Assembly (NCBI GenBank): GCA_028867435.1
Contig: JAGWGI010000007.1
Span: forward strand, 1-48,154
DNA from: Microcaldota archaeon
Lineage (GTDB): Archaea; Micrarchaeota; Micrarchaeia; Micrarchaeales; CABMGC01
Length of the DNA: 48,154 nucleotides
Direction of reading: 5' to 3'
The notes beneath the pieces were generated by a model. The model did no database searches. It saw only the letters and a list, made by a program, of their open reading frames with translations, and was not told the origin of the DNA. Both the position numbers and the translations under genes were made by a program. The stretch's first letter is position 1, and every line of letters begins with the position of its first letter. Of the stretch, positions 1 through 48,154 are shown one piece after another.

Positions 1-130
1 ATTGTTTCACGTCGGTTACTGAACATCGGCGCCGGTTACGACCCGGCGCACACAGTAACCAATTGAGAAATCCTATTTTAACCAAGAAAAAGGTATCGTA
101 GCGAAGCCACACCCCACCCTAAAGGGTGCG
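1..130 (+). mobile_element. Possible right-end remnant of an IS200/IS605-family tnpB element (truncated by window edge)
   Basis: Open frame from base 1, IVSRRLLNIGAGYDPAHTVTN*, overlaps a nested hairpin (GGTTACTG 14-21 / CAGTAACC 53-60; inner GCGCCGG 29-35 / CCGGCGC 43-49). It is followed by CACCC-TAAA-GGGTG at 115-128, resembling the CCACCCTTTAGGGTGG-type right ends of IS605/IS1341 elements. No transposase catalytic core is visible. Confidence 0.35.
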
Positions 131-175
131 GATTACTGAAGATTTAAAGATGGAAAAACAATAGAATGCGATCTA

Positions 176-985
176 ATGGGCATGGCAGAGCTGCGGGGAG
201 AGAAGAGGATAGTAAAGGACATTCTCAAAAAGAATGCCAGGGATATAGACCTTCTGAAGATGGATCCCGTGTCACTGGCAAGGGAGATATCCCAGGTAGC
301 TAGCTCTTCCAAGGGCTTTGTTTCGGAGATGGAGAGCCTCTCTAGAGAATACACCATGGCCTCAGTAATAAAAAGCACTATAATTAGGAGCATGGCGTAC
401 GGATATTGCTTCTCGTATGAGATAAAGTCAGAATCAGTATTCTCACCGCTGACGCTGCACGCCTGCCCTAGCAACCTGACCACCCAAACGGTGATATACA
501 TGGCAGCTGCATTACAAAGCGGGAAACAGACGGTCCAGCGGATTGAGAAAAGCGGGGATAGTGACACATTGATAGGATCTTTGCTCTTGGTGGGCTTTCT
601 TGCTTCCAATAAGATAATAGATATCAATTTTGAGTCTATCAAACTGGAGGCCGAAATGTCTGTTAATGTTATGGGGACACTCAAGGAAAAATGCATTTCG
701 CCGATGGAGCTACTTGAAACCGCAAGGCAGATAAGGGGGAGTAAGATTGGTCCGCACATACAAGGGCGAATGAGTAGGGTCATGACAGAATCCGCACTAG
801 CCACTGCGATCCTAGGAGAGGAGGCAAATGTGCCAATTACCTGGATGAGGGACTTTTTCAAGGCTATAGAAAAAGAGATGATGCTGCCTGTTATGCTAAA
901 ATACGGAGTTGTGAGTGGAAGGGAGGAGCTGGAGAGGCTGTTTGAAAGCTACGAGGGAGCTGCAAACAAGCTGCTTGGGATTTAG
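176..985 (+). CDS. Hypothetical protein (269 aa)
   Basis: Long ORF, no family recognised; preferred over the antisense ORF 133-861 because of its fit with the downstream same-strand genes. Confidence 0.6.
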   Translation: MGMAELRGEKRIVKDILKKNARDIDLLKMDPVSLAREISQVASSSKGFVSEMESLSREYTMASVIKSTIIRSMAYGYCFSYEIKSESVFSPLTLHACPSNLTTQTVIYMAAALQSGKQTVQRIEKSGDSDTLIGSLLLVGFLASNKIIDINFESIKLEAEMSVNVMGTLKEKCISPMELLETARQIRGSKIGPHIQGRMSRVMTESALATAILGEEANVPITWMRDFFKAIEKEMMLPVMLKYGVVSGREELERLFESYEGAANKLLGI

Positions 986-1101
986 ACTACTGGCGAAGTG
1001 TTGCTCGATAGCATTTTGCTTTCAGGTGGGGTATAGTGCACAGGGACACGATAGTTTATTAATATATTATCTCTTATCAATATTGAAGAATAGGTGTTGA
1101 T

Positions 1102-1335
1102 TTGAGAGGAAAGGACACATTAGTAAACTGCGACCAATGCGGAAGGAGCGTCCCAAGGACAAAGGCTGTTGCATACGAGAAGCGTATCAGCTTCGGAACA
1201 GAGATGCACAATGCCAACGACATTAGGTTCCTCACCAGCAGGAAGATCTACTACTGCATAAGCTGTGCGAAGCACAGGGGAATTTTCGAGAAGAAGAAGG
1301 AGCAGGCCGAGAGGGCTGCGCATCGATTCGATTGA
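1102..1335 (+). CDS. rps26e: Ribosomal protein eS26 (S26e) homolog
   Basis: VNCDQCGRSVPRTKAVAYEKR...DIRFLTSRKIYYCISCAKHRGIF matches the eS26 pattern CxxCxRxVPKDKA...YCVSCAIHSKV; TTG start; TATA-like tttattaatatatta just upstream. Confidence 0.85.
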   Translation: MRGKDTLVNCDQCGRSVPRTKAVAYEKRISFGTEMHNANDIRFLTSRKIYYCISCAKHRGIFEKKKEQAERAAHRFD

Positions 1336-1345
1336 TGGTTGAGAC

Positions 1346-2482
1346 ATGGCCACGGACATTGATGAACTCTTGATTTTCAAGCTGCGGGGGATGGAGAAGC
1401 CCAAGAAGCAGCAGAAAGCAGAGGAGGCAAAGCCTGCCAAGAAGGAGGAGATAAAACAGCAGCAAAGGCCAGAGCCGCAGATTGCTACCAAGCCTGCAGG
1501 TGTGCAAAAACCAGAGACGGCTGCAAGTAGGCCGCCTGAATACAAGCCGATTTTCAGCAGCATTGCCCAGCAAAAGCCGGTGCAGCCCCAGAAGCCCCCA
1601 GTACTGGACATTGAAAAACCAGCACAGGCAAAGCCAGGGCAGCCTGAGAGGTTTGTAGTCATACCAAAGGAGGAGCCTGCAGCGCAGAAGAAGCCATATT
1701 TTGGCGAGATGTTTACAAAGCCGCAGGCTGCGGCAGTGCCAGCAAGGAAGAGCGAGGAAGAGGTACTGGTCGAGAGCATGAAGAGGAAAGGCGTCATCGC
1801 CGAGCCTGAGGCAGCAGCGCCGACGTTTTCTGGCAAGCCCCTGAGCGGCAAGGAGAGCATGCAGGCAGCAAAGGGAAGGACGTGCACAAACCACCCCTGG
1901 AGGGGCGCTTATGCGGTGTGCGACTTCTGCAGGAGGCCTTTTTGCTATGCCGACCTGATAGAATACGGCAAGCATTTTTACTGCCTTGAGGACATAGACA
2001 GGGCCACTTCTGGGGCTGCAAGGGAGAAGATAGGCGCGAATGCTTTTACGAAGATCGCAGGCTTTGTCTTCATAGCCAACTCGCTCATACTGCTCTACTT
2101 CACAATGCCCCAGCTCGAGTTCATCTGGGCGAGCGCCAGCAAGATTAGCTCCTCTGCCCTGCTAGCTGCCATATGGGGCAACTACAGCGTGCCTCTGCTT
2201 AATGCTGTGCTTGCTGTGGTGGGGATGCTGGCTGCGATACTGCTCTTCATCACCGAAGACGAGCGTGCAATGTACCTTGCCGGCCTTGTCGCGGCCTTAT
2301 TCTTGATAGGGATTAGCTATGAATACCTAAACAGCTACCTTTACTACACACTGCTGGTCAGCGTGATAGCACTGGTTGAAATTGTGCTGCTCACATACGG
2401 GAGGGTTAGCGCAGTCACTACCTCGTATTCTACAGACCTTGGACCTCCGGACATCGAATGGCCAAGGCTGGAGACGTTTTAG
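1346..2482 (+). CDS. B-box-type zinc-finger membrane protein with K/P/A/Q-rich N-terminus
   Basis: Low-complexity N-terminus, then CTNHPWRGAYAVCDFCRRPFCYADLIEYGKHFYCLEDID (Cys/His zinc finger), then several hydrophobic TM segments. Confidence 0.75.
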   Translation: MATDIDELLIFKLRGMEKPKKQQKAEEAKPAKKEEIKQQQRPEPQIATKPAGVQKPETAASRPPEYKPIFSSIAQQKPVQPQKPPVLDIEKPAQAKPGQPERFVVIPKEEPAAQKKPYFGEMFTKPQAAAVPARKSEEEVLVESMKRKGVIAEPEAAAPTFSGKPLSGKESMQAAKGRTCTNHPWRGAYAVCDFCRRPFCYADLIEYGKHFYCLEDIDRATSGAAREKIGANAFTKIAGFVFIANSLILLYFTMPQLEFIWASASKISSSALLAAIWGNYSVPLLNAVLAVVGMLAAILLFITEDERAMYLAGLVAALFLIGISYEYLNSYLYYTLLVSVIALVEIVLLTYGRVSAVTTSYSTDLGPPDIEWPRLETF

Positions 2483-2568
2483 GCGTTAGTTTATGGGAAA
2501 CGAAACCATGTATTATGTATTTTAAGGCGTATGCGAACTACTAAAATAGATCGAATAGGTAAATCAAT

Positions 2569-3105
2569 ATGAAACAAATCGTGAACGAGGAAGCAGGGAA
2601 GGCGTTGGAGAAGAAGAGGGCTTTTCAGAATGCGGAAACTGGCCTAAGAAGCAAGACTTTGGAGTATTTTGGTTCTGGGAAAAGCGATACAGTTCGCAAG
2701 GCTCTCACTAGGATATTCAAGGAGTACGTTGAGCTCAGGAAGACGCTTAACGGAAAGATTGAGATGCCCTCTAGGCCATCAATCGGGTTTAACGAATATG
2801 GAGAAACCCTGACCGAGCTACAAACCTACGACAAGGAGAAGGGAGAGGTTACGTACGCGATGGTGCTAAAAAAGGCTGGTGACGCATGGCTTGGGATAAG
2901 CATGAGCTCGACTACGAAACCCGAAGTAGTAAACATAAGCGAGGATGTGGGAAGGATCACTTCCATTATTGATGCAATAAAGACAGGCAGCAAGCCGCTC
3001 AAAGAGCTCAAGCACATAGAGCCTCAGGTAGTCGGGATTGCGGTAGTGGAAAGCAGGGAGGAAGAAGGCAGCCCGTACAACTGGAAGGAGATACTGCACA
3101 GTTAG
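2569..3105 (+). CDS. Hypothetical protein (178 aa)
   Basis: Intact ORF; no recognised family. Confidence 0.55.
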   Translation: MKQIVNEEAGKALEKKRAFQNAETGLRSKTLEYFGSGKSDTVRKALTRIFKEYVELRKTLNGKIEMPSRPSIGFNEYGETLTELQTYDKEKGEVTYAMVLKKAGDAWLGISMSSTTKPEVVNISEDVGRITSIIDAIKTGSKPLKELKHIEPQVVGIAVVESREEEGSPYNWKEILHS

Positions 3106-3112
3106 AGGGTAA

Positions 3113-3706
3113 TTAGTTATATCTGGAGAGTTTGCCGCTGCGGCCAAATAGGCCGCGATTATTTTTGAATAGAATTGCGGCCATGCCAGCTTGCCTTGCT
3201 GCATCTGCGTTCTTTTTCTTATCATCAACAAAAAGTATCTCTGATGGCCTAAGCCCCAATTTTTTGATGGCATGCTTGTATATCCTGGGATCCGGTTTTA
3301 TGAGCTTTAGGTAGCATGAGACAATCTTGCAATCAAAGTATGGAAAGCCCATCAATTTTAGCGCCACCTTGTACTCCATGTAACCAGCGTTGGTGAGGAA
3401 TGCCAGTTTATATCTTTTGCGCAGCACCATTAGGCGTCTTAGCAGGGGCTTGTTTGGCTTGGCGCTGGACTTGAAGAACTGTGGATAGTTAACTCTGTTT
3501 CGCTGTATTACAAGGCGCTTTGAGATCAGGTACTCAAACTGACCGGCTCTGATTAGCCCTGCGTCAATTTTATCCTCCAGCGGCGAGACTATGCGATTGA
3601 CAGTGCGAAGACCTTTGCCGCTGGTCGCTGACAGGTATTTGCGATAGCTGTTGATATCATAGTGTACCAGCACCCCAAATACATCGAAAAGCAGGCACTT
3701 TATCAT
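3113..3706 (-). CDS. HAD-superfamily hydrolase
   Basis: MIKCLLFDVFGVL motif I-like; LAFLTNAG motif II; KPDPRIYKHAIKKLGLRPSEILFVDDKKKN motifs III/IV. Confidence 0.85.
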   Translation of the reverse strand: MIKCLLFDVFGVLVHYDINSYRKYLSATSGKGLRTVNRIVSPLEDKIDAGLIRAGQFEYLISKRLVIQRNRVNYPQFFKSSAKPNKPLLRRLMVLRKRYKLAFLTNAGYMEYKVALKLMGFPYFDCKIVSCYLKLIKPDPRIYKHAIKKLGLRPSEILFVDDKKKNADAARQAGMAAILFKNNRGLFGRSGKLSRYN

Positions 3707-3740
3707 GCTACTAACCCTTTTGGGGGCATCTGGACATGGC

Positions 3741-5699
3741 TCACTTGAATCTTATGGTGTCAAGGTCCATTGGCGCCCTTGCCTCTATCCTCAGCCTGTT
3801 GCCTATCCCACGAGCCAGATCCTCGCACTTGGATTCCTCCCCGTGCATTGTGAACACCTTCTTTGGCGTAGGCCTTATGTTCTCAACAAAACTCATCAGC
3901 TGCCTGCGGTCGCTGTGCCCAGAGAATCCCTCAACTGTTGCAACCTGCATGTTTACCTTGAAGTTCTGCAGCTTGCCGTTCTCGCCTGGGAGCGGTATCT
4001 CCTTGGTGCCGAACTGTATCCTCCTTCCAAGCGATGATGCACTGTTGTATCCGACAAATAGTATCGAGTTCTTAGGATCCTCCGAGAGCTCCTTGAAGTA
4101 CTCGAGGCTCACCCCGCCGTTCATCATTCCGCCGCTTGCAAGTATTATTGCAGGACCCCTGTCCACTATCTCACTCCTCTCTCCTTTTGCCACCTCGAAA
4201 ATCTCGCTCTCAAACGGCGAGCGGTTGCTTAGGATCCTGTGCTGCAAATTTGCCTTTAGGTACTCGGGGTACGCGGTGTGTATCGCGCTTGCCTCGAGGA
4301 GCATTCCGTCCAGATATATCGGGGCATCAAGCTTGTACTTTGGGTTGTTTGCAAAGAATGCCTCGAGTATGAGCATCATCTCCTGCGATCTTCCGACTGC
4401 AAAGAGGGGTATTAGCACCTTTCCCCCGTTGTCAACGGCGCGCTTTATCGTGTTCACAAGGTTTATCTCGGCCTCCTGCCTGTTTGCAGTTATGTCGTTT
4501 TGCGCCCCGTACGTGCTCTCCACGAAGAGCGCATCTATCCTAGGGTACTTTGTATCTGCAGGGTCTAGTAGCCTTGTGAAGCCGAACTTTAGGTCCCCGC
4601 TGTGCACTATGTTGTACATCCCCTCCCCTATGTGCAAATGCACAGTGCTGCTGCCCAGAATGTGGCCGGCGTTGTGATACGTGAGCTTTATCTCGTCGGT
4701 GACGTTGGTCACCTCATGGTAGTCCCGGGTTATCATGTGTGAGAGCATCTTCCTTACGTCCTTCTCTTCGTAGAGTGGCGTACCTCCGCTTCTCTGCACC
4801 AGCTTTAGGTAGTCGAAGAGCAAAAGGGCAACCAGGTCCCTTGTTGGAGGAGTGCAGTATACGGGCCCTTCGTAGCCGAACTTGAAGAGGTATGGGACAA
4901 ACCCGGTGTGGTCCATGTGCGCGTGCGTTAGCACCACTGCGTCTATGTCGTTTATCGTTATGTTCGCGCTGTCAAGGTACGGGAACGCCTTGTTCTCGTC
5001 GCTGCCTGCGTTTGCGTCGAGCCCTTTTATCGACGGTTCTGGGCTCAGCCCGCAGTCTATTAGTATCTTTGAATGGTTGGTCTCAAGAAGCAGGGAGCTC
5101 CTTCCCACCTCCTTGAATCCACCAAGGGCGGTGGCCTTTATCCACTCGCTCTTTGAGATAGTCCGATTTATCCTCTTGCCCACGTTCGTGAGGAACTTCT
5201 TGCGAAAATCGCTCTCCTTGAGCAGCATCTGCCTGACGCCCTTTATAACGTCGCTGTTCATGGTCGGTATCCTAAAGACCCTCGGAACCCACCTGGTGTC
5301 TATCACTATGCTCTTTAGAGTGGATCCCCCCTTTCCGATCACAAGCCCTGGCTTTAGCGCCTCGAGGTAGACCTCGCTGAACTCAGGGACAAAGCGTATG
5401 CCCTCCTCGTTTATGCCGGCCTCCTTTGGAACTATCGCGATTATCCTTGCCTTTGCCTCCTCAGGCTCCATCAGCCTGGAGGCTTCGCTGCGGATTATGA
5501 GCTTTTTCTTTACCATCGCGCTGATTCCCTTGACTATGTTCTCGTCGCTGAAAATGTATGCTATGTCCCTAACATAGATTGCTATGTCCGGGCCCTCAAA
5601 CTCGGCCTTTATGAAACCTGCTTGCGACGGTATCCTCTCTTCTATCACCGCCAATATGCTTCTAGTGCCTTCCTGCTTCTCTTTTTGTTCATCCTTCAA
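3741..5699 (-). CDS. fttA: KH-domain beta-CASP metallo-beta-lactamase RNase, archaeal CPSF1 (transcription termination factor FttA)
   Basis: N-terminal KH region (GLVIGKGGSTLKSI), metallo-beta-lactamase THAHMDHTG, HILGSSTVHLH, HSGDLKFG, beta-CASP GFSGHSDRRQLMSF, HGEESKCEDLA; TTG start. Confidence 0.95.
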   Translation of the reverse strand: MKDEQKEKQEGTRSILAVIEERIPSQAGFIKAEFEGPDIAIYVRDIAYIFSDENIVKGISAMVKKKLIIRSEASRLMEPEEAKARIIAIVPKEAGINEEGIRFVPEFSEVYLEALKPGLVIGKGGSTLKSIVIDTRWVPRVFRIPTMNSDVIKGVRQMLLKESDFRKKFLTNVGKRINRTISKSEWIKATALGGFKEVGRSSLLLETNHSKILIDCGLSPEPSIKGLDANAGSDENKAFPYLDSANITINDIDAVVLTHAHMDHTGFVPYLFKFGYEGPVYCTPPTRDLVALLLFDYLKLVQRSGGTPLYEEKDVRKMLSHMITRDYHEVTNVTDEIKLTYHNAGHILGSSTVHLHIGEGMYNIVHSGDLKFGFTRLLDPADTKYPRIDALFVESTYGAQNDITANRQEAEINLVNTIKRAVDNGGKVLIPLFAVGRSQEMMLILEAFFANNPKYKLDAPIYLDGMLLEASAIHTAYPEYLKANLQHRILSNRSPFESEIFEVAKGERSEIVDRGPAIILASGGMMNGGVSLEYFKELSEDPKNSILFVGYNSASSLGRRIQFGTKEIPLPGENGKLQNFKVNMQVATVEGFSGHSDRRQLMSFVENIRPTPKKVFTMHGEESKCEDLARGIGNRLRIEARAPMDLDTIRFK

Positions 5700-5829
5700 A
5701 GAATCACTGGTTAAGGTTGCTGAAATAGTCTACGGCGCCTGCGATTTGGCGCCCTTTTGCCGCTTGCAGCGATGTGGCTCTCTTATTGGTAATCAAGAAA
5801 CCAGACCATGTCGAATCGAAATCTGGAGC

Positions 5830-6468
5830 TCACTTTGAAATGCCTTCTATCTCCTCTGCCGAGAGCTCCTTGTAGCCCGACTTGGTGATCTGCACTATGT
5901 GTATTGCGTCGCCTGTGGCAGTATCCCTCTTCATTGCTATCTTGAGTGCCTTCACCACGTGCTTGCTTATCTCCTGCACCGACTTCTCCTTCTTGTAGAT
6001 GTCTTCAAGGTAGCCTAGCGCCACAGGAGAGCCGCTTCCTGTTGAGGTAAACTTTGACTCGAAGATGTATCCGCCGAACGGATCTAGGCTGTATAGCTCT
6101 GGGACTCCGTTGTTCATCCCCCCAACTAGAAGCTGGACCATGAAAGGCATCATCTTGTTCTCCTGAAGCAGTATCGAGAGCAGCGAAGTGGCGGATGTCG
6201 GTGAAAGAGGCTTTCCCTCGTTCATCTTGTAGAGCTCGTTTTGCGCCTTGAGCACCTTTATCAAATACTCGGCGTCGCCCACTCCGCCTGCTATAGTCAT
6301 GCCAAGATTCTGGTCGATCCTGTTGACCTTGACCGCCTCGTTGCTTGCAAGGAAGGTATCCATGCTGGCGCGTGAGTCCGCACCCAGAACTATCCCGTCG
6401 CTGCACACCACTCCAACTGTCGTTGTCCCCTTCATGATTCTCTCTGAGATGTCCTTATAGTCCATCAA
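5830..6468 (-). CDS. psmB: Proteasome beta subunit
   Basis: Short propeptide ending ...MKG followed by catalytic TTTVGVVCSDGIVLGADSRASM; SGSPVALGYLED late motif. Confidence 0.95.
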   Translation of the reverse strand: MMDYKDISERIMKGTTTVGVVCSDGIVLGADSRASMDTFLASNEAVKVNRIDQNLGMTIAGGVGDAEYLIKVLKAQNELYKMNEGKPLSPTSATSLLSILLQENKMMPFMVQLLVGGMNNGVPELYSLDPFGGYIFESKFTSTGSGSPVALGYLEDIYKKEKSVQEISKHVVKALKIAMKRDTATGDAIHIVQITKSGYKELSAEEIEGISK

Positions 6469-6525
6469 TTACACCTAAGTTTTAAATGAATAAAAGAAGT
6501 AAAAAATTTAAAATTAAACTCCCGC

Positions 6526-6774
6526 TTATATTACTAAGCTACCATTACCTATAAAAGGTTTATTATTGTCTATTGACTCTGCGTATGCGAAGGTCCTGTA
6601 AACCTTTGTTATCTTTACGCGATAGCTCTTCCCGATCCTGGTCTTGGTGTTTCTCACGAAGACGATCAGGTTGTTTATCTTGCCTATGCCTTCGCCATGC
6701 GGGTTCTTTGCCGCCACTTTCACTTCGTACGTCTCCCCTTCGCTTAGGTTCTCTTCCATTTCTACCACTCCCAA
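6526..6774 (-). CDS. TRAM-domain protein
   Basis: EGETYEVKVAAKNPHGEGIGKINNLIVFVRNTKTRIGKSYRVKITKVYRTFAYAE, a classic TRAM domain. Confidence 0.85.
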   Translation of the reverse strand: MGVVEMEENLSEGETYEVKVAAKNPHGEGIGKINNLIVFVRNTKTRIGKSYRVKITKVYRTFAYAESIDNNKPFIGNGSLVI

Positions 6775-6909
6775 TTTCTTTTCGCAGCTGCACTTCCCAT
6801 CTTAAACTGCGACGATACTAGATAATTGGGGGGAGTATTTAAGGGAAATCTCCAACATTGACAGATGACGTAGTGCCGAATGCCGCAGACAACCTCGCAG
6901 ACAACCTGT

Positions 6910-9312
6910 TTATTTCCTTGTAGTTATTGTTATGTTGTTTATTCCGAAATTCAGGTAAGTGCTATTGAATCCTGGCACTGTTGCGTTCTGCGAATAGAAG
7001 AAGAGCTGGTTGAGCCCGGGGATTAGTGTGAGGTTTAGCAGGTAGTGATTTATGCCCCCAGTTGCGCTCATGTTGGCCACAAGGTTTGATGCCGAGTTTT
7101 CATAGAGCAGTATGGGCTTGCCTGTATACGAGCCTGCGTTGAGCTGCATGGTTATGCGAGTCTTGTTGGCCGGGGCGTAGATGTAGAGTGCCCTCACATT
7201 CGGCCCCCACCACAGATTCGCGATTGTGGAGTTGCATAGCGATGCAGAGCTGCAGAACGAATACCCCGGGAACCATGTATCGGAAGTGTAGGCCACAATG
7301 GCCTTTCCTACGTGCGAGGTAGCGTTGAAGGCGTCGAACACTATGGTCGCGTTGTCCTGGTATACGGGCTGGCCAAATAGGTCAAGCAGGTATGTACCCA
7401 GCTGCTCTAGCTCGGACTTGCTGTATGCCTGCCTTATTATAGAGACGAACCCCACTTTGTAGCTGGCCAGCCAGAAGAGGGTCACGTTGCTTGAGTTCTC
7501 TAGGATTGGCGAGGGGTAGACTAGGCCCTGCCCTCCTTCGAGATAGCTTGCCGCCACAGCAAGGGGCAGCGTTATCGAGGGCAGCAGCTCTGTCTCGTTC
7601 ACCCTTGAGGTGTACCCTGTTATCATGGGCCTTTGCGTAGCGGTCTGGTAGTACATACCCTGGCCCAAATAAAGGTTGGGCTGGATGCCGCTGGAGTTCT
7701 GTATGGCAGGCAGCACAAGAGTGGTGAAACCCGAAGACAGATTCCCGATCTCATAGTACACCTTTGGTATCTGGACATTTAGGAAATGGGCGTTTATGAA
7801 GTGTGAAGTCAGTGGAACGCCAGCATATTCTACCAGTATGAGAATCGAGATTATTGCGGCGTAGTAGGTTATGGCATGCTTTGCATTCGCCCGGCTGCTT
7901 GCCTTGCGGGAGTCGGCGATCTCCCTGAAGCCGTAGGCCGCAAGTATTGCAAGAACCAGTGTTACTATCATGTCGAACCTGCCAGGCTCCCTGATTATGT
8001 TGAAGAAGGGAATCGCCCTGTACACCAGATATATGCCAGGTATCCCACTAGAGGTGAGAGCGCCTAGCTGCAGGTACGGACCAAGGGCAAGCCATCCGAA
8101 GATCACTAGTATGACGGCCCAGACTAGGGTGTTTGAGAGCCTGTTCTTCTTCCAGTCATGGAAGAGCGCGATCAGCGCAAGTGCAATAGCAACATATCCC
8201 AGATACGAGACCCGTTCGGTCGGATCCGCAGAATATATAGATGAGTACGAGCCGGCTGGCCCTGTCAAGAAGTTGTTGAATGGGCTGGGGAGCAAAAAAG
8301 AGGATATCGGATCGCTCCAGAGCATGTTGTGCGGGATGTCGTTTAGCTGCGCGGCGGCATGCAAACCTTGGCTGCCTAAAAGTGCGCTAATAGTTGGTAT
8401 CAGGAAAGGGGAGCCTATCACCAGTACCAGTATTATCATTGCGGCCAGATTTATCGCAAAGCGCGTGCTTAGGATTTCGCTTCGCCTTGCCTTGTCTATC
8501 GCATAGATGAGCAGCAAAAAGAAGACAAAAACGCTACTTATTATTCCCTGCTCTGGGTCTCCGAAGAAGATCACTAGCACAAAGCTTATAGCGGCAAGTA
8601 GCGAGTACAATATCTTCTTCTCTCTTATCATAATCAGGAAGAAGAGCAAAAAGAGCGGAAGGAATTCTATGCTGGTCCAGTTAAGGTGGCTGAAGGATTG
8701 CGCAAGGTGCATGGGGCTGAATGCGAAGATTATACCAGCTATGAAGGCTGCGTACTTGTTCTTGACAAGATAGTCGGCGAGCAAAAACATGAAGAATCCG
8801 GAGAGCATGAAGTCTGTGAAGAAGACCATGTTGTATCCAAAACCCAGCCCGTTGCCCCCGAATGCGCGGCCTATCGCCTGGAACGGGGCGCTGAAATACG
8901 CAGCGAGCGGCGAGAGGGTCTGGGTTGCAAGGTTTGCCCCAACCGGATAGTATAGCATTGTAGTCGAATAGATTGAGGTGTGAAGAGTAAAGGTTGCGAA
9001 GTTCACCCACCACAGGTTCCAGAGCGTCTGGTACACGTCTCCAGCTCCGTTGACAACGACGTTTGCAAGGTTCGAGGTCACTGGCCAGAACACGATCATT
9101 GCAAGGATAAGGTAGATTGCAAGGGCCGGTATGTACTCCGCAAAGTACTTGCTAATCGCTACTGGGTCAATCAATGCCTTTTTGTGCGAATGGCTGGCAG
9201 CATGCTCGTGGTGCGGCTGCTGCGCGGCGTGATGACCATGGTGCTCCTGTGCAGCGTTGTGCTCGTGGTGCCATTCGTGTTCGTTGTGCTTTTGAGCGTG
9301 CTCTTCATCCAT
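6910..9312 (-). CDS. Polytopic membrane protein, GT-C/YfhO-like, with His-rich cytoplasmic N-terminus
   Basis: Many TM helices; WNLWWVNFATFTLHTSIYSTTMLYYPVGANLATQTLSPLAAYFSAPFQ resembles GT-C-like archaeal membrane proteins; N-terminus MDEEHAQKHNEHEWHHEHNAAQEHHGHHAAQQPHHEHAASHSHKK. Confidence 0.7.
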   Translation of the reverse strand: MDEEHAQKHNEHEWHHEHNAAQEHHGHHAAQQPHHEHAASHSHKKALIDPVAISKYFAEYIPALAIYLILAMIVFWPVTSNLANVVVNGAGDVYQTLWNLWWVNFATFTLHTSIYSTTMLYYPVGANLATQTLSPLAAYFSAPFQAIGRAFGGNGLGFGYNMVFFTDFMLSGFFMFLLADYLVKNKYAAFIAGIIFAFSPMHLAQSFSHLNWTSIEFLPLFLLFFLIMIREKKILYSLLAAISFVLVIFFGDPEQGIISSVFVFFLLLIYAIDKARRSEILSTRFAINLAAMIILVLVIGSPFLIPTISALLGSQGLHAAAQLNDIPHNMLWSDPISSFLLPSPFNNFLTGPAGSYSSIYSADPTERVSYLGYVAIALALIALFHDWKKNRLSNTLVWAVILVIFGWLALGPYLQLGALTSSGIPGIYLVYRAIPFFNIIREPGRFDMIVTLVLAILAAYGFREIADSRKASSRANAKHAITYYAAIISILILVEYAGVPLTSHFINAHFLNVQIPKVYYEIGNLSSGFTTLVLPAIQNSSGIQPNLYLGQGMYYQTATQRPMITGYTSRVNETELLPSITLPLAVAASYLEGGQGLVYPSPILENSSNVTLFWLASYKVGFVSIIRQAYSKSELEQLGTYLLDLFGQPVYQDNATIVFDAFNATSHVGKAIVAYTSDTWFPGYSFCSSASLCNSTIANLWWGPNVRALYIYAPANKTRITMQLNAGSYTGKPILLYENSASNLVANMSATGGINHYLLNLTLIPGLNQLFFYSQNATVPGFNSTYLNFGINNITITTRK

Positions 9313-9386
9313 GCCAATCAGTGCTTTGCAGATAGTCCTTTAGATCCAAGTTAGAGAATCTATTTAATTTGAGTATGTTATACAAT

Positions 9387-9401
9387 TATAAAAATATTTA
9401 A
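9387..9401 (+). promoter_or_regulatory. Probable TATA box for the flippase/GT2 transcript
   Basis: attataaaaatattt, about 20-30 nt upstream of the probable start at 9419, in a divergent intergenic region. Confidence 0.5.
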
Positions 9402-9418
9402 ACCCGACAGGAGTGGTT

Positions 9419-11002
9419 ATGGCATTTGAGAAGGAGTCAATAGGAAGGAGGGCAACAAGAACGTTCTTTGCCAGCGTCACTGGCAAGGTTTTGGCCTTGA
9501 TAATAACTACCGTTACACTCATAGCAGTCGCAAGGCTTCTTGGGCCAAGCAGCTACGGAGTCTACACTGTCGCCATAGGCTATTCTGCGCTCATAGGCGC
9601 TGTGGCGCAGTTCGGCATAGCCTCGTATTTTGACAGGAACATCTCCTATATGAGCTACAAGCGCGACGCCAAGGGGATGGGCCAGGTGATAGGCAACGGC
9701 TATGTGATAATAATAGCGATCGCCATAGTACTTATGTCGGTGGGGATTGCACTCAGCGGCTATCTGCCAGGAACCCTGCTCTCAAATTCCGGAATCAAGC
9801 AGCTCACCTTGATACTAGTCTCGGTAGACCTTTTCTTTACCACAATCTGGGGCGCCTCTTACTCGGCACTTATTGGCTTTGGAAAGGGGAGAAATGCCTC
9901 TATTGACCTTGTGCTTTTAGGTTCTGTGCAGCTAATCGTCGGAGTGGGACTTATATATCAAGGATTCGGAGTCAACGGGGCTGTGAGTGGGATACTGCTC
10001 GGTGACATGCTGGGCTTCTTGCTCACCTCATACCACACATATAGCGCTCTAAAGGACCATGGAAGGATAATGGTGAGGCTGCCCAACATCTCTGGGGTTA
10101 GGAACACGCTAATCTTCGCACTGCCACTTGCAGCCAATAACTTTCTGCTAAACGGGGTGTCCAACTTCGGGGTCCTATTTTTGAGCGCCTTTGCCCCGGC
10201 ATACATACTAGGCAACTTCGGGACAGCACTAAAGGGGCTTGCAATGATGTCTGTGGTATACGGAACGCTTGCAATAGTGCTGATACAGTCCTTCTCCACC
10301 ATAATACACGTCAAGAAGAGCCGCGACCTCCAGGGAGTGTACAACAAGACAATAACTTATTCGCTGCTCTTAAATTTGCCTATGGTGGCTTTCGTTGCGG
10401 TGTTCTCTGCCCCACTAATCTACCTGCTGCTTACCTCCAAGTTCTCTCTCGCTCCACTCTACCTGCTACTCATAGCACTCGGCACCTCGATAGGCATAAT
10501 GAACTCTTTCACCTCCAGCTTCTTTGTCGCTTCTGGAAAGACAGGCAAGCTGATGAAGATTTCCTTGGTCGCAGTGCTGATACAGCTCTTCTTCCTCGTG
10601 GTACTTGTCCCTGCATACGGCGCAGTCGGGGCGATAGTGGCGCTATATATCATAGGCAGCATAACAACCTTCGCGCTCTTTGCGCGAGGGCTTTTGGTCC
10701 ACTTTAAGATAAAGCCAGATTACAGAAAGCTGCTCAATCTGTTCGTCGCGAACGCGGCGATGGGGATGCTTCTACTTCCAATACTCATGATCCACGGCTA
10801 CGCAATAGAGATCGCTCTAGGCATTGCAGGAGTGCTACTGCTCTACCCGCCCCTGCTTGTGCTCTTCAGGGCAATAGACTCGGTAGTGCTAAGGAATGTG
10901 GAGCACCTTGTTGAGATGATGCCTGGGGTCAGGCACATTGTAAGGCAGTTCGGCAGGTACACCGGGTTGTTCATACGGTACTTTGATCTGGATGGAGGAT
11001 GA
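9419..11002 (+). CDS. Polysaccharide/oligosaccharide flippase (MOP superfamily, Wzx-like)
   Basis: About 12-14 TM helices; N-terminal RATRTFFASVTGKVLALIITTVTLIAVARLLGPSSYGVYTVAIGYSALIGAVAQFGI typical of polysaccharide exporters. The ORF track starts at GTG 9413; ATG 9419 is likelier. Confidence 0.9.
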   Translation: MAFEKESIGRRATRTFFASVTGKVLALIITTVTLIAVARLLGPSSYGVYTVAIGYSALIGAVAQFGIASYFDRNISYMSYKRDAKGMGQVIGNGYVIIIAIAIVLMSVGIALSGYLPGTLLSNSGIKQLTLILVSVDLFFTTIWGASYSALIGFGKGRNASIDLVLLGSVQLIVGVGLIYQGFGVNGAVSGILLGDMLGFLLTSYHTYSALKDHGRIMVRLPNISGVRNTLIFALPLAANNFLLNGVSNFGVLFLSAFAPAYILGNFGTALKGLAMMSVVYGTLAIVLIQSFSTIIHVKKSRDLQGVYNKTITYSLLLNLPMVAFVAVFSAPLIYLLLTSKFSLAPLYLLLIALGTSIGIMNSFTSSFFVASGKTGKLMKISLVAVLIQLFFLVVLVPAYGAVGAIVALYIIGSITTFALFARGLLVHFKIKPDYRKLLNLFVANAAMGMLLLPILMIHGYAIEIALGIAGVLLLYPPLLVLFRAIDSVVLRNVEHLVEMMPGVRHIVRQFGRYTGLFIRYFDLDGG

Positions 11003-11006
11003 TGGG

Positions 11007-11711
11007 ATGAGATACAACGATACCACAATAGTGCTCCCGACATACAATGAGGAGAAGAACATAGGCGAACTTGTCAGCAGCCTTGTCTCAGCTCTCCCAA
11101 AAATCAGGATACTGGTTGTGGACGACGGCTCGAAGGACAGGACCGCTCAGATAGTGCGTAAGATAGTAGTGAGGAATCATGGCGTCTCGTACCTCAACAG
11201 GTCAGCGCAGCACAGGCCGCGCGGCCTCACACACAGCATAGTTGACGGCATAATGATGAGCAAGACCAAGAACGTGATAGTGATGGATGCCGACTTCCAG
11301 CACCCTATAGACAAGATACCTGAGATAAAAAGGAAGCTCGATGAGGGAAACCAGCTTGTCGTTGCGGTGAGGGTGGATGTGCCAGGCTGGGAGTTGCACA
11401 GGAAGATAATCTCCAGATCTCTTATATACTTAGGGTATGGGATACTTGTGGTAAGGGGCAGGATTAGATCGGGTGATATCTTCTCTGGATATTTCGGGGT
11501 CAAGAGAAAATTCTTCAGGGAGGTTTACGGTCCAAACAGGGAAAGGTTTGTGGGCGAGGGGTACAAGGTGCTCTTTGATCTGCTCAAATGCTTAAAGAAC
11601 GGCTCAGTTAAAATTGGAGAGGTTCCGTACGTATTCAACGTAAGAAAGGCAGGGGAATCAAAGGCCTCGCTAAAGCAGGGCATAGCGCTCTTTAGGTCCT
11701 TTGTGAACTAA
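11007..11711 (+). CDS. Family 2 glycosyltransferase, dolichyl-phosphate mannosyltransferase-like
   Basis: TTIVLPTYNEEKNIGELVSSL...ILVVDDGSKDRTAQIV...VIVMDADFQHP; DPM1-like GDIFSGYFGVKRKFF. The ORF track extends to 10983; ATG 11007 fits better. Confidence 0.9.
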   Translation: MRYNDTTIVLPTYNEEKNIGELVSSLVSALPKIRILVVDDGSKDRTAQIVRKIVVRNHGVSYLNRSAQHRPRGLTHSIVDGIMMSKTKNVIVMDADFQHPIDKIPEIKRKLDEGNQLVVAVRVDVPGWELHRKIISRSLIYLGYGILVVRGRIRSGDIFSGYFGVKRKFFREVYGPNRERFVGEGYKVLFDLLKCLKNGSVKIGEVPYVFNVRKAGESKASLKQGIALFRSFVN

Positions 11712-11713
11712 GG

Positions 11714-13069
11714 CTACCCCTGTGTTAGCAGTTTCCACTCGCTCTCGTCACTACAGAAGATTTTGGAGTACGCCTCTTTGTGGAACCTCTCGCCAAGCGA
11801 CTTTGTTATATACAACGAGCTTGAAAGAGCCTCTTTTAGGCATGCGCTTGCCCCGGGGGATGGGGCCATGTTGAACTCTATGCCCTCGCCCTTGATATCC
11901 ACTACGCCAAGCACAAGAGACATCTTCTTTTTGTCGATTATCTGCGGCCTCACTCCCCCGCCCTCCTTGAAGAAATGGAGATCATCGTACCTTAGGCTTG
12001 GCACGATCTTGTTCACCTCCTCCTTGAGGAAGAGGTATGTGCCGATGTCAGGTATTGCGTAGAGTAGGTTTTTCGCCACGATCTCGAGCAGATCCTTGTC
12101 TGCCGTTATCTTCAGCAGGCTCTCTATGGTCCTCTCGTCCACCCCCACTGCCTTGAAATACTTGTAGGCAGAGGAGGGCGCGCCCTTCTCCATGTACGGA
12201 AGAATGTTGACAGTTGGCCCGAACCTTGTCCTTCTTGGATAGTCAAGATCAGGGTCTCCATGGACTGCGGCGAATGGGATGTGGCCCTTCTGCACCCTGT
12301 ATACCTTGCCATTTAGCACCCTTTTTGAATAGTAGAAATTGCCGCCTACAGAGAGCAGCGAGAGGTCATTTCCATAGCCTAGCGACTTTGCAAAGTAAAG
12401 GCTATACCCACCTGCCGCAAAGAGCACGAAGTCTGCGGTGTAGATTCCCTTAGTAGTTGTGAGCCTGTAGATCCCGCGGCTCTCCTCTATCGAGATCACC
12501 TCGTCATTAAAGGAGATCTTCGCGTTTTTGCCCTTTGGGAGATGGCTTACAAAAGACCTAGAGAGCAGCTCGAAGTTCACCATATTGCCCTCGCGCGAGT
12601 GCGCGGCGAGAATCTTTTCTGAATGCTCGCGCCCCTTGATTATGAACGGTTCAACCACGCCTATTTGGCTCTTTCGCAGCAGGTGAATGTGCGGGAACAC
12701 CTCAAGGAACTTTCGATCGCACCTTTTTTCGATAGCCTCGATCTCGCTCTCGCCGACCCCGAGGACCATCTTCGAGACAGGGCTTATCATGCTCTTAGCC
12801 TCTGCCTTGCCAAGAGTCTTTACGTATTTTAGTATGAGCTCTGATGCCGCCTTTGTGGCAATCACCTTCTCCATTGTGTAGTTGGTCTCGATGTCGCCGA
12901 CGTGCAGGGTCTGGCTGTTGCTGCTGCTCTTTGAGGTGCCCTCGCCCACAAATCCTCTCTTCTCTAGCAGTAGCATGCTCTTGACGCTCGAGAAGTTGGA
13001 TAGGGTGTAGAGTATCGAGGTGCCGATTATACCGCCCCCGACAATCACCACTTCGTAGTGCTTTTCCAT
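11714..13069 (-). CDS. mqo: FAD-dependent oxidoreductase, malate:quinone oxidoreductase-like
   Basis: EVVIVGGGIIGTSILYTLS dinucleotide-binding motif; KSSSNSQTLHVGDIETNYTMEKV closely resembles the Mqo signature; C-terminal GVVDIKGEGIEFNMAPSPGASACL. Confidence 0.8.
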   Translation of the reverse strand: MEKHYEVVIVGGGIIGTSILYTLSNFSSVKSMLLLEKRGFVGEGTSKSSSNSQTLHVGDIETNYTMEKVIATKAASELILKYVKTLGKAEAKSMISPVSKMVLGVGESEIEAIEKRCDRKFLEVFPHIHLLRKSQIGVVEPFIIKGREHSEKILAAHSREGNMVNFELLSRSFVSHLPKGKNAKISFNDEVISIEESRGIYRLTTTKGIYTADFVLFAAGGYSLYFAKSLGYGNDLSLLSVGGNFYYSKRVLNGKVYRVQKGHIPFAAVHGDPDLDYPRRTRFGPTVNILPYMEKGAPSSAYKYFKAVGVDERTIESLLKITADKDLLEIVAKNLLYAIPDIGTYLFLKEEVNKIVPSLRYDDLHFFKEGGGVRPQIIDKKKMSLVLGVVDIKGEGIEFNMAPSPGASACLKEALSSSLYITKSLGERFHKEAYSKIFCSDESEWKLLTQG

Positions 13070-13104
13070 GCCATGGCCCAGGATAATTAAACTACAAAAG
13101 GAAG

Positions 13105-13116
13105 GTATTTATTAAT
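13105..13116 (+). promoter_or_regulatory. Probable TATA box of the gltA cluster
   Basis: tatttattaata, about 28-39 nt upstream of ATG 13144, consistent with a leaderless transcript starting at MSKVDSN. Confidence 0.45.
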
Positions 13117-13143
13117 ACTTTGAGAAGTGCCATCGATGAGCCG

Positions 13144-14286
13144 ATGAGCAAGGTGGACTCTAACGCCGATGTGAAACGTGGGCTTGAGGGCGTAATAGTC
13201 GCAGAGTCTAGGGTTTGCTACATAGACGGGATAAAGGGAAGGCTCTACTACAGGGGATATGGCATAGGGGACATTGCAAAAAACTGCTCGTTTGAAGAAG
13301 CTGCATACCTTCTGCTATACTCCAAGCTGCCAAACAGGAGGGCACTGCACAGCTTCTCGGTGGAGCTGCGCAGGAGGCGCAATCTCCCACAGAGAATAGT
13401 TGAGATGATGCGCACATTCAGCAAGAGCATGACTTCTATGGAGGCGCTGCGCACTGCTGTGAGCGCACTTGCTGCAGACGACCCAGATGCCCGCAAGGTC
13501 TCCCTTGAGGACCACCTCAACAACGGGATCTCGCTGATCGCAAAGATGCCCACAATAGTGGCATACTACTACAGAATAAACCGCGGCGAGGAGGTGGTAA
13601 AGCCTGACCCTGAGCTTGGCCATGCGGCAAACTTCCTCTACATGATGACAGGCAGGGTCCCGGACAAGACGAGCGCAAGGGGAATGGACATGGACATGGT
13701 CCTCCACGCAGAGCACGGATTCAACGCCTCATCGTTTGCTGTCAGGGTGACTGTGTCCACACTTAGCGATATGCACTCCGCATTCACCACAGGAGTTGGA
13801 ACGCTAAAGGGCCCGCTCCATGGCGGAGCTGCTGAGGAGGTTATGCGGATGCTCGAGGAGATTGGCTACGCAAAGAACGTCGATAAATACGTCCAGAAGA
13901 TTCTTGCTGGGCATGGGCGGGTTATGGGATACGGGCACAGGATATACAAGACCTACGATCCTAGGGCAAGGGTGCTAAAGAAGATGGCCGAGGAGATGAG
14001 CAAGGAGAAGGAGAACATGCGCTGGTTCGAGATAGGAGAGAGGCTCGAGGTCGTGATGGAAAGGGAAAAGGGGCTATATCCAAACGTTGACTTCTACTCG
14101 GCGATGGTCTACCACCACCTGGCGCTGCCGATTGATATAAATCCATCGCTCTTTGCAATCGCCAGAAGTGCAGGGTGGGTCGCGCACGCGGCAGAGCAGT
14201 ACGGGGATAACAAGCTGATAAGGCCGCTTGATAGATATGTGGGGGAGATTGACCTTGAATTCATACCGTTAAACAAGAGAAAATGA
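13144..14286 (+). CDS. gltA: Citrate synthase (or 2-methylcitrate synthase)
   Basis: GRLYYRGYGIGDIA, LHAEHGFNASSFA, GPLHGGAAEEV, GYGHRIYKTYDPRA, NVDFYSAMVYHHL. The ORF track starts at TTG 13120. Confidence 0.95.
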   Translation: MSKVDSNADVKRGLEGVIVAESRVCYIDGIKGRLYYRGYGIGDIAKNCSFEEAAYLLLYSKLPNRRALHSFSVELRRRRNLPQRIVEMMRTFSKSMTSMEALRTAVSALAADDPDARKVSLEDHLNNGISLIAKMPTIVAYYYRINRGEEVVKPDPELGHAANFLYMMTGRVPDKTSARGMDMDMVLHAEHGFNASSFAVRVTVSTLSDMHSAFTTGVGTLKGPLHGGAAEEVMRMLEEIGYAKNVDKYVQKILAGHGRVMGYGHRIYKTYDPRARVLKKMAEEMSKEKENMRWFEIGERLEVVMEREKGLYPNVDFYSAMVYHHLALPIDINPSLFAIARSAGWVAHAAEQYGDNKLIRPLDRYVGEIDLEFIPLNKRK

Positions 14287-14290
14287 GTTT

Positions 14291-15376
14291 ATGAAAGACA
14301 GAGAGCATAGCATCACACTCATACCTGGGGACGGGATAGGCTACGAGGTGAGCGCAGCGGCGCAGAGCTGCGTGGATGCAATAGCATCGCTGGAGGGGTT
14401 CATAGTAATCTGGGACGAGCAGCAGGCGGGTGGGGATGCAATGAGAGAGTTTGGAAACGTGCTTCCAGAAAAAACGCTAAATTCGATAAGGAAAAGTGGC
14501 GTAGCGCTAAAAGGGCCTATCACCACCCCGATAGGCAAGGGATTTCGCAGCGTTAACGTTGAACTGCGCCAGAAGCTCAATCTCTTTGCAAACATAAGGC
14601 CAGCAAAGAGCATTGTAGGAGCAAGCAGCAGGTACAGCGGCATTGATATTGTAGTGATAAGGGAGAATACCGAGGATCTTTACGCAGGAGTTGGGTTTGA
14701 GAAGGGAAATGGGGACACCAAGCAGTTCATAAACTTCGTGAACAAGAAGAGGGGAACCTCGATCACAGAGGACAGCGCAATAAGTCTCAAGATAATTTCC
14801 TCGCATGCAAGCGCAAGGATAGCAAGGTTCGCATTCGATTATGCAAACCAGAACGCAAGGAAGAAGGTCACGGTTGTGCACAAGGCGAACATACTTAAGT
14901 ACACAGACGGGCTCTTTCTAGATGTCGCAAGGCGCATCTCAAGGGGACATATGTCCATAGAGTTCGATGATGCGATTGTTGATAATGTCTCAATGCAGCT
15001 TGTGACAAAGCCAGAGAACTATGATATTCTCCTCTGCCCCAATCTGTATGGAGATATACTCTCCGACTTATGCGCAGGGCTTATTGGCGGGTTGGGAGTG
15101 GCACCAAGCGCGAACATAGGAGAGAAATGTGCTGTATTCGAGCCAGTCCATGGCAGTGCGCCGAAACATGAAGGCAAGAACGATGCCAACCCCAGCGCGA
15201 CAATACTGAGTGCTGCAATGATGCTAAAGCACATAGGCGAGAAAAAGGCCTCGGCAAGGCTTGAGAAAGCAGTACTCAAAACGATCAGGGAAGGAAAGGT
15301 GGTGACATACGACCTTAAGCCAAGGAAGGTCTCAACAACAAAGGAGATGACGGGCGAGATAATCGATAATTTGTGA
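14291..15376 (+). CDS. icd: Isocitrate/isopropylmalate dehydrogenase family, most like NAD(P)-isocitrate dehydrogenase
   Basis: LIPGDGIGYEVS; LRQKLNLFANIRPAKS; RENTEDLYAGVGFEKG; KANILKYTDGLFLDV; FEPVHGSAPKHEGKNDANPSATILSAAMML. Confidence 0.88.
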   Translation: MKDREHSITLIPGDGIGYEVSAAAQSCVDAIASLEGFIVIWDEQQAGGDAMREFGNVLPEKTLNSIRKSGVALKGPITTPIGKGFRSVNVELRQKLNLFANIRPAKSIVGASSRYSGIDIVVIRENTEDLYAGVGFEKGNGDTKQFINFVNKKRGTSITEDSAISLKIISSHASARIARFAFDYANQNARKKVTVVHKANILKYTDGLFLDVARRISRGHMSIEFDDAIVDNVSMQLVTKPENYDILLCPNLYGDILSDLCAGLIGGLGVAPSANIGEKCAVFEPVHGSAPKHEGKNDANPSATILSAAMMLKHIGEKKASARLEKAVLKTIREGKVVTYDLKPRKVSTTKEMTGEIIDNL

Positions 15377-15382
15377 TAAGAG

Positions 15383-16741
15383 ATGAGTATAGCCAGGGAG
15401 ATTGCACAATATGCGCATTCGATCCAGTTCGCAGACCTGGATAAGGAGACTATCAACGCTGCGAAGAGGGTGATAGTTGATGTGATGGGCTGCGCGATAG
15501 GAGCCTCAGATGAAAGGCCAGTTGCAATAGCAAGGGAAGCTGTCTATGCAGGCAGTTGGGGGACAGCTACGCTGCTTGGCACGCGCCAAAAAACCTCGCC
15601 TGACATCGCGGCATTTGTGAACGGACTCGCGGCAAGATACTTTGATTACAATGACGGATACGAGAACATGGAGTTCGCGCATCCAAGCGACAACATACTC
15701 CCGCTTATGGCAGTCGCTGAATCGTCCAAGCGCAACGGCAAGGACCTGATTCTGGCAACGGTAATAGCATATGAGATCCAGTGCAGACTGTGCGATGCGG
15801 CGAGCCTTTGGAGGCGAGGATGGGATCATGTAAGTTATGGGCTTGTCTCTGTGAGTGCAGCCGCTTCGAGGCTGATGTGGCTAAGCACTGAGCAAACTGA
15901 GCAAGCAATCAACATAGCGCTAAGTTCGCATATAACCCTAAGGCAGGTGAGGGCAGGAGAGCTTTCGATGTGGAAGGCAGCCTCATTTGCAAATGCAGCA
16001 AGGAACGCAGTATTCTCTGCGATGCTAGCGGGCAAGGACATGACAGGGCCATCCCCGATATTTGAGGGGGAGATGGGATTTTGGAAGGAGGTATCGGGAA
16101 AGTTCAAACTCAATCTCAGAAGTTTTGGAAACAGAAGAAACAGGTTCAGAATAACCCAAAACATACTCAAGTATTTCCCTGCTGAGATAAGATCGCAAAG
16201 CGCAATCTCTGCTGCGCTCAGCGCCAGAAAGCATTTCTCATCAATAGATGAGATATCAAGTGTTGAGATAGGGACTACGGAAAGCGGCTACAAAATCTTG
16301 GGCAAGGACCCTGAGAAGTGGGACCCCAAGACAAAGGAGACGGCAGACCACAGCCTACCATACATAGTCGCAGTTGCGCTAATGGATGGACGAATAGACA
16401 ACAATTCCTATCTTAGGAAGCGATTTCGGGAAAAGAAAACCCTAAAGTTCATGAAAAAGATAAGCGTAAAGGAGAAGGCGAATTTGACTGCAATGTACCC
16501 AAGATGCATACCAAATGAATTGACAATACGGCTCAGGAGCGGCAAGAGCATACGTGAAAAAGTGCTCTATCAAAAAGGGCACCAGAAGAATCCTATGAGC
16601 AATCAGGAGATAGAGGAGAAGTTTTCAAAGCTGACAGGAAAGTTCCTGAACAAAGCACAAAAGCAGAAGATACTACAGAACCTTTGGAACTTGGAAAAGG
16701 CCAAGAGCATGGGCTCTGTGATCCCAGATTACAGAATTTGA
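15383..16741 (+). CDS. MmgE/PrpD family protein (2-methylcitrate/citrate dehydratase-like)
   Basis: FVNGLAARYFDYNDGYENMEFAHPSDNILPLMAVAE; MWKAASFANAARNAVFSAMLAGKDMTGPSPIFEGEMGFWKEVSG, the MmgE/PrpD signature. Confidence 0.92.
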   Translation: MSIAREIAQYAHSIQFADLDKETINAAKRVIVDVMGCAIGASDERPVAIAREAVYAGSWGTATLLGTRQKTSPDIAAFVNGLAARYFDYNDGYENMEFAHPSDNILPLMAVAESSKRNGKDLILATVIAYEIQCRLCDAASLWRRGWDHVSYGLVSVSAAASRLMWLSTEQTEQAINIALSSHITLRQVRAGELSMWKAASFANAARNAVFSAMLAGKDMTGPSPIFEGEMGFWKEVSGKFKLNLRSFGNRRNRFRITQNILKYFPAEIRSQSAISAALSARKHFSSIDEISSVEIGTTESGYKILGKDPEKWDPKTKETADHSLPYIVAVALMDGRIDNNSYLRKRFREKKTLKFMKKISVKEKANLTAMYPRCIPNELTIRLRSGKSIREKVLYQKGHQKNPMSNQEIEEKFSKLTGKFLNKAQKQKILQNLWNLEKAKSMGSVIPDYRI

Positions 16742-16754
16742 TACTTGTGATACG

Positions 16755-17582
16755 ATGGAGAAAAAAGCATTTGATTTTCTGAAAATATACGAACTGCCAA
16801 AGAAACCCAGAAAGAAGGGGATTACCGAGATAAGAGTACCCTACTATGCTGCTACCCCAACAATGACCTATATTGCCGACCTTCTCGATTCATGGAGCGA
16901 TTATTTCGATGGGATGAAATTTGCCTGCGGGACGCAGAGGCTGATTGACAGCGGGAAAGTGAGGAAAATAATAAGGCTCTGCCATGAGCACGACGTTTAC
17001 GTCTCGACAGGGGGATTCGTGGAAAGGGTGCTGGTGCAGGGAAAGCAATCTGTCGACAGGTACTTCAAGGAGTGCAAAGGGCTAGGATTTGACGTGATAG
17101 AGATCTCAAGCGGATTTGTGAATGTGAGCATAGAGGACAGACTGGCAATGGTCAAGAAGGTGAGCGACATGGGAATGAAGCCAAAGCCAGAGGTCTCGAT
17201 GATGCTTGGCGCAGGGGCAGGAACCCACATTGTTGGATACAAAACCCGTATGAAGAGCATGGAGGAATTCTTCAGCGAGGCAAAGGCATACATTGATTCC
17301 GGTGCGGAGATAATAATGGTAGAGTCTGAGGGGCTGACCGAAGACCTTCCGCCAAAGAAATGGAGGCTGGACGTGATAAGAAAGCTTATCAGGAAGTTCG
17401 GTCATGAGAGGTGGATGTTTGAGGCAGCAGATCCAGAGGTATTCAAGTGGTACTACAAGAATGTGGGCAGGGAGGCCAACTTATTCATAGACCATACGCA
17501 GGTTGTGGAGTTTAACGCATGGAGGCTGGGGCTGTGGGGAGACCAGAAAATCTGGGGGAACAAGCGATATGCGTACAGGTGA
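16755..17582 (+). CDS. ComA (phosphosulfolactate synthase)-family TIM-barrel protein
   Basis: Resembles ComA/HSA32 proteins: GMKFACGTQRLI, CHEHDVYVSTGGFVERVLVQ, YFKECKGLGFDVIEISSGFVNVSIEDR, EVSMMLGAGAG, AEIIMVESEGLTEDL, FIDHTQVVEFNAWRLGLWG. Confidence 0.82.
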   Translation: MEKKAFDFLKIYELPKKPRKKGITEIRVPYYAATPTMTYIADLLDSWSDYFDGMKFACGTQRLIDSGKVRKIIRLCHEHDVYVSTGGFVERVLVQGKQSVDRYFKECKGLGFDVIEISSGFVNVSIEDRLAMVKKVSDMGMKPKPEVSMMLGAGAGTHIVGYKTRMKSMEEFFSEAKAYIDSGAEIIMVESEGLTEDLPPKKWRLDVIRKLIRKFGHERWMFEAADPEVFKWYYKNVGREANLFIDHTQVVEFNAWRLGLWGDQKIWGNKRYAYR

Positions 17583-17594
17583 AAACTGAAGTCT

Positions 17595-18203
17595 TTATTG
17601 TTTTCTTTGTCCGGATTGTTTCTGTGGCTTCCCGAGATATATGCTAGATATCAGGACTAGGTTTATGAAAACCAGATAAGCAGGGAAGGCAACAGCTGAG
17701 AATGTCCAGATGGTTATTGCGCCAAAAGCTGTGGCAGCACTGAAGACTCCAGATAGGAATGGTGCCATGTTTTCGCTTGCCGGATTGCTCCATGCCTTCA
17801 TAATGGTCGGCACCGCGGCCAAACCGTCGCTTGCTATTGCAAATACTATTGCAATGTTGGGATTTGATGTCAATGCCCAAAGTATCAATGCAAATGCGGA
17901 GAGCACGCCGCATCCGTAATCGAACCGGGATAATTTCCAACGGACATTTTTTAATATAAAGGAGGAAATAAGTATCAATAGAGGTGCAAAACCAGACATA
18001 AATACTGGCAAAACTGCCCAACCGACGCCTTTAGAGATTCCTGCAGCGGTTGCTATCATAGGTGCAATAGACCACATCAACCAGCTTACCCGGTTTGGTT
18101 TTACTCTGCCTTTTAGCATAAGGCGTACATATGGAAATACCGTAACCAATTGGGCAATTGCCCCGGCAAATACAAGATACTCTAGCAACATGTCAATCCG
18201 CAC
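17595..18203 (-). CDS. Multi-pass membrane protein (PQ-loop-like repeats)
   Basis: Two similar hydrophobic halves: AIAQLVTVFPYVRLMLKGRVKPNRVSWLMWSIAP and DGLAAVPTIMKAWSNPASENMAPFLSGVFSAATAF. Confidence 0.6.
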   Translation of the reverse strand: MRIDMLLEYLVFAGAIAQLVTVFPYVRLMLKGRVKPNRVSWLMWSIAPMIATAAGISKGVGWAVLPVFMSGFAPLLILISSFILKNVRWKLSRFDYGCGVLSAFALILWALTSNPNIAIVFAIASDGLAAVPTIMKAWSNPASENMAPFLSGVFSAATAFGAITIWTFSAVAFPAYLVFINLVLISSIYLGKPQKQSGQRKQ

Positions 18204-18269
18204 CTATTCTCTACGTTCAAATTTATAAGTCCGTATTTTTAAAAGCCCTGCAGCCCTTCAAACAGAACA

Positions 18270-18297
18270 CTTATATATTATAATGTTATAACATTAT
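18270..18297 (+). promoter_or_regulatory. TATA-like box abutting an 18-bp perfect palindrome ATAATGTTATAACATTAT (18280-18297), likely RHH operator
   Basis: Palindrome read directly; located 16-33 nt upstream of the RHH gene start (18313) and contiguous with cttatatatta. Confidence 0.7.
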
Positions 18298-18312
18298 TAT
18301 ACAGGAGAACTC

Positions 18313-18558
18313 ATGACAAGGAAAAGGATGGCACCAAAGCGCAAGTACACGACCATAACGATACCCACAATCCTCTTCGAAAGGATGAAGGCAAGCATAG
18401 AGAATGCGGGTTTCTCATCGGTATCCGACTATGTGACGTTCATACTGCGCGAGACTACCGCTAAACTCAGCAATGCAAAGGTGAAAAAGGCAAAGGGCAG
18501 CAAAAGCAAAGAGGAGGGGGAGATCATCGACAAGTTAAGGGCGCTTGGATATATTTAA
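18313..18558 (+). CDS. Ribbon-helix-helix (CopG-like) transcriptional regulator
   Basis: YTTITIPTILFERMKASIENAGFSSVSDYVTFILRETTAKL, an RHH fold pattern; C-terminal EIIDKLRALGYI. Confidence 0.8.
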   Translation: MTRKRMAPKRKYTTITIPTILFERMKASIENAGFSSVSDYVTFILRETTAKLSNAKVKKAKGSKSKEEGEIIDKLRALGYI

Positions 18559-18563
18559 GTGGT

Positions 18564-18860
18564 TTGATGGCAAAGCCAAAAATTGAAGAGATAGCTGAAA
18601 AGCTCTGGAAGGACCAGAGCGAGGACAACTGGAAGATACTTGCAGATGTGGTAAAGGGGGGAAACATCAAGTACTATAAGGTGTTTTTTGAGAAGAAGAG
18701 CAAGCTCAACAAAATTGAGGATTTAAGGAAGTCCTATGCAGAACTCTACGACCGCAAATACAGGAGCATCGTGAAGGTGCCCATTTTCAAGAAGGACAAG
18801 AGGGGGATTGAGGGTGCCACAATATACCTCAAGGGGCTGATGATAAACAACAGGGTGTAA
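18564..18860 (+). CDS. Small hypothetical protein in the CysDN operon
   Basis: 98 aa ORF between the RHH and cysD genes with intergenic gaps of only a few nt. Confidence 0.65.
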   Translation: MMAKPKIEEIAEKLWKDQSEDNWKILADVVKGGNIKYYKVFFEKKSKLNKIEDLRKSYAELYDRKYRSIVKVPIFKKDKRGIEGATIYLKGLMINNRV

Positions 18861-18862
18861 TT

Positions 18863-19651
18863 ATGATATCGCAGGATCTCAAGAGCTTGGAGGAAAAGAG
18901 CATATATGTAATAAGGGAAGCTAAGATAAAGTTCCCGAAGATAGCGGCGCTCTGGAGTATGGGTAAGGATTCAACTGCAATGCTTGCGCTAGCCAGGAAG
19001 GCTTTCCTCGGGAAGGTTCCTTTCCCAGTAATCCACATAGACAACGGCATTGACTTTCCAGAAACGTACAAGTTCAGGGAGGAGCTTGCAAAGAAGTGGA
19101 AGCTGGATCTGATAGTGCCAAAGAGTGAGATAAAGCCCGAGTTGTCGGGATTTGCCTGCTGCGGTGCAAACAAGACAGTTGCGCTAAAGAAGGTCATGAA
19201 GTCGTACGGGTTCGATGCGCTCATAGTCTCGATAAGAAGGGATGAGCACGGGATAAGGGCGAAGGAGAGGTACATGAGCCCTAGGGACAAGAACTTCAAG
19301 TGGGACTACAAGGACCAGCCTGCTGAGCTCTGGGATGATTACTCTTCAAAGCTCGACACAAAGGGCCATATAAGGGTGCATCCGCTTCTGGACTGGAATG
19401 AAATCGATATCTGGAACTTCATAAAGAAAGAGAAGGTGCCGATGAATCCGCTCTATTTCGCAAGAGATGGACACAGGTACAGGAGCCTTGGCTGCTTGCA
19501 TTGCACCGTACCTTTGAAGTCGAAAGTAAAAGATATAAATGGCATAATAAGAGAGCTCGAGACCACAAAGATTGAGGAGAGAAGTGGGAGAGAGCAGGAC
19601 AAAGAAAAAGCTTACGTGATGCAAAAATTAAGAGCATTGGGATACATGTGA
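18863..19651 (+). CDS. cysD: Sulfate adenylyltransferase subunit 2-like (CysD, PAPS reductase/ATP pyrophosphatase family)
   Basis: ALWSMGKDSTAMLALARKAFLGKVPFPVIHIDNGIDFPETYKFREELAKKW; RYRSLGCLHCTVPLKSK; C-terminal TTKIEERSGREQDKEK...MQKLRALGYM resembling the CysD tail; followed by cysN. Confidence 0.85.
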   Translation: MISQDLKSLEEKSIYVIREAKIKFPKIAALWSMGKDSTAMLALARKAFLGKVPFPVIHIDNGIDFPETYKFREELAKKWKLDLIVPKSEIKPELSGFACCGANKTVALKKVMKSYGFDALIVSIRRDEHGIRAKERYMSPRDKNFKWDYKDQPAELWDDYSSKLDTKGHIRVHPLLDWNEIDIWNFIKKEKVPMNPLYFARDGHRYRSLGCLHCTVPLKSKVKDINGIIRELETTKIEERSGREQDKEKAYVMQKLRALGYM

Positions 19652-19655
19652 TCCT

Positions 19656-20879
19656 ATGATCATAAAGAACATAACACTGTTAGGCCACAAGGACCACGGC
19701 AAATCGACACTGATAGGCAACCTCCTGATCCAGACTAAATCGGTAACTCCTGCCAGGATAAACGAGGCAAAGAAGACAAGCAAAAAGCTGGGCAGGCAGT
19801 TCGAGCCTGGCTACATCCTTGACAGCTTCTCTGAAGAGCGCGAGCAGGAGATGACAATAGACACCACTAGGGCAGAGATGGCCTACAAGGACCTTGCCTT
19901 CGCCTTTATCGACGTGCCTGGGCATGAGGAGCTGATAAAGAACATGATAAGCGGAGCTTCGTATGCTGAGATAGCGCTACTTATGGTTTCTGCAAAGAAG
20001 GAGGAGGGGATAAAGGATCAGACCAAGCGCCATCTATTCATAGCGAAGATGCTTGGAATCAACAAGCTCATAATCGCTGTCAACAAGATGGACCTGGTCG
20101 GCTATAGCGAAGATAGATTCAATCAGATTAGGAAGGAGCTTGGAGGATTCATAGCAAAGATCGGGTTCAAGGCCTCAAACTTCTACTTCGTACCCGTTTC
20201 TGCTTACAACGCAGACAACCTGATCAAGAAGAGCGGGGATATGTCCTGGTACAAGGGCAAGCCCCTTGTGGAACTGCTCTACGAGCAGGCGAAGATGGAG
20301 GACAAGCGTAAGTCCACTGCACCGCTTAGGATAGTGATACAGGGAGCAATAGAATCGGGGAGGCAGACAGTAGTTGGAAAGGTGATAAGCGGCAGGGTCA
20401 AGACAGGAAGCATGGTTAGCATTCTTCCGTTTGGATACAAAGCTAGGATAGAATCAATAGTAGTGAAAGGAAAGAAGGCAAAGAGCGCTGGGCTGAGCGA
20501 CGACGTTGCACTCACTTTTGAAAGCAGGGTTTCTGGGAATCTGAGGGGTACTGTTGTGGCTGAGGGCGGGGAGGCGCCAAAGTTGACAGACAAGATAAAT
20601 TCTCTCATTTTCGTAACAGGTGGGATAAAAAAGCCGCTCAAACTCAGGATAAATGGCAACGAAGTGAAGTGCAAGGCCCTTGAGATAGCAGAACAGGTTG
20701 ACACAACGACTGGCGATGCCAATGAAAAGAAGGGTGCAGAAGTACTCAATGCGGTGCGTGCAAGGATAGTGCTTGAGAAGAAGGTGCCTATTGAGGACTT
20801 CGATGAGGTCAAGGAGCTTGGCAGGTTCGTGCTCTATGGCAACAACAAGTTTGCTGGGATAGGGATAATATCTCCCTAG
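19656..20879 (+). CDS. cysN: EF-1A/CysN-like translational-type GTPase, probable sulfate adenylyltransferase subunit 1
   Basis: GHKDHGKSTLIGNLL (G1), DVPGHEELIKNMISGASYAEIALLMVSA (G3), NKMDLVGYSEDRF (G4), VPVSAYNADNL (G5); gap of 4 nt from cysD. Confidence 0.82.
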   Translation: MIIKNITLLGHKDHGKSTLIGNLLIQTKSVTPARINEAKKTSKKLGRQFEPGYILDSFSEEREQEMTIDTTRAEMAYKDLAFAFIDVPGHEELIKNMISGASYAEIALLMVSAKKEEGIKDQTKRHLFIAKMLGINKLIIAVNKMDLVGYSEDRFNQIRKELGGFIAKIGFKASNFYFVPVSAYNADNLIKKSGDMSWYKGKPLVELLYEQAKMEDKRKSTAPLRIVIQGAIESGRQTVVGKVISGRVKTGSMVSILPFGYKARIESIVVKGKKAKSAGLSDDVALTFESRVSGNLRGTVVAEGGEAPKLTDKINSLIFVTGGIKKPLKLRINGNEVKCKALEIAEQVDTTTGDANEKKGAEVLNAVRARIVLEKKVPIEDFDEVKELGRFVLYGNNKFAGIGIISP

Positions 20880-20917
20880 TTTGGCACATGCATTAATTTT
20901 GTGAGAACTTGGGGGCC

Positions 20918-21313
20918 TTACCGTCTTTTAGGATAAATGAGCCAGGAATCTTCACCAGTCTCCAAATAGACAGCTTTTTCTGATATTTTATCGGCAATTT
21001 CCGCCAGGAATTTTTCTAAGACTGGTATTTTATGCTTGCCTTCAAATGCTATGGTATATTTTATGTTCTCGTTATATTCGGTACTGCCGTTGTCTTGCCA
21101 ATAACCAAGAATACTGCCCTTCTCGGCAGTATAGCCACCGAAGTTCTCAATTAGAAAATTATGGATTTTCAAGGATAGATTACCACTTTTAGGGTCATTT
21201 ATCTTGATGGATGGAAGGTAGAATACTGCAGGCCTGCCCAGTGGAACCCTAATGTAGTCCTTGAACTCAATGTTTTTGGCTTCCTTTTGGTTAGCACCGT
21301 TTTTGAATTCCAT
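20918..21313 (-). CDS. Hypothetical protein (131 aa)
   Basis: Intact ORF, no recognised family. Confidence 0.5.
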   Translation of the reverse strand: MEFKNGANQKEAKNIEFKDYIRVPLGRPAVFYLPSIKINDPKSGNLSLKIHNFLIENFGGYTAEKGSILGYWQDNGSTEYNENIKYTIAFEGKHKIPVLEKFLAEIADKISEKAVYLETGEDSWLIYPKRR

Positions 21314-21380
21314 AAATTCGCTTCCTTTGCCAGTTCATCGGTTTAGTTTCAACATCAATTGGTGCCTAGATTATAAGTTT

Positions 21381-22079
21381 CTATAGGCGCCTGTTCTTTT
21401 TCAGCTCGGCATCTAGCATATTCCCAACGGCATAGCCAAGCTCTGTTAGGGAGACGTCTTTTATTTCTACTTCACAGAGAGCATGCGGATCCTTTGATGC
21501 CGAAACTTTTGCGCCGAAGTATCTTTCGCCAAGCTTGAACTTTGAGCCAAACGAGGTGTTGTATGCTTCCAGGATGTCAAGCTTGGAGTGCGAATCCTCG
21601 CTTCCAAATCGTCTGGTCACCTCCAAGTGGTTTGCAGGCTGGAAACTAGAGCTATTCCCGTTCCTAGTGAGTATTATCGACTTGTGGCTGAATGGATGGG
21701 GGTTAATGCTAGAGCGTTTGTAGCCTGTGCCGAGCCTGGCTACAACCTCGATCTGCTTGTTTCCAGTGTGCTTGCCGACAAGAAAGAAGTCTCGCCACTC
21801 CGAGTTCACCTTTCTTTCCTGCTCGCTGCTTATCCATGCCCCGAAGCGGTACACTGCACTTCTCTTTTCAGGGAAGGTTATCGAGGTGAATACGCTCAAC
21901 AGGCTTTTACCAAAGAACTGGTCGCTGCTAAAGTAGCTTTGGGCAAGCTTTAGCTCTATAAGAAAGCCGCATCGCGCCTGCGCAGTGCACAGGGAGTGAA
22001 AAAGCGGATCTTTGTGCTTTAGCTCCTTTAGCTTCTGGTTCTCGCTCTTTGAGGGTTGGGTGTGGTCCGTCTTCTGCAT
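21381..22079 (-). CDS. Hypothetical protein (232 aa)
   Basis: Intact ORF, no recognised family. Confidence 0.55.
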   Translation of the reverse strand: MQKTDHTQPSKSENQKLKELKHKDPLFHSLCTAQARCGFLIELKLAQSYFSSDQFFGKSLLSVFTSITFPEKRSAVYRFGAWISSEQERKVNSEWRDFFLVGKHTGNKQIEVVARLGTGYKRSSINPHPFSHKSIILTRNGNSSSFQPANHLEVTRRFGSEDSHSKLDILEAYNTSFGSKFKLGERYFGAKVSASKDPHALCEVEIKDVSLTELGYAVGNMLDAELKKNRRL

Positions 22080-22187
22080 ATCATCGCTTTATTTAGAAGG
22101 GGTTGTTTATTGGGTTATATATTCCTTTTCCAGCATTTGTTTGCCAAAAGCCAGATTTGAGCGATAGCCAAAGCCCAATCTGTGCCT

Positions 22188-23546
22188 CTACGCCACTTCC
22201 TTAATCGCCACTATAGGCTGGAAGATACGATAGTAGACGTCTTGCGTCCTGCTGAGTCTGCCGGCACCATCCCAGTGCCAAAAGCCGGCCTTTTCAATTT
22301 CTCCACCCTTGTGGAGATTGCTTAGAATTCTACGAGTGGTCTCCTTAGACCTTTGCGGTATATTCCCTGGAAGACGCTCTTTTACCTCTTTGGGGCGCAT
22401 AAAACTGCCGCTGATCCTAAGAGTAAGCTTAACCGCATCTTGTAGCTCTTCCTTTTGATGAGAGGTGTGCGATACCTTGACGGAGCTGTACCTCTTTAGC
22501 GCCTTGCCTACAAGTGTGATGAGCCTTGCTTCATCTATTTTTAGAACGGAATTGAATGCGATAATCGCCTCTTGCGACTGCGGATTCTCAGAGATTTTAA
22601 GGACTGGGCCAAAGAGCGTTTCATATGCGTATCTACCATAGTCGGTTATACTGCATGCTGATTGCTTTCCGCCCCCGAACACTGCGAACTTGTATACACC
22701 TAAATCGACGAGTCTGTTAATTAACTCGCTTGCAGTTCTTTCGTTTATGCCAAGATCTCTAGCAAGGGCATTGCACTCGATATTCGCATAGCCTAAATCC
22801 AGCGCGCTTTCGATTGCGCCCCACAAATGAAACTTCGTAGAGTACAGCCCCACATCCTTGCGTAATGCATCTTTGTCTGCGCGGTACATCTCGAGTTTGC
22901 CATTATCTTGCAGCACAGCCACCACATAGCCACCGCCGCTGCCTTTGACATATGTGTATGGCTCAATGCCACTGTATCTTGCAAGACCTATTGAGACGAG
23001 CTGCTCGGCTGTTGTGCTTACAACGCTCTCTTTAATTCCAGTAGAACTTACTATGTCCGTTACCCTGTGCTCGCTGTCTTGATTGCAAAGGTACTCTATG
23101 ACCTTTGCCACAGTGTAGCCATGCCTAATTTTTCCGGTAGTTGCCGTGGAACCCAGCAGCTTTGTGAGCGGTATTTCCAGAAAGTCGCCTAAGAGAAGTG
23201 CTCTTAGACATACTGCATCTCCGTAGTTCCTCCCCAGATCTGTCGTGTACGCAGCAATGTATTTTCCGTCGACGAGCTTTGTGCCCTCGACCACCATGCT
23301 TATTGGTGCAAGGGTATGTTTTAGATAGCTAAATAATCCCTGTTCACCGAACGGCACAGCGTCCAGGTTGTAGCGCTTTCTGATCGTGTCCACCAGGTCC
23401 GCTTGCGCGTACGGAGTTCCCTTCTTGATCGTAAGTAGCAGTACCGACTTAGGCTCTAAGTTGCATGCTGCAAATAGCGCGTTAGCCCTGTCCTGCACGC
23501 TCATCTTGAGGAACTTCTCTTTGTGCATTTCCCGCAGTGCCTCCAT
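22188..23546 (-). CDS. Large protein with several predicted winged-helix-like segments
   Basis: Repeated wHTH-like stretches: TVAKVIEYLCNQDSEHRVTDIVSSTGIKESVVSTTAEQLVSIGLARY; ECNALARDLGINERTASELINRLVDLGVYKF; MRPKEVKERLPGNIPQRSKETTRRILSNLHKGGEIEKAG. Confidence 0.65.
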   Translation of the reverse strand: MEALREMHKEKFLKMSVQDRANALFAACNLEPKSVLLLTIKKGTPYAQADLVDTIRKRYNLDAVPFGEQGLFSYLKHTLAPISMVVEGTKLVDGKYIAAYTTDLGRNYGDAVCLRALLLGDFLEIPLTKLLGSTATTGKIRHGYTVAKVIEYLCNQDSEHRVTDIVSSTGIKESVVSTTAEQLVSIGLARYSGIEPYTYVKGSGGGYVVAVLQDNGKLEMYRADKDALRKDVGLYSTKFHLWGAIESALDLGYANIECNALARDLGINERTASELINRLVDLGVYKFAVFGGGKQSACSITDYGRYAYETLFGPVLKISENPQSQEAIIAFNSVLKIDEARLITLVGKALKRYSSVKVSHTSHQKEELQDAVKLTLRISGSFMRPKEVKERLPGNIPQRSKETTRRILSNLHKGGEIEKAGFWHWDGAGRLSRTQDVYYRIFQPIVAIKEVA

Positions 23547-23621
23547 TGCAATCCTTAGGATATCATGTCTTTTCTGGGTTATTTATTGGTTGTCCACTGT
23601 TCGTTTATGCTTCTTTTTTGG

Positions 23622-25148
23622 CTATCTGCCCTTGGAGGCGTAGTACTTGAGTATGGCTGGCGCAATCGAGGCGAGACCGCCCCCCTTTGCGATATATATG
23701 CTGCCATTGTATTCGCCGAAGATCCCCATTCTGGTGTGGTCCCCGCTTTTGAAGAGCTCAGGCTTCATGAACATCGACTTGAGTGAGAAGTACTTAACGT
23801 CTATTGTGTAGCCCTTCTTGCCCTCAGCAAATATGTCTGCTGGGATGAATTTTCCGGTGTTGCCGTAGTACTTCTTCGCATCAATCACGTTTGCAAAGAG
23901 CTTATCGCCCTCCCTGCTCTTGACTTGCCTTAGCTTTTTGATTATCTCATTCTTGAGTCTCTGCTTCTCTTCCTTGCCGACTACTCCGCTTGTAAACCTT
24001 CCATCGTTTATCCAGATTGTCCCGACATCCAGGTTTGAGATTGCTGCAAAGGCCCTGGTCTTTTTCATGTCAAGGTCGTAGAGGTGTATGTGCGAGTAGT
24101 CCTCGCTTGAGATCTTTGAGAAGAACGATGCTGAGAGATTGTATACATGCTTCTTGAGCCCATAGGGCATGCTGTCATAGACCTTTCTTAGCCTGGTTGT
24201 CAGCAGTTTCTCTCTCAGAACGTACCTGAGTGGCATCTTCGATGATCCCTTCTTCTGCCCCTTGAGATCCTTTTGCACCGAGTCCTTGAATACTGCGTAA
24301 CCGCTATCGATCAGGAAGGTGTTTATCAGGAACTTGCTTTTCACTGGCTGCGCGCCGTGGTCTGATATGATTATTAGCGCTGCACCCTCCTTTTCTGCCC
24401 GCCGCATTGCATAGCCCACAAATGAGAATATCTCGCGGTAGATTGGGAGCAAGTACTCCTTGCACTTTGGGTTGTTTAGGGTTGCGTGCTGGAGCCTGTC
24501 GGTTTCAGTGAAGCAGACGTACACGAAGTCGTAGTCGTGCCTCTCCATCATCTCCTTTGCAATGCTTGCGCGCTTTGCCACGCTCTGTGCGAACATCTTG
24601 GAGCCCTTCTCGATAGTCATCCTGCCGGACTTCATGAACTTCTCTATATCGGGCTCTCCGAAGAAATCGTGCTTTTGCATCATCTGCTCGAGCTCTTTGG
24701 TGTTCGCTTTAGATCTGAGCGGGAAACCGGTTATCATCTCCACATTCGGGGTGTTATCTATTCTGGTCTGCATGGCAGGTGTTATTAGAAGGCACTTGCA
24801 CCCCGACTCTGCAAGCTCGTCCCAAAATGGCCTGCACGAATCCGAATCGAAGAATGCTATGTCCGGGGTGTAGTCCCTTTTCATGTAGAAGAAGTCCGGA
24901 ACACCGTGGACGCTCGGCTGCTTTCCAGTGTAGATTGTGGGCCATGCTGGTCCTGTCATCGGAGGCATTGTCGATTCAATTTCGCGGAGCCTTCCCTTTG
25001 AGATGAAATTTTTGAGCGGCTCCATTCCCTTCTCATTCTTGGACTGCTCTAGTATCCACAGTGCCGCGGAGTCTATTCCCACCATGTACAGCTTCTTTTG
25101 CCTATTTTGCTTTCCTTGCTTACTGTTTCTTTTGGACAAAAAAGTCAC
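23622..25148 (-). CDS. Alkaline-phosphatase superfamily type I phosphodiesterase/nucleotide pyrophosphatase
   Basis: YMVGIDSAALWIL; TMPPMTGPAWPTIYTGKQPSVHG (nucleophile region); DFVYVCFTETDRLQH; ALIIISDHGAQPV. Confidence 0.88.
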   Translation of the reverse strand: MTFLSKRNSKQGKQNRQKKLYMVGIDSAALWILEQSKNEKGMEPLKNFISKGRLREIESTMPPMTGPAWPTIYTGKQPSVHGVPDFFYMKRDYTPDIAFFDSDSCRPFWDELAESGCKCLLITPAMQTRIDNTPNVEMITGFPLRSKANTKELEQMMQKHDFFGEPDIEKFMKSGRMTIEKGSKMFAQSVAKRASIAKEMMERHDYDFVYVCFTETDRLQHATLNNPKCKEYLLPIYREIFSFVGYAMRRAEKEGAALIIISDHGAQPVKSKFLINTFLIDSGYAVFKDSVQKDLKGQKKGSSKMPLRYVLREKLLTTRLRKVYDSMPYGLKKHVYNLSASFFSKISSEDYSHIHLYDLDMKKTRAFAAISNLDVGTIWINDGRFTSGVVGKEEKQRLKNEIIKKLRQVKSREGDKLFANVIDAKKYYGNTGKFIPADIFAEGKKGYTIDVKYFSLKSMFMKPELFKSGDHTRMGIFGEYNGSIYIAKGGGLASIAPAILKYYASKGR

Positions 25149-26850
25149 CTATTGCAAGATACTGCGCACCAGTATTTAGAAGTGTCCATACAGCATCTTC
25201 CGGATCCATGGCTATCGGCTTGCCATGTTTGTTTAGGCTGGTGTTGAGCACTGCGCCCACTCCTGTTTCTTTTCTCACTTTTTTTATCAGCTTCCTGTAG
25301 AGCAAGTTCTCGCTTCCCAGTATCTGTGGCCTTGTGGTGCCGTCTATGTGAGATGCCGCCACCAGGTCTGCAAGGTGCTCCTTTTTTACCCTATAGCCAG
25401 TAGTCATGAATCTGTTCTCTCGCTTGTACGGGTCAAGCAACTTTTCTGCGTCCTCCTCGAGTATGGTGCTTGCAAATGGCTGGTAGTATGGCCTTCTCTT
25501 GATCACAATGTTTGCCATGTTCCTATTATCCGGATTGCCCGCAAGTGCAAGAACGCTCCTGCAGCCAAGTCCCCTTGGCCCGTATTCCATCCTTCCCTGA
25601 AACCAGAGCACAATCTTGTTCTCATCAAGCATGGTTCCTGCAGCGTGCGAGGCTATATCTTTGGTCTCTTCGTACCTTATTGTCCCAAGCTTTGAATGCT
25701 TCTTGAGCACCTCTTCTATCTGCGAATTGGTGTACTCTGGCCCGTAATAAAGATTGTCAATCTGTTTCTTGTTGAACTTGCCGTTTTGTTCATAGTCTAC
25801 ATAATATGCGGCACCTATCGGCAGGCCTCCGTCACCCATGTGGGGGAACACGAAGAAATCCTTTACTTCTGGCATCTGGTTTATCATCATGTTGACTATT
25901 ATGTTAGAGAAGAACCCTCCCGAAACCGCGACATTGCTTATTCCGGTTTCCTTCATGTGCTGCCTTATTATCTTGAGGACCTGCTCCTCAACATGCCTCT
26001 GAACCCCGTAGGCAAAAGCCTCCCTATTGTACTTCCAGAGAAGGTGATCCTTCATGTACTCGGCCAGCAAGAACTCGAACTTCTTGCCGCTTTTGCTCAC
26101 CAACTGCCTCTTTTTCTCATCGTAATGGCACAGGTCATAGAGTTCCTTGACTTCAGATGGGTAGGAGTAGGCTGCAAGGCTCATCAGCTTGCCCTCATCC
26201 TCGCTGTACCTTAAATCGCACGCGATTGTCGCTGCGCCGTAGAGTATGCCTATGCTTGCGCTTGCCCTGAACTCGTTTATCCTCTTGAGCTCGCCCCCGT
26301 GGCCCACGGAGATGGAGCCGCTCAGCCCATCCCCTGCGCCGTCGATTGTTATGACAAGGGCGTCCTTGAAGCCTGATGCGTAGTAAGCTGTAGCCGCGTG
26401 TGCGGTGTGGTGGTCAACAAAAACCAGCTCCTTATCTATACCAACAGAGCCGAGCCTGCGCCGCATCACCAAGCTGCCCATCGCCTTGCCCGCTGCCCTC
26501 CAGGCCCATCTGGGCCTCTGGTCTTGTATTGCCTTGAAGAACAGGTTCCTAATCCTCATGCCGGGCCTTGATGGCTTTGCGACCTCATGCCTCCAGAGCT
26601 TTCTTCTTTTTGTCTCAAGGAAGGGGAAAACCCTTGCAAATAGCGCGCTGCCCCCGATCCACGGTATCGCTATCTTCTCTATCTCCTCCAAATCCTCAGT
26701 CTTGAGAAGATATCTTATAGAATTTAGGGGAAAGCCCACGTCGTTCTTTAGCTTTGTGAACCTCTCCTCGTTTGCTGCCCCGATCACCTTTCCGGAGCTT
26801 ATCAGACCTGCGCCTGCATCGTGAGCATCGTGAACGCCTAAGATTGACAT
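25120..26850 (-). CDS. Carbamoyltransferase, NodU/CmcH/TobZ family
   Basis: MSILGVHDAHDAGAGLISSGKVIGAANEERFTKLK; DHHTAHAATAYYASGF; GGFFSNIIVNMMI; GRMEYGPRGLGCRSVLA; N-terminal extension in the ORF track to 26883 is unlikely. Confidence 0.92.
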   Translation of the reverse strand: MSILGVHDAHDAGAGLISSGKVIGAANEERFTKLKNDVGFPLNSIRYLLKTEDLEEIEKIAIPWIGGSALFARVFPFLETKRRKLWRHEVAKPSRPGMRIRNLFFKAIQDQRPRWAWRAAGKAMGSLVMRRRLGSVGIDKELVFVDHHTAHAATAYYASGFKDALVITIDGAGDGLSGSISVGHGGELKRINEFRASASIGILYGAATIACDLRYSEDEGKLMSLAAYSYPSEVKELYDLCHYDEKKRQLVSKSGKKFEFLLAEYMKDHLLWKYNREAFAYGVQRHVEEQVLKIIRQHMKETGISNVAVSGGFFSNIIVNMMINQMPEVKDFFVFPHMGDGGLPIGAAYYVDYEQNGKFNKKQIDNLYYGPEYTNSQIEEVLKKHSKLGTIRYEETKDIASHAAGTMLDENKIVLWFQGRMEYGPRGLGCRSVLALAGNPDNRNMANIVIKRRPYYQPFASTILEEDAEKLLDPYKRENRFMTTGYRVKKEHLADLVAASHIDGTTRPQILGSENLLYRKLIKKVRKETGVGAVLNTSLNKHGKPIAMDPEDAVWTLLNTGAQYLAIGDFFVQKKQ

Positions 26851-26933
26851 CAAAGAACCTGAAGAAGAAATCCCGAAAAACATTACTTTTTATAGTTTAA
26901 ATACTTATCTAGGAAGAGAGGGCAGGGGGTCAA

Positions 26934-27608
26934 TTGGAGGAGGACGGACGCACCTTTTTTACAAGGTTCGCGCAGAATTACGACAAGATAAGCAAGACGC
27001 TTTCAGCTGGGCTTGACAACATCTGGAGAAGGAGTGTTGTCGAGCTTGCAGGAGGGAGGCATGAAGCAAGGATACTGGATGTTGCTACTGGAACCGGGTC
27101 AATTGCGATAATGCTTGCCAAAAAGTACAAGGGGTACAAAATAGTGGGCATAGACTTCAACAGGGAGATGCTCTTGGTTGCAAAGAAGAAGAGCGAGGGC
27201 TTAAAGAACGTGAGGTATCTGGAGGGCGATGTGGAATCCCTCAAGCTGCGCAAGGGCAGCTTCGACATGGTCGTCACCGGATTCTCGCTTGGGAACTTCG
27301 AGGACCTACCCAGGGCAATAGAGCAGATGCGCAAGGTGCTAAGACCCAACGGCACCCTGATGCTACTCGACATAAACAAGAGGCACAGCAAGACACTCGC
27401 ACGCCTGCTAAGCTTCTACCATTTGCTAAGCCTCACCCCTGCATTCAGCAGCGACACCAGGCACGAGATCAACCTCTACATACACAGCGAGGCGTCGCAG
27501 GTCGATAAGGAGATGCTAATCCAGCTTCTCGTGCAGAAGGGCTTCAGGGAGATACGGTCAAAGGATCTTAGCTTCAAGGCAGTCTTCATAGTCACATGCA
27601 AAAAGTGA
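26934..27608 (+). CDS. UbiE/COQ5-like class I SAM methyltransferase
   Basis: FFTRFAQNYDKISKTLSAGLDNIWRR; RILDVATGTGSIAIMLAKKYKGYKIVGIDFNREML; TLMLLDINKRHSK. TTG start. Confidence 0.82.
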   Translation: MEEDGRTFFTRFAQNYDKISKTLSAGLDNIWRRSVVELAGGRHEARILDVATGTGSIAIMLAKKYKGYKIVGIDFNREMLLVAKKKSEGLKNVRYLEGDVESLKLRKGSFDMVVTGFSLGNFEDLPRAIEQMRKVLRPNGTLMLLDINKRHSKTLARLLSFYHLLSLTPAFSSDTRHEINLYIHSEASQVDKEMLIQLLVQKGFREIRSKDLSFKAVFIVTCKK

Positions 27609-27612
27609 GGGG

Positions 27613-28257
27613 ATGCGAGATTTTCCGGTAGAGGTCATGGAAAGGCTCCTTAGGAGATACGACTTACAAAAGGAGACGATGCTTGAGTATTCCAGCCCTT
27701 CGCAGCTTCTGATCGCAACCACCCTCTCGCCGCAGTGTACAGACAAGCAGGTGAACAAGGTAACTAGGGAGCTCTTCAAGAAGTACAGGGGCTTTGCAGA
27801 CTATGCGAAGGCGGACATAAGGAAGCTGCAGAAGGATCTTAGCGGCATAAACTACTACAAGACAAAGGCAAGGCACATCAAGGAGGCAGCCCGCATTATC
27901 GAGAGCCAGTTCAACGGAAAACTTCCCAGTACAATAGACGAGTTGATGATACTGCCAGGGGTCGGAAGGAAGGTAGCAAATGTAGTGCTAACCAATGGCA
28001 TGGGCATAACAGAGGGGATAGCGATAGACACGCATTGCATAACTGTTGCAAATCGCCTGAGGCTCACAGGGACAAGGAACCCTGCGAAGATAGAGGCAGA
28101 CCTTATGAGAAGAATCCCGAAAAAATACTGGCTGCATGTCTCAAACCTGTTCGTAACTCTTGGAAGGGATGCATGCAAGGCAAGCAAGAAGGAGTGCTGG
28201 CACTGCACCTTAAATGACATCTGCCCATCGAGCAACTTCAATCCTAGGAAGAATTAG
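27613..28257 (+). CDS. nth: Endonuclease III
   Basis: HhH LPGVGRKVANVVL, IDTHCITVANRLRL, and C-x6-C-x2-C-x5-C cluster (CKASKKECWHCTLNDIC). Confidence 0.95.
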   Translation: MRDFPVEVMERLLRRYDLQKETMLEYSSPSQLLIATTLSPQCTDKQVNKVTRELFKKYRGFADYAKADIRKLQKDLSGINYYKTKARHIKEAARIIESQFNGKLPSTIDELMILPGVGRKVANVVLTNGMGITEGIAIDTHCITVANRLRLTGTRNPAKIEADLMRRIPKKYWLHVSNLFVTLGRDACKASKKECWHCTLNDICPSSNFNPRKN

Positions 28258-29188
28258 CAGAGGTATCCGGAGCTTTGTGTGCCAGCTCCTTTAACCCACT
28301 AGGATCTCTAGACTTTTCATAGTGCTCTCTGGACTTGTCTGTGAGTTCATAGATATCGTCTGTTGTTATGCTGGCAGCTATTTCTGGGAAGAAGCTGTGT
28401 TCAAATGGAGCCTTTGCCACTTCCCTGCCATCCATGTTGATCATGTACGCAAGCGAGAAGAGTATGTTGCCAAAGTGCTCAGTCTCAAGGAAATACTCCT
28501 TCCTGTCCCTTGCATGGCCATTTAGGTGTGCGGCCACGTTTTGCATGAAGCGCTTTGTCGGATCGTATTCATAGCAGAAAGTGGAGAGCAACCTGTATTC
28601 CCCATTGGGCTTGTGGTTGCCCTCATCTAGAAGGAGGAACCTCTCATTCTCTATGGGCACACCGTTCACTATCGCCTTGAGCAGCCTCACCGACCTCACG
28701 AGCGCTGCGCCAATCACAAGGGAGACATAGCTGTCCCCATTTGTAATCTCCCGTCCAAGCAAGAGCTGCGGAGCCTGAATCTCTTGCGCTACCTTATTTG
28801 GCAGGTAGGAAATCGAGTCGTAGGGCCTCATTATGTAGATTGCAAGTGCGTCGCACATTATCTCCCTTATCCTATACATCTTGTAGTTTTCCTCACTCTG
28901 GATCATGCTTGGTTCCTTGACAGAGTCGAAGTATGTGAGGGGATTTTTCTTCACATATTCTGAGAGCTCCTTGTCTATTAAGATATGGTTAAACACTATC
29001 TTCTCAAACTTGTAGTCTATGTAGAATTTGTCGTCCCCCTCAATCTTTGCTGCGGAGTTGAACTCAATGTCTGGGTACTTAAACTTTCCGCTGAAAGGAA
29101 CAAGCTTGTTTATCAGCTTTCTCCTAGCATCTTCAAACTGCAGCTTTACCTTAGCCTCCTTCTCCTCCTTTTCACTTCGGGTAATCAT
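28244..29188 (-). CDS. Hypothetical protein (314 aa)
   Basis: Intact ORF overlapping the nth 3' end tail-to-tail; no recognised family. Confidence 0.6.
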   Translation of the reverse strand: MITRSEKEEKEAKVKLQFEDARRKLINKLVPFSGKFKYPDIEFNSAAKIEGDDKFYIDYKFEKIVFNHILIDKELSEYVKKNPLTYFDSVKEPSMIQSEENYKMYRIREIMCDALAIYIMRPYDSISYLPNKVAQEIQAPQLLLGREITNGDSYVSLVIGAALVRSVRLLKAIVNGVPIENERFLLLDEGNHKPNGEYRLLSTFCYEYDPTKRFMQNVAAHLNGHARDRKEYFLETEHFGNILFSLAYMINMDGREVAKAPFEHSFFPEIAASITTDDIYELTDKSREHYEKSRDPSGLKELAHKAPDTSANSS

Positions 29189-29291
29189 CGAACCTTTAGA
29201 GCATCGATTGGGACCTTTTTATACCTCGCCTCATTATTCGTATGCCAAAAGCTGGATTTGTATTTTTCTGCGGTAAAGGGCTGGGGAAAGG

Positions 29292-29306
29292 CTTAAAAAT
29301 ATTAAA
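29292..29306 (+). promoter_or_regulatory. Probable TATA box for the ATP synthase operon
   Basis: cttaaaaatattaaa about 100 nt upstream of the atpH start, implying a leader of roughly 75-85 nt. Confidence 0.4.
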
Positions 29307-29405
29307 ATCGCTATATTTGCGTAAGTCTTTGACTTCTAAGCCTTGGAATTCCTAACTTTTCAAGCTAGCTGATATCAGGGAATAGAGTCATAAAAGGTGG
29401 TCCGA

Positions 29406-29735
29406 ATGGACAAGGAAATGAAAGCGATTAGCGAAGTTCAAGAAGCCGAAGGAGAGGCAAAAAGGATGCTCGAGAAGGCTGCTATGCACAAGCAAAAGCA
29501 GATAGAGGACGCCGGCCAAAAGGCCAGGGAGATGGTCGAGGCCGCAGAGGCCGAGGCTAAGGCTGAAGCTGAGAAGACGGTTGAGAAGATCGCAAAGGAG
29601 CTGGAATCCCTCAAGGCTGAAGAGGAGAAGAAGACTAGGAAGATGGTCGAAGATATAAAGCGGGAGAAGCTGCCCCAGAACAGGATAAAGAAGATTTCTG
29701 AAGAGATTTCAAGCGCAATAGCCGGTGCTGACTGA
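29406..29735 (+). CDS. atpH: A-type ATP synthase subunit H
   Basis: Charged coiled coil MDKEMKAISEVQEAEGEAKRMLEKA...AREMVEAAEAEAKAEAEK at the head of the operon. Confidence 0.8.
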   Translation: MDKEMKAISEVQEAEGEAKRMLEKAAMHKQKQIEDAGQKAREMVEAAEAEAKAEAEKTVEKIAKELESLKAEEEKKTRKMVEDIKREKLPQNRIKKISEEISSAIAGAD

Positions 29736-31585
29736 TGTTAAGAACAGAACCTATGCAGAAGGTAAGGATGCTCTTTCTAGAAAACGAGAGGGACACTGTC
29801 GTGGAGTTTCTTCACGGGCAGGGGATCCTAGACTTCAGGAGGAGCAAGCTTGAGCTTGGCGACGTCCAGTCTTCATCGTTGCCGTCCATATCAGATGCGC
29901 TCATAAGGGTGAATGGCGCGCTAGGGATTCTTAAGGCCCAAGTGGTAAAGCAGATCCACCATGTGAAGACTGAGGAGCTTGTCAAGAAGGTAAGGAACTC
30001 ATCATACATAGACCAGATATTCAAGCTTGGCGACAGACAGAGGGAGATAAGCGAGGACGAATCAGGCCTTGCGTATGCTCAGAGGGTTTCAGGCTACTTT
30101 TCAGCCACCGGAATCGATTTTTCAAAGCTAAACTCTGATGTGCTCGCGTTCAAGGCGGTGCTTGCCGAGAACAAGGATGCGCAGAAAGTGGTCGAAGCAA
30201 TAAAGGCGGCAAAGCTTAACAGCAGCTGCGTAACGAACCTGGCAGACAAGAAAAAGACGCTGGTATTTATCGCCTACGACAAGGCAAAGAGCATTGAGGA
30301 TGCCCTAAGGCCGTTCCAGCTTGACGAGATCGACATAAAGTCGAAGTACCTCAAGGGGACTGTAGAGCAGATCCTTGAAAACGTGAGGAAGACGCGAGAG
30401 TCGCATATTTTTGAGGGCAAGAAGATCGAACATGAGCTTTTGGAGCTTGGCGCAAAGCACTACTCAGAGCTTGCCAGCTACAAGGAGATGCTAGAGATAG
30501 AGTCACAGAGAGCAGGTGCTGCTTCGAATTTCAAGAAGACAGAGAAGGTTTTCGTTGTTGAAGGCTGGCTTCCTGAAAAGAAATACGAGCAGTTTGTCGG
30601 CGAGCTCTTCAAATTCACAAAGAACAGGTGCTATGTTGAGAAGGTGGATGACAAGGAGCTGGCACCAACACTTGTCAACAGGCCGGGCTTTCTTAGGCCT
30701 TTTGACTATCTCATGGAGTTCTACTCTGTACCCAGAAGCGACGAGATTGACCCAACCTGGATATTCATAATCTCATTCCCTATATTCTATGGGCTGATGG
30801 TCAGCGATGCGGGATATGGAATACTCTCCCTACTCTTCTCCACCTGGATAACAAGGAAAACGAATCCCGAGGGGATAATGTACAACTCTGCCAAGGTCTG
30901 GCAGCTAAGTTCTATTTCGGCGATTTTCTTTGGGTTCCTCTCAAACCAGTACCTTGGATTTAGGCTAAACCAATACTTCACTACTTTCACAGGCTTTGAT
31001 TGGGTGAAGGACGCAACCACCATACTGCTGCTCACCATAGTTTTCGGGCTCGTGCAGGTCATACTTGGATTCATCTTCAGCTTCTACAACAACTGGGGCA
31101 AGGGCCATAAGAAGGCTGCGATAAGCAAGCTTACCTCTATACTAACGATACTGGTAGGGATAGTGGCGGTCTATGGATTCTTTACCGGCGCCAGCTACAT
31201 GATACCCTTTGGCATACTCATGTTGATACTGCTGATAATAACAGGAGCGCTAAGCGGGATTGAGGCAAGCGAGATAACCAACCTGATGACCCATCCTCTA
31301 AGCTATGCAAGGATTCTTGGATTCGGGCTTGCCAGCGTTATAATAGCAATGCTAATAGACAACGCATTCACTCCGAGCTTCCACTACGGTATATTGGGGT
31401 TCATAGGTTTCACGATAATCTTCATATTGCTTCACTTCGTTAACATGATACTCGGAATATTCGAAGGATTAATACAAGGCGTAAGGCTCAACTTCGTTGA
31501 GTTCTTCTCAAAGTTCTACTCTGGAGGGGGCATAAAGTTCAGGCCTTTCTCATACAAGAGGATTAATACTAAAGAAAATGAATAA
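29735..31585 (+). CDS. atpI: A-type ATP synthase subunit I
   Basis: PMQKVRMLFLENERDTVVEFLHGQGILDFR; C-terminal multi-TM domain with FPIFYGLMVSDAGYGILSLLFS and GLIQGVRLNFVEFFSKFYSGGGIKFRPFS. Confidence 0.95.
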   Translation: MLRTEPMQKVRMLFLENERDTVVEFLHGQGILDFRRSKLELGDVQSSSLPSISDALIRVNGALGILKAQVVKQIHHVKTEELVKKVRNSSYIDQIFKLGDRQREISEDESGLAYAQRVSGYFSATGIDFSKLNSDVLAFKAVLAENKDAQKVVEAIKAAKLNSSCVTNLADKKKTLVFIAYDKAKSIEDALRPFQLDEIDIKSKYLKGTVEQILENVRKTRESHIFEGKKIEHELLELGAKHYSELASYKEMLEIESQRAGAASNFKKTEKVFVVEGWLPEKKYEQFVGELFKFTKNRCYVEKVDDKELAPTLVNRPGFLRPFDYLMEFYSVPRSDEIDPTWIFIISFPIFYGLMVSDAGYGILSLLFSTWITRKTNPEGIMYNSAKVWQLSSISAIFFGFLSNQYLGFRLNQYFTTFTGFDWVKDATTILLLTIVFGLVQVILGFIFSFYNNWGKGHKKAAISKLTSILTILVGIVAVYGFFTGASYMIPFGILMLILLIITGALSGIEASEITNLMTHPLSYARILGFGLASVIIAMLIDNAFTPSFHYGILGFIGFTIIFILLHFVNMILGIFEGLIQGVRLNFVEFFSKFYSGGGIKFRPFSYKRINTKENE

Positions 31586-31833
31586 TGGTGAATTATGTGG
31601 CAGTAGATATAGGAGCTGCAGTAGCAGCAATTGGAGCGGGAATAGCAATCGCGGGAGGAGCAATCGGTACAGGAGTGGCACAATCGGCAATAGGTAGCGC
31701 CGGTCTGGGGCTCATAGCAGAGAAACCAGAGGAACTGGGAAGAGTGCTTTTGTTCCTGGTGCTTCCTGAGACGCTGCTCATCTTCGGATTCGTGATTGCG
31801 ATTCTGATAATGCTCTACGCCGGAATCGTATAA
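31585..31833 (+). CDS. atpK: A-type ATP synthase proteolipid subunit K (c-ring)
   Basis: Two TM hairpin, GIAIAGGAIGTGVAQSAIGSAG...LPETLLIFGFVIAIL with ion-binding Glu. Confidence 0.93.
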   Translation: MVNYVAVDIGAAVAAIGAGIAIAGGAIGTGVAQSAIGSAGLGLIAEKPEELGRVLLFLVLPETLLIFGFVIAILIMLYAGIV

Positions 31834-31844
31834 GGGCGGAGCAA

Positions 31845-32501
31845 ATGTCACTCCATGAAATAAAGGAAAGGATCCTCAAGGAGGCGCAGCTAAGCGCAGA
31901 CTCCACCTCAGAGGAAGGCAAGAACGAGAGCTCTAGGATACTCTCGGAGGCACGGGAGAGGTCAAAGCGCATACGCGATGAAGCCGCAAAGGAGCTCGCA
32001 CTCAAAATCGAGCTGATGAGGCGAGAGCATGGTGCTGGAGTGGAGATAGAGCGCAACAACGCCATGCTCCTTGCCAGAGAGCAGGTGATAGATGCAAATT
32101 TGGGCAGTGTCAGGAGGGCAATCTCCACATCGATCATTAGGAAGGGCTACGACAAGGTGCTAAGGAAGGCGCTTGCTGCGGCGAAGGAGATCTCAAATGG
32201 CAACGACCTGTTCATAGTCGCAAACAAGTCGCTAAAGCCTGCCCTTGAGAAGATGGGGTACTCGGTGCAGCTCTCCAGCATTGAGGGAGTTGTGATCCAG
32301 AGCAGGAACGGCTCGATAAAGATGGATGCGAGCGTAGATACGCTGCTAAACAACAACATGGAGATGATAAAGAGCGCAATCGCAAGGGAGGTATTTGGCG
32401 GCAAGGTGCCAAAGCCCGCAAAGCAGGAACGTAAGAAGCCTAGGGCTGCAAAGCCGAAGAGGGCGAAGAAGGCCACGGGAAAGAAGAAGAGGGGTAAGTG
32501 A
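31845..32501 (+). CDS. atpE: A-type ATP synthase subunit E
   Basis: Coiled-coil N-terminus; C-terminus ESIEGVVIQSRNGSIKMDASVDTLLNN-like motif (SSIEGVVIQSRNGSIKMDASVDTLL); operon position. Confidence 0.88.
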   Translation: MSLHEIKERILKEAQLSADSTSEEGKNESSRILSEARERSKRIRDEAAKELALKIELMRREHGAGVEIERNNAMLLAREQVIDANLGSVRRAISTSIIRKGYDKVLRKALAAAKEISNGNDLFIVANKSLKPALEKMGYSVQLSSIEGVVIQSRNGSIKMDASVDTLLNNNMEMIKSAIAREVFGGKVPKPAKQERKKPRAAKPKRAKKATGKKKRGK

Positions 32502-33577
32502 ACATGCCAGTAGCTGGTTACGAAGCGGCGAGCATATACGGATACTCAACTGCCAGGGTGAAGGCGATGGAATCGAGACTGATTAGCAAGACTACAATGC
32601 AAAGCATAGTGAACTCTAAGGACGTTGCCGCAATGCTTGCGATACTCTTCCAAACCGATTACAAAAAGAACCTTGAGGATTTTGGGGGAGTGAACCTTAG
32701 ATCCGATCTGATAGACTTCGCCCTCTCAAAGAACCTGGCTGCCAATGTGCACAAGCTGATAACTATAACCCCGATAACCCAGAAGGGGATGATACGCTCG
32801 ATAGTAGGCAAATGGGACCTCTACAATGTGAAGCTTGCGATCGACGCAAAGGAGAGAGGAAGGGGCTTTGCGGACATCTCAAGATACGTGATAGACCACG
32901 GGATCTACAACGCGCAGGAGCTGCGGGAGGTCATGAGCGAACCGAATGTCGAAAGCATGCTGCAGAGGATGATGATCAACTCGCCATACAAGGCGATGCT
33001 AGCTACTGTGCTTGAGGACTACAGGAAGGAGAAGAGCGCGACAAGGGCCGGGGCGCTCATAGACAAGCTCTACTACAAGCAGCTTGGATCGATAATAACA
33101 AAGCTCCTCGACCTGCACTACGAGTCTGCGCTGATAATAAAGTCGGACATAGATATGCGAAACCTGCTGATGCTTATCAGGGCCAAGAAGTACTCCATGA
33201 AGTTCGAGGACCTAAGGGAGATACTCATAGAGAACGGCTCGCTCAAGGCAAACCAGCTCCGCGAGATATACGAGGGCGCCAAGGACATGGAGTCGCTTGT
33301 TAAGGAGATAAAGGTTTTTGACCTCGCCGCAGCACTTGAAAGCTACAAGAGCGGGAAGGGCAAGGAGATGCTATTATTTGAGATAGCAATGCGCAATGCC
33401 ATATTTAGCAAGGCGATGAGCCTGCTAAAGCACAGCGTGCTCTCCTTTGGAACGATGGTGGCTTATGCGTATATGAAGGAGATAGAGGTCTTCACTCTCA
33501 GGATTGCAATAAAGGGGAAGGCCTACGAGCTGGGACAGGACGAGATTTCAAAGATGATAGTATGGAAGGCAGAGTAG
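32498..33577 (+). CDS. atpC: A-type ATP synthase subunit C
   Basis: AASIYGYSTARVKAMESRLISKTTMQSIVNSKDVAAMLAILFQTDY; operon position. Confidence 0.9.
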   Translation: MNMPVAGYEAASIYGYSTARVKAMESRLISKTTMQSIVNSKDVAAMLAILFQTDYKKNLEDFGGVNLRSDLIDFALSKNLAANVHKLITITPITQKGMIRSIVGKWDLYNVKLAIDAKERGRGFADISRYVIDHGIYNAQELREVMSEPNVESMLQRMMINSPYKAMLATVLEDYRKEKSATRAGALIDKLYYKQLGSIITKLLDLHYESALIIKSDIDMRNLLMLIRAKKYSMKFEDLREILIENGSLKANQLREIYEGAKDMESLVKEIKVFDLAAALESYKSGKGKEMLLFEIAMRNAIFSKAMSLLKHSVLSFGTMVAYAYMKEIEVFTLRIAIKGKAYELGQDEISKMIVWKAE

Positions 33578-33918
33578 CAAACAACGAGTACAAGATAGCT
33601 GTAGTCGGCAGCCCGCTGCTTGCCACAGGCTCAAAGCTTGCTGGCATACCAGATGCCTTCACCGTCTCAGAGCCAGAGGAGATAGAGGGAACTATGAGAA
33701 CCTTGATGCAAAAGGAGGAGATAGGGATAATTGTAATAACCGAGAGGAGCATGAGGAAGATAAGGGACAGGAAGCTGATTCATGCAATAGACACGAGCCT
33801 GCGGCCGCTCATAATAGACGTGCCAGACTACAACGAGCCGGAGAAGGAGGCTGATGCGCTAAGGAGGCTGATACTAAGGGCGATAGGGATTGATATTAAC
33901 AAGATGTCAAAGAGATGA
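33562..33918 (+). CDS. atpF: A-type ATP synthase subunit F
   Basis: NEYKIAVVGSPLLATGSKLAGI...EEIGIIVITERSMRKI; operon position. Confidence 0.9.
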   Translation: MEGRVANNEYKIAVVGSPLLATGSKLAGIPDAFTVSEPEEIEGTMRTLMQKEEIGIIVITERSMRKIRDRKLIHAIDTSLRPLIIDVPDYNEPEKEADALRRLILRAIGIDINKMSKR

Positions 33919-33927
33919 AGTGATTTT

Positions 33928-35691
33928 TTGGGAACAATAGAGAAAATTGCAGGGCCGCTGGTTGTGGCAAAGCAGATGCTCGGAAGCAACATGTATGATG
34001 TAGTGAGGGTAGGGGATGCCAAGCTGATAGGGGAGGTAATACAGCTCAGAAAGGACAAGGCCATAATACAGGTATATGAGGACACTACCGGGCTCAGGCC
34101 TGGCGAAACGGTAACAACTACAGGGCTGCCGCTTTCCGTGGAGCTTGCCCCTGGAATACTTGGCAAGATATACGATGGTGTTCAAAGGCCGCTTGACTCA
34201 ATCGAAAAGAAATCAGGCAGTTTCATAGGCAAGGGAATAGAGGTCAGCCCGCTTGACAAGAAGAAGAAATGGAAGTTCACATCCACTGCCAAGAAGGGCG
34301 TTCATATTAGCGAGGGCTCGATAATCGGCCATGTGCAGGAAACCGAGCTGATAAAGCACTACATAATGGTGCCAAAGGGAGTGGAGGGAACCCTTGAGAG
34401 AATAAAAGAGGGCAGCTTCACAATAGAAGAGGAGATCGCAGTAGTTAGGGGCAAGAGCAAATCCCACAGCCTGAATATGATCCAAAGGAGAGCAGTTAGG
34501 ATCCCGCAGGGGTTCAAAAGCAAGTTCAGATCCGCTGAGCCGCTGGTCACAGGGCAGAGGGTTGTCGACACCTTCTTCCCAGTTGCAAAGGGCGGGACCG
34601 CAGCAGTGCCTGGACCTTTTGGGAGTGGAAAGACAGTGATCCAACACCAGCTCGCAAAATATTCTGACGCTGATATAGTGGTGTATGTGGGCTGCGGCGA
34701 GAGGGGGAACGAGATGACAGAGGTTCTGGTAGAATTCCCGCACCTGCTTGACCCAAAAACCAACAAGCCGCTAATCGAGAGGACAGTGCTAATAGCCAAC
34801 ACTAGCAACATGCCTGTGGCTGCAAGGGAGGCTAGCATCTATACTGGTATAACACTGGCGGAATACTTCAGGGACATGGGATACAACATAGCGCTCATGG
34901 CAGACTCAACGTCAAGGTGGGCAGAGGCCATGAGGGAGATGTCTGCAAGGCTTGAGGAGATGCCTGGGGAAGAGGCGTATCCAGCGTATTTGCCAAAGAG
35001 GCTAGCAGAGTTCTATGAGAGGGCAGGGAAAGTGGAGAGCAGGAACGGGAAAGTAGGCTCGATAACGGTTATAGGCGCTGTGTCGCCGGCCGGAGGGGAC
35101 ACCTCGGAGCCGGTATCGCAGGGAACGCTCAGGGTAACCAAGGTGTTCTGGGCTCTTGATGCATCGCTTGCCAGCTCAAGGCACTTCCCGTCCATCAACT
35201 GGCTAAACAGCTACTCGCTTTATTTAGGCTCGTTTCACGAATGGTATGTGAAGAATGTCGGGGAGATGTTCCCAGAAAACAGGCAGAACGCAATGAAGCT
35301 GCTCCAGCATGAGGCTGAACTAAAAGACATAGTGCAGCTCGTGGGAGCAGATGCGCTTCCTGATACCGAGAGGGTGGTGCTCGAAGTTGGAAGGATGATA
35401 AGGGAGGATTTCCTCAGGCAGAGCGCGTTCGACCAGATAGATGCATACACAAGCCTTGAAAAGCAAAAACTCATGCTAGACAACATACTCTACTTTGGAA
35501 AGAGAGCGGACGAGGCTGCAAAGCGAGGCGTGCCTGCAGACAAGATCACAAGCATGAAGGTGCGAGGCGAGATCTCTAGGATGAAAGAGTGGATCGAGAA
35601 GGATGCAGAGGCATCGGCAAAGAAAGTAAGGGCAGGAATAGATGCGGAGTTCGACGCGCTGGTTAGGGAGGAGGCAGTTGCAGCGAAATAG
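33928..35691 (+). CDS. atpA: A-type ATP synthase catalytic subunit A
   Basis: [17 protein letters not shown]-loop [83 protein letters not shown]. Confidence 0.98.
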
Positions 35692-35699
35692 GTGATGGC

Positions 35700-37079
35700 A
35701 TGAACTTAGAAATAGAATACAAAACAATAGAAAGCGTTGCAGGCCCTCTGGTAGTTGTAAAGCAGGTAAGGAACGCATCGTACAACGAGATTGTAAGGAT
35801 AAATATGACAAACGGTGAGTCGAGGCTCGGGCAGGTGCTTGAGACTGGGGAGGGCTACGCAGTTGTGCAGGTGTTCGGACCTACAAACGGCATCAACATA
35901 GACAAGACCTCGGTGACCTTCCTTGGGGACACCTTCAGGTTCGGGGTATCTGAGCAGATGTTCGGAAGGGTGTTCAACGGCCAGGGAAAGCCAATTGACG
36001 TCAAGGCCGATGTCGCATACGAGGAGAAGTTCGATGTCAACGGCGAACCGATAAACCCGGTATCCAGAACCCTGCCCAGCGACTTCATAGAAACAGGGGT
36101 GTCAGCAATAGACGGCCTGATAACCCTTGTCAGGGGGCAGAAGCTTCCGATATTTTCCGGTTCCGGATTGCCCCACAACGAGCTTGCCGCGCAGGTGGCA
36201 AAGCAAGCAAGGGTCAAGGGAAGCAGCGAGCATTTCGCAGTGGTGTTTGCAGGGATTGGCATAACATACGACGATGCCACGTTCTTCATCAACGAGTTCA
36301 AGAAGACCGGGTCGCTTAGCAGGACTGTGGCGTTCATCAATTTGGCAGACGACCCAAGCATAGAGAGGATACTTACGCCAAGGATAGCACTCACGACCGC
36401 CGAGTTCCTTGCGTACAGAAAGGGCTACCATGTGCTTGTCATACTAAATGATATGACCAACTACGCAGAAGCGCTTAGGGAGCTGGCAAGCGCAAGGGAG
36501 GAGGTGCCGGGGAGGAGGGGATATCCCGGTTATATGTACACTGACCTTGCCTCGATATACGAGCGCGCAGGCATAATAAGGAACGGAAAAGGGAGCATAA
36601 CGCAGCTTGACGTGGTGACCATGCCAGGAGACGATGTGACGCATCCGATACCTGACCTTACCGGGTACATAACCGAGGGCCAGATATTTTTGAGCAGGGA
36701 TCTTGCCAACAGAGGGATCTACCCTGCGATAAACCCTCTCGGCTCGCTCTCAAGGCTAATGAACAACGGAATAGGGGCAGGGAAGACAAGGGAGGATCAC
36801 CGGGGCGTGGCAGACCAGCTCTACGGTGCTTACGCAAAGGCGCAGGATGCAAAGAACCTGAGCTCGGTAGTCGGGGCCGAGGCCCTGAGCGAGGCTGACA
36901 AGACCTACCTCAAGTTCGGCGAGGACTTCGAGAAGAGGTTCATCGGCCAGGGAAGGGACGAGAACAGGAGTGTTGAGGATACACTAAACATCGGATGGGA
37001 CCTGCTCTCATACCTAAAGGAGGAGGACCTCAACAGGATAAAGAAGGAGTACATAGCAAGGTATTACAAGAAGCAGTGA
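35700..37079 (+). CDS. atpB: A-type ATP synthase subunit B
   Basis: [68 protein letters not shown]. Confidence 0.98.
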
Positions 37080-37083
37080 GCAC

Positions 37084-37716
37084 TTGAAAAGACTAAACCC
37101 GACAAGAATGAACCTTCTCATCACAAAGAGGATGAAGGGCATGGCAAAGAAGGGCCACGACATACTCGAGAGGAAGAAAGAGGTTCTTGTCATTGAGTTC
37201 ATGAAGCTGCTCCAGCAGTCCAAAAACGACAGGTCGTACCTCTACCAGCTCATACAAAAGGCGTATAAGAGCGTTGCGATAGCCTCAACTTATGTTGGCG
37301 ACTTCGAGCTCGAGAAGGTTGCAGCGCACGTGAGCAAGAGTGCCCCGGTGAGGATAACCTTAAAGAACATCATGGGGGTTAGGGTGCCTGAGATAAGCAG
37401 GTCAGAGGGCAGCATAGGGCTTCTTAATAGGGGTTATAGCATAATCACTACGAGCACCGCAGTGGATGATGTGAGCGATTCTTTCCAGGAAGTTGAGAAC
37501 GCGATAATAGACATAGCCAAGAGAGAGCAGGGGCTTAAGAGAATAGTGATCGAGATAGACAAGACCAAGAGGAGAGTCAATGCTCTTGAGTACGTGATAA
37601 TGCCAGGGCTTGATGCCCAGCGCAAATACATTGCGATGAGGCTCGAGGAGGTGGATAGGGACATGTTCTCGGCGCTAAAGCACGTAAAGAAAAGGCTTGC
37701 AAAGGTGGAGCAATGA
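37084..37716 (+). CDS. atpD: A-type ATP synthase subunit D
   Basis: LNPTRMNLLITKRMKGMAKKGHDILERKKEVLVIEF; RRVNALEYVIMPGLDAQRKYIAMRLEEVDRDMFSALKHVKK. Confidence 0.95.
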   Translation: MKRLNPTRMNLLITKRMKGMAKKGHDILERKKEVLVIEFMKLLQQSKNDRSYLYQLIQKAYKSVAIASTYVGDFELEKVAAHVSKSAPVRITLKNIMGVRVPEISRSEGSIGLLNRGYSIITTSTAVDDVSDSFQEVENAIIDIAKREQGLKRIVIEIDKTKRRVNALEYVIMPGLDAQRKYIAMRLEEVDRDMFSALKHVKKRLAKVEQ

Positions 37717-38393
37717 ACAGCGCCTGCCTCTTCAGCGGGGGCAAGGATTCCGCGCTCGCGCTGCACAGGGCAATTGAACAGGGAATAAAAATCGATCTGC
37801 TTCTTACCATGAAGTCAAAGAACCAGTTCAGCTACATGTTCCATTACCCGAACATAGAAACCACAAGGCTGCAGGCAGAGGCTCTGGGGATAAAACAGGT
37901 TTTCGTTGAGACCAAGGGAATCAAGGAGGAGGAGTTAGCCGACCTTGAAAGGGCTCTATTAGAGAACAATGTGAAGGTGCTTGTGACTGGTGCGGTTGCA
38001 AGCACGTACCAGAAGGACAGGATTGAGGCAATAGGAAAAAAGTTAGGCATAGATGTAATATCACCCTTGTGGCACATTGAACCTGTAAAGGAACTCAAGG
38101 AGCTCACAGAGAATTTTGAGGTAATAATTACGCAGGTTAGCGCAGAAGGGCTTGATGAAACTTTTCTTGGGAAGAGGATCGACAGTGAGATGATTGAAAG
38201 GCTCAAGGCGGTGAGCAAGAAGCACGGAATTAACATGCTTTTCGAGGGAGGGGAGGCCGAGACATTCGTGCTTGACGCCCCGTTGTTTAAAAAGAGGATA
38301 GTTATAGATCAAGCAAAAATGGTGCGTGAAGGACAGATAGGCAGGTATCTGATTAACAGGGCGCATCCTGAAGAGAAAAACAGAGATAGATGA
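37713..38393 (+). CDS. dph6: Diphthine--ammonia ligase (Dph6, ATP-PPase)
   Basis: SACLFSGGKDSALALHRA; MFHYPNIETTRLQAEALGI; VTGAVASTYQKDRIE; GLDETFLGKRID; LFEGGEAETFVLDAPLF. Confidence 0.92.
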   Translation: MNSACLFSGGKDSALALHRAIEQGIKIDLLLTMKSKNQFSYMFHYPNIETTRLQAEALGIKQVFVETKGIKEEELADLERALLENNVKVLVTGAVASTYQKDRIEAIGKKLGIDVISPLWHIEPVKELKELTENFEVIITQVSAEGLDETFLGKRIDSEMIERLKAVSKKHGINMLFEGGEAETFVLDAPLFKKRIVIDQAKMVREGQIGRYLINRAHPEEKNRDR

Positions 38394-38399
38394 TTTGGC

Positions 38400-38555
38400 A
38401 TGAAAATACTTGTAACCGGCGCTAATGGCTATCTGGGCGGTAGATTATACCAAGATCTTAGGGAAGACTTTGAAACGTATGGCACTTACAATAGGGAAAA
38501 GCTGTTTCCAGAATTGGTAAAAATGGATATGGCACCCCCTTTTCCCTTTTCATGA
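38400..38555 (+). pseudogene. N-terminal fragment of an NAD(P)-dependent sugar epimerase/RmlD-like SDR
   Basis: Direct translation MKILVTGANGYLGGRLYQDLREDFETYGTYNREKLFPELVKMDMAPPFPFS*: Rossmann TGANGYLGGRL followed by loss of similarity and a stop; no remaining domain found in the window. Confidence 0.75.
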
Positions 38556-38724
38556 GCTTGATTATTTCGTTTCCGTCACTTAGTATTATCTTCTTGGCTT
38601 TCTCAAACTCCATCTTATCCTTGTTTATCACAGCCCTTTGCACTGTTCCGTATATTACAGCTATGTTTAGCTTCCCCATTATATCAAACAACCTCTTTCT
38701 TAGCCATTTAAATTCTTTACTCAT
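38458..38724 (-). CDS. Doubtful small ORF, possibly a gene fragment
   Basis: Start-proximal part MSKEFKWLRKRLFDIMGKLNIAVIYGTVQRAVINKDKMEFEKAKKIILSDGNEIIKLMKREKGVPYPF looks protein-like; the C-terminus runs antisense into the epimerase fragment. Confidence 0.3.
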   Translation of the reverse strand: MSKEFKWLRKRLFDIMGKLNIAVIYGTVQRAVINKDKMEFEKAKKIILSDGNEIIKLMKREKGVPYPFLPILETAFPYCKCHTFQSLP

Positions 38725-38815
38725 AAGGCGTTTTGATGGTTTTCTTTGAAGGAGAGTCTGGCAAAAATCTGTAAAAATCAGAAGATTTAATAAGGACTTT
38801 GTGGTAAATTACATT

Positions 38816-39088
38816 ATGGATGATATTAAAATTTGGAGGGAGGAAGGATGGTATATTGTAAACATACCGGCTTTGGGGATCGTAGATCAGGCAAGGACGC
38901 TCAAGGAGCTTAAGAAGGAGTTAAAGGAGGCGATAGAGCTCTCAATTGAAAGCATTATAATAGACGAATTGAAGATAACTGGAAAGAAGGTAAGCGGATT
39001 GCGTGAACTTTTGACTAGTGCAGTTCTCAATAGGGTAGATACGTCGATTTCTAGAAAACAAGGAAAGATTATAGAGGCAAGCGCTTAG
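38816..39088 (+). CDS. hicB: HicB-like antitoxin
   Basis: DDIKIWREEGWYIVNIPALGIVDQARTLKELKKELKEAIELSIESI, HicB degraded RNase-H-like pattern; immediately upstream of hicA. GTG 38801 is the alternative start. Confidence 0.72.
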   Translation: MDDIKIWREEGWYIVNIPALGIVDQARTLKELKKELKEAIELSIESIIIDELKITGKKVSGLRELLTSAVLNRVDTSISRKQGKIIEASA

Positions 39089-39321
39089 TGGCTGACTTTA
39101 TGCCAGGGCTGGTTATAAAGGATGTTGAACTCCTCAGGATCCTTACAAAAAAGTTTGGCTTTTTGGTATTAAGACAGAAGGGTAGCCATGTAAGGCTCTC
39201 CAATGGCGTACGAAGGGTAACAATACCGATCCATAACAGGGAGCTAAAACAGGGCACGTTAAATTCAATACTAGTTCAGGTAGGTCTTACTAGAGAGGAC
39301 ATACTAAAAGCCGGTAGATAG
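39088..39321 (+). CDS. hicA: HicA-like mRNA interferase toxin
   Basis: LLRILTKKFGFLVLRQKGSHVRLSNGVRRVTIPIHNRELKQGTLNSILVQVGLTREDIL: GSHV and TIPxHxxxELxxGTLxxI motifs. Confidence 0.9.
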   Translation: MADFMPGLVIKDVELLRILTKKFGFLVLRQKGSHVRLSNGVRRVTIPIHNRELKQGTLNSILVQVGLTREDILKAGR

Positions 39322-39359
39322 GGATAAATAACTTTGATCGATTTTACTAGTGTGTTATT

Positions 39360-40574
39360 ATGGTACTTTCAAAAAGGAGCAAATACGCATTCAACCCGAT
39401 AGACGAGGACAATGAGCTGGCGGCAAAGATAATGAAAAGCGGTAAGAAGGTGATGCAGCTCAACAGGGGGGACATTGCAATATACTTCCCGACACCTAAG
39501 TACATCAAGGACGCTTATATAGAGGCGATACGGGAGAACAAAATGGGATACACGCAGTCGCGTGGAATACCTGAACTAATTGATGCGGTAATAGAGAGAT
39601 ACAAAAGGATGTTCAGGATAGGCTTAAGTGAAGAGGATATAGTAATAACAGAGGGGGTTTCAGAAGCGCTCTACTTCTTGAATGCCTCGATGCTCAATCC
39701 CGGAAATCACGCGGTTGTGTTCAAGCCATACTATACTCAGTACATACCAAACATTGAACTATCTGAAGGGAAGGCATACCATCTTGACTACGATGAGAAG
39801 CGGGGCTGGGATATAGACACCGATGAGCTGGATAGGCATATGAAGAAGATGAAGGAAAGGCGTGGGATTAAGTACATCATGATAACCAATCCGAACAACC
39901 CTACAGGAACAGTGCTGGGAAGGAGAACCCTTGAGGAAGTGGTTGAACTGGCAAAGAACCATGGGCTCGCACTGGTAAGCGATGAGATATATGATGAGAT
40001 AGTTTTCAACGGGGCAAAGTTCACTAGCGTCTCGCAGCTTGCAAAGGGCGTTCCGCATGTAATACTAAACGGAGCCTCAAAAAACCTTGACGCCACGGGG
40101 TTTAGGATAGGATATATGATAGTTCCAGGGGAGGACAAGGAGTCCATGGAGCTAAAGAGGAAATTTGAAGATTTTGCAACAGTTAGGGTGTCGGTCAATG
40201 CCCCTGCCCAGTATGCGGTAGCAGAGGCAATAAGGAACGTGAAGGAGCATAAAAGGGCAATAGGGTACATGGTTGGCGAGATAGAGAACAGGGTAAACTA
40301 CGCAATGAAACTGCTTGGCGAAAATCCTTACCTGACAACTGTAAAGCCGCATGGCGCCTACTACATTTTCCCTAGAATAGATTTAAAATCCTTGAATTAC
40401 AAAAAGGATAAGGAGTTCGTTGACGACCTTCTGGAGAAGACGCTTGTCCAGTTCACAAGGGGATCTGGCTTTGGGGCACAGAGCCATTTTAGGATTGTGG
40501 CATTGCCGGAAAAGAAGGTTCTGGGAGAAGCAATAAATAGGATGAACGACTTCTGCAGGAAGAGGGCAAGGTAA
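39360..40574 (+). CDS. Class I/II PLP-dependent aminotransferase (aspartate/alanine aminotransferase-like)
   Basis: MGYTQSRGIPELIDAVIERYKR; ITNPNNPTGTVLGRRTLEEVVELA; LVSDEIYDEIVF; NGASKNLDATGFRIGYMI. Confidence 0.92.
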   Translation: MVLSKRSKYAFNPIDEDNELAAKIMKSGKKVMQLNRGDIAIYFPTPKYIKDAYIEAIRENKMGYTQSRGIPELIDAVIERYKRMFRIGLSEEDIVITEGVSEALYFLNASMLNPGNHAVVFKPYYTQYIPNIELSEGKAYHLDYDEKRGWDIDTDELDRHMKKMKERRGIKYIMITNPNNPTGTVLGRRTLEEVVELAKNHGLALVSDEIYDEIVFNGAKFTSVSQLAKGVPHVILNGASKNLDATGFRIGYMIVPGEDKESMELKRKFEDFATVRVSVNAPAQYAVAEAIRNVKEHKRAIGYMVGEIENRVNYAMKLLGENPYLTTVKPHGAYYIFPRIDLKSLNYKKDKEFVDDLLEKTLVQFTRGSGFGAQSHFRIVALPEKKVLGEAINRMNDFCRKRAR

Positions 40575-40582
40575 GCAAGCGC

Positions 40583-40653
40583 GGAGGTATTGTCTAATGG
40601 TAGGACGTCACCCTTACACGGTGAAGGCCTGGGTTCGATTCCCTGTACCTCCA
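40583..40653 (+). tRNA. tRNA-Val, anticodon UAC
   Basis: Acceptor GGAGGTA/TACCTCC (7 bp), D stem GTCT/GGAC, anticodon stem TCACC/GGTGA with loop CTTACAC, T loop TTCGATT, discriminator A; no encoded CCA. Confidence 0.93.
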
Positions 40654-40863
40654 TATTACGTCAGGTAAGGTGTATGTTGGCATAGTAACTTAACTTCGCC
40701 ACTTCACACTAACCAAATTCTCTAAATCGATTCGCCAAATCGACTTTTACCAGCGCAGATTGAGGTTTTTATCCCCATATTTGAGGGGAAAATCGTCCAA
40801 AACGGCACGAATTGGCGGTGAAAGTTGTTCGGCCAGGATTTCCGCACTGTTTTTCGGTCAAAT

Positions 40864-41802
40864 TTATGTTAGTGAAGTATCATGCTTAAAGTTAGGCTGG
40901 CGACTTTTTATTATCTCGCCGATAGCTGCAATGAAGTCTGGGCTTGTATTCAGCGATTCGGTTCTTATCAGTCTTGCATCATGCGAATCGGCGAGGGCCT
41001 TCGCCTCGATATCGATATCATAAAGCACTTCCAGATGGTCCGATACAAAACCTATGGGGCAAATGAGGATGTCATTTTTTCCATCGTCCATTAGTTCTGA
41101 CAGGGTTTCTTTTAGATCTGGGCCAAGCCACTTTTCCTTAGGGCACCTTGGTGCGCTCTGATATGCTAGCCTCCATCTCTTCAAATCGAGTATTTTTGCA
41201 ATGCCGATGCAGCTCTCCAAAAGCTGCGCAACATAGTCGTCGCCATCATACACAATCTTCTCTGGAAGGCTGTGTGCAGTGAACACTATCTGAATACCGT
41301 CAAGCCCTGCTTCCTGAAATTTTTCTGCAGCCTTTCTTATCTTTCCCGCTACTGCGCACAGAAATCCGTGGTCGCGGTTCCAGCTCTGTACAAAGTCAAT
41401 CTTCAGATTGCCTTGAACGCTTAGTATACGCCTTTCGTACTCGCTTATACTCATCGAAGAATGGTGAGGGGCGAGCACCATCCCTATTGCATTATTTATC
41501 CCGTCGTTGTGCATCTTCTTGATGGATTCCTCTATGAATGGCTCCCAATGCTTCATCCCAACATAGATCCGAAATTTCGCCGAACTGCTGGAACTGAGAT
41601 ATTCCTGCACCATCCTTGCCTGATCCAGCGTTATCCCAAGCAAGGGGGATTTTCCCCCTATGGCGATATACCTATTTTTCAGCGTCTCGACTTCGCTATA
41701 TGACGGAACCCTGCCGCCACGTATGTTGGTGTAGTATTTACCCACGTTTTCGAGGGTGTCAGGACTACCGTATGCCATCAAAAGCACCCCAGTCTCATCC
41801 AT
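40864..41802 (-). CDS. hemH: Ferrochelatase (HemH/CpfC)
   Basis: GVLLMAYGSPDTLENVGKYYTNIRGGR; GGKSPLLGITLDQA; GMVLAPHHSSMSISEY; VFTAHSLPEKIV; APRCPKEKWLGPDLKETL; PIGFVSDHLEVLYDIDIEA. Start moved from the track (41850) to MDETG. Confidence 0.95.
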   Translation of the reverse strand: MDETGVLLMAYGSPDTLENVGKYYTNIRGGRVPSYSEVETLKNRYIAIGGKSPLLGITLDQARMVQEYLSSSSSAKFRIYVGMKHWEPFIEESIKKMHNDGINNAIGMVLAPHHSSMSISEYERRILSVQGNLKIDFVQSWNRDHGFLCAVAGKIRKAAEKFQEAGLDGIQIVFTAHSLPEKIVYDGDDYVAQLLESCIGIAKILDLKRWRLAYQSAPRCPKEKWLGPDLKETLSELMDDGKNDILICPIGFVSDHLEVLYDIDIEAKALADSHDARLIRTESLNTSPDFIAAIGEIIKSRQPNFKHDTSLT

Positions 41803-42826
41803 CGTATTGCCTCTTGTAGCTGTGCACAACATTGACCAACTCTGCGACATTTTCCACAGGAGTATTGGGGAGTATGCCGTGCCCGAGATTGAATATGTGA
41901 CCGATTCTGTTTGCTTTTTTCAGCACGTCTAGCGACATTGCCTTGAGCGATTGACTTGAGAGCAGTGCTTTGGGATCTAAGTTGCCCTGGATCCCGATAT
42001 TATTGCCAAGCCTTTTCCATGCCTCATCTATGTTAATTCTCCAATCTATTCCAATAACATCTCCGCCTGCCTCTTTCATACTCTCCAGAAGATGCGAGGT
42101 GTTTGTGCCAAAATGTATTGATGGTATCCCTTTCTTTTTGACTGAGCCAAGTATCATCTGTGAGTACCTTAGTACAAATTCGTCGTATTCGTCCCTGCCC
42201 AGTATGCCAACCCAGCTGTCGAATAACTGTATGACGTCAACGCCTTCGCTTATCTGTTCTGCAAGGTAGCTCACCGTCAGCTCTGTAAGCTTGCGCATCA
42301 GAGTGTGCCATGCCTGCGGATATCTTCTCATGAATGCCTTGGTCGCCACGAAATCCTTGGACGCCTTCCCTTCTATTAGGTAGCTTGCAAGCGTGAACGG
42401 CGCCCCGGAAAAGCCTATTAGGGGAACGTCGAGCCTGCGCTTTGCCTTCCTTATCAATTCAAAAACAAACGGCACATCTCCTCTCACTTCGTGACAAGAC
42501 AATTTCTCGACAGACTGTGGGCTTCTCACCGGATCCTTTATCACAGGCCCCACTTCGTCGCGGATCTCGAAATCCATGCCTATGCTCTTAAGGGGTAGCA
42601 TTATATCGGCAAACAGTATTGCCGCATCGAAACCGAACCTTTCGACAGGCATGCATACTATTTCGCTTGCAAGATCCGGATCGTTGAATATCTCCATGAG
42701 CGACTTTTCTTTCCTTATTTCCCTGTATTCGGGAAGGTATCTTCCTGCCTGCCTCATTATCCATATTGGGGTGTGTTCGGTAGGCTCCTGCCTGCAGGCC
42801 TTTAACAGAATGTCGTTTCTGATCAT
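41795..42826 (-). CDS. hemE: Uroporphyrinogen decarboxylase
   Basis: PIWIMRQAGRYLPEYREIR; GFDAAILFADIMLPLKSIGMDFEI; GFSGAPFTLASYLIEG; FNLGHGILPNTPVENV. Confidence 0.97.
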   Translation of the reverse strand: MIRNDILLKACRQEPTEHTPIWIMRQAGRYLPEYREIRKEKSLMEIFNDPDLASEIVCMPVERFGFDAAILFADIMLPLKSIGMDFEIRDEVGPVIKDPVRSPQSVEKLSCHEVRGDVPFVFELIRKAKRRLDVPLIGFSGAPFTLASYLIEGKASKDFVATKAFMRRYPQAWHTLMRKLTELTVSYLAEQISEGVDVIQLFDSWVGILGRDEYDEFVLRYSQMILGSVKKKGIPSIHFGTNTSHLLESMKEAGGDVIGIDWRINIDEAWKRLGNNIGIQGNLDPKALLSSQSLKAMSLDVLKKANRIGHIFNLGHGILPNTPVENVAELVNVVHSYKRQYDG

Positions 42827-42830
42827 GCAT

Positions 42831-43505
42831 TCACCAGAGCGTTTTGATTATCTCCTCTATTGACCTGCGCACTCCCAGAAATACTGGCGTTTCCTTAAGA
42901 GTATACTTCCTGACTCTCGCCTCGCGCAACGCCCTCGCGAGATCCCTGTACTCACGCAGGTCGTCTGTCTCGTATGAGAGCACGAATTCCTGGTCGTCCA
43001 AGCCGAACGAATATGCGAGCCCCTGCCTTATCGACTTGAATCCCCTTGCAATCTGGACGTGCTCTTTCATCATTTCGCCTCTCTCATCTCCGCCCAGCAG
43101 GTACCATTCGGAGGTTTTGATGAACGGATAGACGGCAATGTATTTGCCGCGCTCGCTTGAATTTAGAGACTGAGATTGCGTATCATGCTCCCTTACATAT
43201 TCAGATTTGCCAGTCAATCCTATGAGCGAGTGTTTTAGAAGAAGATACCTGCCAATTCCAGACTTTAGCAGTTGCGTCAAAAAGTACTGAAGTTCTTCAA
43301 GCGAGCTACTAACTAGCCATAGCATAATGTCAGCTTCCGGCTCTATGCCAGTGAGGGCATAGCTGCCCACCCTGATGTGCTTCTGGCTGTTTATGAGCTT
43401 CAACGCTTCGTCGCGCCTAGACTCCTTCTCTGTATCTCCAAGAGAGTACCAAGCGCTGTCAAGCTTGAGAACTGCAAACTGCACAAATACATCGTCGCTG
43501 TGCAT
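42831..43505 (-). CDS. hemQ: Chlorite dismutase-family protein, HemQ/ChdC (coproheme decarboxylase)-like
   Basis: IAVYPFIKTSEWYLLGGDERGEMMKEHVQIARGF and FGLDDQEFVLSYETDDL; placed between hemCD and hemE/hemH. Confidence 0.85.
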   Translation of the reverse strand: MHSDDVFVQFAVLKLDSAWYSLGDTEKESRRDEALKLINSQKHIRVGSYALTGIEPEADIMLWLVSSSLEELQYFLTQLLKSGIGRYLLLKHSLIGLTGKSEYVREHDTQSQSLNSSERGKYIAVYPFIKTSEWYLLGGDERGEMMKEHVQIARGFKSIRQGLAYSFGLDDQEFVLSYETDDLREYRDLARALREARVRKYTLKETPVFLGVRRSIEEIIKTLW

Positions 43506-45182
43506 CTAATCTCCAATATAATCTTTGAGCACAGCCCTAATAATACCTTCTGCAGTGTGTTCTTGGGCGACTATACTACTTGCGCCTAAATCCCTGACGG
43601 CGATTGCAGTTACAGGGCCTATACAGATAATCTTCGAGCCAATCCCGGCTAGGCTACCAGCACCAAACAGCTTGGCGAAGCTTGCAACTGCCGAAGTGCT
43701 GCTAAAGACGATGTACGAAATACCACTGTCGCACATGATTTTTTGCAGTTTATCGTAACCGCCGCTTACCTGAATTGTCTTGTATGCATCAACCTGTGAC
43801 ACTATTGCGCCCCTTTTCTTAAGTGCAACTGGCAGGCTCATATCGGCAATGTTGGATCTGAGAAGTAGTATGCGCTTGCCGCTCACATCTCCCATTCCAT
43901 TTACGACCTCCATTGTAAGATAGCGCCTTGGCACATAATCAACCTTTACCCTGCCTTCAGCCAGAGCTCTTGCAGTTGCAGGGCCGACTGCGGCAACCTT
44001 GGGGCTACAGATCATACAACCGAGCTCCCTCATCCGCTCCAGCACGAACCTTGCCCCGTTACCGCTAGTGAAAACAACCCAGTCATAATCCGACACGCAT
44101 CTTATCGCCGAATCGAGATAGTAGTTGTCATCTAGAGGCATGGTCTTAATTGTGGGAAAGAGTATAGGTTTGCTGCCTAGTTCCCTGAACCCTAGTGATA
44201 GTGCCTCAGCAAGCCTTCTCTCAGAGGTTATCAGTATATTTTTGTTGCGCAGTGGTTCATAGTCTATCTCCCCGCCAAGTATCTTGTAGGCACCCTGTGC
44301 CAGCAGCCTCTGTGCAAGCTTGTTGCCAATGCTCCTTGCCCCGCCTATTGCCCCTGCCATCTTCCCCCTGAATATCTTTTTGCCTGAATCGTTGCCGACA
44401 AATCCATGCAAAAGCACGCTGCCATCTTTTACCTCTGCATATGCGCCTATTGGCACAACGCATCCACCGCCAAGGCTGCCCAAGAACGCACGCTCCTCGT
44501 CAGTCGCAACCCTTGTCTGGATATGCTCCACTTTTTTTAGCATAGCGTTGAGCTCAACATCTCCTCTTCTGGTCTGAATTGCAAGCGCACCCTGCCCAGG
44601 CGCAGGGACCATCATACTTATCGGAAGGTACTCTGCTATTCTGTCTGCGGCACCCAGCCGGATAACTCCTGCCGCAGCTATCACTATAGCATCATACTCG
44701 CCATTGTCGAGCTTGCGTATCCTCGTATCTACATTGCCTCTAAGACCCATGATATTAAAATCATCTCTGTATGCACGCAGCTGGCTCATCCTTCTGGGGC
44801 TCTCTGTGCCTATCCTCGCGCCCCTAGGCAGCTGGTCCAATCTGAGATCTCCATTCGAGATAAGCACATCACGCGCGTCCTCCCTTCTAGTTACCGCACT
44901 TACTGCAAGGTCGCTGTGTATAATTGTGGGCAGATCCTTGAGGCTGTGAACTGCGATGTCGATTTTCTTGGTCAGTAACTCATCTTCGATGTCTTTAGTG
45001 AAAATGCCGTCCGTAGAGATGTCGCTCAGCGGAACCTCAGGCTTCCTGTCACCCTCAGTTTTTATGTAGACAATCTCGTAATCAAAGCTTGGATGCACAG
45101 CTGTTATTGCATCTGCAGCCTGCTGCGTTTGTATTGTGCTCAGCTTGCTCCCTCTTGTGCCTATTATGAAACTGCGCGCCAT
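43506..45182 (-). CDS. hemCD: Fused hydroxymethylbilane synthase (HemC) / uroporphyrinogen-III synthase (HemD)
   Basis: N-half: GTRGSKLSTIQTQQAADAI, FTKDIEDELLTKKIDIAVHSLKDLP, GGGCVVPIGAYAEV. C-half: NILITSERRLAEALSLGFRELGSKPILFPTIKT, VVFTSGNGARFVLERM, FSSTSAVASFAKLFG. Confidence 0.92.
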   Translation of the reverse strand: MARSFIIGTRGSKLSTIQTQQAADAITAVHPSFDYEIVYIKTEGDRKPEVPLSDISTDGIFTKDIEDELLTKKIDIAVHSLKDLPTIIHSDLAVSAVTRREDARDVLISNGDLRLDQLPRGARIGTESPRRMSQLRAYRDDFNIMGLRGNVDTRIRKLDNGEYDAIVIAAAGVIRLGAADRIAEYLPISMMVPAPGQGALAIQTRRGDVELNAMLKKVEHIQTRVATDEERAFLGSLGGGCVVPIGAYAEVKDGSVLLHGFVGNDSGKKIFRGKMAGAIGGARSIGNKLAQRLLAQGAYKILGGEIDYEPLRNKNILITSERRLAEALSLGFRELGSKPILFPTIKTMPLDDNYYLDSAIRCVSDYDWVVFTSGNGARFVLERMRELGCMICSPKVAAVGPATARALAEGRVKVDYVPRRYLTMEVVNGMGDVSGKRILLLRSNIADMSLPVALKKRGAIVSQVDAYKTIQVSGGYDKLQKIMCDSGISYIVFSSTSAVASFAKLFGAGSLAGIGSKIICIGPVTAIAVRDLGASSIVAQEHTAEGIIRAVLKDYIGD

Positions 45183-45265
45183 GGTGTCACTCTACAACTA
45201 GGTACTGTATTAGAATAGACTTCGGATAATAAAAAGTGATGCGTAGAGGAGTTGAAACTTCCTTG

Positions 45266-45514
45266 CTATTGTAGGGCGCCACTATCTGGCTTTGACTCTT
45301 GATTTGGCGGGTCCTTTGTGGCACTCTCACTTTTGTCTCCTCTGACAACACCTATTAGGGCGACTATAAACCCGACAAGTATTATGCCCCACCCAACCCA
45401 TAATATTGTAGAAGCTGGATAGTGTAGAAGGCTTGAAGTAAAGTTGTATCCGGAATTGAGCAAAATGCCAATGATGACAATTATGACCCCGATTACAAAA
45501 AGAAATGCTTCCAT
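45266..45514 (-). CDS. Small membrane protein
   Basis: MEAFLFVIGVIIVIIGILL...STILWVGWGIILVGFIVALIGVV, two TM segments; track start 45568 probably too long. Confidence 0.5.
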   Translation of the reverse strand: MEAFLFVIGVIIVIIGILLNSGYNFTSSLLHYPASTILWVGWGIILVGFIVALIGVVRGDKSESATKDPPNQESKPDSGALQ

Positions 45515-45723
45515 GATATAGCTATTGCTGCAAAAATTTAAATATAAGGACATTGGCCATCTGGCCATTTCATCTAACGGAATGAACAGCTCATGGATTG
45601 TGGTTATGCCGCATGAGGATGCAGGGCTTTAGTACCCGTCCTTCCTTTTCTTTGAGGAAAACAGGGGATATGGCAAATTTGGCTGATGTGGGGTTTATAT
45701 TACATTGCAGTGCAACTCCACCT

Positions 45724-46092
45724 ATGGCCAAAAAAACCACTATGAGGCTGCAGTTCACAGCAGCTGCGATAGCAATACTTGTGATAGTTGCAGTAGCAGT
45801 CATATTCTTTTACAATCCCAATAGGGTTCTGCCCACTCACCAGGCGCAATATTATGCCGGGGAGAAGGTAAGCAATTTCCTTATTACCAAGGTAAACCCA
45901 GAAAACGTTACTGGCATTCTTTATGTGCAATACCCACTTGCATACCAAAATGGAACGACAACCACAATTCGCATCGGCGAAAGCATCGGGTATAGCTGCG
46001 ATGGTACAGCTGCAAGGCTCATTGGAATAAATGGTACATCTGCGGTTTTTGTGCTCAACATTACAAGATCTTCTTACGGATGCCCAATCTGA
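45724..46092 (+). CDS. Secreted/membrane-anchored hypothetical protein
   Basis: MAKKTTMRLQFTAAAIAILVIVAVAVIFFY signal anchor followed by extracellular-type sequence rich in NxT/S sequons and two Cys (SYGCPI near the end); track start 45598 probably too long. Confidence 0.5.
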   Translation: MAKKTTMRLQFTAAAIAILVIVAVAVIFFYNPNRVLPTHQAQYYAGEKVSNFLITKVNPENVTGILYVQYPLAYQNGTTTTIRIGESIGYSCDGTAARLIGINGTSAVFVLNITRSSYGCPI

Positions 46093-47281
46093 GAGGCTTG
46101 CCAAAGCGCTTCATCGAGAACCTTGAGATGTCATGCTTTGTGCTTCCGTATATCGCAAGGTCTGCAAGGATTCTGCCAATCAGAGGTGCAAACTTGAATC
46201 CGTGGCCAGAAAACCCTGTCGCGACTATCATAGTGCTGTTTGGCTGGTCAATTATGAAATCCTCGTCTGGGGAGATATCGTACATGCATAGCTTCTTTTC
46301 TAAGATTTTTCCATTGGCGAGCTTTGGTATGTAGTATTTTGCCAATTTCCTAAGCCTTGCCGTTGACTTAAATTCCCCAGAGTCCTTGAGTTTTTGCGGG
46401 TCCGCAGACTTTGCAGAGTCTACCGCCACCTTCACCGCGTTTATCCCGTGCATCGGGATGCCGTAGAAATGGTCGCCTTCCATGTAGCTGAAGAGCGGGA
46501 ATTTCCCAATCTTGAAATCACTCTGGTTCTTGGGCTTTATATAAAGGACTTCCTGCCTTGTGGTCTTTATTGGGTATCTACCCCCAAAAAGCTTGTTTAT
46601 CCAGAAGCCTGCGGTGACTACTATCTTCCTTGCGTATATTTTTTCGCCATGCTCTAGCAGCACGCAGTTGTCTGCGATCGCAATTACTCTGGATTCTTCT
46701 CTTACCTTAAGACCGCGTTTCTTTCCAAGCGCAACAAACACATCTATCGCAGCAGATGCGCTCAGCACCCCGCCGCTTGGATCAAGAAGCCCGAAGCTGG
46801 CATCAAACTGCGGAAACCTGCGGTTTAGCTCTTTTTTCTCAAGCAGCTCTGCCTTGAGCCCCAGCTTTTTTAGTGCAAGATAGTATTGTAACACGTTCTC
46901 CCTGCCGCTCTTTTCCAAGGAGATCTTAGAGCCCCAGCCTACGCTGTGCTGAATCGAATACCTGGTATTGTTACCGTCTTCCTTGCATAGAGATAGCAGG
47001 CCCCCCTTAAAATAAAGTTTCGTTCCGGATTCCCTCTCAAGTGCCTTCCAGAGCTTAAGACTTTCCATCGCAAGTTTGGTGTATAGGGGATCGCCATAGG
47101 CATACCTGAAGAACCTGCTGTGATCCTGCGACTGGTTGAACGCGCCCTTGACTGTAAACTGTTCAATTAAGAGCACTTTTTTGCCCTTCTTTGATAGGTT
47201 GTAGGCCGCAGAGCACCCCATTATCCCGGCCCCTACAACTATCACATCGTAGGCTATTCTCTCACTGCCGCCTTTTATCAT
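46061..47281 (-). CDS. FAD-dependent oxidoreductase, monomeric sarcosine oxidase/N-methyltryptophan oxidase-like (DAO family)
   Basis: DVIVVGAGIMGCSAAYNLSKKGKKVLLIEQF; QSQDHSRFFRYAYGDPLYTKLA; PDEDFIIDQPNSTMIVATGFSGHGFKFAPLIGRILADL. Confidence 0.88.
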   Translation of the reverse strand: MIKGGSERIAYDVIVVGAGIMGCSAAYNLSKKGKKVLLIEQFTVKGAFNQSQDHSRFFRYAYGDPLYTKLAMESLKLWKALERESGTKLYFKGGLLSLCKEDGNNTRYSIQHSVGWGSKISLEKSGRENVLQYYLALKKLGLKAELLEKKELNRRFPQFDASFGLLDPSGGVLSASAAIDVFVALGKKRGLKVREESRVIAIADNCVLLEHGEKIYARKIVVTAGFWINKLFGGRYPIKTTRQEVLYIKPKNQSDFKIGKFPLFSYMEGDHFYGIPMHGINAVKVAVDSAKSADPQKLKDSGEFKSTARLRKLAKYYIPKLANGKILEKKLCMYDISPDEDFIIDQPNSTMIVATGFSGHGFKFAPLIGRILADLAIYGSTKHDISRFSMKRFGKPLRLGIRKKIL

Positions 47282-47985
47282 CGTGATATAACCACTCCCA
47301 TTTCAAGAAGCGAATGCCTGACGCGTGAGAGTTCCATCGCAGAGCTCCTGCCTCTGCCGGCAATCCCGATTGCCGCCCCAAATGCCATTACGCTTCTTTT
47401 GTCTATTGCGACCCTGTCAATATTGGCGCCGCGCATATCTGCACCTTTAAGTTTTGCCCCCCTCAAATCTGCACCCTTCAAATCTGAACCTTTTAGGTAT
47501 GCACCCTCCAGATTTGCCCTGTATAGATTGCAGCCTCTGAGGAAAGCCCCCCAGAGATAGCTGTCTATTAGTATCGCGTTTGAGAGTTTGGCATACCCAA
47601 GATATGCGCCGCTTAGATTCGCGCCTTTTAGGTTCGCAAACTCAAGATTAACATAGCCCATGTTTGCTCCTCCAAAACTTGCAGCCTCGAGATTCGCCCT
47701 GGCAAGATTTGCCGAGGTGATGTTGGCACCCCCAAGATTTGCGCCCTTAAGATTGGAGCCACCCAGCTTACAATTGCTCAGGTCTGCACCGCCAAGATTT
47801 GAGGCTGCCAAATTTACCCTACCTAGCTTTGCCCCCTTGAGTACAGCTCCTGATAAATCCGCACTCTCTAGGTCGAATCTGAGCAGTTCTAGATCTGAGA
47901 GGAGTGCGCCTTTCCACCTCTTTCCAATTAGGTAGTGCCTGTCCCGTACCCTTTCAATGAACTGCTTTGCGTCAATTTTAGGCAT
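47278..47985 (-). CDS. Pentapeptide-repeat protein
   Basis: Long run of A(D/N)LxX repeats (ADLSGAVLKGAKLGRVNLAASNLGGADLSNCKLGG...GADLRGAKLKGADMRGANID). Confidence 0.95.
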   Translation of the reverse strand: MPKIDAKQFIERVRDRHYLIGKRWKGALLSDLELLRFDLESADLSGAVLKGAKLGRVNLAASNLGGADLSNCKLGGSNLKGANLGGANITSANLARANLEAASFGGANMGYVNLEFANLKGANLSGAYLGYAKLSNAILIDSYLWGAFLRGCNLYRANLEGAYLKGSDLKGADLRGAKLKGADMRGANIDRVAIDKRSVMAFGAAIGIAGRGRSSAMELSRVRHSLLEMGVVISR

Positions 47986-48154
47986 AGGATAACATCGAAT
48001 CGTAGTATTTTATAGCACTACCGAAAAATAACTTGACAGTCTAGCCATTCAAAAGATTCTGCAAAGGCGCCAATGAACAGATGCTCGTTATCTCTTGCGC
48101 TGTTGTCAACCTAGTGAAATGTGCGATTGATAAAGACAGGCTCCTCCTTGTTTT

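Follow-up and report, generated by a model that had tools for sequence, protein, structure and literature searches.

Why should a small DNA-binding protein and a metabolic enzyme, encoded two genes apart in the same archaeal operon, end in almost the same peptide? The question is raised by the window analysed here, a stretch of 48,154 nucleotides from a genome of 1.05 Mb. The relatives of this genome belong to Candidatus Micrarchaeota, with Ca. Micrarchaeum sp. A_DKE among the named ones, alongside many MAGs. Its operon opens with a ribbon-helix-helix (RHH) regulator of 81 residues (18313–18558, plus strand), followed on the same strand by a 98-residue protein, p98 (18567–18860; 97 residues from the ATG at 18567), by CysD, the ATP sulfurylase small subunit (18863–19651), and, directly 3' of the latter, by a CysN-like GTPase of the EF-1alpha/CysN family (19656–20879). 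CysD is identified by its NF003587 profile score (295 bits against a cut-off of 195), by 1zun_A as its best Foldseek match and by the cysN-like gene that follows it; the GTPase itself falls under the curated cut-offs of both its families (for TIGR02034, 244.8 bits against 336). The second gene, p98, belongs to no Pfam or toxin family that could be matched, and its homologs (alignment A5) were seen in Micrarchaeota loci only, in most but not all operons, being absent between RHH and CysD in L126, L127, L129, L131 and L133. Genes for a ComA-like phosphosulfolactate synthase (PF02679), an isocitrate/isopropylmalate-type dehydrogenase and a PrpD-like dehydratase adjoin the operon (16755–17582 and 14291–16741).

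The RHH protein ends in ...EIIDKLRALGYI and CysD in ...YVMQKLRALGYM, each immediately before its stop, so that KLRALGYI (18532–18555, plus strand) faces KLRALGYM (19625–19648, plus strand). The original prediction, which had placed these tails correctly on either side of the p98 gene and described them as alike at the protein level, is borne out: among the 1275 pairs that the window's 51 predicted genes can form this is the only one exceeding 4/7 C-terminal identity, at 7/7, and six of the eight aligned tail codons differ, so that the likeness is no recent DNA copy and a recent duplication of the tail is ruled out. Within 81 loci, C-terminal identity of at least 5/7 was reached by 54 of 9117 gene pairs, in all of which both tails contain GY. 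Scanning for the strict pattern L-x-[AS]-L-G-Y-[LIMVF]-stop as degenerate DNA returned exactly two matches in the source genome, RHH and CysD, and 60 across 60 related genomes, 58 of them again RHH or CysD; of the remaining pair, one closes a 212-residue ORF in a genome lacking both genes, and the last is noise. A control pattern with F in place of Y (LGF) gave four matches against these 60, only one of which ends a real ORF, and this rules out the tail as a generic C-terminus. The worry that such a tail might be found on unrelated proteins is justified in part, as APS kinases and some sulfatases carry it (see below). The likeness between the two tails is genuine and ancient.

Conservation of the tail among RHH orthologs, on which the original prediction depended, was found as well. 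In 49 genomes in which both tails could be read, RHH showed L..LGY and CysD L..[LFMI]GY without exception (49/49 each), and residues L75, L78, G79 and Y80 are invariant in the 39 RHHs of alignment A1, making the tail as constrained as the DNA-binding core. In CysD the alignments show M253, L256, R257, G260 and Y261 to be invariant, and the tail aligns right up to the final column of the CysD profile and to the end of the CysD from P. syringae (1zun), a homologous C-terminus that likewise closes with GY plus one residue but reads ..MEEKKRQGY. and lacks LRALGY. Of the 325 residues in the sequence of that protein, the solved chain contains 204, and its tail may therefore not be visible. AlphaFold monomer models predict a helix followed by LGY for both tails (residues 66–77 and then LGYI in RHH), with low confidence for that of CysD. 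The two ends differ in one respect: CysD is fixed at GY[MLF]-stop, whereas RHH proteins continue for 0–5 varied residues past the tyrosine. No within-genome covariation of the two tails was detected (p=0.10), for which reason gene conversion or co-evolution between them was rejected. CysD-like paralogs in L153, L186 and L196 keep the tail, with no CysN detected beside them. A second RHH subfamily, of the FTSVSIP type (G039, G040, G047 and G050–G057), also ends in LxxLGY and lies mostly on the strand opposite to cysD.

Assignment of the first gene to the RHH family draws on several modest matches (alignments A1 and A3). Pfam RHH_1 is detected in 9 of 71 orthologs with a best E-value of 2.8e-4, the window's own copy not being matched; a profile comparison finds the RHH domain of NikR (E=0.009); and the best Foldseek matches are RHH proteins (ParD, NikR, Arc), all weak and none below E=0.9. 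A strand-helix-helix fold and a sequence match to RHH models are thus both present. Upstream of the gene lies a perfect 16-bp palindrome, TAATGTTATAACATTA (18281–18296, no strand; family consensus TAATGTNNNNACATTA), set between a TATA-box-like element read by eye from the sequence (18271–18279, plus strand) and the RHH start codon, and occurring just once in the whole source genome. The motif TAATGTN4ACATTA was found 5' of RHH exactly in 59 of 78 loci, with at most one mismatch in 69 and with at most two in 76, while shuffles gave 0, 0.2% and 2.3%, respectively. It also occurs exactly in a Hermodarchaeota locus (L166) and in L191, and as the close variant TAATGCN4GCATTA in L163 and L193; most of the remaining Asgard loci, and the haloarchaeal RHH loci, did not yield it. 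In one relative (G007, C18:8484–8499) a second exact copy is located between cysD and cysN. RHH and CysD were each found in 52 of 60 relatives and travel together, with 51 genomes carrying both, one RHH alone, one CysD alone and seven neither (p=1.6e-7). The proposal that RHH regulates this operon is well served by the putative operator and by this co-occurrence, and comparison across genomes firmly establishes a conserved pair of predicted regulator and putative operator at archaeal sulfate-activation genes. A conserved palindrome at the regulator's own promoter is most naturally read as autorepression, and RHH is probably the repressor of its own sulfate-activation operon. The findings point to a regulator and putative operator for these genes in Micrarchaeota and at least some Hermodarchaeota; a literature search, from whose reach subscription papers were mostly excluded, returned no RHH regulator of archaeal ATP sulfurylase or sulfate activation.

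In organization the system recalls the autorepressors NikR, Arc and ParD of the RHH (MetJ/Arc/CopG) superfamily, sharing with them a short N-terminal strand and two helices, a place as first gene of the operon and a palindrome, here the putative operator, over the promoter region. Unlike these proteins, RHH here has no ligand domain, its C-terminal part consisting of a linker and the LxxLGY helix, and it is linked to sulfate activation. The small size of RHH and of the protein of about 97 residues behind it, together with the weak Foldseek matches to ParD, might suggest a toxin-antitoxin pair of the ParD/ParE kind in which the likeness to CysD is incidental. This is very improbable, as no toxin family matches p98, several Micrarchaeum-type operons and the Asgard operons that retain RHH do without it, and RHH tracks sulfate genes; the reading was rejected for want of a recognisable and always co-encoded toxin.

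The tail extends beyond the two Micrarchaeota proteins. Asgard RHHs of the same family share their operons with a phosphodiesterase and an ATP sulfurylase of the single-chain kind (Sat), in most cases joined by an APS kinase. In four such Sat-operon genomes (three of Hermodarchaeota type and the Thermoproteota-labelled genome of L172), MAGs of unstated completeness, no protein reached the CysD family cut-off, three of them giving only weaker matches of the wider family, and their RHHs still end in [LR]RALGYLD. All five haloarchaeal plasmid homologs of RHH end in LxxLGY, each within less than 5 kb of a sulfatase gene, and one of six sulfatases whose tails were read at such RHH-adjacent loci carries the tail itself. 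Strict scans placed the tail on real ORFs of 22 RHHs and three sulfatases in Asgard genomes, and in 29 genomes of the L172 phylum six of seven matches were real, five being RHH and one CysD. Among APS kinases at other Asgard and L172-phylum loci, 9 of 12 end in LGY or shortly past it (five LxxLGY and four AxxLGY). In one case (L153), a p98 homolog (2379–2741) bears an extra C-terminal extension, ...KEELMRQKLSALGYM, ending ...MRQKLSALGYM, so that the tail stands on a third operon protein; no true CysD was seen downstream of it.

What, then, is the tail for? The reading that we favour, tentatively and at a little under even chances, is that RHH is an autorepressor whose tail serves its own assembly, that the tail of CysD is a separate matter, and that the two owe their likeness mainly to convergence on one helix-stop sequence. 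Bound to TAATGTN4ACATTA, a putative operator marked out by its conservation that separates the TATA-like element from the start codon, RHH would block transcription of RHH-(p98)-cysD-cysN, as the operator position and the precedent of known RHH repressors suggest. Its LxxLGY tail would form a terminal helix that a Gly-Tyr cap brings to a stop (L-x-x-L-Gly-Tyr has the look of a Schellman-type helix cap), and would have served this RHH family as a contact element since ancient times, being apparently kept whichever ATP sulfurylase the operon encodes. Its likeliest use would be in repressor assembly, where two dimers, bound to half-sites spaced by about one turn of the DNA helix, would need a dimer–dimer contact, and CysD would have its own ancient GY-ending tail, probably for its own fold or dimer. 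We infer tetramer binding and repression alike, the structural models being those of monomers. Several findings favour this account: the tail persists in Sat operons, in the haloarchaeal homologs and in the four genomes without CysD above the cut-off; it is conserved as strictly as the DNA-binding residues, does not covary with that of CysD and has a variable end where CysD's is fixed; and the putative operator, shared with Hermodarchaeota, the co-occurrence of RHH with CysD, the CysD-like paralogs that keep the tail with no CysN detected beside them and the helix-then-LGY prediction for both tails agree with it. Against convergence stands the outcome of the strict scans in three archaeal groups, where, with few exceptions, each protein bearing the tail is an RHH, a CysD or a sulfatase.

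That same outcome invites another reading, which we consider possible but lean against, namely that LxxLGY is a contact signal carried throughout the pathway by RHH, CysD, APS kinase, some sulfatases and once p98, and read by a common partner (an adaptor, protease or scaffold), which would coordinate the assembly or turnover of regulator and enzymes. The company kept by the tail in each scanned group, the many Asgard APS kinases that end in LGY, the tail gained by the L153 p98 homolog and the scarcity of LGF matches all speak in its favour, but candidate partners are patchy, four genomes having no CysD above the cut-off, APS kinase being absent from Micrarchaeota and p98 having been seen only in loci of the latter, and the varying RHH terminus and the single tailed sulfatase among six in haloarchaea weigh against it as well. 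Indeed, APS kinase was rejected as common docking partner for Micrarchaeota, where searches in the source genome and other members found only P-loop noise. More doubtful still is the stronger proposal that LxxLGY constitutes an archaeal sulfate-metabolism recognition signal on repressor and enzymes, through which a shared partner would couple transcription to sulfate-activation capacity. If the tail were a pathway signal rather than a product of convergence, it would link a repressor with the enzymes under its control by simple means.

The docking mechanism of the original prediction, put here as an RHH tail that mimics that of CysD and binds CysN or CysD itself, coupling operator release to enzyme assembly, is unlikely. 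Operon linkage, near-identical tails and co-occurrence with CysD are in keeping with it, and there is a documented precedent in sulfur metabolism, where the C-terminal tails of CysE and CdiA-CT compete for CysK by inserting their last residue (Ile) in the enzyme pocket (PMC5562914). As there, two unrelated sulfur-metabolism proteins have a common C-terminal peptide; unlike there, the RHH terminus is variable, and some of the genomes with the tail yielded no match to its presumed target. No fixed terminal residue common to both tails exists, since CysD stops at GY[MLF] and RHH may run up to five residues further, and the absence of covariation points the same way. The tail is retained in Sat operons, in genomes that yielded no CysD above the cut-off and, in Micrarchaeota, without any APS kinase, which implies that docking on CysD or on APS kinase is not its general role; nor is such a role on CysN supported, and the RHH tail probably does more than serve as an anchor for CysD.

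Returning to the repressor reading, its reach may extend beyond ATP sulfurylase. On the minus strand of the window lies a type I phosphodiesterase (PDE) of the alkaline phosphatase superfamily (23622–25148, PF01663), homologs of which occur in the Asgard RHH-Sat operons and, in two relatives, behind the same operator: in G014 (L322) and G036 (L321) an exact copy precedes a gene for a YgjP-like metallopeptidase and then one for a type I phosphodiesterase. The latter genome, an 80% complete MAG, has the operator, with RHH and CysD not found. From this placement, the predicted RHH regulon probably includes the phosphodiesterase in some species. Agl30 and Agl31, haloarchaeal proteins of the same superfamily as this PDE and the sulfatases near these RHHs, are annotated like sulfatases and were shown to be sulfotransferases acting in archaeal glycan sulfation, the passages concerned describing no regulator (PMC11980604). 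By analogy, they would fit a sulfation role for the putative PDE here. A carbamoyltransferase-like ORF recognised by eye (25120–26883) overlaps the start of the PDE gene, an arrangement suggestive of a glycan-modification cluster.
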